Positions 1 through 64,000 of a DNA stretch of 64,000 nt are shown piece after piece. This stretch comes from Bacteroidota bacterium (lineage in GTDB: Bacteria > Bacteroidota > Bacteroidia > Bacteroidales > VadinHA17), in NCBI GenBank assembly GCA_029552825.1, contig JAKPDL010000187.1, forward strand, positions 1-64,000, written 5' to 3'. Position numbers and translations under genes: made by a program. Positions within the stretch are counted from its first letter, which is position 1. Each line of letters opens with the position of its first letter. Under the pieces are notes generated by a model. That model was not told the origin of the DNA. It worked only from the letters and a program-made list of their open reading frames with translations, and made no database searches.

Positions 1-147
1 TAAATGGCATTTTTCTCAAAATCAGTTAGTACAGGTATAGTTTCGATATGATGATATATTTTAGGAAAAATAGTATCTTTTATCAAAAAAATCGAATAAA
101 AATATAAAAAAGAACATCAGGCTTTTATGTATGAATAAATACGCATT

Positions 148-711
148 ATGAAACTTGACAACGAAATACCTGAACCTCTGCTGTTCAACCCACTAAAGCA
201 TCATCTGGGATATATAAAGGATTTCACAGAATATTATACAATGCTTGAAAGTTTCGACAGATCAGAATTTCTGAGAATTTTGGGACATATAGGCGGTTCT
301 GTCATGGACATCTATTCAGGGGCACTTACCTGTTCCGATATTTATCTGCAGGCACTCGAAATATTAAAAACTGGAGATCTTCTATCAAAGGAAAAATTTA
401 TTGCATGGACCGGCAGCAGGCCAAAAGATTTCAGAACAATTGAATTATCTGACGGTTCAAAATGGGTTATGAAGTATTATAATCATGAGCATCACTGGGC
501 ACATATTTTCCCTGCAAGGATGAGTCCTCACTCTTTCAGGGTAAAGGCAAACACTCTCAAATCTGCAATTCTTTATCAGGTATTTGTAGGGAAGGACTTT
601 GTCTCGGAGGAGGCACTTAATAGAGCCCGGGCTATCGGCCGTCTTTCACCGGTTAAGGATGTTTTCGATGCCGATGCAATTACTGAAATGATTGAACTTC
701 TGCGCAGTTAA
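148..711 (+). CDS. conserved hypothetical protein
   Basis: A 187-residue protein of unknown function. It has no signal peptide or membrane segment, so it is probably cytoplasmic. The sequence is mixed alpha/beta-looking, with an aromatic and His-rich stretch around residues 108-125 (KYYNHEHHWAHIFPAR). I recognise no catalytic motif. The ATG follows an AT-rich region with no Shine-Dalgarno sequence, as for most genes here. The next gene on this strand, leuS, starts 330 bases away beyond a tRNA on the opposite strand, so this gene is probably transcribed alone. Reading-frame length and composition match neighbouring genes, so I consider it real, but its function is unassigned. Confidence 0.7.
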   Translation: MKLDNEIPEPLLFNPLKHHLGYIKDFTEYYTMLESFDRSEFLRILGHIGGSVMDIYSGALTCSDIYLQALEILKTGDLLSKEKFIAWTGSRPKDFRTIELSDGSKWVMKYYNHEHHWAHIFPARMSPHSFRVKANTLKSAILYQVFVGKDFVSEEALNRARAIGRLSPVKDVFDADAITEMIELLRS

Positions 712-787
712 CATACGATAATATCACGTTCACATCGCTCCTGATTTATCATTCAATCCTGCATTCCCTACCCCTATTAAAGTTGAG

Positions 788-806
788 AAGCAGCCAATGG
801 CTGCTT
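788..806 (-). terminator. hairpin downstream of tRNA-Arg
   Basis: An 8-bp perfect inverted repeat (AAGCAGCC/GGCTGCTT) with a 3-nt loop lies 5 nt past the 3' end of the minus-strand tRNA. The T-run after it is weak, so this may be a poor intrinsic terminator or only a processing or stability hairpin. Confidence 0.5.
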
Positions 807-811
807 CCCTG

Positions 812-884
812 TGATCCCGGAGCGATTCGAACGCTCAACCAACAGACCCGGAATCTGTCATTCTATCCATTGAACTACGGGACC
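812..884 (-). tRNA. tRNA-Arg (anticodon CCG)
   Basis: The reverse strand folds into a complete 73-nt cloverleaf. The acceptor stem is GGTCCCG with CGGGATC, including one G-T pair. The D stem is GTTC/GAAT, the anticodon stem ACAGA/TCTGT with loop TTCCGGG (anticodon CCG), the variable loop has 5 nt, and the T arm is GAGCG-TTCGAAT-CGCTC. The discriminator base is A. The 3' CCA is not encoded. It reads CGG arginine codons. It stands alone between two plus-strand genes. Confidence 0.95.
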
Positions 885-1044
885 ATAATAAATCGTGGTT
901 TGTCTGTAAAAATCATAACCACAATGCAAAAATATAATCATTAGCTTATTTTTCCAAATTACTCCTATAATGAAATCTGCCAAAGTTTTTCTATTTTCGC
1001 ACTCCAAAATACACAGGTAAAGATTCATATTAACAACAGGTGAA

Positions 1045-3705
1045 ATGGAGTATAAATTCCGTGAAATAGAAAAGAAATGGCAGAAATACTGGGAAGATAA
1101 CAAAACATTCAAAACATTTGATGATTTTTCCAATCCAAAAAAGTTCTATGTACTCGATATGTTTCCTTATCCATCGGGGGCTGGATTACATGTAGGGCAT
1201 CCCGAGGGGTATACTGCCACCGATATAGTAGCCCGTTACAAAAGGATGAAAGGTTATAACGTTCTGCACCCAATGGGGTGGGACGCTTTTGGTCTTCCTG
1301 CAGAACAGTATGCCATCCAAACCGGGACTCATCCTGCTATAACAACAAAAAAGAACTGTGACACTTTCAGGAGGCAGATAAAAGAACTGGGATTAAGCTA
1401 CGACTGGGACAGGGAGATAAATACTACCGATCCTGAATATTATAAATGGACACAGTGGATATTCATCAAAATCTACAATACATGGTTCGATGAAAAAGCA
1501 GGAAAAGGCAGACCCATTTCGGAACTTCCTATACCGGAAGAAGTAAAAAATGCAGGGCCTGAAGCCATAAGAAAATACATCGACTCAAAACGCCTGGCTT
1601 ATTACGATGATGCACAGGTCTGGTGGTGTCCGGAATGCAAAATAGTGTGTGCCAACGAAGAGGTACTCTCCGACGGGTCGCATGAGAAATGCGGTAATTT
1701 GGTTGAAAAAAGAAAACTTAAACAATGGATGCTTCGCATTCCCCTTTATGCAGAAAGACTGCTTCAGGGTATTGAAAGCCTCGATTGGCCAGAAGGCATC
1801 AAGGAAATGCAGAGGAACTGGATTGGTCGATCAACAGGAGCTGAAGTAGATTTCCCTGTTGAAAACTCGGATGAAAAAATTACAGTCTTCACCACACGGC
1901 CCGATACTCTGTTTGGCGCCACCTATATGGTTCTCTCTCCAGAACATCCACTTGTTGAGAAACTTACAACCCCTTCCAGAAAAAGTGAAGTTGAAGAGTA
2001 CATAAAAGCTGCTTCCCTGAAATCAGATCTCGAAAGGACAGACCTTTCCAAAGAAAAAACAGGTGTCTTCTCCGGAAGCTATGCAATAAACCCTGTCAAC
2101 CTGCAGAAAATACCTGTATGGATTGCCGACTACGTCCTAATGGGTTACGGAACTGGTGCTATCATGGCAGTTCCGGCACATGACACACGCGACTTTGAAT
2201 TTGCACAAAAATTCAACCTTCCGATTGTATGTATAATGGATCCCGACACTTCCGATGCCGAACAAAGAAAAAGAGTACTGGAAGGACATGAATGCTGGAC
2301 AGAAGACGGTCGATATATAAATTCTGCTGATAAAACAACCGGTATTGATATTAACGGCCTGAACAAAGAGGCAGGAATAGCAAAAATGATTGCCTGGCTT
2401 GAAGAGAAGAAACTAGGCAGAGCTAAGGTAAATTACAAGCTTCGCGACTGGCTTTTCAGCCGTCAGCGTTACTGGGGAGAGCCATTCCCTGTAATACACT
2501 GGGAAGACGGCGAAATAACAGTCCTGGATGAAAAAGAGTTGCCACTCGAACTGCCTCCACTTGAAAAATACCAGCCCGGTGAATCGGGTGAATCTCCCCT
2601 TGCTAATGCAACCGATTGGATAACAGTAACCGATGCAAGAGGAAGAAAAGGAAGACGCGAAACTAACACCATGCCTCAGTGGGCTGGATCGTGCTGGTAT
2701 TACCTCAGGTTCATTGACCCGAAAAACAAAGAAGCAATATTCGACCCGGCAAAAGAAAAGTACTGGATGCCCGTTGACCTTTACATAGGAGGTGCCGAAC
2801 ATGCGGTTCTCCACCTTCTCTACAGCCGTTTCTGGCATAAAGTACTATATGACCTCGGCATCGTCTCAACCGATGAACCTTACCAGAAACTCTTCAACCA
2901 GGGTATGATACTGGCCTATGCCTACGAAACAGACAAAGGAGCCAAAATTGCCAGCGATATGGTTGTGGAAAAAGAAGGCAAATATTTCCACAAAGAGACC
3001 GGTGAAGAGCTCAGACAGATAGTTGCCAAAATGTCAAAAACCCTGAAAAATGTTGTTAACCCTGACGACGTGGTCAAAAAGTACGGAGCCGATTCGCTGA
3101 GACTCTATGAAATGTTCATGGGTCCTCTCGAAGCCACAAAACCATGGGACGATAAAGGTGTTAAAGGTGTATTCGGATTCCTTAACAAGACTTTCCGTTT
3201 TCTTTCAGAGAAAAACAACATTACCGAAGGCGAAGAAGATTCAGAAGTGATTAAAGCACTCCACCAGACTATAAAAAAAGTCGGAAACGATATTGAAAAT
3301 CTACGCTTTAACACTGCTATCTCAGCAATGATGATTTTCATAAATCTGGCAACAAAAAAAGGCAAAATTACCAGGAGAACAGCAGAAACATTTATTAAAA
3401 TATTATCACCCTTTGCTCCTCACCTTGCTGAAGAATTATGGAATCTTGCAGGACACAATAAAACCATTGCATACGAGCCCTGGCCTGAATACAACGAAGA
3501 ATACCTGAAAGAAGACACATTTGAATACCCGGTTTCATTCAATGGCAAGCTCAGGTTTAAACTGGAACTGCCTCTCTCGATGGACAAAGAAGAAATAGTT
3601 GACCGGGTTGTTTCTGATCCAAGATCTGCAAAGTGGCTTTCCGGTAAGAAGCCTGAAAATGTCATTGTTGTTCCTGGTAAAATAATAAATGTGGTTGTCA
3701 GGTAA
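1045..3705 (+). CDS. leuS: leucine--tRNA ligase
   Basis: Class I aminoacyl-tRNA synthetase that charges tRNA-Leu with leucine in the cytoplasm. The HIGH motif is HVGH at residues 49-52 after the leucine-specific YPSGAGL segment, and the KMSKS motif is KMSKT at 662-666. Between them lies the CP1 editing domain with the threonine-rich TTRPDTLFG and the [13 protein letters not shown] segment. A Cys pair (WWCPEC, about residue 195) belongs to a zinc-binding insertion. At 886 residues it is full length. The start is the ATG ahead of [16 protein letters not shown], the usual N-terminus of this family. The M23 peptidase gene follows after 15 nt, so the two may be cotranscribed. Confidence 0.98.
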
Positions 3706-3720
3706 ACTCACCGGCCTTTG

Positions 3721-5001
3721 ATGAGTCAGAAAATACTAAAATTATTCAGGATTAAAAAGGTAACAGCAGGTGTACTATTTCTTCTGCTGCTGGTCTTAAT
3801 ATCTGATGGTTCCTGCAGGCAGGAAACGGAACCTGCGCTACAACTACGACCTGAAATCGCTGCTACAGATTCAACGCCTTATCAGAACAATGAACCGGTT
3901 TATATCTACGGAATTCCAGCCAATTCATTCAATATAATAAATGGTATAATTAAGCCAAACCAGCGGCTTTCCGACATTCTGCTCCCCCTTGGTATTTCAG
4001 GTTATGAGCTTGATCAGCTGACCAGAAATTCGAAGGAAGTATTTGACGTAAGGAAAATACGTGCACGGCATAATTATATAATACTTACCGATAACGACAG
4101 CGCCGCTAAAGTGAGGTATTTTATATACGAACACGATCCTGATCTTTCATATATATTCAGTTTTAACGACTCACTAAAAATAACTGAATGGAAAACTGAA
4201 TCATTATCTGTAATTCGGTTCAGTTCTTTCACCATTGAAACTTCACTTTGGGAAGCGATGAAAAGAGCCGGGGTAAATCCTGAACTTGCTGTGGCACTCT
4301 CCGACATTTTCGCATGGACAGTTGATTTTTTTGGACTGCAGCGGGGTGATAAATTCAAGGTAATCTATGAAGAAAAACAGATCCGTGATGATGTTACCCT
4401 TCCCGGAAGAATATATGCTGCAATGTTTATCTCAGGTAACCGGGAATATATGGCGATTCCATTTGTACAGGACAGTATCGAAAGTTATTATGATTATAAC
4501 GGTGAAAGTCTTAAGAAGGCTTTTCTGCGAGCTCCGCTTAAATTCAGCAGGATAACTTCGCGATATTCGTCAGCCAGGCTTCATCCCATTTTAAGGATAG
4601 TGCGGCCGCACCATGGAATAGATTATGCTGCCCCAGTAGGAACACCTGTTTATTCTGTGGGAGATGGAAGCGTAACTGAGACAGGACTTGACAATGAATC
4701 GGGTAAATATGTCAGAATAAAACATAATAGTGTCTATTCAACAGCTTACCTGCATCTTAGCTCGTTCGGCAAAGGCATTACACCTGGAGCTTTTGTAAAA
4801 CAGGGAGATATAATAGGTTATGTAGGAACGAGCGGATTATCAACGGGGCCACATCTCGATTTCAGGTTTTACAAAAACGGCTATCCTGTCGACCCGCTTA
4901 AAGTTGAAGCACCACCGGTTGAACCAGTAAGAGAAGAAAATATTGAAAAATTCATCAAAATAAGACACGTAATAGCCCTTCTGTTGAGTCAGATTGAATA
5001 A
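3721..5001 (+). CDS. M23 family metallopeptidase (murein endopeptidase-like)
   Basis: A 426-residue exported cell-wall peptidase candidate. An N-terminal hydrophobic segment (about residues 15-32) ends in DGSC, a poor lipobox, so it is either a lipoprotein or membrane-anchored. The middle (about 60-280) resembles the OapA/LysM-like N-terminal region seen in Bacteroidota M23 proteins. The peptidase domain carries HHGIDYAAPVGTPVYSV (zinc ligands H and D), YLHLSSF and GPHLDFRF. The last motif has Asp where HxH normally has the second His, which is an oddity for zinc binding. I chose the ATG at 3721 over the TTG just before it. It lies 15 nt after leuS and converges on purN. Confidence 0.88.
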   Translation: MSQKILKLFRIKKVTAGVLFLLLLVLISDGSCRQETEPALQLRPEIAATDSTPYQNNEPVYIYGIPANSFNIINGIIKPNQRLSDILLPLGISGYELDQLTRNSKEVFDVRKIRARHNYIILTDNDSAAKVRYFIYEHDPDLSYIFSFNDSLKITEWKTESLSVIRFSSFTIETSLWEAMKRAGVNPELAVALSDIFAWTVDFFGLQRGDKFKVIYEEKQIRDDVTLPGRIYAAMFISGNREYMAIPFVQDSIESYYDYNGESLKKAFLRAPLKFSRITSRYSSARLHPILRIVRPHHGIDYAAPVGTPVYSVGDGSVTETGLDNESGKYVRIKHNSVYSTAYLHLSSFGKGITPGAFVKQGDIIGYVGTSGLSTGPHLDFRFYKNGYPVDPLKVEAPPVEPVREENIEKFIKIRHVIALLLSQIE

Positions 5002-5034
5002 ATCGCAATAATTTATCCTATTTTATTTATTGAT

Positions 5035-5607
5035 TTATTTAGCCTCAAGTATAAGCTTCTCAATAATTTGTGGGTAATATTTGTATTCAAGCTCATGAAT
5101 CTTGGCTGCAAGCGATTCAGGTGTCTCGCCAGGTTCAACCCTACACCGGACCTGAAATATAATATCACCATTATCATACTTTTCATCCACATAGTGGATT
5201 GTTATACCTGATTCACTATCACCTGATTCAATCACAGCCCTGTGAACCCGGTCACCATACATGCCCTTTCCCCCGTACAAAGGCAGTAGTGCAGGATGAA
5301 TATTTACAATTCTCCGTTTGTAATGCCTGAGAATATTTTCTGGCACCAACCATAAAAATCCTGCAAGTACAATAAAATCAATATTGTATGAAATAAGTGT
5401 ATCAAGAACATTATTACTATTATAAAAATCTTCACGGTTAAAGACTTTTACCGGTACATTAAGCTTTTCAGCTCGTTTAATTACATATGCATCAGGTTTA
5501 TTTGACAGAACCAGAGCAACTTTTGCATTTTTTTTGTCATTAAAGTACCTTATAATATTCTCTGCATTTGAACCCGAACCTGAAGCGAATATTGCTATAT
5601 GTTTCAT
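5035..5607 (-). CDS. purN: phosphoribosylglycinamide formyltransferase
   Basis: GART, the third step of de novo purine synthesis: it transfers a formyl group from 10-formyltetrahydrofolate to GAR. The 190 residues match the family's usual length. The N-terminal strand IAIFASGSGSNAENI begins the nucleotide fold, and the catalytic region contains VNIHPALLPLYGGKGMYG with the Asn-His pair. The later segment SGITIHYVDEKYDNGDII contains the conserved Asp of the active site. It is a single gene, convergent with the upstream peptidase and divergent from acpP. The 185-nt gap to acpP is AT-rich. Confidence 0.96.
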   Translation of the reverse strand: MKHIAIFASGSGSNAENIIRYFNDKKNAKVALVLSNKPDAYVIKRAEKLNVPVKVFNREDFYNSNNVLDTLISYNIDFIVLAGFLWLVPENILRHYKRRIVNIHPALLPLYGGKGMYGDRVHRAVIESGDSESGITIHYVDEKYDNGDIIFQVRCRVEPGETPESLAAKIHELEYKYYPQIIEKLILEAK

Positions 5608-5792
5608 TTACTGATTATTATAAAAATTGTGAAATTTGACAATAAAATAAACCTCAGTTATTTATGTATTTGAATATCAATTTTATAACATATTTTTTGT
5701 AAAATTTTTCGCTTTTCATATTGAAAATTATTTTACAAATATATTTCTTTGCACTATCTTTAAAAATCAGGTATTAATTAAAATTTAAGACT

Positions 5793-6044
5793 ATGTCAGA
5801 ATTTCCGAAATCAGACATTGCAAAGAGAGTAAAAGAGATCATCGTTGAGAAACTTGGAGTCGATGAATCAGAAGTAACTCCTGAAGCAAGCTTCACAAAT
5901 GATCTTGGGGCCGATTCGCTGGATACAGTTGAACTTATTATGGAATTTGAGAAAGAGTTTAACATTGGGATTCCTGACGATCAGGCTGAAACTATCAACA
6001 CTGTAGGTGAAGCTATAAAGTACATTGAAGAGAACGCAAAGTAG
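5793..6044 (+). CDS. acpP: acyl carrier protein
   Basis: An 83-residue acidic, helical carrier of growing acyl chains in type II fatty acid synthesis. The phosphopantetheine attachment serine is S42 in the [10 protein letters not shown] motif, followed by the recognition helix MEFEKEFNI. It opens the acpP-fabF-rnc run. The AT-rich 5' region has a TATCTTTA box at 5755-5762 that resembles the Bacteroidota -7 element (TAnnTTTG) with one mismatch, and I see no convincing -33 partner. No Shine-Dalgarno sequence is visible. Confidence 0.97.
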
Positions 6045-6069
6045 GTTAAAGTTCTCCAATCATTTGTTT

Positions 6070-7317
6070 ATGAAAAGAGTCGTAGTTACAGGTCTGGGAG
6101 CACTGACTCCAATAGGCAAGACTTTACATGAATACTGGGAAGGCTTGAAAAATGGAGTCAGTGGTTCTGACTGGATTACCAGGTTCAATACCGAAAAGTT
6201 TAAAACACGGTTTGCCTGTGAAATTAAGAACTACGATTCCAGTCAATATTTTGAAAGAAAAGAAGCAAACAAGCTTGACATTTATTCTCAGTATGCCCTT
6301 ATTGCAGCAGAAGAAGCTATTAAGGATTCAGGGCTTGACCTTGAAAGAATAAACAAAGACAGAGTAGGGGTCATTTGGACATCGGGCATTGGAGGACTGG
6401 AGACATTCTATGAGTCAATCAAAAGCCATGTTCTTGGTGACGGTACTCCCAGGTTCAGTCCGTATTTTATTCCCAAGATGATAAGCAACATTGCTGCAGG
6501 CAACATTTCAATAAAATACGGATTTCGAGGACCAAGTTTTTCAACCGTTTCAGCATGTGCATCCTCAACAAATGCAATTATCGATGCTGTTAATTATATT
6601 AGGTTGGGGAAAGCAGATGTAATTGTAACCGGTGGCTCTGAGGCGGCAATAAATGAGGCAGGTGTTGGAGGATTCAACTCAATGCAGGCTCTCTCAACAA
6701 ACAATGAGGAATACAAAACTGCATCAAGGCCTTTTGATAAAACAAGAGATGGTTTTGTTATGGGTGAAGGTGCTGGTGCACTTATTGTGGAAGACTATGA
6801 ATTTGCCAAAGCAAGAGGGGCAAGAATATATGCTGAAATTGCAGGCACAGGTTTATCAGCCGATGCATATCACCTCACCGCTCCGCATCCTGAAGGTCTG
6901 GGTGCAATACTGGTTATGAAAAACGCACTTGAAGATGCAGGTCTCAGACCTGAAGACATTGATTACATAAACGCTCACGGAACGGCAACCCCTCTTGGCG
7001 ACATAGCAGAAACAAAAGCCATACTATCTGTTTTTAAAGAACATGCCTACAGGATGAACATCAGCTCAACAAAATCCATGACAGGGCATCTACTGGGAGC
7101 AGCCGGCGCTATTGAAGCCATAGCCTCAATTCTTGCTGTTGTTCACGACATAGTGCCTCCAACTATTAACTTCAAAACACCTGACCCTGAAATAGATCCA
7201 AATCTTAACATTACACCGAATAAAGCTCAGCAGAAAAGAATTTATGCTGCATTGAGCAACACTTTCGGCTTCGGAGGCCAGAATGCTTCCATAATTGTTA
7301 AAAAAGCAGAGGAATAG
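6070..7317 (+). CDS. fabF: beta-ketoacyl-ACP synthase II
   Basis: Condensing enzyme of fatty acid elongation (KAS II): it joins malonyl-ACP to an acyl-enzyme. With the ATG at 6070 the protein has 415 residues, and the catalytic Cys-His-His triad falls at C163 (VSACASS), H303 (NAHGTATPLGD) and H340 (KSMTGHLLGAAGA). The C-terminal NTFGFGGQNAS loop is also typical. An in-frame upstream extension back to 6025 overlaps acpP and is not the likely start. The gene follows acpP after 25 nt and overlaps rnc by one base, giving the common acpP-fabF-rnc order. Confidence 0.98.
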   Translation: MKRVVVTGLGALTPIGKTLHEYWEGLKNGVSGSDWITRFNTEKFKTRFACEIKNYDSSQYFERKEANKLDIYSQYALIAAEEAIKDSGLDLERINKDRVGVIWTSGIGGLETFYESIKSHVLGDGTPRFSPYFIPKMISNIAAGNISIKYGFRGPSFSTVSACASSTNAIIDAVNYIRLGKADVIVTGGSEAAINEAGVGGFNSMQALSTNNEEYKTASRPFDKTRDGFVMGEGAGALIVEDYEFAKARGARIYAEIAGTGLSADAYHLTAPHPEGLGAILVMKNALEDAGLRPEDIDYINAHGTATPLGDIAETKAILSVFKEHAYRMNISSTKSMTGHLLGAAGAIEAIASILAVVHDIVPPTINFKTPDPEIDPNLNITPNKAQQKRIYAALSNTFGFGGQNASIIVKKAEE

Positions 7318-8060
7318 TGCCTCTCTTTAAAAAAAGAAAAAACGGAACCTTAATTCTTGACCGAAAGGAATTCGCATCGCACATCAGAAAACTTCTTGGT
7401 GTACGCTCGGGTAATTTACCCCTCTATGAAATGGCTCTGATCCACCGGTCAGCTACAGTTACGCTTCCCGACGGAAGAAGAGTCAACAATGAACGTCTTG
7501 AATTTCTGGGCGATTCGATCCTGAACAGTATTTTATCCGACTGGATCTTCGAAAACTTTCCCGACGCTACCGAAGGTAATATGACAAAAATCAGATCCAA
7601 AATCGTTAACAGGGAATTTATAAACGAAATAGCCATAAAACTGGGAATCAACAAAATACTGGTCTCTAATATTTCACCATCCAACACCACCAGAAATCTT
7701 TATGGCAATGCCTTCGAAGCACTTATCGGTGCCGCTTTTCTCGATAAAGGTTACCAGGGTACTAAAAAATTCTTAATTAATAGAGTATTAAAGAAATATC
7801 TCGAAATAGAAAAAATATTAAACACCGACAGCGATTACAAGAGCCTCATACTGGAATGGGCACAGAAAACAAAACAAAATCTTCAATTTATTACTACGGA
7901 GAATTATGATAATTTTGCAAAAAAAACACTTTTTACTTCGGAACTGTTGATAAACGACGTTGAAGTCGGCAGAGGAACAGGAACATCCAAAAAAGAAGCC
8001 GAGCAGGAAGCCGCCTGCATGGCATGGATAAAACTCAATAAAATCACTGAAAAACATTAA
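7317..8060 (+). CDS. rnc: ribonuclease III
   Basis: Double-strand-specific endoribonuclease for rRNA and mRNA processing. The signature NERLEFLGDSIL carries the catalytic acidic residues, and a second acidic cluster is in NAFEALIGAAFLDKGY. The C-terminal double-stranded RNA-binding domain (about residues 175-245) ends in the typical GTGTSKKEAEQEAA. The start is a GTG whose G is the last base of the fabF stop codon (TAGTG), so translation is probably coupled. The family signature and the 247-residue length leave little doubt. Confidence 0.96.
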   Translation: MPLFKKRKNGTLILDRKEFASHIRKLLGVRSGNLPLYEMALIHRSATVTLPDGRRVNNERLEFLGDSILNSILSDWIFENFPDATEGNMTKIRSKIVNREFINEIAIKLGINKILVSNISPSNTTRNLYGNAFEALIGAAFLDKGYQGTKKFLINRVLKKYLEIEKILNTDSDYKSLILEWAQKTKQNLQFITTENYDNFAKKTLFTSELLINDVEVGRGTGTSKKEAEQEAACMAWIKLNKITEKH

Positions 8061-8103
8061 ATTAATTTTTTTATTATATTTAGTGTCACTTTATTTGAGT
8101 TAA

Positions 8104-8538
8104 ATGGACGACAGAAAGAAACCTGTCCGGCTGAAACTTGATATTCAAGATACTGACGAAAACCTTGTGCTGATAGGCATTGTTTCATCTGAGCCTGATT
8201 ATAAACTATCACTTGCACTAAACAAAAAACTGAATATATCACTTAAACTAAGCAATCCAATCGAATTAACTGACCGCAAAGGAAATATATCTTCATTCAG
8301 CAGATTCGCTGATACTTCAGAAATGCCAGAAATCTCCTATACACTGGTATCAAACAGATCAGGAAATGATGTCCTGTTCAAAAAAATGAAAAAGTTAGAC
8401 TATATCTTCTCAATTAGCCATTCATACCCGATCCTTCATGCTGGTAATATAATCCGCAACATCAGGGAAATAGAAGGAGTTACAGCTGCCTTTGAATTAG
8501 ACAGCAAAGAATTTGATTACAGGTTATTACAAAATTAA
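8104..8538 (+). CDS. IPExxxVDY family protein
   Basis: A small cytoplasmic protein of unknown function (144 residues). The N-terminal half (VLIGIVSSEPDYKLSLALNK...LNISLK) and the motif KKLDYIFSI near residue 96 fit the Bacteroidota family named for IPExxxVDY. The IPE part is degenerate here (LFKKMKKLDY). From memory, this family commonly lies between rnc and pyruvate kinase. Here it follows rnc as expected, but the next gene is a small membrane protein rather than pyk. No catalytic residues are known to me. Confidence 0.7.
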   Translation: MDDRKKPVRLKLDIQDTDENLVLIGIVSSEPDYKLSLALNKKLNISLKLSNPIELTDRKGNISSFSRFADTSEMPEISYTLVSNRSGNDVLFKKMKKLDYIFSISHSYPILHAGNIIRNIREIEGVTAAFELDSKEFDYRLLQN

Positions 8539-8549
8539 AAAATCTGATA

Positions 8550-9038
8550 ATGGAAAAAGTTTTTTACGACCTCACTGAACATGAATTCACCAAAGGCAGA
8601 AAAATATTGCTTTGGATATTTTGTTCTTCCTTTTTTCTTATAGGAGTTGCTATTATCTTCATGAATATTATTGAACATAAATTGGCAATTCACATCTCAT
8701 ACTCCATTGCTCCTTTCGGGATAAGTATTTTCACAGGAATAATTGCATACCTGTCGACAGCAAAACGCAAGAATCACTTTTTTCTTATTGATGACGAGAA
8801 AATTGAATACCGCTATGGAATAATATTTCCAGAACTGAAAACACATAAATGGAATGAAATTAAGGAAATACATATTCCACACCGGGGCAAAAAAATATTA
8901 CTTGTTTGCAATGAAAACAAAAAAAATATAATTAACCTTACCTGGCTGGAAAGGAAAAAATCATTTATGATTAAAAGACATATATATGCCTTTGCCAGAA
9001 ACAAAAACATAAAAATTGTAACAGTTTCTGCACTTTAG
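8550..9038 (+). CDS. small membrane protein with PH-like domain
   Basis: A 162-residue protein with two membrane helices close to the N-terminus (about residues 20-40 and 48-67), followed by a beta-rich cytoplasmic part with the pattern FFLIDDEKIEYRYGII...WNEIKEIHI. That pattern resembles bacterial PH-like domains. I infer the fold and have not confirmed it. The gene lies 11 nt after the IPExxxVDY gene and is closed by a strong terminator at 9070-9098. Function unknown. Confidence 0.65.
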   Translation: MEKVFYDLTEHEFTKGRKILLWIFCSSFFLIGVAIIFMNIIEHKLAIHISYSIAPFGISIFTGIIAYLSTAKRKNHFFLIDDEKIEYRYGIIFPELKTHKWNEIKEIHIPHRGKKILLVCNENKKNIINLTWLERKKSFMIKRHIYAFARNKNIKIVTVSAL

Positions 9039-9057
9039 AAATTTATTTTCGCTGAAA

Positions 9058-9168
9058 TGTAAAAAAGAAGAGCCGCCAGAATAGCGGCTCACTTTTTTGA
9101 TAACCCTAAAACTAACCTAACCTATGAAAAAAACATCTGTTTAACAGCTCTCAAAAACTGTGCCAAAT
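9058..9168 (-). ncRNA. candidate small RNA (~110 nt)
   Basis: A compact noncoding transcription unit on the minus strand. A good TTTG-N20-TAnnTTTG promoter (9175-9206) predicts a start near 9168, and a GC-rich hairpin followed by a T-run ends it near 9058-9064. Inside, TTTTTGA near the 5' end can pair with TCAAAAA just before the terminator, enclosing a mostly unpaired GU-rich segment with the direct repeat AGGTTAGGTTAG and a small CTG/CAG hairpin. No credible ORF lies on this strand. It could be a regulatory or 6S-like RNA. The name and function are unknown, and the transcript itself is inferred. Confidence 0.5.
9070..9098. terminator. bidirectional intrinsic terminator
   Basis: A 7-bp GC-rich stem GAGCCGC/GCGGCTC with a 7-nt loop. 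On the plus strand it is followed by ACTTTTTT and ends the rnc-side operon. On the minus strand it is followed by TTCTTTTTT and would end the candidate small RNA. Confidence 0.85.
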
Positions 9169-9174
9169 GCATTG

Positions 9175-9206
9175 CAAAGATAAAAATAAAAATTTTTTCA
9201 AACAAA
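9175..9206 (-). promoter_or_regulatory. Bacteroidota-type promoter for candidate sRNA
   Basis: Reading the minus strand: TTTG (9206-9203), a 20-nt spacer, then TATCTTTG (9182-9175). This is a full match to the TTTG / TAnnTTTG pattern of the Bacteroidota primary sigma factor. No gene on this strand starts nearby, which is why a noncoding RNA is proposed. Confidence 0.6.
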
Positions 9207-9328
9207 TGTTTTTATCGAACATCTTGATTTTTAACTTTTTTTTAATATTTATTTAACATGATAGATTTTTAATCCATCCCAGCCATATTCCACGGGGAAA
9301 AATCAAATTCAGTGTTAAAGAAAGTTAA

Positions 9329-11600
<2,272 letters not shown>

Positions 11601-11603
11601 AAT

Positions 11604-11638
11604 TTACCCTGGCTCTTTAATATATAAGGCCAGGGTAA
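11604..11638. terminator. hairpin after response regulator gene
   Basis: A 10-bp inverted repeat (TTACCCTGGC/GCCAGGGTAA) around a 15-nt AT-rich loop, 4 nt past the stop codon. There is no T-run, so it is an uncertain terminator or an mRNA-stabilising 3' hairpin between convergent genes. Confidence 0.5.
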
Positions 11639-11745
11639 TATTAACAGGTCAGGTCAGTAAGGGCTAGATATGATATTCTATTATTCCCCCGTTAAAGACA
11701 AGGCCAATTTAATTAATAATTTTAATTTTCAAAATAATTTTTAAC

Positions 11746-11770
11746 ATCCTTAATTAAAATTTTTAAGGAT
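11746..11770 (-). terminator. weak terminator for lepA
   Basis: Inverted repeat ATCCTTAA/TTAAGGAT with a 9-nt loop, 10 nt downstream of the lepA stop. On the minus strand it is followed by a T/A-rich run. The AT-rich stem makes it weak. Confidence 0.4.
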
Positions 11771-11780
11771 AATTGTTGGA

Positions 11781-13571
11781 TCAGTCAAGCTTGAGCACTG
11801 CGAGGAAGGCTTGCTGGGGCACCTGGACGTTACCAATCTGACGCATGCGTTTCTTTCCTTTTTTCTGTTTTTCAAGCAGTTTCCTCTTTCTTGTAATATC
11901 ACCTCCGTAGCATTTTGCCGTTACGTCCTTTCTCAATGCCTTAACGGTTTCACGGGCAATAATTTTTGAGCCAATGGCGGCCTGAATTGCTATTTCGAAC
12001 TGCTGCCGCGGAATAAGTTCTTTCAGTTTCTGACACATTTTCCGACCAAACTCATAGGCATGGCTCCTGTGAATAAGTGTAGAGAGAGCATCAACCATTT
12101 CCCCATTAAGCAAAATATCAAGCCTTACAAGGTCGGCTTCTTTGTATGATGTATAATAATAATCAAATGATGCATATCCTCTTGAAATGCTTTTCAGTTT
12201 GTCATAAAAATCAAACACTATTTCCGAAAGAGGCATTTCACATGTTAGTTCAACCCGGTCGCGTGTAAGATAGACCTGATTGCGCATTGTACCCCGCTTA
12301 TCAATGCACAGATTCATAATTGGACCAACGTAATCGGCAAGAGTAATAATCTGTGCCATTATATAGGGTTCTTCAATTCTTTCAATCTGGGTAACTGGCG
12401 GTAATCCCGAAGGATTATGAACCTCTATCATCTCTCCCTTTTTTGTATAAACCCTGTAAGAGACATTTGGCACCGTTGTGATTACATCCATGTCAAATTC
12501 CCTGTCGAGCCTTTCCTGGACTATTTCCATATGCAGAAGGCCAAGAAAACCGCATCTGAAGCCAAAACCCAGAGCAGCAGAAGATTCTGGTACATAGGAA
12601 AGAGCAGCATCATTAAGCCGCAGTTTCTCAATTGATGATTTCAAATCCTCGAAGTCATCTGCATCAACAGGATAAATTCCGGCAAATACCATTGGCTTTA
12701 CTTCTTCGAATCCGGAAATTGCATTTTCACAGGGGCGATCAACATGAGTTATTGTATCCCCAACTCTGACTTCTGAGGATTCCTTGATACCAGAAATGAT
12801 GTACCCCACATCGCCAGTCCCCATAAATTCTTTCGGCACAAGTTTCAGCTTAAGAACCCCTATCTCATCAGCTTCATATTCCCTTCCTGTATTGAAAAAT
12901 TTTACATGATCCCCTTTACGTATTGAACCGTTGACAATTCTGTAATACGCTATTATTCCCCGGAAAGGATTATACATAGAATCAAATATGAGTGCCTGCA
13001 GCGGTGCATCAGGATCACCTGATGGAGGGGGTATCTTCTTTACTATGTCGTGAAGTATTCTGTCAACGCCCATACCAGTTTTGGCACTTGCTTCAATAAT
13101 ATCTTCTCTGGAACATCCCAGCAGGTCGACAATCTGATCTTTTACCTCTTCGGGCATGGCTGTAGGCATGTCCATCTTGTTGAGAACGGGTATTATCTCA
13201 AGATTATGGTCGAGTGCCAGATAGAGATTTGAAATTGTCTGTGCCTGTATTCCCTGTGTAGCATCCACAACCAGTATAGCACCCTCGCAGGCGGCTATTG
13301 CTCTGGAAACTTCGTATGAGAAATCAACATGCCCGGGTGTATCTATAAGATTAAGAATATAGTTTTCTCCTTCAAAGTAATACTCCATCTGGATGGCATG
13401 GCTCTTTATGGTAATACCCCTTTCCTTTTCAAGTTCCATGTTATCCAGAACCTGTTCGACCAGCTCTCTGTCTGAAAGAGTTTTGGTTTTTTCTAGCAGC
13501 CGGTCAGCCAGGGTACTTTTCCCGTGGTCGATATGGGCTATTATGCAGAAATTACGGATGTTTTTCATCAT
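11781..13571 (-). CDS. lepA: elongation factor 4 (LepA)
   Basis: Translational GTPase acting on the ribosome (back-translocation, or 30S assembly according to more recent views). The 596-residue length is standard. G1 is AHIDHGKST near the N-terminus, G2 lies in [11 protein letters not shown]3 is DTPGHVDF and G4 is NKMD. The LepA-specific C-terminal domain ends in [24 protein letters not shown]. Two consecutive ATGs (13571 and 13568) are possible starts; the family usually begins [17 protein letters not shown], so 13568 is equally good. It is transcribed alone, from a -7 box at 13592-13599. Confidence 0.97.
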
Positions 13572-13591
13572 CTGGCTGCTGAAATATGCTG

Positions 13592-13599
13592 CAAATATA
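13592..13599 (-). promoter_or_regulatory. -7 box of lepA
   Basis: TATATTTG on the minus strand is an exact TAnnTTTG match 20 nt ahead of the lepA start. No convincing TTTG element is found at the expected distance upstream. Confidence 0.5.
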
Positions 13600-13634
13600 A
13601 AGAATTAACAGGTATTAGCTTATAAGTCTCAAAT

Positions 13635-13675
13635 TAAAAGAAAAAGCCCTTCTGATGGTTTGGTTCAGAAGGGCT
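13635..13675 (-). terminator. groL terminator
   Basis: An 11-bp perfect stem AGCCCTTCTGA/TCAGAAGGGCT with a 9-nt loop, followed on the minus strand by TTTTTCTTTTAATTT. It lies 27 nt after the groL stop. This is a textbook intrinsic terminator. Confidence 0.9.
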
Positions 13676-13702
13676 ATGGCGAATATCCTGTAATGCTTTA
13701 TT

Positions 13703-15367
<1,665 letters not shown>

Positions 15368-15646
15368 TTACTGAATGAAAAGAATGTCAGACTGCGAGAG
15401 CAACAGGTACTCCTCGCCATCAATGGTTAATTCCTGTCCGGCATATTTGCCGTAAAGTACAACATCACCAACTTTGACTTCCATTTCTTCGTCTTTCTTT
15501 GGAGCTCCTACAAGAACAACCGTACCCTGACGGGGTTTTTCCTTTGCTGAATCCGGAATGATTATTCCGCTGGCAGTCTTAGCTTCAGCTTCATGAGGTT
15601 TAACGAGAACCTTTCCTGCCAATACTTTTCCTTTTATTTTTTTCAT
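15368..15646 (-). CDS. groS: co-chaperonin GroES
   Basis: A 92-residue cap of the GroEL chamber. The mobile loop AEAKTASGIIIPDSAKEK and GDVVLYGKYAGQELTIDGEEYLLL are typical. The start is the ATG at 15646 (MKKIKGKVLAGKVLVKPHEAEA); an in-frame ATG nine codons upstream would give a non-homologous extension. First gene of the groSL operon. The upstream 218-nt gap contains a sigma-54 promoter candidate, TGACA half-sites, and the secG terminator. Confidence 0.98.
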   Translation of the reverse strand: MKKIKGKVLAGKVLVKPHEAEAKTASGIIIPDSAKEKPRQGTVVLVGAPKKDEEMEVKVGDVVLYGKYAGQELTIDGEEYLLLSQSDILFIQ

Positions 15647-15693
15647 GTTATAACTGTTTTTAAGGTTTAACAATTATTTTGCTTCCCGTTATC

Positions 15694-15710
15694 TGCATTT
15701 TCCATGCCAA
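15694..15710 (-). promoter_or_regulatory. groS: sigma-54-type promoter of groSL
   Basis: The minus strand reads TTGGCATGGAAAATGCA. Compared with the sigma-54 consensus TTGGCACGnnnnTTGCA it has the invariant GG (-24) and GC (-12) separated by exactly 10 nt and only two mismatches. The -12 element is 48 nt ahead of the groS ATG. A sigma-54 activator gene lies 2 kb away in the same cluster. Confidence 0.65.
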
Positions 15711-15721
15711 TAATAATTTAA

Positions 15722-15754
15722 TGACATTTTGTAAGAAGCTGACACTGCCGCAAG
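15722..15754. promoter_or_regulatory. tandem TGACA sites upstream of groSL
   Basis: Two imperfect copies of TGACA-N4/5-G(T/C)AAG begin at 15722 and 15740, 18 bp apart, just upstream of the sigma-54 promoter candidate. Three more half-sites (TGTCA at 15835, TGACA at 15845 and 15853) lie in the secG terminator hairpin about 125-150 bp upstream. They may be enhancer sites for the neighbouring activator. This is inference from repetition and position. Confidence 0.45.
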
Positions 15755-15756
15755 AT

Positions 15757-15772
15757 TTATGTTGTAACATAA
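15757..15772. repeat. short inverted repeat in groSL upstream region
   Basis: TTATGTT-GT-AACATAA is a 7-bp perfect inverted repeat with a 2-nt centre. It lies just upstream of the tandem TGACA sites and may be an operator or chance AT-rich symmetry. Confidence 0.3.
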
Positions 15773-15818
15773 AAAAATCTGCCCATTGTAATTAATTTAT
15801 TAATTATCAACACTTAAA

Positions 15819-15860
15819 CACAAAAAACAAAAAATGTCAGTTCATGACAAACTGACATTT
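15819..15860 (-). terminator. secG terminator
   Basis: A 10-bp perfect stem AAATGTCAGT/ACTGACATTT with a 9-nt loop, 32 nt past the secG stop. On the minus strand it is followed by a long T-rich run (TTTTTGTTTTTTGTG). It separates the activator-lptE-TPR-secG unit from groSL. Its arms also contain the TGTCA/TGACA half-sites. Confidence 0.8.
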
Positions 15861-15891
15861 ATATTTTCAGTCAAAACTAAAGTTTTCTACC

Positions 15892-16248
15892 CTATTGATT
15901 TTTTTGCTGCGGATTTTCTGATGATGCAGGAGGTGTTGCAGAAGGAAGCGTTGGAATGGCATTTGGATCAATAGCATTCTGTATCTGCTGTTCCAGCCTG
16001 GAGCGCTGTGTTTCTCCTCCCCTTGGAATTGCAGCCGTTGCCAGAAGGGAGAGTACAAATATTGATATAGCAATCGTCCATGTCGATTTTTCAAGAAAAT
16101 CTGCTGTTTTTCTTATTCCCATCGACTGTCCTGCGGAGGTAAAATTTGCTGCCAGACCACCACCCTTTGAATTCTGAACCAGCACAATCATTATCTGCAG
16201 AATGCAGGCTATGATTATCAGAACCGAAATAAAAACATAAATTCCCAT
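15892..16248 (-). CDS. secG: preprotein translocase subunit SecG
   Basis: Small subunit of the SecYEG translocon that assists SecA-driven protein export. 118 residues with two membrane helices (about 3-23 and 55-75) joined by the conserved loop VLVQNSKGGGLAANF. The C-terminal tail is Pro/Gln-rich. It lies 8 nt after the TPR gene and ends the operon, with a strong terminator behind it. Confidence 0.93.
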   Translation of the reverse strand: MGIYVFISVLIIIACILQIMIVLVQNSKGGGLAANFTSAGQSMGIRKTADFLEKSTWTIAISIFVLSLLATAAIPRGGETQRSRLEQQIQNAIDPNAIPTLPSATPPASSENPQQKNQ

Positions 16249-16256
16249 TTTCAGTT

Positions 16257-17273
16257 TTATTTTATAAGTTTTTTGATTTCCTCAATCCGGGATGCAAAGT
16301 AACTACTTTTTTCCGGATATTTCAAACTCAGTTTCTCGTAAATATCAATAGCTTTTGAAAAATAGCCCTGACTAACATATATTTTTGCAAGGGTTTCTGT
16401 TACAAACCCGCCGGTTTCTTCGGTAAATGGTCTGGAAATATCTACAAGGGGTTCATCTCTCTTTTCCCTGACAGGTTCAATCTTCGGATTTGATAGAATA
16501 AATCTTTCAATAAGTTCCGCCTGTGAAAGTGGTTTACTTACCTCAGTTACGTCATTATTAGAAGTATCAACTTCAGAGGTTAACTCCAGAGTTATTTCTG
16601 CCGGAATTTCAGAGGGTATCTCAGCAGGAACTTCCTGTAGCAATTCGGGAGGAATTTCGGCAGGTATTTCTTCCGGAATCTCTTCCGGAGTACCTGAAAC
16701 AGGTTTACTTTCATCCAGCTCAAGTATATCCAGGCTCTTTCCCTGTGTAATTGAAGGATCAATGTAAACCAGGGATTCCTTTATCGTTTCATCCCCATCT
16801 TCGTAAATTATTGTAACTGTTGCAGATTCATCTATGTTAGAGTCGGTTGCCAGTATTGTGGTTTTTACCCTTCCCGGTGCTTTCCTTCCTGAGGCCAGGG
16901 CTACTTCTTCCTCCTCACGTTCAAGCATCCTTATTACCTCTTCACTGTTCCTGGCAGTATCGAGAACAACCTGCTGGCTATCCGGAACATCTGGTATTGT
17001 TATTTTTACTACAGGCTTTTCCATACCTGTTATCCTGGTGTTGACAGGATGCAGAAGATAATATAGCACCTCTCTGCTCGCAACGAAAAGTGCTGATTGA
17101 CGAAGCTGATTTTCAAACCTCACATCACCGGAAGTGTGCATTCCCTTAAGCAACAGAAGATGAGCACTCTGAAACCACGGATATATCCCCACCAGCTCTC
17201 TAAGCTCAGCAGTAACACCCTGGTTAATCTTTCCGGGATCCTTTAAAAGATTCAGAAAATCAGACCTATTCAT
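16257..17273 (-). CDS. TPR-like protein with EIP-rich linker
   Basis: A 338-residue, apparently cytoplasmic protein common in Bacteroidota next to secG and lptE; function unknown. The N-terminus (MNRSDFLNLLKDPGKI...YPWFQSAHLLLLKG) is helical. A low-complexity acidic linker (about residues 198-230) repeats the unit EIPxE/EIPAEI about six times. The C-terminal 50 residues (FVTETLAKIYVSQGYFSKAIDIYEKLSLKYPEKSSYFASRI) form one clear tetratricopeptide repeat, suggesting a binding or scaffold role. It follows the lptE-like gene after 6 nt. Confidence 0.75.
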   Translation of the reverse strand: MNRSDFLNLLKDPGKINQGVTAELRELVGIYPWFQSAHLLLLKGMHTSGDVRFENQLRQSALFVASREVLYYLLHPVNTRITGMEKPVVKITIPDVPDSQQVVLDTARNSEEVIRMLEREEEEVALASGRKAPGRVKTTILATDSNIDESATVTIIYEDGDETIKESLVYIDPSITQGKSLDILELDESKPVSGTPEEIPEEIPAEIPPELLQEVPAEIPSEIPAEITLELTSEVDTSNNDVTEVSKPLSQAELIERFILSNPKIEPVREKRDEPLVDISRPFTEETGGFVTETLAKIYVSQGYFSKAIDIYEKLSLKYPEKSSYFASRIEEIKKLIK

Positions 17274-17279
17274 CTTCTT

Positions 17280-17816
17280 TTACCAGTTAACGAATGCTGC
17301 ATTAAAAATATCCTCAACGAGTAATGCAATTATTTTTTCCGAAAGATCCTTTTCAACATCACTCAGATTAAGTCTGCTATCATAATCTTCGTATCTCGAA
17401 AACGTCTTTTCAAAATTATATTGAGGTTCAACACTATTAGTAAATTTAACCTTCACCGTAATGGTAAACCTGTTCATTGCCGCTCTTGAATCGGCTCCGA
17501 CGGTTAGCGGCCGGGTATTGTAATCTGTTATTTCTCCTTCAAAATTGACATCACCGAAGCCGTTCACAAGGCTCAGCCGGGTTTGTGCCCTGCATTTGTC
17601 AATAAGTGCGTCGGTCAATGCCTGACTGAGACCGGGCTGAACAAGACTCGCCCTGTTCTGAAAATATTGTACACTCAGAGTCTTTACCTGTGGTGAAATA
17701 CTGGCGCCTGAAAAAGAATATGAGACCCTGCAGCCGCTGGCTGAAAAAAATAGCAGAACGATTAGTACAGAGGCATAGATGCGTTTAATCAGGAAATATT
17801 TACATGTTAATACCAT
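17280..17816 (-). CDS. lptE: LptE-like LPS-assembly lipoprotein
   Basis: A 178-residue lipoprotein with an N-terminal hydrophobic stretch ending in the lipobox SASGC (Cys at about residue 29), followed by VSYSFSGASISPQVKTLSVQYFQNRA. This matches the Bacteroidota LptE family, whose members plug LptD and help insert lipopolysaccharide in the outer membrane. The C-terminal half is beta-rich. The start overlaps the 3' end of the sigma-54 activator gene by 17 nt, so translation is coupled. The assignment rests on N-terminal pattern, size and gene order; overall similarity to proteobacterial LptE is low. Confidence 0.82.
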   Translation of the reverse strand: MVLTCKYFLIKRIYASVLIVLLFFSASGCRVSYSFSGASISPQVKTLSVQYFQNRASLVQPGLSQALTDALIDKCRAQTRLSLVNGFGDVNFEGEITDYNTRPLTVGADSRAAMNRFTITVKVKFTNSVEPQYNFEKTFSRYEDYDSRLNLSDVEKDLSEKIIALLVEDIFNAAFVNW

Positions 17817-19038
17817 ACTCTTTTATTTTGCGGTACAATGTCCGTTCGGATATACCCAGCTCCTTTGCAGCCTGTTTTCGCTTGCGGTTATGCTTTTCAA
17901 GTGCTTTCACAATTAGTTCTGCTTCTTTTTCAGAAAGAGACAATGACTCTTCCACAATCTCTTCTGTATCCTGAATATCAGCTGAATGTCTTGATTTAAA
18001 ATCAACTGCAGTCCCCTGAACAGAAGTAGCTGGAGTTGATTCGATCTTTGCTTCTCCGTAGAGGTTTCTGATTACTCCTGTATATTCCTGCTTGAAATTC
18101 ATATCTCCTTCCTTTTCAATCATTCCAAGTACCAGTTTCTTAAGGTCATTAACATCATTTCTCATATCAAACAGAATCTTATATAGTATTTCCCTCTCGG
18201 ATGAAAAAGATTTCTCATCGGGTTGCCTCATCACAACAGGCAACTTCACTGCTGAATAATCTGGAAGATAGCGGCGCAGAATCTCTTCCGTTATTTCTCT
18301 TTCATTTTCAATAATTGAAATCTGTTCGGTAATGTTTTTAAGCTGCCTTACGTTGCCGGGCCAGTCATAACTGAGCAGCATAGCCTGAGCTCCCGGGGTA
18401 AGACGAATAGGTGGCATCCGGTAACGTTCTGCAAAATCGGCAGCAAACTTTCTGAAAAGAAGAATAATATCTTCCCCCCTTTCCCTGAGAGCCGGAATCT
18501 TAATAGGAACTGTATTAAGCCTGTAAAACAGATCCTCTCTGAATTTGCCTTCAGCAATCAGAACCGGCAAATCAACATTTGTTGCAGCAATAACCCTAAC
18601 GTTTGTCTTCTGCACTTTGGAAGAACCCACACGGATAAATTCACCTGTTTCAAGAACCCTTAGAAGTCGAACCTGGGTTGAGAGCGGGAGTTCACTCACC
18701 TCATCCAGAAATATTGTTCCACCGTCGGCAACCTCAAAATATCCCTTGCGGCTGTCAGTGGCTCCGGTAAAAGCTCCCTTTTCATGCCCGAACAGTTCCG
18801 AATCAATAGTTCCTTCAGGTATTGCCCCACAGTTTACAGGTATATACTGCCCGTGCTTTCTGGTACTGTAACTATGAATAACCTGTGGAAAAATCTCTTT
18901 ACCTGTTCCACTTTCACCTGTAATAAGTACAGAAAGGTCGGTAGGAGCTACCTGAACTGCTATGTCGAGGGCCCGGTTAAGACCGGGATGATTCCCTATT
19001 ATCCCAAATCTCTGTTTAATGCTTTGCAGATCTCTCAT
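17800..19038 (-). CDS. sigma-54-dependent transcriptional activator
   Basis: NtrC-type AAA+ activator (412 residues) that remodels sigma-54 RNA polymerase. Walker A is GESGTGKE at 41-48, the GAFTGA loop is at 88-93, followed by GGTIFLDEVSELP (Walker B) and the arginine-finger region FREDLFYRLN. The C-terminal Fis-like helix-turn-helix is KQAAKELGISERTLYRKIKEYG. It has no N-terminal receiver, GAF or PAS domain: the AAA+ core starts almost at residue 12, so its activity is probably set by level or by a partner. It heads the lptE-TPR-secG unit, and the adjacent groSL promoter is a plausible target. Confidence 0.95.
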   Translation of the reverse strand: MRDLQSIKQRFGIIGNHPGLNRALDIAVQVAPTDLSVLITGESGTGKEIFPQVIHSYSTRKHGQYIPVNCGAIPEGTIDSELFGHEKGAFTGATDSRKGYFEVADGGTIFLDEVSELPLSTQVRLLRVLETGEFIRVGSSKVQKTNVRVIAATNVDLPVLIAEGKFREDLFYRLNTVPIKIPALRERGEDIILLFRKFAADFAERYRMPPIRLTPGAQAMLLSYDWPGNVRQLKNITEQISIIENEREITEEILRRYLPDYSAVKLPVVMRQPDEKSFSSEREILYKILFDMRNDVNDLKKLVLGMIEKEGDMNFKQEYTGVIRNLYGEAKIESTPATSVQGTAVDFKSRHSADIQDTEEIVEESLSLSEKEAELIVKALEKHNRKRKQAAKELGISERTLYRKIKEYGINM

Positions 19039-19057
19039 TATTAATTTTAATAATGTG

Positions 19058-19065
19058 CAAATTTA
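19058..19065 (-). promoter_or_regulatory. -7 box of activator operon
   Basis: TAAATTTG on the minus strand matches TAnnTTTG, 19 nt before the activator start. No clear -33 element. Confidence 0.4.
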
Positions 19066-19112
19066 CTAATTTTTAAAACAGAGGTGAAGTTCCTTTTTCT
19101 TAAATTAGCGGC

Positions 19113-19895
19113 ATGAAAGTTCAGGAAAAATTGCATATTACAGGAATAATACCTGCCAGGTATGGTTCAACCCGTTTTCCAGGCAAACCTCTTGCAACTA
19201 TTGGCAATAAGCCAATAATAAGGCTTGTATACGAACAGGCTTTGAAGGCAATAGAAAATGTTTATGTTGCCACTGATGACGAAAGAATTCTGAAAGCTGT
19301 CGTGGAATTTGGCGGCAAAGCAGTTATGACATCAACCCTGCATCGCAGCGGCACTGACCGATGCGCCGAAGCAGTAAAAATAATCGAGGAAACTACAGGC
19401 AGGAGCACAGATGTTATCATAAATATCCAGGGTGACGAGCCCTTTGTAAAACCGGAACATATAAGCCTGCTTGCCTCATGCTTCGATGATCCATCGGTGG
19501 AAATAGCAACACTAATACGAAGGGTAAAACAGGGAGAAAACATCTTCGACGAAAACCATCCCAAAGTTGTTATTAATATTTTCGGCGACGCAATCTATTT
19601 TAGCAGGTCTGTAATACCATTCATTAGAGATGCCGGGAAACCTGAATGGAATTTGAAGCACAATTATTTCAAGCACATAGGAATTTATGCCTTCAGGAAA
19701 GAGACCCTTTTCAAAGTAACCTCCCTTGAACCAAGCTCACTGGAAATTGCGGAATCCCTTGAACAAAACCGGTGGATAGAAAACGGCTTAAAAATAAGAA
19801 CCGCAGTGGTAGACTGGGAGAGCATTAGCGTGGATACTCCTGCAGATCTTGAAGTTGCAAGAAGATTCTATGAAAAAATGCGCCTTGAGGATTAA
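19113..19895 (+). CDS. kdsB: 3-deoxy-manno-octulosonate cytidylyltransferase
   Basis: CMP-Kdo synthetase: activates Kdo with CTP for the inner core of lipopolysaccharide. 260 residues. The N-terminal nucleotide loop is GIIPARYGSTRFPGKPL, followed by VYVATDDERI, and the substrate segments NIQGDEPFV and YFSRSVIPF are typical; DTPADLE ends the core. It is divergent from the sigma-54 activator. TAAATTAG at 19093-19100 is a one-mismatch -7 box only 12 nt ahead of the ATG, suggesting a very short leader. It is the third type of lipopolysaccharide gene in the window, with lptE and the lpx cluster. Confidence 0.97.
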   Translation: MKVQEKLHITGIIPARYGSTRFPGKPLATIGNKPIIRLVYEQALKAIENVYVATDDERILKAVVEFGGKAVMTSTLHRSGTDRCAEAVKIIEETTGRSTDVIINIQGDEPFVKPEHISLLASCFDDPSVEIATLIRRVKQGENIFDENHPKVVINIFGDAIYFSRSVIPFIRDAGKPEWNLKHNYFKHIGIYAFRKETLFKVTSLEPSSLEIAESLEQNRWIENGLKIRTAVVDWESISVDTPADLEVARRFYEKMRLED

Positions 19896-19951
19896 TCCAG
19901 GTGAAACTTTTGCACAGTTTTTGCAGTATAAATGTTTGAAGCAGATAAATA

Positions 19952-20320
19952 ATGAAAAGCCTGTTTTTAATTCTGGCCGCTTTCGTTATAAGTTCCTCCC
20001 TATTTGCCCAGAAGGACTCAACGGCACTTGCACTGAAGAGTAGCAATAAGCTATCTGCATCAGATAATTCCACATCAGTAAGCATTTATCCGGTACCTGT
20101 AAAAGACGGGCAGTTTACAATAAAAAGCATTAAGGAAATCTCATCGGTGAGAATTACAAATATTATAGGACAGGAAATATTTAAAGCCAATTATAACAAC
20201 CCCGAAAAAGAGATTCAGGTTTCCCTAGACAATCCCAACAGGGGAATGTATATTGTAGTTATTACATTCACAGACAGAACACGCCTGGTTAAAAAAATAA
20301 CAACAGAAGGCACTCAGTAG
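19952..20320 (+). CDS. small secreted protein with T9SS type A sorting domain
   Basis: A 122-residue protein with a signal peptide (residues 1-19, cleaved after SSLFA, leaving QKD). A short Ser/Lys-rich stretch of about 22 residues follows, and then a type IX secretion C-terminal domain (SVSIYPVPVKDGQFTIKS...VRITNIIGQEIFKA...LDNPNRGMYIVVITFTDRTRLVKKI). The sorting signal makes up most of the mature protein; there is no passenger domain. It may be a decoy, a surface peptide carrier, or a remnant of a larger gene. It starts 56 nt after kdsB and may share its transcript. Confidence 0.85.
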   Translation: MKSLFLILAAFVISSSLFAQKDSTALALKSSNKLSASDNSTSVSIYPVPVKDGQFTIKSIKEISSVRITNIIGQEIFKANYNNPEKEIQVSLDNPNRGMYIVVITFTDRTRLVKKITTEGTQ

Positions 20321-20362
20321 TGGCGCTAAAAGCAGTCGAATTCAATTTATCTCAGAAATTTA

Positions 20363-21349
20363 TTACCCCTCAATCAGGAGATTGAAATATTTTTTCTCTT
20401 CACTGAAATCTGCCTCCGGGACTCTTTTCTCAAACTGCGAAATTTTCCTGAGAGTTCTGGCAGCGAAATCTTTTACAGCTGCAGGATTGGTTGAAATGAA
20501 CCTGTGATTTCTGGCTTTTACTATTTCCATTGCTTCATTGAAAATCGAAAAAGTTTCCTTTTCAAAAAAAGCATCCATGAAAGAATTAAAAATATAATCT
20601 ATTGCCGTTTCAGATGGATGAATCATATCGGCAGCATAAAATCTATAGTCACGCAGGTCGTCCATAAGCAGTTCATATGCCGGAAAATACCCCGGGGATA
20701 TTTTATGGCCCAGAAGTTTCTCAATTGCAAGAAAAAGTATTGATTTGCTTACCTGGTTGCCATGTGCTCCTTCTTTCAGATACCTTACCGGACTTACTGT
20801 GAAAATGACACTTAGTTCAGGGTTAAAAGCCGCAATACGGTCGAGCAGTTTTTCCCATAATTCGCATATCCCCTCAACCTCCAGCAGTTCGTTGCTGAAC
20901 ATCGTTGAAGGCAACTTATGACAGTTCGAAACAACCATCCCCCCCTCCTTCAGTTTGTAAACCCGGGCAGTCCCGAAAGTGACAAACAGAAATTGAGCTT
21001 GCTTCAGAAAATCATGTGCTTTAGCGTTTGAATCATTAATTTTCTCAATGGCATGATCGGGATCGACAGAAGAAAAATTAGTATAATGGTAAAAACTGTG
21101 ATAAAGATTGTCATAATAAAAAAGGTCATTTTTAGTAAAAACCCGCCCCGACATAATCATATCAAGAGTACTGGCAATGGAAACAGGGTTATAGATTGTT
21201 CCGTATGGGTTTATCATCACTTTCATCTTCGCTTCAGCCATTTTGCTGCCGATCTCCATCGCAAAACATGAACCCATAAACATCACTCCGGTGTGATAAG
21301 TAATTTTTTTCTCACCGGGTTCTATATTGAAAGTTGTTCGGAGATTCAT
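20363..21349 (-). CDS. GSCFA domain-containing protein
   Basis: A 328-residue protein whose N-terminal motif FMGSCFAMEIG defines the GSCFA family, related to SGNH/GDSL-type hydrolases. Other conserved segments are NPYGTIYNPVSI, FVTFGTARVY and TVSPVRYLKEG. The C-terminal block DMIHPSE probably supplies the Asp-His of the catalytic site. No signal peptide is visible. The substrate is unknown. It follows the alpha/beta hydrolase gene by 7 nt, so the two form a small operon. Confidence 0.88.
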   Translation of the reverse strand: MNLRTTFNIEPGEKKITYHTGVMFMGSCFAMEIGSKMAEAKMKVMINPYGTIYNPVSIASTLDMIMSGRVFTKNDLFYYDNLYHSFYHYTNFSSVDPDHAIEKINDSNAKAHDFLKQAQFLFVTFGTARVYKLKEGGMVVSNCHKLPSTMFSNELLEVEGICELWEKLLDRIAAFNPELSVIFTVSPVRYLKEGAHGNQVSKSILFLAIEKLLGHKISPGYFPAYELLMDDLRDYRFYAADMIHPSETAIDYIFNSFMDAFFEKETFSIFNEAMEIVKARNHRFISTNPAAVKDFAARTLRKISQFEKRVPEADFSEEKKYFNLLIEG

Positions 21350-21356
21350 ATTTTCA

Positions 21357-22178
21357 TTATTCCGTATTACTTCTTATCCAGTCAATAATAACAGAAAAAA
21401 CCTCATCCCTGAAAGGTTCGTTATGAAGCTCATGATATCCTCCCTCCCACAAGCGGAAGGTTATTTTGTTCGACCTGGAGGCAATTTCCATGCTGGCTGC
21501 AGGTGAAGTAATTTTATCTTCCGCTCCGTGAAGCAATAACACAGGAACGTTTATACTTTCTGCATTTTTCATAATATATTCACCTGATGAAACGGCACTG
21601 AAAAAAAGGCTAACCGAAATTCGGCCATGAACAAGCGGATCCTTTTCATACTTGTCAACTTCGTCCTGTTTGTGCGAGAGATGTTCTGTAACCAGCCCCG
21701 TATGCTGTGTGAGCGAAGGCAGGATACTCTTCATTATACGCGCAAGCGTTACTTTTGCACCTGACGGTGGAAATGCGAGCCTTATCCATGGCGATGTGAC
21801 TATTGCACCTTTTATGTGAGGATTCCTTTTAATGAGATAAGCCAGAACTATTCCTCCACCCATACTGTGACCATATATAAAAACCGGCCTCTCCGGATAG
21901 CTTTTTGCGCTTTCTTCCAAAAGAATATCAAGCATTTCATCAATCTGGTCATAGTTTTTAATATGACCTCTTTTGCCATCCGACCTGCCATGGCCCGGAA
22001 GATCAACCCCCTGAAACATTATACCTGCAGAAGTGAACTTTGTTGCCCAGTCACTATATCTCATTATATGTTCTCCGAGGCCATGAACCATAATAACTGA
22101 AGCTTTTGCTTCACCTGAAGGGCTCCATTTGTACCCTCTTAACAATAGCCCATCTGAAAGTCTGATATTTAAATCCAT
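21357..22178 (-). CDS. alpha/beta hydrolase (monoacylglycerol lipase-like)
   Basis: A 273-residue cytoplasmic serine hydrolase. The oxyanion segment is MVHGLGEH, the nucleophile elbow GHSMGG (Ser near residue 105), the acid is in LLHGAEDKITSP and the catalytic His in GGYHELHNE. The D-L-P-G-H-G-R-S-D-G block is typical of monoacylglycerol lipase and lysophospholipase relatives. First gene of the pair with the GSCFA protein. The natural substrate is unknown but probably an acyl ester. Confidence 0.9.
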   Translation of the reverse strand: MDLNIRLSDGLLLRGYKWSPSGEAKASVIMVHGLGEHIMRYSDWATKFTSAGIMFQGVDLPGHGRSDGKRGHIKNYDQIDEMLDILLEESAKSYPERPVFIYGHSMGGGIVLAYLIKRNPHIKGAIVTSPWIRLAFPPSGAKVTLARIMKSILPSLTQHTGLVTEHLSHKQDEVDKYEKDPLVHGRISVSLFFSAVSSGEYIMKNAESINVPVLLLHGAEDKITSPAASMEIASRSNKITFRLWEGGYHELHNEPFRDEVFSVIIDWIRSNTE

Positions 22179-22408
22179 CTGTTATTTGTTTGTCCATAAA
22201 AATAATAAAAAACACGCCGCACTCTCATCAGAGGCACTTTATTATATGCCGTCTTATAATTAAACCCAGCTTAATTTAATTTGAATTGTAAAAATTTTTA
22301 TTCGAGTAATAATTTATACTGTTTTTTTTATTCCATTGAATATATGCAACTTAAATCAACCTGTTATTTAGAATCATTTATTATTTTTAAGAATATAGGA
22401 TATTAAGA

Positions 22409-22440
22409 TTTGTTTATCTTAAATTATTTTTTTATATTTG
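22409..22440 (+). promoter_or_regulatory. promoter of ECF sigma factor gene
   Basis: TTTG (22409-22412), 20-nt spacer, TATATTTG (22433-22440): a full match to the Bacteroidota primary promoter. The start of transcription is predicted near 22447, about 22 nt before the ATG. The rest of 22179-22408 is AT-rich with nothing recognised. Confidence 0.7.
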
Positions 22441-22468
22441 CAGTGAACAATTGAAAAAAATTATCAAT

Positions 22469-22972
22469 ATGACGATACATGAATTTAATAACCGGCTTAT
22501 TGAACTGAAAGGGAACCTTCACAGATTTGCTTTAAGTCTCACCTACAACCGTGAAGATGCCCTTGATCTTGTTCAGGATACATATCTTAAAGCTATTGCA
22601 AACAAGGATAAATTTGTTGATTATACAAATCTGAAAGCATGGGTTTTTACAATAATGAAAAACACATTTATTAATAATTACCGCAGGGGTCAAAAAGGAA
22701 ACACAATAATAGACAGTACAAAAGACCTTTATTATATCAATCTTCCCCAGGACAAAGGTTCGATTTCACCCGAATCGAGTTATGCTGCCGAAGAGATTGA
22801 AAAAGCGATAGATTCTCTTGATGATGAATACAGGTTACCTTTCAGAATGCATGTGGAGGGGTTTAAGTATGAAGAAATAGCTGAAAAGCTGAAACTTAAA
22901 ACCGGTACTGTAAAAAGTAGAATCTTTTTTGCAAGGCAGAAACTGATGAAAATACTTAAGGACTACAATTAA
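22469..22972 (+). CDS. ECF-type RNA polymerase sigma factor
   Basis: A 167-residue sigma-70-family factor with two domains. Region 2 (about 10-80) contains LSLTYNREDALDLVQDTYLKA and the promoter-melting segment NLKAWVFTIMKNTFINNYRR. Region 4 (about 110-165) has SLDDEYRLPFRMHVEGFKYEEIAEKLKLKTGTVKSRIFFARQKL in pieces typical of -35 binding. I chose the ATG at 22469; a TTG 18 nt upstream would add six residues. No anti-sigma factor adjoins it: the next gene is convergent and encodes a lipoprotein. Its regulon cannot be seen from the window. Confidence 0.93.
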   Translation: MTIHEFNNRLIELKGNLHRFALSLTYNREDALDLVQDTYLKAIANKDKFVDYTNLKAWVFTIMKNTFINNYRRGQKGNTIIDSTKDLYYINLPQDKGSISPESSYAAEEIEKAIDSLDDEYRLPFRMHVEGFKYEEIAEKLKLKTGTVKSRIFFARQKLMKILKDYN

Positions 22973-22985
22973 AAGTTCTGTATAT

Positions 22986-24032
22986 TCAGATAGCAGGTTT
23001 CTGTTTCTTTACTGGAAAAATTATTGCTCCTGCAAATAGAATAATGAAGGTTGCTGTAATTAACCAGGCCCAGATATTATAAACTATTGATTCAGCCTTC
23101 ATTATGTAAGGTTCTGTAAGAAAAAATTCAGATTTAACCTGCCATAACGGGAAGCCAGTACTATCCTTAAGCATGCTATTGCTACTCACCTGTTTTCCAG
23201 GCATTACAATTCTTACGCTATAATTACTGAACCTTTGTCCCAGAAGATCCTCAATTACCCTCATTGCCGAATCGGCTTCTTCCTTAAATTCAATTGCTTC
23301 CTTTTCGCCTGTAAGTTTTTTCAGAATAACTCCCTGTGACCAGAGAGAATCAAAATCATTCATATTATCCCTTACCATACTGTATAATATTGCTTCTTTC
23401 TCCTTGGTATTGCCTTTGATACCTTTCCCTTCTGTTAATTTATTGAAGGTATTAATCCATTCTGAAATCAAACTCCGCCACATCCATATTTCCTGGTGTG
23501 ATTTTACACTGTCGTCCAGTACTTTGTACCTCAAACTATCCGGACCTATTAAAAGCCTGGTTTTTTCTGCTTCCGGCAGATAAAACCATTTCAGTTCATC
23601 ATCCGGCATAAATGAGGCAACGGGATAACCATGATTTATCCTTTTTTCGACAATTTCGGAAAAATTGTAATGAGTATCGAACCATCTGAATTTCTTTCGA
23701 AATTCAACTCGTCTTACTGTGCTCTTATTGAGGCTGCTATCGGAAGAATAATAATTGTTGAGTTCTTCAGCGTTACTGAAGTTTTTAACAGCCCTTCTTA
23801 CCCTGATAGTATCTCCATTTTTGTTAATTTCCAGAGAATCTCTTATTGACCAGGTCGAATCGTATGGAACCTGAACGTCCGGGATATTGAATTTAGCATT
23901 CACCCCTCTCATTTCAATCCTTCTTTCAATTGACCCGTCCATCCTAACAATATCTGTGACAGTTGTTTCCGGTTCATTGCATGAATGCAATGACAGAAAT
24001 AAAATCAGAACTGTTTTAAATGTTTTCTTCAT
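22986..24032 (-). CDS. uncharacterised lipoprotein with C-terminal membrane helix
   Basis: A 348-residue protein I do not recognise. The N-terminus has a short signal and lipobox (LSLHSC, Cys at about residue 18). The long middle is charged and soluble. Near the C-terminus (about 315-338) there is a strong hydrophobic helix followed by the basic tail PVKKQKPAI. A lipid anchor and a transmembrane helix in one protein would tether both ends, most simply to the inner membrane. It ends 13 nt from the convergent ECF sigma gene. A functional link is possible but not shown. Confidence 0.7.
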   Translation of the reverse strand: MKKTFKTVLILFLSLHSCNEPETTVTDIVRMDGSIERRIEMRGVNAKFNIPDVQVPYDSTWSIRDSLEINKNGDTIRVRRAVKNFSNAEELNNYYSSDSSLNKSTVRRVEFRKKFRWFDTHYNFSEIVEKRINHGYPVASFMPDDELKWFYLPEAEKTRLLIGPDSLRYKVLDDSVKSHQEIWMWRSLISEWINTFNKLTEGKGIKGNTKEKEAILYSMVRDNMNDFDSLWSQGVILKKLTGEKEAIEFKEEADSAMRVIEDLLGQRFSNYSVRIVMPGKQVSSNSMLKDSTGFPLWQVKSEFFLTEPYIMKAESIVYNIWAWLITATFIILFAGAIIFPVKKQKPAI

Positions 24033-24122
24033 GAATTAATTTTTGGTTATAACACCTTGTATTGTTTTAAATTGTTCTAATAATAAAATTAATAAACTAA
24101 TAGTAAATTTACAACGCAAATA

Positions 24123-24542
24123 ATGATTAGTATGTTGCAGAAAGTTATATCATTGAGTACGCATTCAAGGAACGGATTATATGACATTACTTCGATTGTT
24201 GAGTCTGTGGTAAAAGAAAGTGGTGTAAGAAGCGGGATTGCATCGGTTTATGCAAGGGGCTCAACCTGTGCAATCATGATACAGGAGAACTGGGACGAAT
24301 CGGTTCAGACTGATGTAATCACACTGCTTAACAAGCTGATACCTCATGGTGTATGGGAGCACGACAGGCAGGACAACAACGGGGATGCTCATCTTAAAGC
24401 CGGAATTGTTGGACCTTCCGAAACCATTCCTGTTGTCGAAGGCAAGCTCGGACTTTCAACATGGCAGAACATTTTTTTCTGTGAGTTTGACGGGCCCAGA
24501 AACAGGAGGGAGATTATGGTAACCGTTATCGGTGAAAAATAA
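24123..24542 (+). CDS. YjbQ/UPF0047 family protein
   Basis: A 139-residue protein of the YjbQ family, whose members show secondary thiamine-phosphate synthase activity in some bacteria; the main role is unclear. Conserved segments are GIASVYARGSTCAI, WEHDRQDNNGDAHLKAGIVGPS (His/Asp cluster) and LSTWQNIFFCEFDGPR. The start is at 24123 or the ATG three codons later. It is a single gene between a divergent lipoprotein and convergent queG. A TAAATTTA sequence lies about 20 nt upstream as a near-match -7 box. Confidence 0.88.
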   Translation: MISMLQKVISLSTHSRNGLYDITSIVESVVKESGVRSGIASVYARGSTCAIMIQENWDESVQTDVITLLNKLIPHGVWEHDRQDNNGDAHLKAGIVGPSETIPVVEGKLGLSTWQNIFFCEFDGPRNRREIMVTVIGEK

Positions 24543-24559
24543 AATATAAAATAAAGAAG

Positions 24560-25498
24560 TCAGGCTGAATACTGAAGAATAATTTCGACGTTTTTTTTGA
24601 ATCTCTCAAATCCCACACGTGCCACTGATGTTTTTCCGAAAAGTTTCAGGAACTTTTCCCTGTCGAGTGAAAGCCATTCCTGCCTTGTCATTGAAAGTAT
24701 CTCTGGCGAAGCATTAAGCTCAGGATGATTATGGTATGGGATGTTTTTATTCCATGGACATACCTCCTGACATATATCACATCCATAAACTCTGCGTTCG
24801 AACAGAGGTGCTACCCCATGGTCTATTGGATTTCTGTTTTCGATTGTGAGATTTGCAATACACTTTCTGGCATCAATTGTACGGTTTGTGTTTATAGCGC
24901 CTGTTGGGCATCTATTTATGCATTCCTCACAACTGCCACATCTGTCCTCTCTTACTGGCTCATCATATTCCAGATCTATATCAAGCATTAAAATTCCTAT
25001 GAAAAAAAAGGATCCCTTTGTTTCGTTTATCACAAGCGAATTTTTCCCCTGCCATCCAAGTCCTGCCTCAACAGCCCAGGGCTTTTCAAGCACAGGCGAT
25101 GAATCGCAGGAGGTTTTGCCCTGAACACCCGGTACAATAGTTCTTATAAAAGAAAGAAGGCTTTCGAGTTTCCCGGTAATAACGTGATGGTAATCTGTTC
25201 CAAGAGCATATCTCGAAATTATAGGCACGTCCATTCCAGTCTGAATATCAGCCGTAAAATAACTCATCCCTGTAACAACGATAGACCTTACACCTGGAAA
25301 AAACAGAGCAGGATCAATTCTCCTGGCAATGCTTCCTGAAAGATAATTCATACTGTCATTCATACCTGCCCTGCACCATTGAGTGAAGGGTCCTTCATAT
25401 TCCGAAAGTCTTCTGTAGCGGGCTATTCCGCACAAGTCAAATCCCAGTGTGTATGCTTTCTTCTTAATTGCTGCGGATATATCGCCTGTGTTACCCAT
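24560..25498 (-). CDS. queG: epoxyqueuosine reductase
   Basis: The last step of tRNA queuosine synthesis: a cobalamin- and [4Fe-4S]-dependent reduction of epoxyqueuosine. 312 residues. The N-terminal part (GFDLCGIARYRRL...YF) is the cobalamin-binding domain. Two ferredoxin-like clusters follow: CGSCEECINRCPTGAI and CDICQEVCPWNK. It lies 7 nt after the DUF59 gene at the end of the suf operon, so it is probably cotranscribed with the machinery that makes its own clusters. Confidence 0.95.
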   Translation of the reverse strand: MGNTGDISAAIKKKAYTLGFDLCGIARYRRLSEYEGPFTQWCRAGMNDSMNYLSGSIARRIDPALFFPGVRSIVVTGMSYFTADIQTGMDVPIISRYALGTDYHHVITGKLESLLSFIRTIVPGVQGKTSCDSSPVLEKPWAVEAGLGWQGKNSLVINETKGSFFFIGILMLDIDLEYDEPVREDRCGSCEECINRCPTGAINTNRTIDARKCIANLTIENRNPIDHGVAPLFERRVYGCDICQEVCPWNKNIPYHNHPELNASPEILSMTRQEWLSLDREKFLKLFGKTSVARVGFERFKKNVEIILQYSA

Positions 25499-25505
25499 TG
25501 CTGGT

Positions 25506-25826
25506 TCACATTAAGCCAAGCTCGAGTTTTGCGGCGTCACTTAAGCGGTCCCTGGTCCAGGGAGGATTAAAAGTCAGATTTACTTCACAGTCCTTCACAC
25601 CCCTTGTCCCTGCAACCTTATATTTTACTTCCTCAACCAGTTGGGAAGCAAGAGGACAATTTGGAGCAGTAAGGGTCATTGTAATATGTGCCACATGATC
25701 ATCGTCAATATTTATATCATATATCAGCCCGAGGTCATAAATATTAACAGGAATTTCAGGGTCGTAAACCGATTTCAATACACCTGCGATTCTCGATTCT
25801 ATTTCTTGCTTTTCTGACAGTTCCAT
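25506..25826 (-). CDS. MIP18/DUF59 family Fe-S assembly factor
   Basis: A 106-residue protein of the MIP18 (DUF59) family, implicated in Fe-S cluster maturation (SufT-like). The core is VYDPEIPVNIYDLGLIYDI, followed by MTLTAPNCPLA with the conserved Cys, and NLTFNPPWTRDRLSD. It follows sufE by 50 nt and precedes queG by 7 nt in the same direction. The location inside a suf operon supports the role. I leave the symbol blank because sufT is usually applied to a longer protein. Confidence 0.9.
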   Translation of the reverse strand: MELSEKQEIESRIAGVLKSVYDPEIPVNIYDLGLIYDINIDDDHVAHITMTLTAPNCPLASQLVEEVKYKVAGTRGVKDCEVNLTFNPPWTRDRLSDAAKLELGLM

Positions 25827-25876
25827 GGCAACCTGATTTTTTAAACTAACATTTTAGTAATTAAAGCTCGTGTTTA

Positions 25877-26332
25877 TTAAGCTTCATCAGAACGGTTTTT
25901 ATTCATGTTATATTCAAAAGCAATTGCATAAAGTTTCATTTGTTTAATCATTGCCAGCAGTCCGTTCGAGCGCGTGGGAGAGAGGTTTTCCCTGAGTCCG
26001 GTCTTTTCAATAAAATAAAGGTCTGCGTTTTTTATTTCCTCAGGAGTCCTGCCCGAGAGAACACGGATAAGCAGGGAAACTATTCCTCTTGTAATCAGTG
26101 CATCACTGTCGGCACTGAAGTATATTTTCCCATCCCTGAACTCAGGGTAGAGCCACACTTTCGATTGGCATCCTTCAATAAGGTAATCATTCTTTTTATG
26201 TGCAGGGTCGAGAGGTGGTAGTTCCTTCCCCTTTTCTATCAGCAATGCATATCTATCCATCCAGTCGTCAAATGCGCTGAACTCTTCAATTATACTATCC
26301 TGAATATCGTTAATGCTCATAAACATCTTCAT
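25877..26332 (-). CDS. sufE: cysteine desulfuration protein SufE
   Basis: A 151-residue sulfur carrier that accepts persulfide sulfur from SufS and delivers it to SufBCD. The active Cys lies in LIEGCQSKVWL, and GIVSLLIRVLSGRTPEEI is also typical. Three in-frame ATGs are near the start. The first (26332) overlaps the sufS stop as TAATG, suggesting coupling; the third (MSINDIQDSI) is closest to the usual family start. Confidence 0.93.
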   Translation of the reverse strand: MKMFMSINDIQDSIIEEFSAFDDWMDRYALLIEKGKELPPLDPAHKKNDYLIEGCQSKVWLYPEFRDGKIYFSADSDALITRGIVSLLIRVLSGRTPEEIKNADLYFIEKTGLRENLSPTRSNGLLAMIKQMKLYAIAFEYNMNKNRSDEA

Positions 26333-27549
26333 TAATAAAACATCCTGATTACTTTACGGATGCCTTCTGCAAGGGTATCTATTTCTTCTTCGGTGTTGTA
26401 AAAACACAAAGATGCTCTTATTGTCCCTTCAAGTCCTAGTCTTTCAATCAGCGGCTGGGCGCAGTGATTACCTGTCCTTACTGCTATTCCCAGCTTGTCA
26501 AGAATCATTCCGGCATCATACTGGTGAATACCTTCGATAACAAAGGAAATTACTGAAACTTTCTCAGCGGCATTTCCGATTATTTTAACCCTGTCGATTC
26601 CAGAAAGTTTCTCGGTAGCATAATCCAGTAGCCGTTTCTCGCGGTTGCTGATATCTTCCATTCCCAGTTCCCTGATGTAATCAATTGCTCTTCCCAGTCC
26701 GATAAACCCCGGATAGTTGGGTGTTCCTGCCTCAAACTTGAAAGGCAGGTCATTGTATACTGTTTTTTCAAAGCTCACACTTTTAATCATATCACCACCT
26801 CCATGCCAGGGTGGCATCTCTTCAAGATATTTTTCCCTGCCGTAAAGAATTCCTGTTCCTGCAGGGCCATATATTTTATGACCTGAAAACGTATAAAAAT
26901 CGCAGCCGATCTCCTGTATATCAACCTGACAATGCTGAATGCCCTGTGCACCGTCAATTAGTACAGGTATGCCAAGTTGGTGCGCTAACGCAGTAACTTC
27001 TTTTACTGGCACAATTGTACCCAGGGCATTCGACACCTGTGTAATTGCAACAAGTTTAGTTTTTTCAGTTAGCAGTTTAACATATTTCTCCATTATTATT
27101 TCACCCCTGTCGGTAACTGGTATTACCTTAAGCCGTGCTCCTTTCCTTTCGCACATCATTTGCCAGGGGACAATGTTGGAATGGTGTTCCAGATTGCTTA
27201 TTATGATTTCATCGCCGGGTTTGATATATCTTTCGCCGAATGAAAAAGCAACAGCGTTGATTGAGGCTGTAGTTCCTGAGGTGAAAATTATTTCTTCCTT
27301 TTTGGATGCGTTGATGAAATCTCTGATTTTTTCTCTTGCGTTCTCATAAGCTTCCGAGACCATATCGCTGAGTACATGAACTCCTCTATGGACATTTGCA
27401 TTGTAACTTCTGTAGACCTCATCAACAGCCTCGATGACGCATATGGGTTTTTGTGTGGTTGCGGCATTATCAAAATATACTATTCTTCTTCCTCCGATTT
27501 CCTTCTGTAGAAGCGGAAAATCTTTTCTTATTTCAATTATATCTTTCAA
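26332..27549 (-). CDS. sufS: cysteine desulfurase SufS
   Basis: PLP enzyme (405 residues) that removes sulfur from cysteine for Fe-S assembly. YFDNAATTQKP begins the fold, ISNLEHHSNIVPWQ contains the cofactor-stacking His, the PLP lysine is in FSGHKIYGPAGTG, and the persulfide Cys is in VRTGNHCAQPL. The long form with the short Cys loop marks the SufS (group II) type. It follows sufD by 14 nt and is coupled to sufE. Confidence 0.97.
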   Translation of the reverse strand: MKDIIEIRKDFPLLQKEIGGRRIVYFDNAATTQKPICVIEAVDEVYRSYNANVHRGVHVLSDMVSEAYENAREKIRDFINASKKEEIIFTSGTTASINAVAFSFGERYIKPGDEIIISNLEHHSNIVPWQMMCERKGARLKVIPVTDRGEIIMEKYVKLLTEKTKLVAITQVSNALGTIVPVKEVTALAHQLGIPVLIDGAQGIQHCQVDIQEIGCDFYTFSGHKIYGPAGTGILYGREKYLEEMPPWHGGGDMIKSVSFEKTVYNDLPFKFEAGTPNYPGFIGLGRAIDYIRELGMEDISNREKRLLDYATEKLSGIDRVKIIGNAAEKVSVISFVIEGIHQYDAGMILDKLGIAVRTGNHCAQPLIERLGLEGTIRASLCFYNTEEEIDTLAEGIRKVIRMFY

Positions 27550-27563
27550 ATTATAAATTATTT

Positions 27564-28919
27564 TCAGTTACACTTAACAACGCAGAATGCGCATCTGCTC
27601 AGTTCTCCCCTGAGGCGTTTTATAACCAGTCCGATAATTCTTTGCCTGAGCGGTCCGATGTTTATTTTCTGGATGACCTCATCCGCAAAGGCAGCCATAA
27701 GCATGAGTTTTGCCTCGTTTTTATTTATTCCCCTCGATTGCAGGTAAAACATGGCGTCTTCATCCAGCTGTCCCACAGTGGCACCATGGCTGCACTTAAC
27801 ATCATCAGCAAATATCTCTAAATGCGGCCGTGTGTACATTCTGGCATCATCTGTCAAAATAATGGAATTGTTTTTCTGGTAAGCCGATGTACCCTGTGCT
27901 CCCTTCTCAACGTAAATTCTTCCGTTGAAAACCCCTCTAGCCATTTCATCCAGTACACCTTTAAAGAGCTGATTGCTTGTACAGCCCGGGGCAAGGTGCT
28001 CAACATTAACATAGTTGTCGACATGCTGCATTTTATCAGCAAGGTAAAGTCCGTAAGATGAACATTGAGCTCCTTCACCAGCGAGATAATGATAAGTATT
28101 GTTTCTTACCATTCCACCGTGAAGGGTTATGTTATTGGAACTTACAACTGAATTCTTTTCCTGATAAATAAATGTGCCCGTTATTTTGAAGGAATTATTA
28201 TGCTCATTCTGTACCCTTATTATATTGAAATGTGAATTTTCGCCTACGTATACTTCAGTTACTGTATTGGTAAGGAATCTATTGAGTGAGATGGTATGGT
28301 CGCACACAATAAGGGTTATAGATGAACCCGGCTCCACTATAATCAGATTTCTTTTCTGATTGAAAATATCCTGTTCAGAATCAACAAGATTTATTATCTG
28401 TACCGGTTTTTCAACCATAATACCTGCCGGTATATGTACAAAGAGACCTCCGGGTGACATGGCAGTATTGAGATGTATCAGCCCGTCATCTTCCCTTCCG
28501 CTGTATTTCCCGAGGTGGTTCTCCACAACAGATTTGAATTTTTCAGCAGCTTCATTAAGGCTGCCCAGCCAGATATTACCAGGTAAAGTAATGTGTTTTA
28601 CCCCGGATTCAGGAAAATATCCGTTATGAAGAATTATGCTATAGCAGTCAAGGTCTTCAACGTCGCATTTAAACCTTCTGACTCTTTCAAAATCGGTCGA
28701 TGCAGGAATATAATTGTGATATTCATATCCGAAATAAGTCTCCAATGGGGTATACCTGTATGCTTCAGTTTTCCGTGTAGGTATACCGGATTGCATAAAC
28801 TTCTCAATTGCTTCTTCCCTTGAACGGTTAAGCAGAGAAGCTGAAACAGATTCTATTGCAGGAAGGTTTTCCCTGTAAAGCCTGTAAAATTTTTCAGTCA
28901 GTTCGTTACGGGGTTTCAT
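27564..28919 (-). CDS. sufD: Fe-S cluster assembly protein SufD
   Basis: A 451-residue scaffold component that pairs with SufB in the SufBC2D complex. The N-terminal helical part includes GIPTRKTEAYRYTPLETYF, and the beta-helix core includes VFNGRIYVEKGAQGTSAYQKNNSI and CSHGATVGQLDEDAMFYLQSRGI, which carries the conserved Cys-His near the SufB interface. It overlaps the sufC stop by one base. Confidence 0.96.
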   Translation of the reverse strand: MKPRNELTEKFYRLYRENLPAIESVSASLLNRSREEAIEKFMQSGIPTRKTEAYRYTPLETYFGYEYHNYIPASTDFERVRRFKCDVEDLDCYSIILHNGYFPESGVKHITLPGNIWLGSLNEAAEKFKSVVENHLGKYSGREDDGLIHLNTAMSPGGLFVHIPAGIMVEKPVQIINLVDSEQDIFNQKRNLIIVEPGSSITLIVCDHTISLNRFLTNTVTEVYVGENSHFNIIRVQNEHNNSFKITGTFIYQEKNSVVSSNNITLHGGMVRNNTYHYLAGEGAQCSSYGLYLADKMQHVDNYVNVEHLAPGCTSNQLFKGVLDEMARGVFNGRIYVEKGAQGTSAYQKNNSIILTDDARMYTRPHLEIFADDVKCSHGATVGQLDEDAMFYLQSRGINKNEAKLMLMAAFADEVIQKINIGPLRQRIIGLVIKRLRGELSRCAFCVVKCN

Positions 28920-29680
28920 TATATTCCGCTTTTCTCAACTTCTCTCTTTATCCACTCGTATCCCTTTTGTTCAAGTTCAATAGCAAGTTCCCTGCCTGAT
29001 GTCATAACTATCCTGCCATCATACAGGACATGCACAACATCAGGTATAATATAATCAAGGAGTCTCTGGTAATGAGTAATAACAATAAAGGCATTATCGG
29101 GCCTGCGAAGTTTGTTAACCCCGTTAGCAACAACTTTAAGGGCATCAATATCAAGGCCTGAATCGGTTTCATCGAGTATTGCCAGCCGGGGCTCGAGCAT
29201 TGCCATCTGGAAGATTTCGTTTTTCTTTTTCTCTCCTCCCGAAAAACCTTCATTTACCGAACGGTTGTCGAGTTTGGAATCGAGTCCTACCAGTTCTTTT
29301 TTCTCACGCATCATTTTAAGAAAATCGGATGCTGATAGGGGTTCAAGTCCCCTGTGTTTTCTCTGTTCGTTCACAGCTGTCTTAAGAAAGTTAGTCATAC
29401 TTACCCCGGGGATCTCAACAGGGTACTGGAATCCGAGGAATATACCTTCAAGGGCTCTTTCGTCGGGAGACATTTCGAGAAGATTTCTCCCAAGGTATGT
29501 CACTGTGCCTTCAGTTACTGTGGCATAATCTCTTCCGGCAATAACAGCAGCAAAAGTACTTTTGCCTGAGCCGTTGGGCCCCATAATTGCATGTATCTCC
29601 CCCTCCTTTACCTCAAGGGAGATTCCCTTAAGTATTTCCCTGCCTCCGACTGTTGCTCTTAAATTTTTTATTACCAGCAT
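28919..29680 (-). CDS. sufC: Fe-S cluster assembly ATPase SufC
   Basis: ABC-type ATPase (253 residues) of the cytoplasmic SufBC2D scaffold; it is not a transporter. Walker A is GPNGSGKST, followed by FLGFQYPVEIPGVS (the SufC-specific Q-loop region), the signature FSGGEKKKNE, Walker B LAILDETDSGLD, and the switch His in VITHYQRLL. It lies 17 nt after sufB and overlaps sufD by one base. Confidence 0.97.
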   Translation of the reverse strand: MLVIKNLRATVGGREILKGISLEVKEGEIHAIMGPNGSGKSTFAAVIAGRDYATVTEGTVTYLGRNLLEMSPDERALEGIFLGFQYPVEIPGVSMTNFLKTAVNEQRKHRGLEPLSASDFLKMMREKKELVGLDSKLDNRSVNEGFSGGEKKKNEIFQMAMLEPRLAILDETDSGLDIDALKVVANGVNKLRRPDNAFIVITHYQRLLDYIIPDVVHVLYDGRIVMTSGRELAIELEQKGYEWIKREVEKSGI

Positions 29681-29697
29681 AATATATAATGAAAAAA

Positions 29698-31149
29698 TTA
29701 TCCTATACTGCCCTCAAGTGTTATCTGCAGGAGTTTCTGAGCCTCAACTGCAAACTCCATGGGCAATTTATTTATTATCTCTCTTGTGTATCCGTTTACA
29801 ATCAGGCTTACGGCATCTTCGGTTGAAATGCCACGTTGATTGCAATAAAATATCTGATCCTCTCCGACCTTTGATGTTGTTGCTTCATGTTCAACAATTG
29901 CAGTCGGGTTTTCAACTTCGATGTATGGGAATGTATGTGCCCCGCATTTATCACCAAGAAGAAGTGAATCGCACCGGGAATAATTCCTTGCATTGCGGGC
30001 ATTTCTGAGAACTTTCACAAGACCTCTGTAACTGTTCTGGCTACGGCCTGCAGATATTCCTTTTGACACTATGGTGCTTCTGGTGTTTTTCCCGATATGA
30101 ATCATTTTGGTACCGGTATCAGCCTGCTGAAAATGATTGGTAACTGCTACTGAATAAAATTCACCTGTTGAATTGTCTCCTTTCAGCACGCAGGAAGGAT
30201 ATTTCCATGTAATAGCTGACCCTGTTTCCACCTGGGTCCATGATATTTTTGAGTTTTCCCCCCGACACATTCCTCTTTTGGTAACAAAATTGAATATACC
30301 TCCCCTGCCCTCATGATCGCCAGGATACCAGTTCTGAACTGTTGAATATTTTACTTCCGCATCTTTTTCGGCAATTATTTCGACCACTGCTGCATGAAGC
30401 TGGTTTTCATCGCGTATGGGTGCAGTACATCCCTCAAGATAGCTGACATAACTTTCATCATCAGCAACAATAAGAGTGCGTTCAAACTGACCGGTTTTTG
30501 CTGCATTGATTCTGAAATATGTCGAGAGCTCCATCGGACATCTTACGCCCTTGGGAATATAGCAGAAGGAACCATCACTGAAAACTGCGGAATTCAGAGC
30601 AGCAAAATAATTATCGCTATATGGGACAACAGTGCCGAGATATTTTTTTACCAGATCGGGATATTCCCTTACAGCTTCACTGAAAGAACAAAAAATAATT
30701 CCCAGTTCGGCAAGTGTCTCCCTGAAGGTTGTCTTAACCGATACGCTATCCATCACAGCATCAACAGCAACACCGCTGAGAATTTTCTGTTCGTCGAGAG
30801 GTATGCCGAGTCTGTCAAAAGTTTTTTTAAGCTCCGGGTCAATTTCTGCTGAGCTTTTCTTCTTTCTGACTGCTGGTGCTGAATAATAGACAATATCCTG
30901 ATAATTTATTTCCGGAATTTTCAGATTTGCCCATTCAGGCATCTCCATTGTGAGCCAGTGCCTGTACGATTTAAGCCTGAATTCAAGAAGCCACTCAGGC
31001 TCATTCTTTTTTTCCGAAATAAGCCTTATGATGTCCTCATTCAGCCCTGGAGGTACCTTCTCCGCCTCAATATCAGTATAAAAACCATACTTATACTCGC
31101 TGCCGGTAACCTCATCAATAATATTTTTCTTCTTTTTTCCTTCAGGCAT
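29698..31149 (-). CDS. sufB: Fe-S cluster assembly protein SufB
   Basis: The main scaffold on which nascent clusters are built (483 residues). Typical segments are [60 protein letters not shown] (conserved Cys), [20 protein letters not shown] and [21 protein letters not shown]. First gene of the operon sufB-C-D-S-E-DUF59-queG. A -7 box lies about 80 nt upstream. No IscR/SufR-like regulator is encoded nearby. Confidence 0.98.
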
Positions 31150-31228
31150 ATGAGCAAATGTAATTCTGTTATTCCGGTATTATAACAATTTTCGGGTATT
31201 TTTGTTAAAATTGAAGCCTATAGAGGCA

Positions 31229-31236
31229 CAAAGTTA
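31229..31236 (-). promoter_or_regulatory. -7 box of suf operon
   Basis: TAACTTTG on the minus strand matches TAnnTTTG, giving a leader of roughly 70-75 nt before sufB. No TTTG is found at the expected upstream spacing, so activator help is possible. Confidence 0.45.
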
Positions 31237-31372
31237 ATAAAGATAGGAGAAACCATTATCATTGCCTGAATAAATAACCTTAAACTTCAATCATTTTTTA
31301 TCCATTCCGAAAATATTTGAACTAAATTTTAAATAAAAACCAGAAATTATTCAATTATTTATCAAATCATTT

Positions 31373-31380
31373 TAAATTTG
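31373..31380 (+). promoter_or_regulatory. -7 box of ion transporter gene
   Basis: TAAATTTG matches TAnnTTTG, 29 nt before the ATG at 31410. No clear -33 element. Confidence 0.4.
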
Positions 31381-31409
31381 GGGCTTTAAATTTAATCTAC
31401 TTTATATCA

Positions 31410-32897
31410 ATGATTAATAATAGATTTCCAAACTTTTCAGGCATTTTAAAGAGATTATTTCTTCCACTGATTTTGCTCATCATTCCAATATCCCTCTTTG
31501 CATCATCACCGGGAGAAGTTCCTTCGATTGGCCCTATAAGGGTGGAGTTCATCATTTTTGGTATGATACTTGCCGGTGTGGCACTCTTTCACAAGCAAAC
31601 ATTCTGGGTTGCAGTGACCGGTCTTACAGTGTTGCTGATTTTTAAATTCATTTTTGACCCGGGATTCCATTTTATGGAACATTTTTTTGGTGACACCCCT
31701 ATGAAAGAGCAGTTACTCGATAAGGAACTGAGAGATGGTGAGTGGGGTATAATACTTAATCTGGCAGGCCTGCTTCTTGGTTTTGCTCTTTTATCAAAAA
31801 TATTCGAAGAGTCGCGTGTACCGGATATACTACCCAAATACCTGCCCGATGACTGGACAGGGCCATTCGTACTGCTTGTTTTTGTCTTTATCATGTCGGC
31901 ATTTCTCGACAATATTGCATCGGCACTTATTGGTGGGACAATAGCACTGGTAGTTTTCAAAAGAAAAGTACATATCGGTTACATTGCCGCCATTGTTGCA
32001 GCAAGCAATGCAGGAGGAAGCGGCAGTGTTGTAGGGGATACAACCACAACTATGATGTGGATAGCAGGAACAAGTGCTCTTAACGTCCTGCACGCATTTG
32101 TTGCTGCAGTTGCTGCATTGCTTTTTTTCGGATGGTTCGCTTCGCACCAGCAGGACAAATATCAGCCAATTATGAAAGATCCGGTTAAAGGGGTTAAGGT
32201 CGACTGGATGAGGATCTTGATTGTGGTAATGATACTGGTTGGTGCAATACTTTCGAATATCCTTTACGATATGCCTGCCCTCGGTGTATGGATTGCCATT
32301 CTGCTGAGCATTTTTATCCGTCCAGTACCATGGAAAGAGATACCCGGTGCTCTGAAAGGAACAATATTTCTTCTCTGTCTTGTTACCAGCGCTTCACTTT
32401 TGCCGGTAGAAGAGCTGCCTCCCGCTTCATGGAGAACAGCCTTCGCACTCGGTTTTCTGTCATCAGTATTCGATAATATTCCATTGACCAAACTCTGCAT
32501 CGACCAGGGGCATTACGACTGGGGCATGCTTGCCTACACAGTAGGATTCGGAGGCTCAATGGTATGGTTTGGCTCGTCGGCCGGAGTAGCTATCACAAAT
32601 AAGTTTTCGGAAGCCAGACATGTATTTCTGTGGCTTAAAAAAGGATGGCATGTTGCAGTGGCTTATGTTATAGGCTTTTTTGCACTATATCTTATAATGG
32701 GCTGGGAACCTGCAGATAACAGAAAACACAAAATAGAAAACTGTCCGGTCCCGGGCTGCCCATGGGCAACAAAACCTGAAGTTAAAGAACTCTCTGGAGG
32801 TACTGTAAGTTATTATGACATTACAGGTAATTCAGGTGTAAATACTGCTGTAATCCCTCCCACGCAACTTAAGAATTACAACCCCTTAAACCATTAA
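31410..32897 (+). CDS. NhaD/ArsB-type ion transporter
   Basis: A polytopic inner-membrane protein (495 residues, about 11-12 helices) of the ion transporter superfamily that includes NhaD Na+/H+ antiporters, ArsB and citrate carriers. The two family blocks are FIMSAFLDNIASALIGGTIAL with ASNAGGSGSVVGDTTTTMMW in the first half, and FALGFLSSVFDNIPLTKLC with VGFGGSMVWFGSSAGVA in the second. They form the internal repeat that carries the ion. Either a Na+/H+ antiporter or an organic anion carrier is possible. The soluble C-terminal tail holds the unusual motif NCPVPGCPWATKP. Confidence 0.85.
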   Translation: MINNRFPNFSGILKRLFLPLILLIIPISLFASSPGEVPSIGPIRVEFIIFGMILAGVALFHKQTFWVAVTGLTVLLIFKFIFDPGFHFMEHFFGDTPMKEQLLDKELRDGEWGIILNLAGLLLGFALLSKIFEESRVPDILPKYLPDDWTGPFVLLVFVFIMSAFLDNIASALIGGTIALVVFKRKVHIGYIAAIVAASNAGGSGSVVGDTTTTMMWIAGTSALNVLHAFVAAVAALLFFGWFASHQQDKYQPIMKDPVKGVKVDWMRILIVVMILVGAILSNILYDMPALGVWIAILLSIFIRPVPWKEIPGALKGTIFLLCLVTSASLLPVEELPPASWRTAFALGFLSSVFDNIPLTKLCIDQGHYDWGMLAYTVGFGGSMVWFGSSAGVAITNKFSEARHVFLWLKKGWHVAVAYVIGFFALYLIMGWEPADNRKHKIENCPVPGCPWATKPEVKELSGGTVSYYDITGNSGVNTAVIPPTQLKNYNPLNH

Positions 32898-33003
32898 TCA
32901 ATACAATTAATTCGTTCATATAAATTTTTCTGAAGCTGGTCAAAAAAAATTGCTTATTGTATTTTTTTTAAATAATTTTTGGCTTGATTTAAACAAAACG
33001 GCC

Positions 33004-34941
33004 ATGAAAACATATTTTATAAAAAATCTGTTTTTCCCGGTTTTCATTTTTCTTTCAGTTCTGTCTGTAACCGGCCAGGTGCCTGCAGGTTTCAATTATC
33101 AGGCGATTGCAAGAGATGTTGATGGAAATCCTATTACTGATGCAGATCTGCTAATCAGAATCGGGATCCTGACCAATATAAATCCCCCTAATGTTGTTTA
33201 TGAAGCGGAATATAAGGTAAGGACAAATCAATTCGGTCTTTTTCAGCTTATGGTGGGAGACCCTCTGGCAAAACCCATTACAGGAAAATTTGAAGATATT
33301 AACTGGACAGTACAGCCTCTTTTTCTGAGGACAATGGTTTTCTGGAACGACAAATGGCAGGATATGGGCTCATCACGTCTCCTTTCTGTTCCTTATGCCA
33401 TGGTTGCACAGGGAGTCTCGGGTATTGATAAGCTAGTTGTTACCGGTAAAACAGAACTCATGGAAGAACCTCTTTTTGAAGTTAAGAATAACAGAGGGCA
33501 GACAGTTTTTGCAGTATATAATGAAGGTGTAAGGGTATATGTTGGAGATGGAGATAAAGGAGTGAAGGGAGGTTTTGCAATAGGCGGATTCGACGGCAGT
33601 AAGCAGGAGCCGCAGGAATACCTGAGAGTAACTTCCGACAGTACCAGAATATTTGTTAAGAACCCTGCAAAAGGGGTAAAAGGAGGATTTGCCATAGGAG
33701 GTTTTGACCCTGGCAAAAGCTCAACCGGAAATTATCTTAACCTTACACCCGAAAATTACTTCATAGGTCAGGAAGCCGGAGCAAATATTACCACAGGCCG
33801 TTATAACTCTGTTCTGGGTTATCAGGCTGGCCGAAACCTTGTTACAGGAAACTCCAACACAATTATCGGACACCTTGCCGGTAACAGTGCAACAAGCGGC
33901 AGCAATAACATAATTATCGGACTTAATGCCGCAAATAATCTTACCACAGGAAGTAGTAACACTATAATTGGTTCAAATGCAGGTTACAATCACACTAACC
34001 AGAATTATAATGTCCTCATTGGCACATCAGCAGGTGAGAACATTAATGCATCCGGCTGGAGCGGATCGTTCAACACTTTTATTGGTATAAATGCCGGATA
34101 TCAGATCCGCAACAGCCGTGATAATGTATTTATAGGAACAAATGCAGGATACTGGCTTGATAACGGAAATGGTAATACTTTTGTCGGGATTGATGCAGGA
34201 AGAAGCGGCGAAGATGGGCAAACATATAACCCCATGGTCTCAGGAAATTATAATGTCTTCATGGGATATCGTGCCGGCTATAATATAAAAAACGGAGATC
34301 ATAATGTGGCAATTGGTTTTGAATCAGGGTATTCAAACACAGATGGAACCGGTAACATATTCCTTGGTTACCAGGCGGGTAAATATGAATCGGGCAGTAA
34401 CAAACTCTATATTGCCAACTCAGCAGAAAGTCCTCTGATATATGGTGATTTCTCCGCAAGAAAACTCGGTATAAATACTATGACATTAAATAAGACATTT
34501 AATGTGAACGGCGATGCAGATATTAGCGGAACCCTTACTGCTTCGTCCGTTGTAGCACCTGTAAATGGTAATGTTACCGGTACTCTTAACGGAGTATCTA
34601 TGGGAAGGATATTTCTTATTGACAACGGAATAATAATCAGTATTGAAAACGGCAGTATGACGATGTTATGGTCAAAAACTGACCAGAAAATTTCCATAAG
34701 CAATACAGGAAAGGATTATCCCTGTAATTACTGGTGGACAAAACAAATACCAAAAGATGTAAGTACAGGAGATTCAGGAGAATTAAGTGCAAGTTCATCT
34801 GCAGATATCATAACTGGAACAAATGTCGATAACTGTGGCTTTGAAATTCATTTTGGACGTATTGTTCATGGAGGACAGATGTGTTCAGTATGGCTTCAAT
34901 ACTATAAAGGAGCTCTAATCGGGCACTATATCATTTACTGA
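33004..34941 (+). CDS. secreted beta-roll repeat protein (YadA-head-like)
   Basis: A 645-residue exported protein with a signal peptide (residues 1-24, cut near VTGQVPAG). The N-terminal domain (GFNYQAIARDVDGNPI...RTNQFGLFQLMVGD) is common in Bacteroidota surface proteins. Two copies of a segment with GVKGGFAIGGFD follow, then 12 repeats of the form N-x-[IVF]-[IF]-G-x-x-A-G resembling YadA-head or haemagglutinin beta-rolls. The C-terminal 100 residues are not a recognised T9SS sorting domain. The start is ATG 33004; earlier in-frame codons add an implausible leader. Probably a surface or tail-like adhesive protein, closed by a strong terminator. Confidence 0.82.
   Translation: MKTYFIKNLFFPVFIFLSVLSVTGQVPAGFNYQAIARDVDGNPITDADLLIRIGILTNINPPNVVYEAEYKVRTNQFGLFQLMVGDPLAKPITGKFEDINWTVQPLFLRTMVFWNDKWQDMGSSRLLSVPYAMVAQGVSGIDKLVVTGKTELMEEPLFEVKNNRGQTVFAVYNEGVRVYVGDGDKGVKGGFAIGGFDGSKQEPQEYLRVTSDSTRIFVKNPAKGVKGGFAIGGFDPGKSSTGNYLNLTPENYFIGQEAGANITTGRYNSVLGYQAGRNLVTGNSNTIIGHLAGNSATSGSNNIIIGLNAANNLTTGSSNTIIGSNAGYNHTNQNYNVLIGTSAGENINASGWSGSFNTFIGINAGYQIRNSRDNVFIGTNAGYWLDNGNGNTFVGIDAGRSGEDGQTYNPMVSGNYNVFMGYRAGYNIKNGDHNVAIGFESGYSNTDGTGNIFLGYQAGKYESGSNKLYIANSAESPLIYGDFSARKLGINTMTLNKTFNVNGDADISGTLTASSVVAPVNGNVTGTLNGVSMGRIFLIDNGIIISIENGSMTMLWSKTDQKISISNTGKDYPCNYWWTKQIPKDVSTGDSGELSASSSADIITGTNVDNCGFEIHFGRIVHGGQMCSVWLQYYKGALIGHYIIY
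33757..34420 (+). repeat. 12 protein-level beta-roll repeats
   Basis: Twelve degenerate units of about 15-30 codons, each with an N-x-hydrophobic-hydrophobic-G-x-x-A/S-G core such as SNTIIGHLAG, DNVFIGTNAG and GNIFLGYQAG. The DNA has diverged, so the repeats are old and functional rather than recent tandem duplications. Confidence 0.85.
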
Positions 34942-34956
34942 TAATAATTCAGATGT

Positions 34957-34981
34957 AACCCCGCTGCGGCGGGGTTTTTTT
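34957..34981 (+). terminator. intrinsic terminator after beta-roll gene
   Basis: An 8-bp stem AACCCCGC/GCGGGGTT with a 4-nt loop followed by TTTTTTT. It lies 16 nt after the stop codon. A strong, classic terminator. Confidence 0.92.
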
Positions 34982-35040
34982 ATGGCACAGAAATTGGTGT
35001 TAAGAAAAAAATAACTCTAACTTTATTAAAATTATCCGTC

Positions 35041-36672
35041 ATGAAGAAGCAAATACTTTCAGCGGCTTTTATTATCATACCTCTGATTAATCTCATTGCC
35101 GACAATGAAAAAGAGATAAAAGCAACTTTAAATCATGTTACAGTTTACCCCGACAGAGCAAGGCTCACCTGTGAGGCGGTTACTGAAATACCTGCCGGAA
35201 AAACAACTCTGAAGCTTACCGGACTTTCACCATATATTGACGCCCAGAGCATTCAGGTAAAGGGTAGTGGTGAATTCACAACTCTTTCGGTTAATCTCAG
35301 GAATAATTACATCAGCAATCTTGAAGAGATACCCGAAGTAAAGAATATCCGGAACCAGATTGAAGCCCTTCAGATGAAAATAGAAGACGAAAAAGCAGCT
35401 ATCTCAACTCTCGATGAAAGGCTTTCGTTCCTACAGGCAAACAAAGCAGTTCTGGTGAAAGAAACAACTTTTTCAATCGAGCAGTTCAAATCGCTGATGG
35501 AGCTATATACTTCAAATATCGAACAGATAAATGCAGCAAAGCTGAAAAAAAGCAGGCTTATAAAGGATTATGAAAGGCAGATTACAATGCTTCAGCAGCA
35601 AATATCCGACAGAATGAATAAAAACCAGCTCCCTTCAGGGGAGATTTCTGTAACTGTAGAGGCCATGAAACCTGTTTCAGCAAAGATTTTGTTCGAATAT
35701 AATGTTTCGAACGCAGGCTGGTACCCATCATACGACATCCGGGTTGATGACATCACAAAACCGGTTTTAATATATTACAAGGCAAATGTTTTCCAGAATA
35801 CCGGAGTTGAATGGAAGAACGTAAAACTAAGTTTTTCAACAGCTACGCCATGGATTGCTGGAAATGTTCCTGTTCTGAATCCATGGTTTATTGATTTCTT
35901 TGTACCTGTAACCAGTGAAACTGCTACGCGAGGGGAAGTGGCTGCATATGGAGTTGCCCGTAAAGCCCCTGTTATGATGGAAAATGTTATTATGGCCGAC
36001 AGAAATACATTTCTTAAAAAAGAAGCAGAAGCAGTACCGGTTACCGTAGAAAAGCGAACAGGGGAAATGAGCGTAACCTTTGATATTGCAACACTTTATT
36101 CAATACCTTCGGATGGCAAAACCCAGACTATAGAGATCCAGAGAACCACCACGCCCGCCGAATACAAATATGCTGTTGTACCAAAAATGTCGCCTCATGC
36201 ATACCTTACATGCAATATCACAGACTGGGCAAAGCAAAGCCTTCTTTCGGGTGAAGCAAATCTATATTTTGAAAATACTTATGTTGGTAAATCACAGCTT
36301 GATATAAACCAGCTCAGCGATACCCTTTCAATATCCCTGGGAACCGACCCGGGTATACTTATCAAAAGAGAAAAGAGGAAAGATTTCACATCAAAGAAGA
36401 TAATCGGAGCAAATAAAACAGATATTTATTCATTCCTCATAACTTTGCGCAACAACAAGGCAACTGCTGTCAGGATCACAGTAAACGACCAGATACCTGT
36501 TTCATCGAACAGCCAGATAACTGTTGAAGCGGTTGAATTATCAGGTGGGAAGCTTAACAATGAAACAGGTCTGGTAACCTGGGACCTTGAACTCCGACCG
36601 GGTGAAACGAAAGAACTTGTTTTGACTTATTCGGTAAGATATCCAAAGAATCAAACAATAATACTTGAATAA
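35041..36672 (+). CDS. DUF4139/DUF4140 (MuiA-family) protein
   Basis: A 543-residue exported protein with a signal peptide (about residues 1-21). An N-terminal DUF4140 domain (NHVTVYPDRARLTCEA...IDAQSIQVKGSG) is followed by a coiled coil (about 100-195: KNIRNQIEALQMKIEDEKAAI...). A C-terminal DUF4139 domain (YNVSNAGWYPSYDIRVDDITKP...WDLELRPGETKELVLTYSVRYP) completes it. Family members are called mucoidy inhibitor A-like, but the molecular role is unknown; probably periplasmic or outer-surface. It precedes thiL by 9 nt, though the functions look unrelated. Confidence 0.88.
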   Translation: MKKQILSAAFIIIPLINLIADNEKEIKATLNHVTVYPDRARLTCEAVTEIPAGKTTLKLTGLSPYIDAQSIQVKGSGEFTTLSVNLRNNYISNLEEIPEVKNIRNQIEALQMKIEDEKAAISTLDERLSFLQANKAVLVKETTFSIEQFKSLMELYTSNIEQINAAKLKKSRLIKDYERQITMLQQQISDRMNKNQLPSGEISVTVEAMKPVSAKILFEYNVSNAGWYPSYDIRVDDITKPVLIYYKANVFQNTGVEWKNVKLSFSTATPWIAGNVPVLNPWFIDFFVPVTSETATRGEVAAYGVARKAPVMMENVIMADRNTFLKKEAEAVPVTVEKRTGEMSVTFDIATLYSIPSDGKTQTIEIQRTTTPAEYKYAVVPKMSPHAYLTCNITDWAKQSLLSGEANLYFENTYVGKSQLDINQLSDTLSISLGTDPGILIKREKRKDFTSKKIIGANKTDIYSFLITLRNNKATAVRITVNDQIPVSSNSQITVEAVELSGGKLNNETGLVTWDLELRPGETKELVLTYSVRYPKNQTIILE

Positions 36673-36681
36673 CAAGGCCAG

Positions 36682-37725
36682 ATGAAAGATACGGATGAAG
36701 ATTCGATTGACAGGCTTGGAAAATACGGCCTGATTGACCATCTTGCACGTAATGCCACAAGAATAAATAAATCGACGGCAGGCGATATAGGTGACGATGC
36801 GGCAGTTATTGCTATGGGCGAGTCACTTACACTGGTTTCCACAGATCTGCTGATGGAAGGTATTCATTTCAATCTTGTTTACTTTCCTCTCAAACATCTG
36901 GGATACAAATCAGTAATAAGGGCTATATCCGACATCTATGCCATGAATGGCACTCCTGAACAGCTACTGCTGGCTCTCGGTGTTAGCTCAAGGTTTGATA
37001 TATCATCACTTGACGAATTTTATGATGGGGTGTATCTTGCCTGCAGGAAATACGGGGTTGACCTTGCTGGAGGTGATATTACAACTTCGCTCACCGGCTT
37101 TACTATTTCTGTTACAGCCACGGGCACTGTGAAACCGGAGAAACTGGTTAAACGTTCAGGTGCAAAACCCAATGAACTTATTTGTGTAACAGGCGACCTG
37201 GGTGCTGCATATATGGGGTTACAGCTTCTTGAAAGGGAGAGAAGGCTCTTCATGAAGGATCCGGGATTCAAGCCCAGCCTCTCAGGCTATGAATATATCA
37301 TTGAAAGACAGCTCAAGCCCGAGTTGCCTGTTCGTACTCTGAATGAAATCAATGACAAAGGCATTATTCCTACCTCAATGATCGACCTTTCAGAAGGGCT
37401 GGCATCTGACCTCCTTCAGCTATGCAAATATTCAGGTACTGGCTGCAGGATTTTTCATGATAAAATACCTATCGACAGTGAAACATTGAAATTTGCGGAA
37501 GAGATTATGCTTGAACCACTCATTGCGGCTTTGAACGGTGGTGAAGATTATGAATTTCTGTTTACTGTTCCAATTGAGAAATATGAAACTATTGCCCGGG
37601 TTAAAGGAATAAGCATCATAGGACACATGACAAAAAAAGAGCAGGGCAAATATTTTGTAACAAAAGAAGGACAGGAAATAGAGCTTACAGCTCAGGGTTG
37701 GCGGAAGGACCTTACAGATAATTAA
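36682..37725 (+). CDS. thiL: thiamine-phosphate kinase
   Basis: Last step of thiamine pyrophosphate synthesis: ATP-dependent phosphorylation of thiamine phosphate. 347 residues. The metal- and ATP-binding segments are GDIGDDAAVI, VSTDLLMEGIHF and RAISDIYAMNG; AGGDIT and GDLGAAYMGL are also typical. C-terminal SEGLASDL and NGGEDYEFLFTV complete the site. It is nine nt downstream of the DUF4139 gene and converges on lpxA with an 18-nt gap. Confidence 0.96.
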   Translation: MKDTDEDSIDRLGKYGLIDHLARNATRINKSTAGDIGDDAAVIAMGESLTLVSTDLLMEGIHFNLVYFPLKHLGYKSVIRAISDIYAMNGTPEQLLLALGVSSRFDISSLDEFYDGVYLACRKYGVDLAGGDITTSLTGFTISVTATGTVKPEKLVKRSGAKPNELICVTGDLGAAYMGLQLLERERRLFMKDPGFKPSLSGYEYIIERQLKPELPVRTLNEINDKGIIPTSMIDLSEGLASDLLQLCKYSGTGCRIFHDKIPIDSETLKFAEEIMLEPLIAALNGGEDYEFLFTVPIEKYETIARVKGISIIGHMTKKEQGKYFVTKEGQEIELTAQGWRKDLTDN

Positions 37726-37743
37726 AGCAGGGAAATAAATTTA

Positions 37744-38535
37744 TTATTTATCCGACAGGAGCCTTGGGCCCCTTATAACCCCTCTTTCTGAATTTCTGAA
37801 AAATTCAATGATATAGTCTCTGTCGGGTGAGGGCTGGAAATTCTTTTCCACATATTCCAGTGCCTGCGAGGTATTCATTCCGTTAAGGTATATTGCCCTG
37901 TAAATGTTATGAATTTCATTTATGCGTTCTTTGGTGAATCCCCGCCGGGTAAGCCCTACAACATTAACGCCCATATATGCAAGAGGTTCCCTGTCGGCTT
38001 TGATAAAAGGAGGAACATCTATACGCACTTTTCCTCCGCCACCTATAATCACATGCCCGCCTATTCTAGTAAACTGATGCACAAGTGTACCGCCGCTTAT
38101 TATAGCCCAGTCGTCAACTTTCACTTCTCCTGCCAGCCCTACAGCGTTCCCCAGAATGCAATTATTACCTATCTGGCAGTCGTGACCCACGTGCGCACAA
38201 GCCATGATAAGACAATTATCTCCTATAACAGTCTTACCTACTGCAGCTGTTCCCCTGTTAATGGTAGCGCCTTCTCTGATAGTTGTATTGTCTCCTATTT
38301 CTGCAGTGGTTTCCTCCCCCTTGAACTTAAGGTCCTGGGGAATTCCTGATACTACAGCACCAGGGAAAATTCTGCAGTTGCGTCCGATACGTGCACCATC
38401 AAGCACAACACCATGAGGCCCAATCCATGATCCATCACCTATAACTACATTTCCAGCAATATATGCAAATGGTTCTACGACTACGTTTTCGCCAAGTTTA
38501 GCATCAGGATGAACAAAAGCCAATTTTGAGATCAT
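37744..38535 (-). CDS. lpxA: UDP-N-acetylglucosamine acyltransferase
   Basis: First step of lipid A synthesis: transfers a 3-hydroxyacyl chain from ACP to UDP-GlcNAc. 263 residues. The N-terminal two thirds is a left-handed parallel beta-helix of hexapeptide repeats (IGDGSW, IGRNCR, IGDNTT, IGDNCL, IGNNCI). The catalytic His lies in CAHVGHDCQIGN. The C-terminal helical domain contains GLTRRGFTKERINEI. It is last in the HD-lpxD-lpxC/fabZ-lpxA run, 7 nt after lpxC-fabZ. Confidence 0.97.
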   Translation of the reverse strand: MISKLAFVHPDAKLGENVVVEPFAYIAGNVVIGDGSWIGPHGVVLDGARIGRNCRIFPGAVVSGIPQDLKFKGEETTAEIGDNTTIREGATINRGTAAVGKTVIGDNCLIMACAHVGHDCQIGNNCILGNAVGLAGEVKVDDWAIISGGTLVHQFTRIGGHVIIGGGGKVRIDVPPFIKADREPLAYMGVNVVGLTRRGFTKERINEIHNIYRAIYLNGMNTSQALEYVEKNFQPSPDRDYIIEFFRNSERGVIRGPRLLSDK

Positions 38536-38542
38536 AATCTTT

Positions 38543-39946
38543 TCATTTGTTTCTTATAATCTGAGCTATCATTTCTCCCTCAATTACAAGGGTATTTCCA
38601 ACGTATGCCTGTCCATGCATCGAAACTATTCCCCTTCTGACAGGCTCGGTTAATTCCATTTTGATCACCAGAGTATCTCCTGGGACTACTTTATGCTTGA
38701 ATTTAAGTTTATCAATTTTCAGAAAATATGTAGAATATTTTTTGGGATCGTCAACTTCGTTCAGTACCAGAATACCGCCAGTTTGAGCCATAGCTTCTAT
38801 CATAAGAACTCCCGGCATAACAGGTTCATCAGGAAAATGCCCCTGGAAAAATGCTTCATTTCCTGTGACATTCTTTATGCCGACAACCTTGTTCTCATCA
38901 ACATAAATTATCTTGTCAACAAGTAAAAAAGGATATCGGTGGGGCAGTATATTCTTTATGTCCTCGTAATTATATACAGGTGGCACTGTTGGGTCATAAA
39001 CAGGTATATCTTTTTTTGACTGAGCCTTTTTGATTTCCTGTCTTATAATTCTTGCCAGCCTGGTATTGGCGTAATGGCCCGGTTTTGTTGCCACCACCTT
39101 GCCTTTTATCGGCTGTCCCACGAGTGCAAGGTCACCTATCAAGTCAAGCAGCTTGTGCCGGGCCGGCTCATTTGGATATCTTAACTCGGTATTATTCAGA
39201 ATACCTGCTTTATGGCTGTTTATGCCAGGCCTGTTAAAAAGCTTTGCAATTCTGTCAATCTCTTCCTGCGGCACCTCCTTTTCCATTATCACAATTGCAT
39301 TATCCAGGTCGCCGCCTTTTATCAAACCCGCCTTAAATAAAGGTTCAAGTTCGTGGAAGAATACAAAAGTACGGCATTTGCTTATCTCTTTTTCAAAATC
39401 ATTTATTGTATCGAGAATTGCATACTGGTTACCAAGTATTCTTGAATTATAATCAATAAGAACATTTATGCTGAAATGATCGTCGGGATAAACAATAAGG
39501 TCAACACCATGCTCCTCGTCTGAAAATGTAATCTTCTGTTTAACAGTAAAATAATTACGCTCTTCCTTCAGTTCAACTATTCCTGCTTCCTTTATTGCTT
39601 CAACAAATTTTTCGGATGAACCTCCCATAATAGGAGCTTCAGGTCCATCAAGTTCTATAAGGGCGTTGTCAACCTGCATACCATAGAATGCTGCGAGAAC
39701 ATGTTCAATGGTTGAAACAGATACTCCGCTTTGAGTTAATGTGGTACCTCTCGAGGCTTCTGTAACATTTTCGGCAAGAGCATCTATAACAGGCTTGCCC
39801 GGAAGGTCAACCCTGCAGAACTTGTATCCATGGTTAGCTGGCGCTGGTTTAAATGTAATATTTACATTTATTCCTGTATGTAATCCTTTCCCGTTAAGGC
39901 TTATTTCACGCGCAATAGTTCTTTGCTTTTCAGCCATTTCAGTCAA
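38543..39946 (-). CDS. lpxC-fabZ: bifunctional LpxC deacetylase / FabZ dehydratase
   Basis: A fused protein of 467 residues. The N-terminal ~300 residues are LpxC, the zinc deacetylase that commits UDP-acyl-GlcNAc to lipid A: KGLHTGINVNITFKPA, the zinc segment STIEHVLAAFYGM, and NSHKAGILNNTE with ARHKLLDLIGDL. The C-terminal ~145 residues are the FabZ hydratase of fatty acid synthesis: NILPHRYPFLLVDKI and FQGHFPDEPVMPGVLMIEAMAQTGG, with its catalytic His and Glu. This fusion is characteristic of Bacteroidota. A second start codon three codons in (39937) is equally plausible. Confidence 0.97.
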   Translation of the reverse strand: MTEMAEKQRTIAREISLNGKGLHTGINVNITFKPAPANHGYKFCRVDLPGKPVIDALAENVTEASRGTTLTQSGVSVSTIEHVLAAFYGMQVDNALIELDGPEAPIMGGSSEKFVEAIKEAGIVELKEERNYFTVKQKITFSDEEHGVDLIVYPDDHFSINVLIDYNSRILGNQYAILDTINDFEKEISKCRTFVFFHELEPLFKAGLIKGGDLDNAIVIMEKEVPQEEIDRIAKLFNRPGINSHKAGILNNTELRYPNEPARHKLLDLIGDLALVGQPIKGKVVATKPGHYANTRLARIIRQEIKKAQSKKDIPVYDPTVPPVYNYEDIKNILPHRYPFLLVDKIIYVDENKVVGIKNVTGNEAFFQGHFPDEPVMPGVLMIEAMAQTGGILVLNEVDDPKKYSTYFLKIDKLKFKHKVVPGDTLVIKMELTEPVRRGIVSMHGQAYVGNTLVIEGEMIAQIIRNK

Positions 39947-40037
39947 AATATGTAATTAAAATCTATTACAAAGGAAATAAAAATTTCGTGAACTATTTAT
40001 GAAAATTGACATTAATGCCTATCCTCAACAATTACGG

Positions 40038-41075
40038 TTATTCCTTTTTCAGTTCTTCAATCTCTTTTCTCACTGAATCGAGCTGGGCTTTTATCTCTGT
40101 AAGTTTCTTAAATAAAAGGTACGACTTAAGATAATGACGATGTTCGAATGCGGGAGAACCCATTACGGTAAGGTTCTTCTCCTCAATGTCGCTGATGATA
40201 CCCGATTGTGCGCAAGCTCTCATTCCATCTGCAATTTTGAGATGTCCTGCTATCCCAACTTGCCCCCCTATCATACAATTGTTCCCAATTTTTGTAGACC
40301 CTGCTATTCCTGTCTGACCTGCCATTACTGTATTTTCCCCGATTTCAACATTATGTCCTATCTGCACAAGATTGTCGATCTTAACACCTTTTCTGATGAC
40401 AGTCGAGCCCATTGTTGCCCTGTCGATTGCAACGTTAGCTCCTATCTCCACATCATCTTCAATAACCACGTTGCCTATCTGAGGTATCTTCTTGTACTGA
40501 TTGTCTGCCCCGGGAGCGAACCCAAAGCCATCACTTCCGATAACAGTTCCGGCGTGTATGATACATGAATTACCTATCACACACTCATGGTATATTTTTA
40601 CACCGGGATAAATTATGCATTCCTTACCTACTTTTGTTTTATCACCGATATACACATGCGGAAAAATCTGACTGCCATCCCCAACTTCACACCCATTACC
40701 AATATAGGCAAAGGCACCCACGTAAACATTTTCTCCCAGTTTTGCATCCGGTTCAACTACAGCAGTTGGATGTATGCCTTTTCTGGCAGGTTTAGATTGT
40801 GTTACCATTGTCAGCAGTGATGCAAAAGCCTCATAAGCGTTGTCAACTTTTATGAGTGTTGCCTGAACAGGGGCTGCAGGTACAAAATCCCTGTTGACAA
40901 GCACTACTGATGACTTTGTTGTGTAAATATAAGGTTCATATTTGGGGTTTGCCAGAAACGACAGGGCCCCTTCTTGACCCTCCTCAATTCTGGCAACAGT
41001 GCTAACCTTTACATCAGGATTCCCGACTATTTCACCTTTGAGAAACTGAGCTATTACAGTTGCTGTAAATTCCAT
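40038..41075 (-). CDS. lpxD: UDP-3-O-acylglucosamine N-acyltransferase
   Basis: Adds the second acyl chain in lipid A synthesis. 345 residues. The N-terminal substrate-binding domain (FLKGEIVGNPDVKVSTVARIEEGQEGALSFLANPKYEPY) is followed by a left-handed beta-helix of hexapeptide repeats (LGENVY, VGDGSQ, IGDKTK, IGNSCI, IGNNCM). The catalytic His lies in LVQIGHNVEIGEN. A C-terminal helix (FKKLTEIKAQLDSVRKEIEEL) forms the trimer-stabilising coil. It sits 17 nt after the HD-domain gene. Confidence 0.97.
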   Translation of the reverse strand: MEFTATVIAQFLKGEIVGNPDVKVSTVARIEEGQEGALSFLANPKYEPYIYTTKSSVVLVNRDFVPAAPVQATLIKVDNAYEAFASLLTMVTQSKPARKGIHPTAVVEPDAKLGENVYVGAFAYIGNGCEVGDGSQIFPHVYIGDKTKVGKECIIYPGVKIYHECVIGNSCIIHAGTVIGSDGFGFAPGADNQYKKIPQIGNVVIEDDVEIGANVAIDRATMGSTVIRKGVKIDNLVQIGHNVEIGENTVMAGQTGIAGSTKIGNNCMIGGQVGIAGHLKIADGMRACAQSGIISDIEEKNLTVMGSPAFEHRHYLKSYLLFKKLTEIKAQLDSVRKEIEELKKE

Positions 41076-41092
41076 AATTCATTCATTTTAAA

Positions 41093-42364
41093 TTATCTGC
41101 ATTCTTTAGGATAACAAAGAAAATATTTAACTATTCTTTCTGACAGAAAACTCTGGTCAAAGATATCAGAAACTTCTTCGATTTTTGCTGTTAATCCCGA
41201 TTTCAGCAGAATTTTCACCCTGGAACTGCCGTCGGGAGCATAGGCAAGATTTGAGACTTTCCCTGAAAATACATAATAATTAACCATTTCCGGTTCTATA
41301 TCAAGCATCTTTTCAGCTTTCTTCTGTAAACTTTCTATCCTTTCCGGAGGGAATGGTTCATTCTGCAGTTCTACTGCAAAAAGATTTCTGCGTATAAGCC
41401 TCGAGGAAAGATCTGAAAGTACTCTGTCGGAATGGTCATTCCAGTATCTTGCCGAAACAAATATGTCGCTGTCGTCCAGTCTTGTAAAATGAAAAGCCAC
41501 AACTGCAGGTGGGAAAGTACCTTTTCCGCTGATATCATCCTTACCGATTTCATTATAGAGGAAGAAACTCAGAGATGGAGTTGCGTAGAGCTGTTCACCT
41601 TTGCGGGCAATCTCTTTTGCCCTTTTAAGCATATTTACTAGAAGACTCTCAGAAGAAAGTACAGTTTTGTGCATATATACCTGCCAGTACATCAACCTGC
41701 GGGCAATTAATAGTTTCTCAAGAGAATAAATTCCTTTTTCTTCAATTGCCAGCTGGTCATCAGCCACATTCAGCATCCTGATTATCCTGTCGGAACCCAC
41801 CGAGCCTTCTATTACTCCTGTATAAAAGCTGTCTCTCCTCAGGTAATCGAGACGATCCATGTCGGTCTGTCCCGTAATAAGTTCATGAAAGAACTTTCTT
41901 CTGTATTTTCCAGTGAATATATCAATCGCAAGCGAAATTCTGTCCCTGAATTCTTCATTAAGCATTTTCATCAGAAGTAATGAAAGGTCCTCATGAGTTA
42001 TGCCGTTAATTATTGATTTTTCAAGGGCGTGTGAGAAGGGACCATGGCCAGCATCGTGGAGAAGGATAGCAACAAGCGCTGCCTCTTCTTCTTCAGGGCT
42101 GATGGCAACACCTTTCCCTTTCAGTGTCTGGAGTGCAGTGTCCATTAAATGCAGGGCTCCAAGGCAATGCTGAAACCTGGTGTGAGTGGCACCGGGATAT
42201 ACATAATTTGTAAGACCCAGTTGCTTGATGTTTCTCAATCGCTGTATCCAGGGATGCTGGATAAGATCAAAGATGAAATCACCGGGAATATTGATAAAGC
42301 CATAAACCGGATCATTTATTATTTTCCTTTTATTTGTACTGTAATCCACGTGGGAAAAGTTCAC
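41093..42364 (-). CDS. HD-domain phosphohydrolase
   Basis: A 423-residue cytoplasmic protein of the HD superfamily, related to dNTP triphosphohydrolases such as SAMHD1 and YwfO. The metal-binding residues lie in TRFQHCLGALHLM (first His), LLHDAGHGPFSHALE (HD doublet) and GQTDMDRLDYLRRDSFYTG (final Asp). It heads the lpxD-lpxC/fabZ-lpxA run, a common Bacteroidota arrangement, perhaps only for shared transcription. The GTG start lies 4 nt after a -7 box, so the mRNA may be leaderless. Confidence 0.92.
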   Translation of the reverse strand: MNFSHVDYSTNKRKIINDPVYGFINIPGDFIFDLIQHPWIQRLRNIKQLGLTNYVYPGATHTRFQHCLGALHLMDTALQTLKGKGVAISPEEEEAALVAILLHDAGHGPFSHALEKSIINGITHEDLSLLLMKMLNEEFRDRISLAIDIFTGKYRRKFFHELITGQTDMDRLDYLRRDSFYTGVIEGSVGSDRIIRMLNVADDQLAIEEKGIYSLEKLLIARRLMYWQVYMHKTVLSSESLLVNMLKRAKEIARKGEQLYATPSLSFFLYNEIGKDDISGKGTFPPAVVAFHFTRLDDSDIFVSARYWNDHSDRVLSDLSSRLIRRNLFAVELQNEPFPPERIESLQKKAEKMLDIEPEMVNYYVFSGKVSNLAYAPDGSSRVKILLKSGLTAKIEEVSDIFDQSFLSERIVKYFLCYPKECR

Positions 42365-42368
42365 AGCA

Positions 42369-42376
42369 CAAAAATA
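42369..42376 (-). promoter_or_regulatory. -7 box of HD-lpx operon
   Basis: TATTTTTG on the minus strand matches TAnnTTTG and is only 4 nt from the GTG start, which implies a leaderless or nearly leaderless mRNA for the HD-lpxD-lpxC/fabZ-lpxA operon. Confidence 0.5.
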
Positions 42377-42538
42377 GAAATAACTTCAATACACTACTAT
42401 CTGTAAAATTGATAGATATGAAATATTAAAAACCGTTAAAAAATATTATCAAAGAATATGTAACAATCTGAAATAAATCATGTCTTTTATTAGTCTAAAT
42501 ATTAAAATGAATAACTTTCATCAAGATCAAAGAATTAT

Positions 42539-43435
42539 ATGAAGATAGAAATCCGTGATTTGAATAAAATCTATCCGAACGGAACTCACGCATTGAAAAA
42601 CATAAATCTGGTGATTGAATCTGGCATGTTCGGACTGCTGGGTCCAAACGGTGCAGGTAAATCAACTCTGATGAGAATTCTTGTTACTCTTGTAAAGCCT
42701 ACATCAGGTATTGTTCTGCTCGATGGGAAAGACATTCAGAAGCACAGAAAGGAAGTAAGGAAAATTCTTGGTTATCTTCCTCAGGATTTCAGATTTTTTA
42801 CTTCTTTGAAAACATGGGAGTTTCTCGACTATTCAGCTGCGCTTGCAGGAATGAAAAACAGGAAAGAAAGATTAAAAGAAGTCGACCGTATGCTTGATCA
42901 GGTAGGCTTACTCGAGGTACGCGACAGGAATGCCAATAAACTCTCGGGAGGAATGAAAAGACGTCTCGGTATTGCACAGGCACTGATAGGCAATCCGAAA
43001 CTCTTTATCGTGGATGAGCCAACAACAGGTCTTGATCCTGATGAAAGAATAAGATTCAGAAACATCCTTTCAACACTCAGTCAGAAGCAGGATGTAATTA
43101 TTATCCTTTCGACACATATTGTAGGAGATATCTCCTCAACATGCCAGAATATGGCTTTGCTCAACAAGGGGGAGGTAGTCTTTTGTGGACGTCCCGAAAA
43201 CCTGGTAAATGAAGCAAAAGGCCATGTTTTCAAAATGAATCTCACACCCTATGAGTATGAGAAAGCCAAGGAAGAATATGACATCATCTCCACAATACCA
43301 GTTGAAAACGGATGGGAAGTTCAGATTGTTTCCGACCTCCCCCCCGATGGGAATGCAGTTGAAATTGAACCCAATATTGAACACGCATACGTTTATTATA
43401 TGGAACATAAAATTCATGCCGATTTAAACGTTTAA
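42539..43435 (+). CDS. ABC transporter ATP-binding protein
   Basis: A stand-alone nucleotide-binding domain (298 residues) of the ABC-2 exporter type. The first strand is KIEIRDLNKIY, Walker A GPNGAGKS at 35-42, then the Q loop in GYLPQDFRF, the signature LSGGMKR from 135, Walker B LFIVDEP from 155, and the switch His in ILSTHIVGD. A C-terminal extension (about 220-298) contains EGHVFKM and IEPNIEHAYVYY. It opens the seven-gene export locus, 11 nt before the large permease fusion, its likely partner. Its core and tail are clearly paralogous to the ATPase fused to the second RND pump. Confidence 0.96.
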   Translation: MKIEIRDLNKIYPNGTHALKNINLVIESGMFGLLGPNGAGKSTLMRILVTLVKPTSGIVLLDGKDIQKHRKEVRKILGYLPQDFRFFTSLKTWEFLDYSAALAGMKNRKERLKEVDRMLDQVGLLEVRDRNANKLSGGMKRRLGIAQALIGNPKLFIVDEPTTGLDPDERIRFRNILSTLSQKQDVIIILSTHIVGDISSTCQNMALLNKGEVVFCGRPENLVNEAKGHVFKMNLTPYEYEKAKEEYDIISTIPVENGWEVQIVSDLPPDGNAVEIEPNIEHAYVYYMEHKIHADLNV

Positions 43436-43446
43436 TTCAATAAAAA

Positions 43447-46400
43447 ATGACGTTCCTCCATAATATTCTCACTGTTGCACATTACGAGGCAAAGACCCTG
43501 AGAAGAACCTGGTTCTTCAGACTCTTTGCCATAGGGGCGCTATTCATTTTTACAATGTTGAACATAGGCCTCTTTTCTCCGGTGGGAACTGAATCATGGG
43601 AAATGGTTTCAATTCCTTCAGCCCTACCCCTGATCAATCTGTACCTGCTGAACATCGGTCAGGCAGTCGTTGTAATATTTCTTGCATCCGATTTTCTGAA
43701 AAGGGATAAAAAACTTGATACTGTCGAGGTTTTATATACCCGATCTGTCTCCAACTTCGAATATGTAACCGGAAAAACTTTAGGCATATTGCGCCTTTTC
43801 CTTTCACTTAATGTTGTTATTTTAATAATAGGACTGATTATAAATATTATTTCCAAAACCATGAAAGTAGACATACTTTCATATTTTGAATACCTCCTAT
43901 TTATCTCAATACCTACCCTTATTTACAGCCTGGGCCTTGCATATATATTAATGCTTATAATCGGGAATCAGGCAATTACATTTTTCCTCCTGCTCGGATA
44001 TGCAGCACTTAACATGTTCTATCTGTGGTACAGGGCAGGATCTCTATACGATTACATGGTTTTTGGAATGCCACTTTACAAGTCGGGAATAATAGGATTC
44101 GACAATATCACCGCGATAATCAACCAGCGTCTGGGCTACTTCTTTGCAGGAGTATCAATGATAATGGCTTCGGTGATTCTTTTCAAAAGACTACCACAGT
44201 CAAGACTCCATACTAATTTAGCCCGGACCTTACTCGTACTTTGTATTATAGGTTCAGGCATAACATTTTATAACACATTAAACAATCATCTGGAAAGAGA
44301 AAAGCTTAAAAGAAGCGTAATTGAAATCAACCGCAAATACGAAAAAAGCAAATTCCCCTCAACAACCTCAGCAGATATCGAACTGGCACATAAGGGTAAA
44401 ACAATTGAGGCTGTATCCATGCTCAGAATTGTAAATGATAATGATACCCCTCTTGAATCATATATTTTTTCACTTAATCCAGGCCTATCAGTTAAAAAAG
44501 TAATTTCAGGAAACAGCGATATTCAGTTTAAAACTGACGGACATATAATTGAAATTTCTCCTGCAAAGAGGCTTGAGCCGGGAGGATATGACAGTGTAAC
44601 GATTTTTTATTCGGGCAAAATTACTGAAGCGTTTTGTTATCCAAATTTCAGTGATGATCCGAAAAACAACAGGTACAGAATTGCCATGGTAAATGTTAAT
44701 AAAAGGCAAGCTTTTCTGAAAAATAACTATTTGCTCTTTACTCCGGAATCACACTGGTATCCTGTATCAGGTTTGAACTATTACCCTTCAAACCCGGCAA
44801 GGATTAAAGTTGATTTCACAAAATTCATTCTGAAGGCAAAATCAGACAAAAACCTTAAGGTAGTTTCGCAGGGAATACCCGGGGAAGAAGGTGAATGGAC
44901 AAAATACTCATGTCCGTTCCCTCTTACAGGACTTACCGTTGCAATGGGAAACTATGTTGCCGACAGTATAACTGTCGATTCCGTAAAATTCATCTCATGG
45001 CATTATCCGGGCACTGACTATTACAAAAAAGATTTTGAAGAACTTAAAGACACCCTTCCAAATCTTATATCAGGTTTTATGAAAGATCTCGAATCAGGAT
45101 TCGGGGTGGCTTATCCTTTTTCCTGTTTAAGCATGGTGGAGGCTCCTGTTCAGTTTTACTCGTATCCGAAAAGCAATACACAGGTCCGGGCCGAAATTCA
45201 ACCCTCAATGGTTATTATCCCTGAAAAGCTTTCGACCCTGCAGCAGGCAGGTTTTGCAAAAAGGTTTGCAAGACAGAAAAAGCAGATGGCACGCAACAAT
45301 CAGATAATAACCGATAAAGAGCTGAAAGTCAGAATCTTTAACAACTTCATCAGAAACACTTTTATAAGCGGGCGTAATTTCAGAATGGTAAATGGTGTGC
45401 TTGTAAATGAACCAACAAGGTATTTGTTAGGACCAAGCTTTTACTTTTTCAGAAACAATTTCTACTCAGATGAATATCCTGTTATTAATGCTGTTTTTGA
45501 ATCGCATCTCCAGAAGCTAAATGAGCCTGCTCCTGCAGGAGGACCAGGAATGATGGCCGGTAATCTTTCAGATAACGATAGGGCTAATCTTATTCTCAAA
45601 AACACAAGTTTCAAAGAGCTTCTGGCCCGAAATCCCAGCAGTGATACCATGCGTGCCGTGCTTACTTTAAAAGGAGACTGTCTGTTTAATTATCTGAGAT
45701 ATAAGGCAGGCATAAACGAATTTAACGAATGGTTTAAAAATTATATATGGGACAACAGCTACAAAAGGGTAAATATTCTGAAATTCAATAATGATTTAAA
45801 GGAGAGATTCGGATTTGAATTTTATCCATATCTCGAAGAATGGTTTAACGGCAGGGAGCAGCCTGGATTTATTTTTACAGAACCCGATGTAACAACTATT
45901 GTGGTTGACCAGCGGACAAGGTTTCAGGTTGTTTTTACAGCATCCAATACTGAATCTGCAGGTGGGCTTTTCAATGTTTCGTTCCGCACAGGTGGCGGTT
46001 TCGGAGGCAGAGGCGGAGGACAGGCAATTATGTCTGTAACTTTTCAGGGAGGACGAGGAGGTGCCGCAGGAGGCGGTAGAATGATGCAAATAGCAATGCA
46101 GGGAAGAGGCCTCACAAGCTCCGACATATCAAAAATTGTCTATCTCTCACCTCACGAAACGAAAAAAATTGGAGTGGTTCTTGAAAGCCAGCCCAGAGCC
46201 ATGCAGATTAATGCTCTGTTTTCGAAAAATATCCCTGGGGAACTGGTGTTTACTATTCAGGAAGTTAAAAAAGAATCAGCAAAACAAAAGCCTTTTGAAG
46301 GAGAGGAAATTGTTCAGGAAATACCATCTTTTACACAACCGGGAGAAGTTGTAGTAGACAATGAAGACCCTGGATTTTACAGGAGTGCAACATCTAAGAT

Positions 46401-46971
46401 GAACCCTCTCAGAAAAATATTGAGTGGTAATAAGGAAGTCGCTGAGACATATCAATCAATGAATCTTTTCGTTGCACCGGAATACTGGCAGCCTGTAGTT
46501 CAGAACACCTTTTACGGCCGATTCGTGCGTTCTGCTGTTTACACAAGAGCAGGCACAGGCGACAGATATGTGACATGGAAGGGCATAATAAAAGAACCCG
46601 GCTATTATGATGTATATGCATATATTGGCAAGGCTGGAGCTCAGATTATTATGAGAGGAGCTGGAAGGCCGGGGCAGGCAGGTGCTCAACCAGGTCGTCC
46701 ACCAGCTGGAGGGCCTCCGGGCACACCACCACCCCCGGGTGACCAGAGTGGCGAACCCGCCCGGCAAAACCCGTACAAAGACTTCCATTTCAAAGTCTAC
46801 CACGACGACGGTATGGATGAAATAACCATCGATTATGAAACCGCTGATCCGGGATGGAACAAACTTGGCACTTTCTACCTCTCACCCGATACAGTTAAAG
46901 TGGAGATGACAAACCAATCAGAAGGCAGAATTGTGATTGCAGATGCAGTAAAATGGGTGCTGAAGGAATAG
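43447..46971 (+). CDS. ABC-2-like permease fused to M1-peptidase-like and golvesin-like domains
   Basis: A 1174-residue membrane protein. Residues 1-270 hold about six membrane helices in an ABC-2 permease pattern. Residues ~280-850 resemble the extracytoplasmic M1-aminopeptidase module of known permease/M1 fusions (FTPESHWYPVSGLNYY, FPLTGLTVAMGNY, LSMVEAPVQFYSYP). However, no HExxH zinc motif exists anywhere, so it is probably a non-catalytic binding domain. A Gly-rich patch follows (~855-890). The last ~180 residues (NTFYGRFVRSAVYTRAGTGD..., WNKLGTFYLSPDTVKVEMTN, IVIADAVKWVL) resemble a golvesin/xanthan-lyase C-terminal domain, interrupted by a Pro/Gly-rich loop. It follows its ATPase by 11 nt. 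Confidence 0.85.
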   Translation: MTFLHNILTVAHYEAKTLRRTWFFRLFAIGALFIFTMLNIGLFSPVGTESWEMVSIPSALPLINLYLLNIGQAVVVIFLASDFLKRDKKLDTVEVLYTRSVSNFEYVTGKTLGILRLFLSLNVVILIIGLIINIISKTMKVDILSYFEYLLFISIPTLIYSLGLAYILMLIIGNQAITFFLLLGYAALNMFYLWYRAGSLYDYMVFGMPLYKSGIIGFDNITAIINQRLGYFFAGVSMIMASVILFKRLPQSRLHTNLARTLLVLCIIGSGITFYNTLNNHLEREKLKRSVIEINRKYEKSKFPSTTSADIELAHKGKTIEAVSMLRIVNDNDTPLESYIFSLNPGLSVKKVISGNSDIQFKTDGHIIEISPAKRLEPGGYDSVTIFYSGKITEAFCYPNFSDDPKNNRYRIAMVNVNKRQAFLKNNYLLFTPESHWYPVSGLNYYPSNPARIKVDFTKFILKAKSDKNLKVVSQGIPGEEGEWTKYSCPFPLTGLTVAMGNYVADSITVDSVKFISWHYPGTDYYKKDFEELKDTLPNLISGFMKDLESGFGVAYPFSCLSMVEAPVQFYSYPKSNTQVRAEIQPSMVIIPEKLSTLQQAGFAKRFARQKKQMARNNQIITDKELKVRIFNNFIRNTFISGRNFRMVNGVLVNEPTRYLLGPSFYFFRNNFYSDEYPVINAVFESHLQKLNEPAPAGGPGMMAGNLSDNDRANLILKNTSFKELLARNPSSDTMRAVLTLKGDCLFNYLRYKAGINEFNEWFKNYIWDNSYKRVNILKFNNDLKERFGFEFYPYLEEWFNGREQPGFIFTEPDVTTIVVDQRTRFQVVFTASNTESAGGLFNVSFRTGGGFGGRGGGQAIMSVTFQGGRGGAAGGGRMMQIAMQGRGLTSSDISKIVYLSPHETKKIGVVLESQPRAMQINALFSKNIPGELVFTIQEVKKESAKQKPFEGEEIVQEIPSFTQPGEVVVDNEDPGFYRSATSKMNPLRKILSGNKEVAETYQSMNLFVAPEYWQPVVQNTFYGRFVRSAVYTRAGTGDRYVTWKGIIKEPGYYDVYAYIGKAGAQIIMRGAGRPGQAGAQPGRPPAGGPPGTPPPPGDQSGEPARQNPYKDFHFKVYHDDGMDEITIDYETADPGWNKLGTFYLSPDTVKVEMTNQSEGRIVIADAVKWVLKE

Positions 46972-47054
46972 ATCGGTGCTGAGAACCAAGAAATAATGAC
47001 ATTTAAAACAGGCAGCTAGTTGAAAATACTTTAAAATTTAAAATAAAGTCTCAT

Positions 47055-48539
47055 ATGAAAACAAAACCGCTAAATACCAAACCACTGCTTTTATTTATCT
47101 GTATGATATCTGCCCTGGAACTTCCCTGTCATGCCCAGAAAGGACTTACCTTACAGGATGCAATGAAAATTGCAGAAGCTAACAGCCCCTCAATAAAACA
47201 GACAAAACTCAGCCTTATAAGAAGCCAGGAAAACCTTAATGCACAGAATGCGGCACTAAAATCGAACTTCTCACTCACAATCAATCCTATAGGATACACA
47301 CAGAGCAGAGAATTCAACGATCTGATATCAAAATGGAATACCAGAAGATCCACTGAAAGCTACAGTGTATTTACTGTATCACAGCCCATTTTGTTTACTG
47401 ATGCAAGAGTATCACTGGTAAACAGGTTTGGCTATAAAGACTCATACAGCGAATTTACCAATGTCACTACTAAAGGATTCAGCAACAACCTCTCAATTAA
47501 TCTCGATCAGCCTCTTTTTACATATAACCGGACAAAGCTTCAACTTAAACAATTACAGCTTGCCCTTGAGAACGCCCAGCTCAACTATGCCCTGCAGCTC
47601 CTTTCACTTGAGAGGCAGGTTGCCCAGGCATATTATTACGTGTATCAGCAGCAGCAAAGTCTGGAAATTGCAAAACAAGCATATGAAAACATGAAACAGA
47701 GCTATGAGATTTCTAAAAACAAGGTGGAGGCAGGCCTCTCAGCCCAGGACGAACTATATCAGGCAGAACTTAACCTTGCAACAACAAAATCGGATTTTGA
47801 AAACAAACAGGTATCTCTCGAAAATGCAAAAGACGATTTCAAAATCCTTATCGGTATGGACCTGTATGACGATTTCGTTGTATTGCCGGATATATCAGTT
47901 GATACAATACCTGTCGACATTGCATTCGCCATTGATCACGGACTTAAAAACAGAATGGAACTTCGTCAGAGAGAAATATCTATTGAAAACTCACAGTTCG
48001 AACTTATTCAGACAAAAGCACTTAATGAATTCAAAGGAAATCTTAACCTTTCAGTAGGACTATTTGGTGATAACGAAAAATTTAGTGACGTCTATGCAAA
48101 TCCTACTGATAATGAATCTGTTGCATTATCTCTTACAATTCCTCTCTGGGACTGGGGAGAAAAGAAATCAAGGATTAAAGCTACCGAAGCTTCAATTGAA
48201 AGTGCAAAAATATCTCTCGAAAATGAACAAAATAATATTATTCTTGGCATTAGGAAAATATACAGGAATCTGATTAACCTCCAGAATCAGATTGAGATAG
48301 CCCGGAAATCAGTAACAAATGCACAGCTTACCTATGAACTTAACCTCGAAAGATACAAAAACGGCGATCTGACCGGTATGGATCTCAATATTTACCAGAA
48401 CCAGTTGTCAGAACGGCAGTTAGCTTATACTAATGCGCTTATTTCCTATAAACTTGAACTACTCAATCTTAAAATACAGACATTATACGATTTTGAAAAG
48501 AAAGAACCGGTCTCACCGGTTTTAAAACTTAACCAGTAA
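47055..48539 (+). CDS. TolC-family outer-membrane channel
   Basis: A 494-residue exported protein (signal peptide about 1-28, cut near CHAQ). It has the two-fold helical pattern of TolC-type outer-membrane efflux proteins: GLTLQDAMKIAEANSPSIKQ at the start, long heptad helices (LALENAQLNYALQLLSLERQ; QAELNLATTKSDFENKQVSL), and the second repeat beginning LTIPLWDWGEKKSRIKA. It would form the outer-membrane exit duct for the pumps encoded next. It lies 83 nt after the permease fusion, the largest gap in the locus, so a secondary promoter here is possible. Confidence 0.93.
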   Translation: MKTKPLNTKPLLLFICMISALELPCHAQKGLTLQDAMKIAEANSPSIKQTKLSLIRSQENLNAQNAALKSNFSLTINPIGYTQSREFNDLISKWNTRRSTESYSVFTVSQPILFTDARVSLVNRFGYKDSYSEFTNVTTKGFSNNLSINLDQPLFTYNRTKLQLKQLQLALENAQLNYALQLLSLERQVAQAYYYVYQQQQSLEIAKQAYENMKQSYEISKNKVEAGLSAQDELYQAELNLATTKSDFENKQVSLENAKDDFKILIGMDLYDDFVVLPDISVDTIPVDIAFAIDHGLKNRMELRQREISIENSQFELIQTKALNEFKGNLNLSVGLFGDNEKFSDVYANPTDNESVALSLTIPLWDWGEKKSRIKATEASIESAKISLENEQNNIILGIRKIYRNLINLQNQIEIARKSVTNAQLTYELNLERYKNGDLTGMDLNIYQNQLSERQLAYTNALISYKLELLNLKIQTLYDFEKKEPVSPVLKLNQ

Positions 48540-48557
48540 AATTTTAATAATATTAAT

Positions 48558-49616
48558 ATGAAAAGGTCAATATTTTTAATTGTAATTGCTTTTGCAATCC
48601 TCTCTCTGGCAGGCTGTAGAAATCAGGAGCCAAATCTTTCAGCTGACATTGAAATTCCTGTTACGGTTGAAGATATAAGGCTTAAGTCAATAGAAGAATA
48701 TGTCAGTACTACTGGAATAGTCTATCCGCACGGAGAGGTGACTCTGAAGGCAAAAATTTCTGCCTCTTATTACCTCGAAAAAAACCCGCAAACTGGCCGG
48801 CCATGGCAGCTTGGCGACAGAGTTAAAGCAGGTTCGCTTATTGCCAGGCTGGAGGATAAAGAATTTATCCTGTCGATAAAACTCGAAACGAATGAGCTGA
48901 ATCTCGAACTTGCTGAAAGCGAACTCAGGAAGCAGGAATCCCTTTACGAAAAAGGAGGTGTGACTTTAAAAGACCTTAAAACGGCGGGTATAAACTATGA
49001 AAATGCAAAGACAGCAGTCGAAAATGCGAGGCTGCAACTTGAAAAAACCAGGGTTGTCTCCCCTATTGATGGCATAATAGTGGAACTCCCTTATTACACA
49101 CCCGGGACTCAGGTTGAAGCTGGATCAACAATTGCTAAAATCATGGATTACCAGACTATGTATATGAATGTCCAGCTACCTGAAAAATACATTGGTGTAA
49201 TTAAACCTGAACAACCTGTAAAACTTACCAATTACACTATTCCTGAAGATACACTTTATGGAAAAGTAACACAATTATCCCCCGCAATAAATCCTGATAC
49301 CAGAACTTTTCAGGGAGTTATCACAGTCAATAATCCTGATTTACTTCTCCGGCCCGGAATGTTTGTAAAGGCCGATATAATTATTAACAGGAAAGACTCT
49401 GTGATTGTCATCCCCAAAAGCATAATTCTATCGCGGCAACGAGGGAAAACAGTATTTGTCGTTGACCGGGGACTGGCCCTTGAAAGAATTATTGAGACAG
49501 GGCTGGAAAACCTTTCAGAAGCAGAAGTTGTGAGAGGCCTGTCGAAGAACGAAAGAATAGTAACCAGTGGCTTCGAAACACTGAGTAACAGATCCAGAGT
49601 GAAAATAGTTAAATAG
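48558..49616 (+). CDS. periplasmic adaptor (membrane-fusion) lipoprotein
   Basis: A 352-residue RND-type membrane-fusion protein. The lipobox is LAGC (Cys at about residue 20). The lipoyl half-motifs surround a helical hairpin: GRPWQLGDRVKAGSLIARLED, then NLELAESELRKQESLYEKGGVTLKDLK, then RVVSPIDGIIVEL. Beta-barrel and membrane-proximal domains follow (LSPAINPDTRTFQGVITVNNPDLLLRPGMFVKADI). It would bridge the TolC-like channel and the two RND pumps. It starts 18 nt after the channel gene and ends 5 nt before the first pump gene. Confidence 0.95.
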   Translation: MKRSIFLIVIAFAILSLAGCRNQEPNLSADIEIPVTVEDIRLKSIEEYVSTTGIVYPHGEVTLKAKISASYYLEKNPQTGRPWQLGDRVKAGSLIARLEDKEFILSIKLETNELNLELAESELRKQESLYEKGGVTLKDLKTAGINYENAKTAVENARLQLEKTRVVSPIDGIIVELPYYTPGTQVEAGSTIAKIMDYQTMYMNVQLPEKYIGVIKPEQPVKLTNYTIPEDTLYGKVTQLSPAINPDTRTFQGVITVNNPDLLLRPGMFVKADIIINRKDSVIVIPKSIILSRQRGKTVFVVDRGLALERIIETGLENLSEAEVVRGLSKNERIVTSGFETLSNRSRVKIVK

Positions 49617-49621
49617 AAAAT

Positions 49622-52600
49622 ATGAACAGAATAGCCCGTTTTGCAGTCAGATACCCTGTTACCGTACTGATGTTTGTCCTGGGAGTTATGCTCCTTGGCT
49701 TTATTTCTTTCGGCAAGCTGGGCACCGACCTCTTTCCCGACCTTAATAATCCCAAAATTTATATCGAAATCAAAGCCGGGGAAAAGCCACCAGAAGAGAT
49801 AGAGAAAAATTACGTCGATCAGATCGAATCGATTGCCATGCGGCAGAACGGGGTAATTCAGGTCTCTTCCTCATCAAAAGTGGGAAAAGCTGTTGTTACG
49901 GTAGAATACGACTGGAAAAAAGATATGGATGAAGCTTTTCTCGACCTGCAGAAAGAGCTGAATTCATTTGCCCAGAATTCAGATATTGAAGACTTTACAA
50001 TGTCGCAGTATGATCCAAATGCTGCCCCAGTCATGGTAGTCGCCCTGAAAAATGAACGTTTGAACAATCTGGATGAACTCAGAAAAGTTGCAGAAAACTA
50101 CATAAGAAATGAACTGGTAAGAATAGACGGGGTTGCAGATGTAAAGCTTGCTGGCATCGAGCAGAGTGAAGTGATCATTGAAACAAAAAAGCATATTCTC
50201 GAATCTTATGGTATAACATCCGATGCAATAGCTGCCCAGATAAGTAACTACAACAGAAATGTGTCAGGCGGCTCAATAGTGGAAATGGGGACAAGGTATG
50301 TGGTTAAGGGTGTAAGTGTTCTTAGAGACCTCACAGACCTTGAAAACATAATAGTTGGTTTTAAACAGACAACTTCAGCAACTTCTGCCGGAATTGCAGC
50401 ATCTGCGTCGTCTTCATCAAGAGTACCAATCTACCTGAAAGATGTAGCAAAAATTTATTTCGGAAACAAGGAACCTGATAATATTGTCACAATCAATGGA
50501 GAACGATGCATTGGACTCTCCATTTACAAAGAGCCCAAGTTTAATACAGTTGAAGCAGTAAAAAAACTAAAAGAGGAATTTGCAAATCTTTCCAGGGCTC
50601 TTCCGGGATATGAATTCATTTTTATTCAGGATCAGGGTAAATATATACGCAGTGCAATAACTGAGGTCCAGAATACAGCTCTGATCGGCATTGTGCTGGC
50701 TGTTTTCGTGATTTACATCTTCCTTCGCCGGATCGGGGCAACACTTGTGATAAGTCTTGCCATACCCATATCTATTATTGCGACGTTCAATCTGATGTAT
50801 TTCAATCATCTTACCATCAATGTGATGACTCTTGGAGGTCTTGCCCTTGGTGCCGGCATGCTCGTTGACAGTGCCATTGTTGTACTCGAAAATATTAGCA
50901 GAAACCGGGAAGAAGGAATGCCATTCATTGATGCTATAATAACTGGTACCGGACAGGTAGGCGGTGCTATCACTGCATCAACCATCACAACGATAGTAGT
51001 TTTTCTTCCTATCGTTTACATACATGGTGCATCAGGTGAACTATTCAAAGATCAGGCCCTTACAGTTGCATTTGCCCTGCTTTCATCCCTGTTTGTTGCT
51101 CTTCTGGTTATCCCCATGCTGGTATCAACAATTTTTAAAGAAAAGAGTGCCAGAGCTATTTCAGCCTCTGTAAAATTCGGATGGTACAGTAAAATTCTCG
51201 AAAAAATTGTAGAAAAAAGAGGTATTGTTTTAATTTCTGCCTTCATAATTATGGGATTAACTGCCCTGCTTATCCCAAAACTTGGCAGTGAATTTATGCC
51301 GGGGGCAGAATCAAATCAGTTCAACATCGAAATAAAACTACCTGAGGGGACCAGCCTGGAGAGAACAGCATCAACAACTGAAAGAATCGAAAAATTAATA
51401 AGAGATATTCTGGGAGACAGAATAGAAGCCATTTATGCCCAGGCCGGAGCAACAGGCACTTCTTACTATACCGAATCGGGTGCTGATGAAGGCGAAAATA
51501 TTTCTAATCTGAAAGTCATTCTTAAAAATGAATATGTTTCACAATCGGATGAATCAATGGCACTTGTTGAAAGCTTTCTGAAGAATATACCTGAAATGGA
51601 GGTTACATTTTCACGCGAAGAAACCGCCCTTCAGTCAACTCTGGGTACAACCGGTCCACCATTTGCTCTGGAAATCTCAGGAACAGACTATGAGGAAATT
51701 GAAAAAATTATGAACCAGGCAAAAGAGATCCTTTCAGAAGTTAAAGGACTGTACAATATTACCACTTCTCTGGATGAAGGCTCTCCGCAGGTGGAAATTT
51801 CAATCGACCGCTTCAGAACAAGTTATTATAATGTTTCGGCAGAAAACATTGTAAACCAGGTTAGAAGTTACCTTACAGGAGCATCAGCAGGCAGTTTCGA
51901 AAAAGACGGTGAACTGAAAGATATCACAATTAAATTAGAAGATATTACCCTGAACCAGTTGAAGGACCTTATGATTACTGCCGGGAGCGTAAAAGTCCCA
52001 CTCAGCGAGCTGGCAAATATAAAAATAGTAACTACCCCAAAAGAGATAACCCGTAGAAACCAGTCACGCACAGGCTACATCTACGCTATGGTAAACAAGG
52101 ATATACCTTTCGACCAGTTAATAAAGACAGCAGGAGAAGCTCTTAGAAAAATTACCCTGCCCCCCGACTACAAAATGGAGTTTACTGGAGAAGAACTCAA
52201 ACGTAAAGAATCAATGTCAAATCTCACATTTGCACTGATACTTTCTCTCGTGCTAGTTTTTATGGTCCTTGCCGCACAGTTTGAGTCGCTGATACAACCT
52301 TTTATTATAATGCTTACAATCCCTCTTGCCGGGGTAGGCTCAATACTAACCTTCCTGCTTCTGGGAAAGTCACTTAACATGATGGCTTACATTGGAATAA
52401 TAATGCTTGCCGGCATCGCCGTAAACAATGCAATTATCCTTGTTGACAGGATAAACCAGTTAAGAGCTGAAGGAATGACAAGGAGAGAGGCTATTATTAC
52501 CGCAGGGACACAGAGGATCAGACCAATAATAATGACAAGCCTGACTACAATTCTTGCTTTATTACCCCTGACATTAGGGATAGGAGAGAGTGCCTCGTTG

Positions 52601-52750
52601 CGTTCACCTATGGCCCTTGCGGTGATCGGTGGACTCTTCACCTCAACATTACTAACTCTGGCCGTTATACCATGTGCTTATTGGGTGACCGATGCAGCAG
52701 GAGAATACATAACAGGTAAAACATTCAGGAAAACAATCAAAACTGTCTGA
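49622..52750 (+). CDS. RND efflux transporter, first pump subunit
   Basis: A full-length AcrB/MdtB-like inner-membrane pump (1042 residues, 12 helices, two large periplasmic loops). TM4 carries GGLALGAGMLVDSAIVVLENI, with one essential proton-relay Asp (D416) in place of the Asp pair of AcrB. The second half has AAQFESLIQPFIIMLTIPLAGVGS and RIRPIIMTSLTTILALLPL. The substrate is unknown. It sits between the adaptor and the RND-ABC fusion. Two RND subunits behind one adaptor resemble the MdtBC arrangement, so a mixed trimer is possible. Confidence 0.96.
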   Translation: MNRIARFAVRYPVTVLMFVLGVMLLGFISFGKLGTDLFPDLNNPKIYIEIKAGEKPPEEIEKNYVDQIESIAMRQNGVIQVSSSSKVGKAVVTVEYDWKKDMDEAFLDLQKELNSFAQNSDIEDFTMSQYDPNAAPVMVVALKNERLNNLDELRKVAENYIRNELVRIDGVADVKLAGIEQSEVIIETKKHILESYGITSDAIAAQISNYNRNVSGGSIVEMGTRYVVKGVSVLRDLTDLENIIVGFKQTTSATSAGIAASASSSSRVPIYLKDVAKIYFGNKEPDNIVTINGERCIGLSIYKEPKFNTVEAVKKLKEEFANLSRALPGYEFIFIQDQGKYIRSAITEVQNTALIGIVLAVFVIYIFLRRIGATLVISLAIPISIIATFNLMYFNHLTINVMTLGGLALGAGMLVDSAIVVLENISRNREEGMPFIDAIITGTGQVGGAITASTITTIVVFLPIVYIHGASGELFKDQALTVAFALLSSLFVALLVIPMLVSTIFKEKSARAISASVKFGWYSKILEKIVEKRGIVLISAFIIMGLTALLIPKLGSEFMPGAESNQFNIEIKLPEGTSLERTASTTERIEKLIRDILGDRIEAIYAQAGATGTSYYTESGADEGENISNLKVILKNEYVSQSDESMALVESFLKNIPEMEVTFSREETALQSTLGTTGPPFALEISGTDYEEIEKIMNQAKEILSEVKGLYNITTSLDEGSPQVEISIDRFRTSYYNVSAENIVNQVRSYLTGASAGSFEKDGELKDITIKLEDITLNQLKDLMITAGSVKVPLSELANIKIVTTPKEITRRNQSRTGYIYAMVNKDIPFDQLIKTAGEALRKITLPPDYKMEFTGEELKRKESMSNLTFALILSLVLVFMVLAAQFESLIQPFIIMLTIPLAGVGSILTFLLLGKSLNMMAYIGIIMLAGIAVNNAIILVDRINQLRAEGMTRREAIITAGTQRIRPIIMTSLTTILALLPLTLGIGESASLRSPMALAVIGGLFTSTLLTLAVIPCAYWVTDAAGEYITGKTFRKTIKTV

Positions 52751-52766
52751 TTTATAATGATAAAAA

Positions 52767-55700
52767 ATGGATTTCATCATTAAAAGGAAGGTACTTGTAA
52801 GTATGCTCTTTCTGGGGCTCACGATGATGGGCTATGTTTCATACAAACAGCTCCCGGTAGAACTATTTCCAAATGCAGAACTACCCCTTCTGATTGTACA
52901 GGTAACCACTCCTCTGGAAATGGATCCTGCTTACATCGAACAACAGGCAGTCATCCCGGTAGAGGGTGCGATTGGAACTATTGAAGGAGTGGAAAAAATT
53001 GAATCAAATGTCACTTCACGTTATGGTACAGTTATCATCTATTTCAACCAGAAAGCAAATCTGAAATATTCAAACCTGAAATTGCAGGAGAAAATTGACA
53101 TAGTTAGAAATTCCATTCCCGAAGAATTTATTATTAATGTCATCAAAATAGACCTGGAACAGATTACAGGTCAATTCATGGACCTTCAGGTAAGAGGCGA
53201 GGGTGGAATTGACCGTATAAGGAATATTGCCGACCGTGAAATAAAGCCAGAATTTGAAAATCTTGACGGAATTGCCGGTGTGGAAGTATTCGGAGGCAGG
53301 GAAAATTCTATCGAAATAAGGCTCAACGAAAAAGCCTGCAAGGCATACGGCGTAACAATGAACCAGGTAAGAAATCTGCTGAACAGTTATTCGCGAGACA
53401 AGACTTTTGTGGGAAGGGTTGTTGATGGTGCCAACAGGTACTTTGTCAATATCACATCCGAGTATACTGACGTCTCCGAAATCGGAAATATAATAATTAA
53501 TAAGGAAGGTCCTGTCCTGCTAAAAGACATAGCCGAAATATTTTTTGGTGTAAAGGAAGAAACCTCTTACAGCAGGATAAATGGAATGGATGCTGTCACA
53601 ATTACTCTGGTAAATGACAATCAGGCAAACACAATAGATCTCTCTCATAAAGCTGCCGCACTTGTAAACAGTCTCAATCAGAAACTTAAGCCGCTCGGTG
53701 TTGAAATAGTTATACAAAACAACACGACAGAAGTACTTGAAAGAAATATCAATCAGATAATTAGCCTGGCTATTACGGGAGGCATTCTTGCTATTGTGGT
53801 TTTATGGTTTTTCCTGCGTAACCTCAGGCTTGTTATGATAATAGGAGTATCTATTCCCGTATCAGTATATACAGCTTTTAATTTCTTCTATGGAGCAGGG
53901 ATATCAATAAATAGTCTCACACTGGTGGGAATGGCTCTTGCAGTTGGTATGCTGGTGGACAATTCGGTTGTTGTACTTGAAAATATATACAGGCTGTCGG
54001 GTCAGGGTTTTATTCCTGAACAAGCTGTGAAGACCGGTACCAGAGAAGTCAGGAAAGCAATTATAGCCGCAACATTAACTACAATTATAGTTTTTACACC
54101 TTTTGTGTTTTCTGGCAATTACCTTATTAAAATAATTGGAAAGAATATAGGTGTTTCGATAATTTCAACACTTTCAGTTTCGCTGCTTGCAGCTCTTATG
54201 CTAATTCCGATGGCCACATATTATCTCCTTAATGTTAAAGGAGGCAGGTCGGAAATTTTCAAAAATCTTTCAATACACAACAGGCTGGTTCAGGCTTATC
54301 ATCTGATACTCAAAGCCTGTATGAGAAAACCGGCCGCTACAATAATAGGCACTCTTGTGGTTTTCTTTGCAGCTCTTCTGACAAGCCTCACATTAAGTAT
54401 AAGCTCAACCCGGGAAGTGGATACTCCGAATTTCAGGCTCTCGGTGAGGATGCCCTCAGGCTCCACTTTAGAGAAAACCGATGCAGTAGTTGCGGAGATA
54501 GAATCGCGTCTTGCCACATTACCTGAAAAAGGAGATGTAATAAGTCGCATTGAAGAAGAGCAGGCTACGGTAACAGTAACTCTACCTGACGACTGGAAGA
54601 AAAAGACAAAAAGAAGTCTGCCTGAAATCAAAAACGATATAAGTGAAAGGGTTAAAAACATTACTCAGGCTGAAATTACCATGGATGAGATTTCCGCCGG
54701 AGGAGGATACAGTTCGGGGGGTGCAGGCGGCGGAACAAATCCTGGTGCCGGCTTCCTTAACCTGCTAGGTATAGGCACTCAACGAGAAAGTATAATAATA
54801 AAGGGCCAGAACTTCGACCAGATGAAAATTCTTGCCGATGACATCAAATCATATCTCGACGACCTCTCAACAATCAGCAGCTCAAGTGTCAATGTACAGG
54901 ATAACCGACCTGAAGTCCAGCTTCATTTCGACATGGACTATATAAACAGAAACAATTTTACCCTTGCCAACCTTGCAACAGCATTGAGCACCTTCGGCAG
55001 AGAATATTCATCAGGTGCAAGATTCCGTCAGGGAACAGAAACTTACGATATAATACTGAAATATAACGATGAAGCAGCACAGGAAAACCAAAATTCAGAA
55101 AAAACCCTCGAAGACCTTAAACACCTCGAAGTAACAAACCCCACCGGCTCTGTGATGGAGTTACAGGAACTGGCAAGAATCGTCTTTTCTGCAGGACCGG
55201 GCAATATACACCGGGAAAATCAGGAAAAAAGAGTTACTGTTACATACAATTTCACAGAAGAAATAAGAAATTCAAAAGATCTTCTCGAGTCAGCCAGGGC
55301 AGAAGTGGAGGCAATTGTGGCTGACCTCAACATACCATCCGGAATAGCTGTAGAAGTAGTGCATGAAGAGAACGAGCTGAAAGAGTTCTACAAGCTTATT
55401 GGCATAGCCTTTGTACTTATTTACATGATTCTTGCAGCAGTGTTTCAATCGCTTACTGTTCCGGTAGTGTTGCTTTTCAGCATTCCTCTCGCTGCCCTCG
55501 GAAGCCTCCTGGCATTAATTCTCACCGGTAACTCCCTTCTCAATGCCAATACACTTACCGGTTTTCTTATCCTGCTGGGGATAGTGGTAAATAACGGGAT
55601 AATACTTATCGATTACACAAAAACTCTGCGTAATCGTGGTTACCGCAGGTCAAGAGCACTGATGATGGCAGGAGTGGCACGAATAAGGCCTATTATGATT

Positions 55701-57536
55701 ACAGCCCTTACCACTATTCTGGCACTTCTGCCTCTTGCAATGGGACAGGCAGAATATGTATCAGTAATCGGCGCTTCATTCGCAATTACAGTAATAGGTG
55801 GATTGTCACTTTCTACAATGCTGACACTTGTTTTTATTCCCACATTTTACTCGGGCCTCGAAAATGCAATCGACTGGATCAAATCTCTCAGCACAAGAAC
55901 CAAAATTATTCAGCTCTGCGCCCTTGCTGCCCTCCTCTATCTGGTGTTCACATTTGTCAATACCTTCATCTGGCAGCTTATCACAACAATTCTATCTGTT
56001 ATAATTGTTCCTGCTGCCACATGGTTCATTATCAACAGCTTGCGCAAAGCAAAAGAAAGTGTTATTCCTCAGAACGAGCCAATCAACATCCAGATACAGA
56101 GCCTTGTTAAAATATACGATAGGGAGAGCCGATGGTTAAGGGAATGGAAAGCAGGAGCAAGAATCAGACGCAGACTCGGACTCGAAAAAGAGATACGCTC
56201 CCTGAAGGATATGGAAAATATGACATGGCAACTCCCACTATTCGGCTTTTTGATCTATTTCACGTACTTTTACCTTTCAAAGGGATTCTGGGTATTCTTT
56301 TTCAGTATTATCACATGGCTGGCACTATTCGGAATATGGTCCTCATTCCGCCAATTTTTAACCAACCTGGCAAGTAAGAATCAAAAACTTCCTGTAAAAA
56401 ATATTTTCCGGATAATCGAATTTATTGTTATGTGGTTCGTACCACTGTTTAATCTGGTTTTCTTTCAGATTCAGTGGAAAAACATTGCAACAGTGCTTAT
56501 TCTTGGTTTTGTATGGTATGCTTCCATTCTTGTTTATATAACAGGAGAGAAGCTTACGCGCGAAAACATAGACATTTACAGACTGCAGGGTCGGTTCAGG
56601 GAACTCAGAAAAACATTTTATAAAATAGTTTTAATGGTGCCTCTTATCGGGAAAAGGAAAAAGCCCTTCAAGGCTCTCAACTGTGTAAGCATGACCATCG
56701 GAAGTGGAATGTTCGGATTGCTTGGGCCTAACGGGGCAGGCAAGACAACCCTTATGCGCATTATTTGCGGTATCCTTGAACAGAGCTACGGCAAGGTATG
56801 GATTAACGGAATTGACACCCAGAAGAAAAGAGAGGAACTTCAGGGTTTGATAGGCTACCTGCCTCAGGAGTTCGGAACCTATGAGAATATGACCGCCCAC
56901 GAATATCTTCATTATATGGCAATACTCAAAAACATAACCGACCCTGAGGTGAGGGAAGAGCGCGTCACTTATGCCCTTAATGCCGTTCATATGGCCGACA
57001 GAAGATTTGAAAAAATCAGTTCGTACTCGGGAGGCATGAAGCAGAGAATAGGAATAGCTCAGATTTTGCTCCACCTTCCGAGAATCCTTGTGGTTGATGA
57101 ACCAACTGCAGGTCTCGATCCGAGAGAAAGAATAAGGTTCCGAAACCTCCTTGTTGAACTCAGCAGGGAAAGAGTAGTTATCTTTTCCACCCATATAATC
57201 GAAGATATCTCAAGTTCATGCACTCAGGTTGCTGTACTCGACAGAGGTAACCTAAAATATCTGGGAAGACCTATTGATATGGCGGTAAGTGCAGAGGGCC
57301 ATGTCTGGCAAATAACTATGCACGCATCAGAATTCAAAGAGTTCATAAAAGATCATCTGGTCGTTCACCATATGTCGGAAGGCAATATGGTTAAACTGAG
57401 ATGCATATCTGAAGAAAAACCATGGGAAACAGCCATTAAAGTCACGCCTAACCTTGAAGATGCTTACCTGTGGCTACTCAGAAGGAAAAACAACGGAGAA
57501 AACATATTACCGGAGACAAACAGACTAATGCAATGA
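52767..57536 (+). CDS. RND efflux transporter fused to an ABC ATPase
   Basis: A 1589-residue single reading frame. Residues ~1-1030 are a complete RND pump; TM4 is GMALAVGMLVDNSVVVLENI with D398, and the last RND helix is near SLSTMLTLVFIPTFYSG. Two extra helices follow (~1043-1090). At 1107-1117 NIQIQSLVKIY resembles an ATPase first strand. Then come ~180 inserted residues with about four helices. The ATPase core continues from FKALNCVSM: Walker A GPNGAGKT 1320-1327, signature YSGGMKQ from 1420, Walker B ILVVDEP from 1440, switch His1476. All ATPase motifs are intact. Its core and tail resemble the stand-alone ATPase at the start of the locus. Start ATG is 16 nt after the first pump. Confidence 0.95.
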   Translation: MDFIIKRKVLVSMLFLGLTMMGYVSYKQLPVELFPNAELPLLIVQVTTPLEMDPAYIEQQAVIPVEGAIGTIEGVEKIESNVTSRYGTVIIYFNQKANLKYSNLKLQEKIDIVRNSIPEEFIINVIKIDLEQITGQFMDLQVRGEGGIDRIRNIADREIKPEFENLDGIAGVEVFGGRENSIEIRLNEKACKAYGVTMNQVRNLLNSYSRDKTFVGRVVDGANRYFVNITSEYTDVSEIGNIIINKEGPVLLKDIAEIFFGVKEETSYSRINGMDAVTITLVNDNQANTIDLSHKAAALVNSLNQKLKPLGVEIVIQNNTTEVLERNINQIISLAITGGILAIVVLWFFLRNLRLVMIIGVSIPVSVYTAFNFFYGAGISINSLTLVGMALAVGMLVDNSVVVLENIYRLSGQGFIPEQAVKTGTREVRKAIIAATLTTIIVFTPFVFSGNYLIKIIGKNIGVSIISTLSVSLLAALMLIPMATYYLLNVKGGRSEIFKNLSIHNRLVQAYHLILKACMRKPAATIIGTLVVFFAALLTSLTLSISSTREVDTPNFRLSVRMPSGSTLEKTDAVVAEIESRLATLPEKGDVISRIEEEQATVTVTLPDDWKKKTKRSLPEIKNDISERVKNITQAEITMDEISAGGGYSSGGAGGGTNPGAGFLNLLGIGTQRESIIIKGQNFDQMKILADDIKSYLDDLSTISSSSVNVQDNRPEVQLHFDMDYINRNNFTLANLATALSTFGREYSSGARFRQGTETYDIILKYNDEAAQENQNSEKTLEDLKHLEVTNPTGSVMELQELARIVFSAGPGNIHRENQEKRVTVTYNFTEEIRNSKDLLESARAEVEAIVADLNIPSGIAVEVVHEENELKEFYKLIGIAFVLIYMILAAVFQSLTVPVVLLFSIPLAALGSLLALILTGNSLLNANTLTGFLILLGIVVNNGIILIDYTKTLRNRGYRRSRALMMAGVARIRPIMITALTTILALLPLAMGQAEYVSVIGASFAITVIGGLSLSTMLTLVFIPTFYSGLENAIDWIKSLSTRTKIIQLCALAALLYLVFTFVNTFIWQLITTILSVIIVPAATWFIINSLRKAKESVIPQNEPINIQIQSLVKIYDRESRWLREWKAGARIRRRLGLEKEIRSLKDMENMTWQLPLFGFLIYFTYFYLSKGFWVFFFSIITWLALFGIWSSFRQFLTNLASKNQKLPVKNIFRIIEFIVMWFVPLFNLVFFQIQWKNIATVLILGFVWYASILVYITGEKLTRENIDIYRLQGRFRELRKTFYKIVLMVPLIGKRKKPFKALNCVSMTIGSGMFGLLGPNGAGKTTLMRIICGILEQSYGKVWINGIDTQKKREELQGLIGYLPQEFGTYENMTAHEYLHYMAILKNITDPEVREERVTYALNAVHMADRRFEKISSYSGGMKQRIGIAQILLHLPRILVVDEPTAGLDPRERIRFRNLLVELSRERVVIFSTHIIEDISSSCTQVAVLDRGNLKYLGRPIDMAVSAEGHVWQITMHASEFKEFIKDHLVVHHMSEGNMVKLRCISEEKPWETAIKVTPNLEDAYLWLLRRKNNGENILPETNRLMQ

Positions 57537-58249
57537 AAAGAAATATACTTTATAAATATTTTAACGTGATTCAGAAAATGACAGTTTATAATCTGAAAAT
57601 CATTTTCGCAAACAGATTCTTCTGGTTTCTGATTGGCTCAGTTGGATTTTACTCAGGACTATCACTGATATATATCCTCTCAAATAACATTTATAAAGTT
57701 CAGGATCTCTACGGTACTTTTATCTTTACGGGTATACTGCTGGTCTTTTATCCTTCAGTTTTCGGTATTCAGAACGACCAGGACTCCAGAACAATTGAAA
57801 TTCTTTTCGGAATACCCGATTACCGTTACAAAGTATGGCTGATAAGGCTTTTAATGATATTTATAATAACTTTTCTGGTAATGCTTGTTTATACGTCCAT
57901 TTCATCATTATTAATAATAAAATTCAGGATACTTGAAATGACCTCCCAGGTTATGCTTCCGGTAATGTTCATCGGAACACTGGCTTTTATGATGTCGACA
58001 GTAGTACGGAACGGTAACGGCACTGCAGTAATAATGATTGTTATAGGCATCTTCTTTTTGATACTATCCGACAGTCTATCGAGAAGCCAGTGGAATATTT
58101 TTCTGAATCCTTACGATCTTCCCCGTGACATGAACGAAACAGCATGGAATCTTATAACAGTAAAAAACAGAATTATCCTCACAACTGGAATTATCCTGTG
58201 CCTGCTGGCCGGTCTATACAACCTTCAGAATAGAGAAAAATTCATTTAA
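57533..58249 (+). CDS. ABC-2-like permease subunit
   Basis: A 238-residue protein with about six membrane helices, in the ABC-2 permease style: an amphipathic N-terminal helix (FNVIQKMTVYNLKIIFANRFFWFLIGS), then QNDQDSRTIEILFGIPDYRYKVWLIRLLMIF, a short cytoplasmic turn typical of ABC-2 permeases. The ATG overlaps the stop of the RND-ABC fusion as ATGA, so I choose it over an upstream in-frame ATG at 57470 inside the fusion gene. Tight overlap makes it the likely membrane partner of the fused ATPase. It ends the locus, followed by a terminator. Confidence 0.85.
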   Translation: MKRNILYKYFNVIQKMTVYNLKIIFANRFFWFLIGSVGFYSGLSLIYILSNNIYKVQDLYGTFIFTGILLVFYPSVFGIQNDQDSRTIEILFGIPDYRYKVWLIRLLMIFIITFLVMLVYTSISSLLIIKFRILEMTSQVMLPVMFIGTLAFMMSTVVRNGNGTAVIMIVIGIFFLILSDSLSRSQWNIFLNPYDLPRDMNETAWNLITVKNRIILTTGIILCLLAGLYNLQNREKFI

Positions 58250-58274
58250 TAAACCAAATCACTGTAAATAATTA

Positions 58275-58315
58275 TTTTTCTGAAGTAATAATCAATTCAG
58301 AAAAAATTTTTATTT
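58275..58315 (+). terminator. terminator closing the export locus
   Basis: A 10-bp AT-rich stem TTTTTCTGAA/TTCAGAAAAA with an 11-nt loop, followed by a T-rich run, 26 nt past the permease stop. Confidence 0.65.
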
Positions 58316-58365
58316 TGAGAGATTGAAATTTTTAGCTCTTTGCATTAACCAAAAACACTAATAAA

Positions 58366-59487
58366 GTGAGCACAGAACATAAAAGTGTTGCCTCTCCCCT
58401 TCCCGGCAGAGTTGCCTCAATAGATTTCTTCAGGGGACTAACAATGTTTCTTCTGGCAGGCGAGTCAACCCGCCTTTATGAACATCTTGTAAAACTGGAT
58501 AATCCTGTTATTCAATTCATCGGAAACCAGTTTCATCATCATGAATGGCACGGACTCCATTTCTGGGATCTTATCCAGCCTTTTTTCATGTTTATTGTCG
58601 GTGTGGCAATACCTTTCTCTGTTGCAAACCGGCTGAAGAAAGGAGAAAGCTACAAACAGATTACCATGCATGCTATCAAAAGGGCTCTGCTTCTGCTCTT
58701 TCTTGGATGGGCTCTTTATTTTACGGCAGCAGGAAAACTTGTTTTCAGATTCCAGAATGTACTGGCACAACTGTCAGTAACATACCTTGTAGCATTTCTG
58801 CTTTTAAACAAGAGTTACAAATTTCAGATATCCTTCACAGTCATTACCCTCATTCTTATCGATTGTGCTTACCGGTTCTTTCCCGTGGAAGGGTTCAATC
58901 ATCCCTGGGTAAATTATGAAAATCTTGGAGCCTGGTTTAACAATAAGATTGAAGGTGTGGAGAAAGCAAGTGAATGGGCAACTCTTAATTTCGTTTCCAC
59001 TTCAGCCCATACCATATGGGGTGCAATGTGCGGTAAACTGCTTATGAGCGAGAAAACACCATCGGAAAAAATACGTATTATGGTCATTGCTGCAGTTATT
59101 GCACTTGTAGCAGGATATGCTCTTGACTTGCTTAATATAACACCGATTATTAAAAAGATAGCTACAGTATCGTTTGTTCTTGTAAGCGGCGGATGGACTA
59201 TACTTGCCCTCTGCTTCAGCTACTGGCTTATTGACATGAAAAAACTTTTCCTGAAAGGTTCAAAATTCTTCATAATTGTGGGAATGAACTGCATCTTTAT
59301 ATATCTGTTTTTTGAACTTGGCTTTACAAGAATAATAAGCAACCGGATAGTAGCTCCTTTCACCAATCTGTTTTTCTCATGGGCTGGTGAAATGACATGT
59401 GCAATAATTACAAGCCTTGGGGCATGGTTTATACTCTGGTATATCTGTTACTGGCTTTATAAGAACAAGATTTTTATAAAAATATAG
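58366..59487 (+). CDS. HGSNAT/DUF5009-type membrane protein
   Basis: A 373-residue protein with about 10 membrane helices. It belongs to the family of heparan-alpha-glucosaminide N-acetyltransferase-like and DUF5009 proteins, presumed to acetylate sugars across a membrane. The family start is VASIDFFRGLTMFLLAGE. The next block is HHHEWHGLHFWDLIQPFFMFIVGVAIPFS, whose conserved His residues probably line the active site. The GTG start at 58366 places SIDFFRG near residue 18, the usual position. Transcribed alone after a terminator. It converges on the radical SAM gene. Confidence 0.88.
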   Translation: MSTEHKSVASPLPGRVASIDFFRGLTMFLLAGESTRLYEHLVKLDNPVIQFIGNQFHHHEWHGLHFWDLIQPFFMFIVGVAIPFSVANRLKKGESYKQITMHAIKRALLLLFLGWALYFTAAGKLVFRFQNVLAQLSVTYLVAFLLLNKSYKFQISFTVITLILIDCAYRFFPVEGFNHPWVNYENLGAWFNNKIEGVEKASEWATLNFVSTSAHTIWGAMCGKLLMSEKTPSEKIRIMVIAAVIALVAGYALDLLNITPIIKKIATVSFVLVSGGWTILALCFSYWLIDMKKLFLKGSKFFIIVGMNCIFIYLFFELGFTRIISNRIVAPFTNLFFSWAGEMTCAIITSLGAWFILWYICYWLYKNKIFIKI

Positions 59488-59505
59488 CAGAAACTCAGGA
59501 ACTTT

Positions 59506-60480
59506 TTACCACTCAAACGGATGTTCTCTTGAGAAATCCGGAAGGTAGTTTTTATAACTATCCGGATCCTGCAGCCATCCGTTTCTGAATCCCAGCCTTT
59601 CCATCTCCTCAGCCACCAGGCTGTACTCTTCTTTTGTTAACGGGCGGTTAAGTTCGCACATTGATATTGCCTCACCTGCAGGATGATATTGCGACATAAG
59701 TGAAAGATGGACGCCTGTTGAAATCTCTTCTGCAATACTACGCAATACCCCTATACTATTATCTGTATGCCCCGGAAGAACAAGATGGCGTATCAACATC
59801 CCGCTGTAAGCTACGCCATTCTCATCTGTATGCAAAACGGAACCTTTCTGATAATACATCTCTTTAAGTGCTTTAATTGCTACCTCAGGATAATCCGGAG
59901 CATCAGAATACCTTGCAGCTAAAAGGGGTGAAACATATTTATAATCTGGAAGGTAAACATCAATGAGACCTTCAAGCTCTTTTAAAGTTTCAACTTTATC
60001 GTAACTATTTGTATTATATACTGTAACCGGTTTATACCCTCGCCTTCCCAGTTCCCTGATGATCGACTTAACCTGTGGTACAACATGCGATGGTGAAACA
60101 AATCCCACTGCATAAATACCTTTTGAAAGAATTTCTTCAATAGTATCCACGCATGTTGTTAAATCAGTAACGGCATATTTCGAAAAGCTTACCGGATGGC
60201 TTATGTCATAATTCTGGCAATAAAAACACCTCAAATTGCATCCTGCAAAGAATATGTTACATATACCCTGGGGCCCGCTTATAGGAGGTTCTTCTCCCCT
60301 GTGAATACATATAGAGGCAATATTAAGGCCCGCATCGGCCCCGCAATAACCGGTGGCTTCAAACCTGTCAATCCCACATTCTCTTGGGCACAGGGTGCAC
60401 GAAGAAAGTATTAGCCTTTCCTCCTCAGTATATATTCCCGGGTCAATCATTTCGTACACTATTTTATCATAATAACCCAC
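59506..60480 (-). CDS. radical SAM protein, PflX-like
   Basis: A 324-residue radical S-adenosylmethionine protein of the PflX type (pyruvate-formate-lyase-activase relatives of unknown target). The radical SAM cluster is GCNLRCFYCQN, near residue 80. An N-terminal cysteine set (CTLCPRECGIDRFEATGYCG) precedes it, as usual for this family. Other segments are GFVSPSHVVPQV, TVYNTNSYDK and YLPDYKY. The substrate is unknown; I see no partner glycyl-radical enzyme in the window. Monocistronic, divergent from rimP. Confidence 0.9.
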   Translation of the reverse strand: MGYYDKIVYEMIDPGIYTEEERLILSSCTLCPRECGIDRFEATGYCGADAGLNIASICIHRGEEPPISGPQGICNIFFAGCNLRCFYCQNYDISHPVSFSKYAVTDLTTCVDTIEEILSKGIYAVGFVSPSHVVPQVKSIIRELGRRGYKPVTVYNTNSYDKVETLKELEGLIDVYLPDYKYVSPLLAARYSDAPDYPEVAIKALKEMYYQKGSVLHTDENGVAYSGMLIRHLVLPGHTDNSIGVLRSIAEEISTGVHLSLMSQYHPAGEAISMCELNRPLTKEEYSLVAEEMERLGFRNGWLQDPDSYKNYLPDFSREHPFEW

Positions 60481-60508
60481 TCAGAAAATTTTGTAAAACT
60501 ATTCAGAT

Positions 60509-60539
60509 TTTGATAATTCCAAAAATATTATTATATTTG
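60509..60539 (+). promoter_or_regulatory. promoter of rimP-nusA-infB operon
   Basis: TTTG (60509-60512), 19-nt spacer, TATATTTG (60532-60539): a full match to the Bacteroidota promoter. Transcription is predicted to start near 60546, giving a ~60-nt leader. Confidence 0.75.
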
Positions 60540-60565
60540 CACCTGATTCGTGGCGTTAAAAACAC

Positions 60566-60592
60566 CAGGGGGATGAGTCCCCCTGTTTTATT
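60566..60592 (+). promoter_or_regulatory. leader hairpin / possible attenuator before rimP
   Basis: CAGGGGGA-TGAG-TCCCCCTG is an 8-bp GC-rich stem with a 4-nt loop, followed by TTTTATT. It looks like an intrinsic terminator, yet it lies inside the leader of the rimP-nusA-infB mRNA, 13-20 nt ahead of the rimP start. It could attenuate transcription, which would be fitting because NusA affects termination. Alternatively it protects the 5' end. Confidence 0.6.
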
Positions 60593-60604
60593 ATGTTTTT
60601 TGTA

Positions 60605-61069
60605 ATGATTGACAGAACAAAAATAGAAAAACTGGTCAAAGAATACATGGAAGGTAAAGACCTTTTCCTTGTAGATGTGAGGGTTACGCGTGACAATAAA
60701 ATAACTGTTGTTGCAGATACACCCTCTGACATTACTATTGACCAGTGTGCTGAGCTGAGCAGATTCATCGAAAGCAGGCTCGACCGCAATGAAGAGGATT
60801 ATGAGCTTGAAGTGTCGTCTCCAGGTATCGGCCATCCTTTCATTGTTAAAGAACAGTATTTAAAAAACATCGGGAAAAGTGTTGAAGTGGTATGCCTGAC
60901 AGGGGAAAAATACAGGGGGATACTGAAAAATGTTACAGGAAACGGACTGGAGATTGAATCTCAGGAGGGAAAAAAGAGCAAAAGCAGAGGTTTAACTGAC
61001 GAATCAAAAAATATATCAATTAACTTTGAAGAAATTAAATCAACAAAGGAGATTTTAATTTTTAGATAA
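60605..61069 (+). CDS. rimP: ribosome maturation factor RimP
   Basis: A 154-residue factor needed for 30S ribosomal subunit maturation. Typical features are the N-terminal LFLVDVRVTRDNKITVVAD, the LSRFIESRLD helix, the ELEVSSPGIGHPF signature and a C-terminal SH3-like barrel (GEKYRGILKNVTGNGLEI). I chose the ATG at 60605 (MIDRTKIEKLV); one four codons upstream is less typical. First gene of the rimP-nusA-infB operon, 17 nt before nusA. Confidence 0.95.
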   Translation: MIDRTKIEKLVKEYMEGKDLFLVDVRVTRDNKITVVADTPSDITIDQCAELSRFIESRLDRNEEDYELEVSSPGIGHPFIVKEQYLKNIGKSVEVVCLTGEKYRGILKNVTGNGLEIESQEGKKSKSRGLTDESKNISINFEEIKSTKEILIFR

Positions 61070-61070
61070 A

Positions 61071-61076
61071 AAGGAG
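61071..61076 (+). promoter_or_regulatory. nusA: ribosome binding site of nusA
   Basis: An AAGGAGA sequence just after the rimP stop, about 10 nt before the nusA ATG. Shine-Dalgarno sequences are otherwise almost absent in this window. Confidence 0.55.
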
Positions 61077-61086
61077 AATGTGAAAG

Positions 61087-62325
61087 ATGGAAAATCTTAA
61101 TTTAACAGACACTTTTCTGGAGTTCAAGGAATTAAAAAACATCGACCGGCCAACGATGATGAGTGTTCTTGAAGATGTTTTCAGGAACATACTTGCAAAG
61201 AAGTATGGCTCGGCCGATAACTTCGATATTATTGTTAATATCGACAAAGGTGACTTTGAGATCTGGAGAAACAGAAAAGTTGTTGCTGATGAGGATTTTA
61301 CCGACCCTAATACTCAGATACCTCTTTCTGAAGCAAAAAAGATAGATGCCGATTACGAGATAGGCGAAGAGGTTTCGGATGAAGTAAAATTTCAGGATTT
61401 CGGGAGGAGAGCTATACTTTCCATCCGTCAGAATCTTACTGCCCGTATTCTTGACCTTGAAAAAAACAATCTATATGCCAAGTATAAGGACCGGATTGGT
61501 GAAATAGTGACAGGCGAAGTTTACCAGGTATGGAAGAAAGAGATACTTGTGCTGGATGATGATGGTAATGAGCTTATTCTACCGAAAAGCGAGCAAATAC
61601 CGACTGACCATTTCCGGAAGGGTGACACCATAAGGGCTGTTGTTATAAAAGTAGAAATGAAAAACAACACCCCGGTAATTATTCTAAGCCGTACTTCACC
61701 GGTATTCCTCGAAAGGCTTTTCGAACTTGAAGTTCCGGAAATTTTCGACGGTCTGATTACCATTAAAAAGATTGTAAGGGTACCCGGTGAGCGTGCTAAG
61801 GTTGCAGTTGAATCATATGATGAAAGAGTTGATCCTGTAGGAGCATGCGTGGGCATGAAAGGATCAAGAATACATGGGATAGTCAGGGAACTTAGAAACG
61901 AAAATATTGATGTCATAAATTATACAACAAATACGCAGTTATATATCCAGAGAGCCCTTAGCCCGGCAAAAATATCCTCTATTAAAATAAACGAAGAAGC
62001 GAAGAGGGCTGAAATCTACCTGAAACCGAGTGAAGTATCTCTGGCTATTGGAAAAGGCGGATTGAATATAAAACTCGCCAGTCAGCTTACAGGTTACGAA
62101 ATAGACGTCTATCGCGAACCAGGAGGTGAAGATGAGGAAGATGTCAACCTCGAGGAATTCTCCGATGAAATTGAAGAATGGATAATCGATGAACTTAAAG
62201 CAATCGGCTGCGATACGGCAAAAAGTGTTCTCAGCCTTTCTGTAAGCGACCTTGTGAAGAGAACAGACCTTGAAGAGGAAACAATCAAAGAGGTAATCAA
62301 TATACTGAAAGCAGAGTTTGAGTAA
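61087..62325 (+). CDS. nusA: transcription termination/antitermination factor NusA
   Basis: A 412-residue RNA polymerase-associated factor controlling pausing, termination and antitermination. Domain order: N-terminal RNAP-binding (about 1-130), an S1 domain (GEIVTGEVYQVWKKEILVLDDDGNELILP), and two KH domains (including VGACVGMKGSRIHGIVREL and LAIGKGGLNIKLASQL). The short acidic C-terminal part contains a helix-hairpin-helix-like segment (LKAIGCDTAKSVLSLSVSDLVKRT). It is probably involved in its own control through the leader hairpin, which is inference. Confidence 0.97.
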   Translation: MENLNLTDTFLEFKELKNIDRPTMMSVLEDVFRNILAKKYGSADNFDIIVNIDKGDFEIWRNRKVVADEDFTDPNTQIPLSEAKKIDADYEIGEEVSDEVKFQDFGRRAILSIRQNLTARILDLEKNNLYAKYKDRIGEIVTGEVYQVWKKEILVLDDDGNELILPKSEQIPTDHFRKGDTIRAVVIKVEMKNNTPVIILSRTSPVFLERLFELEVPEIFDGLITIKKIVRVPGERAKVAVESYDERVDPVGACVGMKGSRIHGIVRELRNENIDVINYTTNTQLYIQRALSPAKISSIKINEEAKRAEIYLKPSEVSLAIGKGGLNIKLASQLTGYEIDVYREPGGEDEEDVNLEEFSDEIEEWIIDELKAIGCDTAKSVLSLSVSDLVKRTDLEEETIKEVINILKAEFE

Positions 62326-62366
62326 AAAAACAAGATTTTAAATTTATATATCAGAGGAGAATATTA

Positions 62367-62373
62367 CAGGAGG
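62367..62373 (+). promoter_or_regulatory. infB: strong Shine-Dalgarno of infB
   Basis: CAGGAGG, 6 nt before the infB ATG at 62380. It is a near-perfect Shine-Dalgarno sequence, unusual for the phylum. Confidence 0.75.
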
Positions 62374-62379
62374 ATTTCT

Positions 62380-64000
62380 ATGAGTGACGAAGTAAAGGTT
62401 ACAAGATTAAGTAAAGCAGCCCGCGAATTCAATGTGGGAATATCCACTATTGTGGAATTTCTGCATAAGAAAGGGTTTAATCTTGACCCAAATCCCAATA
62501 CCAAACTACCTCCCGAAGCTTATGCCCTCCTTGTTAAGGAATACAGTACTGACATCACGGCAAAGAAAGAATCGGAAAAATTGATGCTTAAGAACCTTCA
62601 TAGAAAGAAAGAGTCAGTTTCTATTGAGGATATTAATACCAAAACACCAGCCGAAGAGAGTGAAACAGAAGGTGAAATTCTTATCAAAGATTCGCTTGGG
62701 GTGACAAAAGTCGATATCAAACCCGAAATATCCAAACCTGTTGTAAAAGTACTGGGTAAGATTGACCTTGAGAAAACAGTAAAACCAAAGGTTGAAAAAC
62801 CTGAACCCAAAAAAGATACAGCAGAAGAAAAAGAAAAGAAGAAAGAGTCTGCCGAGATAAAGGAAGAGGCAGTAGCAGCAGAAAAGCCAACGAAGGAAAA
62901 AGAGGCTGTCAGTGAAGCTGAACCCGAAGCAAAGGCTCCAAAAGCTACCGCCACTGCAGAGGAGAAACCTGTCATTGAAGTACCTGCTGAACCTGTAAAG
63001 GAAGAAAAGGCAACAGCAAAAGCTGAAACCGTTATAACATCACAAGATAAATCAGGTACAGGTGCTGAAACTGTTGAACAGGAAACGGAACCGGAATTTG
63101 ACGAAGAGGAAATTCCAACTACTTTCCGACTCGCATCTGAAGTCAAGATAACAGGGCCCGTGGTGATAGGCAAAATAGAGCTGGAAGAAAAAAAGAAACC
63201 TGTTAAAATCGAATATGATGAAGAACTAAAACATAAAAAGAGAAGAAAAAGAATTCCAAAGGACAAAGAGATTATTCCTCTGAAACCTGCCGAAAAGAAA
63301 GAAAGAGAAAGAGCAAAAGTATTTCTGAAAAAGAGACCTGTCAGGGCAGAAATTGACGAAGAGGAAGTACAGAAGCAAATCAAGGAGACGCTGGCAAGGC
63401 TCACTGCAAAATCAAAATCAAAAGGAGTAAAATACAGGAGGGAAAAGAGGGAAGCATTAATCCTTAAGGAAAAGGAAAAATCGGAGCTTCAGGAGCTTGA
63501 AAAGAAAGTTCTTAAGGTTACTGAATTTGTTTCGGCAAACGAACTTGCGGCTATGATGAATGTTCCCGTTACTGACATCATAGCCACCTGCATGAATCTG
63601 GGGCTCTTTGTATCAATCAACCAGCGCCTGGATGCTGAAACCATGTCAATTGTTGCAGAGGAGTTCGGTTATAAGGTTCAGTTTGTAAGTGCCGAAGTGG
63701 TAGAAGCAGTAACAGAAGAGGAAGACAGACCTGAAGACCTTAAGCCCAGGCCACCCATTGTGACTGTAATGGGACATGTTGACCATGGGAAAACAAAGCT
63801 GCTTGACTATATCCGCAATACCAATGTTGTGGCAGGTGAGGCAGGAGGTATCACCCAGCATATAGGCGCATACAGTGTAACACTCGAAAACGGAAGACAG
63901 ATTACATTTCTCGATACACCCGGTCACGAGGCATTTACAGCTATGCGTGCTCGCGGCGCCCAGATTACCGATATCGCAATAATTGTTGTTGCTGCCGACG
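62380..64000 (+). CDS. infB: translation initiation factor IF-2 (3' end outside window)
   Basis: The first 540 codons of the GTPase that brings initiator tRNA to the 30S subunit. The N-terminal IF2 domain ([27 protein letters not shown]) is followed by a long charged linker (~50-370) rich in Lys/Glu/Ala/Pro. A second IF2-N domain then appears ([25 protein letters not shown]). The GTPase domain starts at [17 protein letters not shown], with [15 protein letters not shown] and [16 protein letters not shown] visible. The frame is open to the window end. It follows nusA by 54 nt. Confidence 0.97.

Follow-up and report, generated by a model that had tools for sequence, protein, structure and literature searches.

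The window analysed here, a 64,000-nucleotide stretch of a Bacteroidota genome, carries on its minus strand a cluster that reads, in order, activator, lptE, a repeat-like gene, secG, groES, groEL and lepA. ORF reading and domain search place groES (92 aa, ATG at 15646) at 15368–15646 and groEL (544 aa) at 13703–15337. Domain search also identified secG (15892–16248) and lptE (17280–17816), and between these two lies a conserved neighbour gene (16257–17273) with a repeat-like C-terminus that appears TPR-like by eye and has no Pfam match. The gene at 17800–19038 encodes an orphan sigma-54 activator built from an AAA+ domain, a lid and a Fis-type HTH. An Rfam search over positions 13500–17000 gave zero matches. 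Elsewhere in the window, on the plus strand at 52767–57536, a single 1589-aa ORF joins an AcrB-type RND permease (residues 2–1029) to an ABC-transporter ATPase domain (residues 1305–1448).

Between secG and groES, approximately 50 nt ahead of the groES ATG, lies the sequence TTGGCATGGAAAATGCA (15694–15710, minus strand), a -24/-12 element of the sigma-54 type recognised by sequence match, genome scan and conservation. Compared with the sigma-54 consensus as generally given, TGGCAC-N5-TTGCA, it has two mismatches, and it shows exactly the GG-N10-GC spacing that a sigma-54 promoter requires, just as an earlier note on this DNA had stated. The element is present in a single copy in the genome. 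The pattern TTGGCAYN6TGC matches the 3.38-Mb genome 15 times, versus 7 times for the reversed pattern; 14 of the 15 matches are located within ORFs, and the groES copy is the sole intergenic match in the whole genome. In the window we found one perfect match to TTGGCAYN6TGCA and four with one mismatch, but five matches were also reached in 17 of 100 shuffles, so one sequence by itself says little and conservation is the real test. Two near matches in the window were rejected, one at 19909 that is in a gap and fits poorly, and one at 55399 that falls within a transporter gene. A scan of the region for a housekeeping promoter gave no supported site.

GroES matches were found in 108 of 116 relatives' genomes, and 200 bp upstream of groES were read in 70 of these: 53 from the same genus (own genome included), 6 from other genera of the family and 11 from other families of the order, a group that grew to 13 rows with the addition of L281 and L286 from another sample. 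A loose rule, TGGYAYN7G, is satisfied in 53/53 genus rows, 6/6 rows from the rest of the family and 13/13 from the rest of the order, and a strict rule, TGGYAYN7GC, in 27/53, 2/6 and 5/13, respectively. In other orders of the class, the loose rule holds in 38 and the strict rule in 11 of 45 rows, which represent 43 genomes, a weak second GroES copy (L291) having been dropped beforehand. These numbers exclude L286, which is also in the order group and matches both rules by eye; the script counts for the class are 39/46 and 12/46. Shuffling gave mean loose-rule counts of 2.2 (genus), 0.2 (family), 0.4 (order) and 1.3 (other orders of the class). The earlier note would have given up its reading had the element not been conserved in close relatives; it is conserved, throughout the genus and also in other families, other orders and endosymbionts.

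Seven class rows miss the loose rule: five belong to family f51, and the other two come from genomes that have two GroES rows. The f51 genomes are the five, among the 43 from other orders, that miss the rule, and in two of them the activator lies away from groES. In three f51 loci (L248, L257, L258), TGGYAT ahead of groES is followed by TTTA, not by the GC box. A search of a named genome collection for the exact 18-mer TTTGGCATGTTTTTGGCT returned 19 loci, six of which are 54–81 bases ahead of groES, in five Blattabacterium cuenoti strains and one Bacteroidaceae MAG.

HrcA, the usual repressor of heat-shock chaperonin genes, is missing from these bacteria. No hrcA gene was detected in the own genome or in any of the 116 relatives, and the earlier note's statement that CIRCE is absent was borne out, with no match at up to three mismatches anywhere in the window. 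In a sample of the phylum, HrcA was found in none of the 73 genomes sampled from the class (the own genome, two of the same order and 70 of the same class), versus 174 of 223 genomes of other classes. For the other classes, the groES upstream region was read at 30 loci, which are the best-scoring GroES matches and not a random draw. Among these, all 17 HrcA-plus rows have CIRCE, 13 by rule and four in a degenerate form recognised by eye, and none has the element, while the 13 HrcA-minus rows, all from family f71, have a near-canonical TTTGGTACGG..GTTGC and no CIRCE (L077, L078, L080, L082, L086–L088, L090, L092–L094, L096, L097). CIRCE and the -24/-12 element are thus mutually exclusive, and the putative promoter element before groES is conserved across the class where HrcA is missing.

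As an independent line of evidence, we looked at the reduced genomes of family f112, which are 0.2–0.6 Mb in size, with one of 1.3 Mb. The sample comprised 30 of the 55 RpoN-plus genomes and 13 RpoN-minus genomes, of which three were listed as such and ten were taken to be minus because the match table did not list them; two of the 13 have no GroES match, leaving 11 RpoN-minus rows. Every one of the 30 RpoN-plus genomes has exactly one strong activator match (E ~2e-64 or better), located 0.7–2.3 kb from groES. The RpoN-minus genomes have weak AAA matches or none, with the exception of G611, where a 280-aa sigma-54 AAA+ frame without an HTH (L149) is found on another contig of 19.6 kb, being either contamination or a remnant. 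The element was detected in 28/30 RpoN-plus and 0/11 RpoN-minus rows (Fisher p = 2e-8, kinship ignored). In the GroEL tree, the RpoN-minus genus g258 is nested with good support in RpoN-plus genera, and at least two switches of the RpoN label are required by supported branches. Ten clusters were laid out: the RpoN-plus order is miaB-activator-(lptE)-secG-groES-groEL, with secG not seen in G697, and the RpoN-minus order is miaB-(secG)-groES. Walczuchella (G705) and G697 (263,431 bp), which we take to be Uzinura, keep RpoN and the activator and have no good element at groES; theirs is at grpE. The joint loss of RpoN, activator and element supports the predicted sigma-54 dependence independently of the conservation data.

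The genome has one rpoN, with an intact RpoN box (ARRTVAKYRE), and RpoN was found in 109 of the 116 relatives. The activator gene is located 2.1 kb upstream of groES-groEL, four genes away. Its product has an AAA+ domain at residues 13–179 with the GAFTGA motif of sigma-54 activators, and a Fis-type HTH at residues 368–408. The earlier note had announced an NtrC-type activator 2 kb away, and this holds for the AAA+ and HTH parts and for the distance, but domain search detected no N-terminal receiver or sensor domain, the AAA+ domain starting at residue 13, and the protein is thus not an NtrC proper. A different activator could in principle drive the promoter, the neighbouring gene being a mere passenger of the cluster. 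Indeed, the genome contains five sigma-54-activator (PF00158) matches, the activator is absent from the fetched stretch beside groES in G230 and G384, and G092, G305 and G176 nonetheless have the element with no activator near groES. However, the order activator-lptE-x-secG-groES is kept in 17 of 20 fetched stretches from relatives, the groES-linked activator is the sole strong one in 30/30 RpoN-plus endosymbionts, and it is lost together with RpoN, so we consider this explanation unlikely. G176 is the sole genome of f71, a family of another class, in which the neighbourhood was examined; there, groES is preceded by a near-canonical element but has no linked activator next to it.

The region ahead of the element is rich in TGWCA half-sites, which start at 15722, 15740, 15835, 15845 and 15853. 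The 193-bp gap here holds five of the window's ten intergenic TGWCA. The promoter-proximal half-site (15722–15726) is followed at 18 bp by a second (15740–15744), and 47/53 genus rows have an AAWTGDCA box in this proximal stretch. An intrinsic secG terminator (15832–15860, minus strand; 12-pair stem, -12.4 kcal/mol) contains three half-sites in its stem and loop, and its 3' arm harbours the fifth one (15835–15839). The remaining two (15853–15857 and 15845–15849) form the dyad TGTCA-GTT-TGTCA (15845–15857, minus strand), the probable activator site. All five half-sites of the earlier note are therefore real, and they are enriched in relatives; of its 18-bp tandem repeat, the recurrence of the pentamer 18 bp apart stands, but no pair of 18-mers reached 10/18 identity.

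Over the 120 bp that precede the element, observed versus expected TGWCA counts were 115 versus 19.6 in the genus (n = 53), 14 versus 1.7 in the family (6 rows), 21 versus 3.6 in the order (13 rows), 82 versus 13.1 in the class (46 rows) and 45 versus 5.7 in RpoN-plus endosymbionts (n = 30), with 0 in the 11 RpoN-minus rows. HrcA-plus genomes likewise show an excess of TGWCA ahead of groES (15 versus 3.8), for which TTGACA -35 boxes are probably responsible; half-sites by themselves therefore lack specificity. As for spacing, no gap between TGDCA sites outnumbers the 3-bp one in any of the five groups (3-bp gap in genus 19/53, family 3/6, order 3/13, class 11/46, RpoN-plus endosymbionts 20/30), and the dyad's gap is the same as in the endosymbiont palindromes.

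Lastly, we scanned four complete symbiont contigs, G424 (345 kb), G586 (621 kb, Blattabacterium-like), G705 (309,299 bp) and G697, with a site matrix built from non-endosymbiont sites. The groES site ranks first among intergenic sites in G424 and G586, but in G424 coding matches outscore it, and it is only eighth overall. In G705, the best intergenic site precedes grpE, and in G697 the best candidate precedes dnaK, setting aside a match resembling 16S rRNA. Five intergenic TGWCA-N3-TGWCA dyads were found in the four contigs: before groES in G424, before grpE in G586, G705 and G697, and before miaB in G586. All three grpE genes have a -24/-12-like element after the dyad, and -24/-12-like sites also precede lon in G424 and an Hsp90-like gene in G705. 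The groES dyad of G586 is degenerate (TGCCATATTGACA). In two of the four symbiont genomes, the clear predicted target of RpoN is grpE, not groES. Since TGACATAATGACA precedes miaB, the gene before the activator, in G586, these data suggest that the activator may regulate its own expression. Two Blattabacterium-like genomes carry the same sequence close to miaB and the activator (L223 855 and L136 50).

These palindromes bear on the question of whether the half-sites are merely the secG terminator, with no enhancer present and an activator that works without binding DNA. Three of the five half-sites are indeed within the 12-pair stem-loop, which is followed by T. But in the endosymbionts the dyad persists in palindromic form, with its halves 3 bp apart and not obviously a terminator, at grpE as well. 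In the window, both promoter-proximal half-sites fall outside the stem, and the activator carries a Fis-type HTH. Together these points make the terminator-only explanation quite improbable. Three half-sites followed by T4, a terminator-like arrangement, occur in 18/53 genus rows, and with the dyad inside the secG terminator it seems that terminator and enhancer use the same bases; an overlap of the two functions at 15832–15860 is thus possible.

The element itself might also be read differently, namely if the TTTGGCA...TATGC box were the operator of some repressor and transcription started from a Bacteroidota-type housekeeping promoter. The housekeeping sigma factor of Bacteroidota uses unusual promoter boxes, and the -12 half deviates from TTGC, being ATG in most genus members. 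However, the GG-N10-G register is preserved in the class, in endosymbionts and in the HrcA-minus family of another class, where the site is near-canonical (TTTGGTACGGAAGTTGCA), and the box vanishes together with RpoN; we find this reading very hard to sustain. The notion that this AT-rich intergenic region matches the pattern by accident, which might draw on half of the genome-wide pattern matches being expected by chance, is refuted by the element's occurrence in every genus row and beyond, and we give it practically no credence.

Taken as a whole, the data make it highly likely that groES-groEL has a sigma-54 promoter served by the linked activator at the upstream TGWCA-N3-TGWCA, as the local case of a class-wide circuit that replaces HrcA/CIRCE. 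The central claim of the earlier note, sigma-54 control of groSL, is supported by conservation of the element, presence of RpoN, absence of HrcA and CIRCE, synteny of the activator and co-loss in endosymbionts. RNA polymerase-sigma-54 would sit as a closed complex on the 15694–15710 element, from which transcription would start, and the AAA+ activator would most likely bind the upstream dyad, loop to the polymerase and open the promoter; we infer that the protein encoded at 17800–19038, one of five such activators in the genome, is the one that acts. The circuit would comprise groESL and grpE, probably also the operon of the activator itself, and possibly dnaK, htpG and lon, and it would presumably respond to protein-folding stress. 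Given that the activator has no sensor domain, control probably operates via the abundance of this protein or via a partner. Feedback of the chaperones on the activator could be imagined, though this is speculation.

We also think it reasonably probable, judging from the genomes compared, that sigma-54 and one dedicated sensorless activator replaced HrcA in the class, and that Bacteroidota endosymbionts of 0.26–0.64 Mb keep RpoN for this reason, its irreducible job being expression of groESL and/or grpE and not nitrogen control; where both genes escape, RpoN and the activator would vanish together. Sigma-54 is usually taught as a factor for nitrogen, motility and the envelope. Here it would serve an entire class of bacteria as their standing switch for chaperones, with a candidate activator and binding site and with remnants of the circuit persisting in some very small genomes. 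If true, this would explain the retention of RpoN in minimal insect symbionts, for example those of cockroaches.

HrcA/CIRCE is likewise one specific regulator dedicated to chaperonin genes, but it is a repressor whereas we propose an activator, and hrcA and CIRCE are missing here and present in most sampled genomes of other classes. The groESL3 operon of Bradyrhizobium, an extra chaperonin copy controlled by sigma-54 and NifA and tied to nitrogen fixation, shares sigma-54 and an AAA+ activator with the present case, in which, by contrast, the groESL is the conserved one linked to its activator, and that activator is sensorless. A similar architecture is that of PspF-type activators, which consist only of AAA+ and a Fis-type HTH, the same sensorless build as the protein encoded at 17800–19038; the partner PspA, by which PspF is held in envelope stress, is a feature of PspF.

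Among the papers found on sigma-54, groEL and HrcA in Bacteroidota, including Bacteroides, Blattabacterium and Uzinura, none names a groES-linked activator in its title or abstract. A survey of predicted Bacteroidota sigma-54 targets (PMC12316311; PLoS One 2025) reports enrichment of groES, groEL, grpE, dnaK, dnaJ, ibpA, Hsp90 and ATP-dependent protease genes, and describes GroES of B. thetaiotaomicron as sigma-54-dependent, citing for this its ref. 80, an entry that turns out in the reference list to be a paper on a Blattabacterium genome. The available portion of this survey gives no groES activator, no upstream site, no mention of HrcA (0 occurrences) and no explanation for RpoN in endosymbionts. 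Predicted sigma-54 chaperone promoters in Bacteroidota are thus already known, and what appears to be new, as far as that portion goes, is the dedicated activator, its site, the exchange for HrcA and the endosymbiont link. Retention of RpoN in Walczuchella, Uzinura and Blattabacterium has been called unusual, with nitrogen regulation suggested for Walczuchella, in the part available of PMC3971599. A 33-bp intergenic stretch before GroEL resisted pyrosequencing, probably because of secondary structure, according to the accessible text of PMC2768785, and such a stretch would fit the palindrome.

Follow-up and report, generated by a model that had tools for sequence, protein, structure and literature searches.

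Gene order and conservation of the locus

The window, i.e., the whole stretch of 64,000 nucleotides analysed here, carries a seven-gene cassette on the + strand in the order ABC ATPase, a protein of 1174 amino acids, outer-membrane efflux protein (OEP), membrane fusion protein (MFP), RND transporter 1, a fusion of a second RND transporter with an ABC ATPase (RND::ABC), and a second permease (Table 1). The second gene, an ORF with an ATG start at 43447-46971 (+), is the subject of this report. Its product combines a seven-helix ABC-2-type permease, an M1-like region without HExxH that is predicted to be periplasmic, and a C-terminal golvesin domain. The architecture of the original prediction (permease, inactive M1-like module, golvesin-like domain) thus stands, on the grounds of Pfam, hydropathy and family profiles.

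Table 1. Coordinates of the cassette genes and of the parts of the 1174-aa protein in the window
Feature	Coordinates	Strand	Evidence and remarks
ABC ATPase 1, 298 aa	42539..43435	+	PF00005 1e-33; intact GPNGAGKST, LSGGM, LFIVDEP (motif scan)
1174-aa protein: permease part, residues 1-280	43447..44286	+	hydropathy, seven predicted TM helices; ABC2_membrane_2 in 15/18 orthologues
1174-aa protein: M1 N-terminal beta domain, residues 303-500	44353..44946	+	hhalign; hmmsearch match to 6a8z; best-modelled part in both AF2 models
1174-aa protein: GAMEN-like segment, residues 556-598	45112..45240	+	44.9% mean pairwise identity; aligned to IIEFPRYGSFAQSFPAMIPFSE of active fusion
1174-aa protein: expected HExxH-x18-E zone, residues 599-700	45241..45546	+	without zinc ligands; exact register approximate
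1174-aa protein: post-catalytic helical part of M1 domain, residues 730-815	45634..45891	+	hmmsearch to PDB 3cia 2.2e-5, 1z1w 8.9e-4, ERAP1
1174-aa protein: beta-rich domain, residues 816-960, partial match to M1 domain III	45892..46326	+	1z1w match extends to profile position 881
1174-aa protein: golvesin-like domain, residues 968-1172, from conserved VDNED motif	46348..46962	+	PF25275; PDB 6f2p 9.2e-6
Outer-membrane efflux protein (TolC-like)	47055..48539	+	PF02321 5.3e-50
Membrane fusion protein / periplasmic adaptor	48558..49616	+	PF16576 3.7e-24
RND transporter 1, 1042 aa	49622..52750	+	ORF list; TM4/TM10 motifs
RND 2 :: ~250-aa membrane linker :: ABC ATPase, 1589 aa	52767..57536	+	PF00873 1.7e-164, PF00005 7.7e-28
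Second small permease, 238 aa, six TM	57533..58249	+	ORF caller's GTG start 57470

Strong matches to the 1174-aa protein were found in 17 other genomes when 149 genomes of the same order were searched, and public genome contigs added two loci (L034 and L035), with a small overlap possible between these and the order genome set. The alignment used below comprises 18 full-length sequences, the others being 29-34% identical to the window protein. One genome holds a second copy of the gene (L025, G088:C37) with one in-frame TAA stop, which is possibly a pseudogene.

The seven-gene order is kept at 20 of 20 other loci, within the limits set by the contig or fetched stretch in each case. The genes that flank the cassette (lpxA, lpxC-fabZ, lpxD, an HD-domain gene, a thiL-like gene and others) do not occur near the other copies, the exception being a weak partial match at the edge of L111. 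Considering that the order is kept and the flanks are not, we regard the cassette as a self-contained unit. The lipid A genes lpxA, lpxC-fabZ (a fusion) and lpxD lie divergently upstream of it at 37744-41075 (-); we considered whether these neighbours tie the cassette to lipid A synthesis and rejected the idea, since they are not conserved at the other copies.

OEP, MFP and RND genes stand together here, as in a tripartite RND pump. The ABC-2-type permease has an adjoining gene for its cognate ATPase, as in an ABC-2 exporter; this ATPase 1 gene is found at the same upstream site in every orthologous operon whose stretch extends that far. The gene of the 238-aa permease, which has no Pfam family match, overlaps the fusion gene by ATGA. 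The 1174-aa-type protein and the RND::ABC fusion go together: 16 genomes of the order share both, the exceptions being two genomes with a contig ending nearby and one 61%-complete genome, and phylum-wide exactly the same 4 of 296 genomes carry the full-length protein and the linker of the fusion. This fixed ABC/RND setting, which was not mentioned in the original prediction, changes the probable purpose of the periplasmic arm.

In the other genomes the RND::ABC fusion reads as one continuous ORF of 1536-1640 aa whenever it lies entirely within a contig; RND transporter 1 is 29% identical to the fusion of L110. Among solved proteins, RND 2 matches MdtB best (2.9e-65). For the fused nucleotide-binding domain (NBD) the closest solved structures are those of ABCA phospholipid transporters (2.3e-51), with bacterial ATPases such as NosF as weaker matches; both NBDs of the cassette have intact ATPase motifs in the motif scan. 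The AcrB-type proton relay D407/D408/K940 (AcrB numbering) is reduced to the D407 equivalent according to the motif scan, wherever it matched, and the MdtB alignment. Both window RNDs keep this TM4 Asp, have Asn in place of K940, and have Asn or Ser in place of D408. The replacement of the D408 and K940 equivalents raises the question of how the RNDs are energised.

An M1-like region without a zinc site

Hydropathy places seven TM helices within residues 1-275 of the 1174-aa protein, with positive charge on the N-terminus and on the loops that follow helices 2 and 6; from this positive-inside pattern the C-terminal 900 residues are predicted to lie in the periplasm. The Pfam family ABC2_membrane_2 is matched by 15 of the 18 orthologues at E up to 0.1, the window protein itself reaching only 0.35.

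The relation to M1 peptidases is not visible in the window protein alone (hmmscan against Pfam, NCBIfam and a PDB sequence search), for which Golvesin_C is the sole Pfam family above the cut-off. These single-sequence searches suggested that there is no M1 region at all; that reading was overturned by the family profiles. By hhalign, the family profile matches stand-alone M1 proteins with a probability of 99.0% (E 9.6e-18, columns 305-846) and the true permease-M1 fusions with 98.7% (E 2.5e-16, columns 11-840), the latter match being collinear. When residues 295-835 of 22 orthologues were compared with 17 M1 sequences, the probability rose to 99.5% (E 1e-22), and 7 of the 18 orthologues match Peptidase_M1 (PF01433) individually at E up to 0.1, with the best at 1.3e-6. 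A profile search of the PDB matched, besides 6f2p, the cold-active aminopeptidase 3cia, tricorn factor F3 and ERAP1. The homology at the profile level extends across the N-terminal and catalytic domains, and the M1-like central region proposed from the single sequence is well supported by it. Three M1-like proteins with open frames of about 1130 aa and HELLHNYW motifs (L086, L090, L094) match the post-catalytic helical region of the family.

The AlphaFold (AF2) models built from a three-sequence alignment are too poor for use, both at full length (pLDDT 37.3) and for residues 290-832 (pLDDT 43.6); residues 300-390 are the best modelled in both, with pLDDT about 55-80. All 50 listed Foldseek matches of the low-confidence 290-832 model are M1-family enzymes, ERAP1 being the best among those listed (2e-8), which lends weak support to the M1 fold. 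Superposition of the same low-confidence model on leukotriene A4 hydrolase covers 96 columns at an rmsd of about 1.6-2.6 and is good mainly in the N-terminal domain.

The motifs HExxH, HxxEH and HxxE/DxxH are all absent from the window protein in the motif scan, and residues 500-830 contain only two His, 519 and 687. The absence of HExxH is in itself unsurprising, since the motif occurs in only 23 of 5000 shuffles of the sequence; it is meaningful because the region is homologous to M1. The expectation that a protein lacking HExxH is unlikely to be catalytic, and the question of whether the zinc ligands are lost throughout the orthologous group, were both answered in the same direction at the sequence level: neither HExxH nor the HExxH-x18-E arrangement of active M1 enzymes is present in the M1 zone of any of the 22 orthologues (the window protein and 21 others, three of them from more distant genomes). 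No alignment position has His or Cys in at least 80% of the 22 rows, so that a shifted conserved zinc site is unlikely. The register of the lost HExxH falls at about 611-615 in one profile alignment and that of the third ligand near 680 by eye, with zinc ligands at neither. HExxH does occur at residue 885 of L018 and at 719 of L021; both were taken as chance occurrences in the beta domain past the M1 region. As far as sequence can tell, the peptidase is dead across the orthologous group.

The substrate-side element of the domain has fared differently from the zinc site. The literal GAMEN motif was not found; the equivalent segment is conserved in the family and can be aligned to the active fusions, and its residues E565, P567, P586 and E593 are invariant in 18 of the 18 aligned orthologues. 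The residues of the M1 region that are invariant or nearly so are only a few acidic ones, e.g., E434, E565 and E593. Among the orthologues, the mean pairwise identity is nearly the same in the GAMEN-like segment as in the membrane part (45.8%) and falls to 24.9% in the HExxH zone (residues 599-700), whereas in the five active fusions to which this contrast is confined, one of them a fragment, the two zones are equally conserved (46.6% and 46.1%). The later helical part is also less conserved (23.7% in the orthologues vs 41.7% in the active fusions), which means that the drop in identity extends beyond the zinc zone. It looks as if catalysis was lost while the binding surface at the substrate edge was retained.

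For the C-terminal domain, the proposed likeness to golvesin and xanthan lyase is confirmed. Golvesin_C (PF25275) is matched at residues 1104-1170 of the window protein with 1.7e-12 and 47.9 bits against a cut-off of 31.6, and is found in 18 of the 18 aligned orthologues at E 0.1 or better; the family profile also matches PDB 6f2p, the C-terminal domain of a Paenibacillus xanthan lyase. The start of the domain (residue 968) was set by eye from the 18-sequence alignment. The Pro/Gly-rich loop described earlier is real (about 1071-1103), yet variable and missing in several orthologues, and a functional role for it was rejected for that reason. Homology to xanthan lyase suggests that the domain may bind carbohydrate.

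Comparison with known systems

The active ABC-2 permease-M1 fusions (L024, L036, L037, L098) likewise carry a periplasmic M1 module behind an ABC-2 permease, and have an ABC ATPase gene directly upstream, as here; the ATPase of L036 is 45% identical to ATPase 1. They differ in having two permease halves in one chain and an intact HExxH. The first of these halves is matched only weakly by the 238-aa permease (hhalign E 0.007, probability 5%). In the fetched stretches the active fusions form a two-gene ABC operon, with no RND, MFP or OEP homologous to those of the window beside them, and no golvesin domain was found in P0003, the one active fusion scanned with Pfam. The open-access papers searched yielded no description of such permease-permease-M1 fusions in two-gene ABC operons.

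The tripartite RND systems AcrAB-TolC and MdtABC-TolC have the same OEP, MFP and two RND subunits. In the cassette, however, the second RND carries a fused ABC ATPase, an ABC-2 transporter is added, and the K940 equivalent is Asn and the D408 equivalent Asn, Ser or Thr in the RND orthologues wherever the motif scan matched. MacAB-TolC is an ABC transporter working with an MFP and TolC; the ABC part described here is of the ABC-2 type with GldA/ABCA/NosF-like ATPases rather than of the MacB type, and RND proteins are present. The golvesin domain belongs to the same family as the C-terminal domain of the xanthan lyase (PF25275, 6f2p), above the cut-off, but it is carried by the arm of a permease rather than by a secreted enzyme and has the variable Pro/Gly-rich insert. 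TAF2 of TFIID is inactive as a peptidase. It is a precedent for the reuse of the M1 fold, sharing the Peptidase M4/M1 and aminopeptidase-N-like domain entries (PMC12047770), although it is a eukaryotic nuclear protein from an unrelated context.

A possible hybrid exporter

We believe, with somewhat better than even confidence, that the cassette encodes a hybrid ABC/RND envelope exporter in which the arm formed by the dead peptidase and the golvesin domain binds or docks the substrate in the periplasm. An ABC-2-type exporter would have the 1174-aa protein as one of its two membrane subunits, and the arm of this protein presumably combines an M1 aminopeptidase fold that has lost catalysis with a golvesin (carbohydrate-binding-like) domain behind it. 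A single ABC transporter needs two permeases and two ATPases; the cassette has both pairs, with intact ATPase motifs, and we propose that the 1174-aa protein, the 238-aa permease and the two ATPases make up one such transporter. This exporter would act within a cassette that also supplies the TolC/MFP/RND tripartite pump, to the RND trimer of which it would be tied by the subunit where an ABC ATPase is covalently fused to RND 2. The retained GAMEN-like segment and the position of the arm suggest that it serves as a substrate binder or docking arm: the dead M1 cleft and the golvesin domain may hold a peptide- or glycan-bearing substrate, and the arm may pass it to the RND/MFP/OEP conduit or dock against that conduit. 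ATP hydrolysis and the proton motive force would both drive this one export path.

The same components could be read in other ways. Adjoining pumps can be co-transcribed without joint function, and the RND, MFP and OEP are ordinary members of their families; the locus might then encode an ordinary tripartite RND pump. In that case the ABC part (the 1174-aa protein, the small permease and the two ATPases) would transport or regulate on its own, and the arm would act as a sensor or scaffold instead of carrying substrate. We consider this rather unlikely, because a physical link is favoured by the covalent joining of RND and ABC and by the fact that this fusion occurs together with the 1174-aa protein, although the ABC and RND parts could operate as separate pumps despite the fusion. 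Less probable still, in our opinion, is a role in envelope maintenance, where the ABC part would move a lipid, lipoprotein or glycoconjugate, the arm would contact cell-wall or surface glycans, and small-molecule efflux would be incidental. The similarity of the fused NBD to ABCA phospholipid transporters (and, more weakly, NosF) speaks for it, as does that of the golvesin domain to the xanthan lyase C-terminal domain; NBD similarity is, however, little informative on the substrate, and the flanking lpxA, lpxC-fabZ and lpxD are not kept near other copies. Retained peptidase activity of the arm, through an active site that was rearranged or works without zinc, would agree with the strong conservation of the GAMEN-like segment, but the lack of any conserved His or Cys and of an alternative HxxEH, with so few acidic residues invariant or nearly so, makes this very improbable.

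Returning to the hybrid exporter, it is tempting to propose more, namely a dual-energy machine for envelope export. The covalent RND::ABC subunit would join a complete ABC exporter to an RND trimer, and the pseudo-peptidase/golvesin arm would hand the substrate over from the ABC side to the RND/TolC path. We put this forward tentatively, as a possibility short of an even chance. MdtBC forms an RND trimer of 2:1 composition, and it may be speculated that such a trimer would here contain one fused ATPase.

No description of the hybrid ABC/RND cassette was found in the open-access papers searched, a scope outside which most subscription papers fall. ABC and RND pumps are regarded as distinct classes, each with its own energy source, and a conserved cassette that fuses the two in genomes of many families offers a direct route to ask if one export path uses both ATP and the proton motive force. 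The dead peptidase gives a clear example of an enzyme that became part of a transporter, in which active two-gene relatives can be compared with dead seven-gene cassettes. If the dual-energy machine is true, it would be a kind of transporter covered by neither the ABC nor the RND classification.
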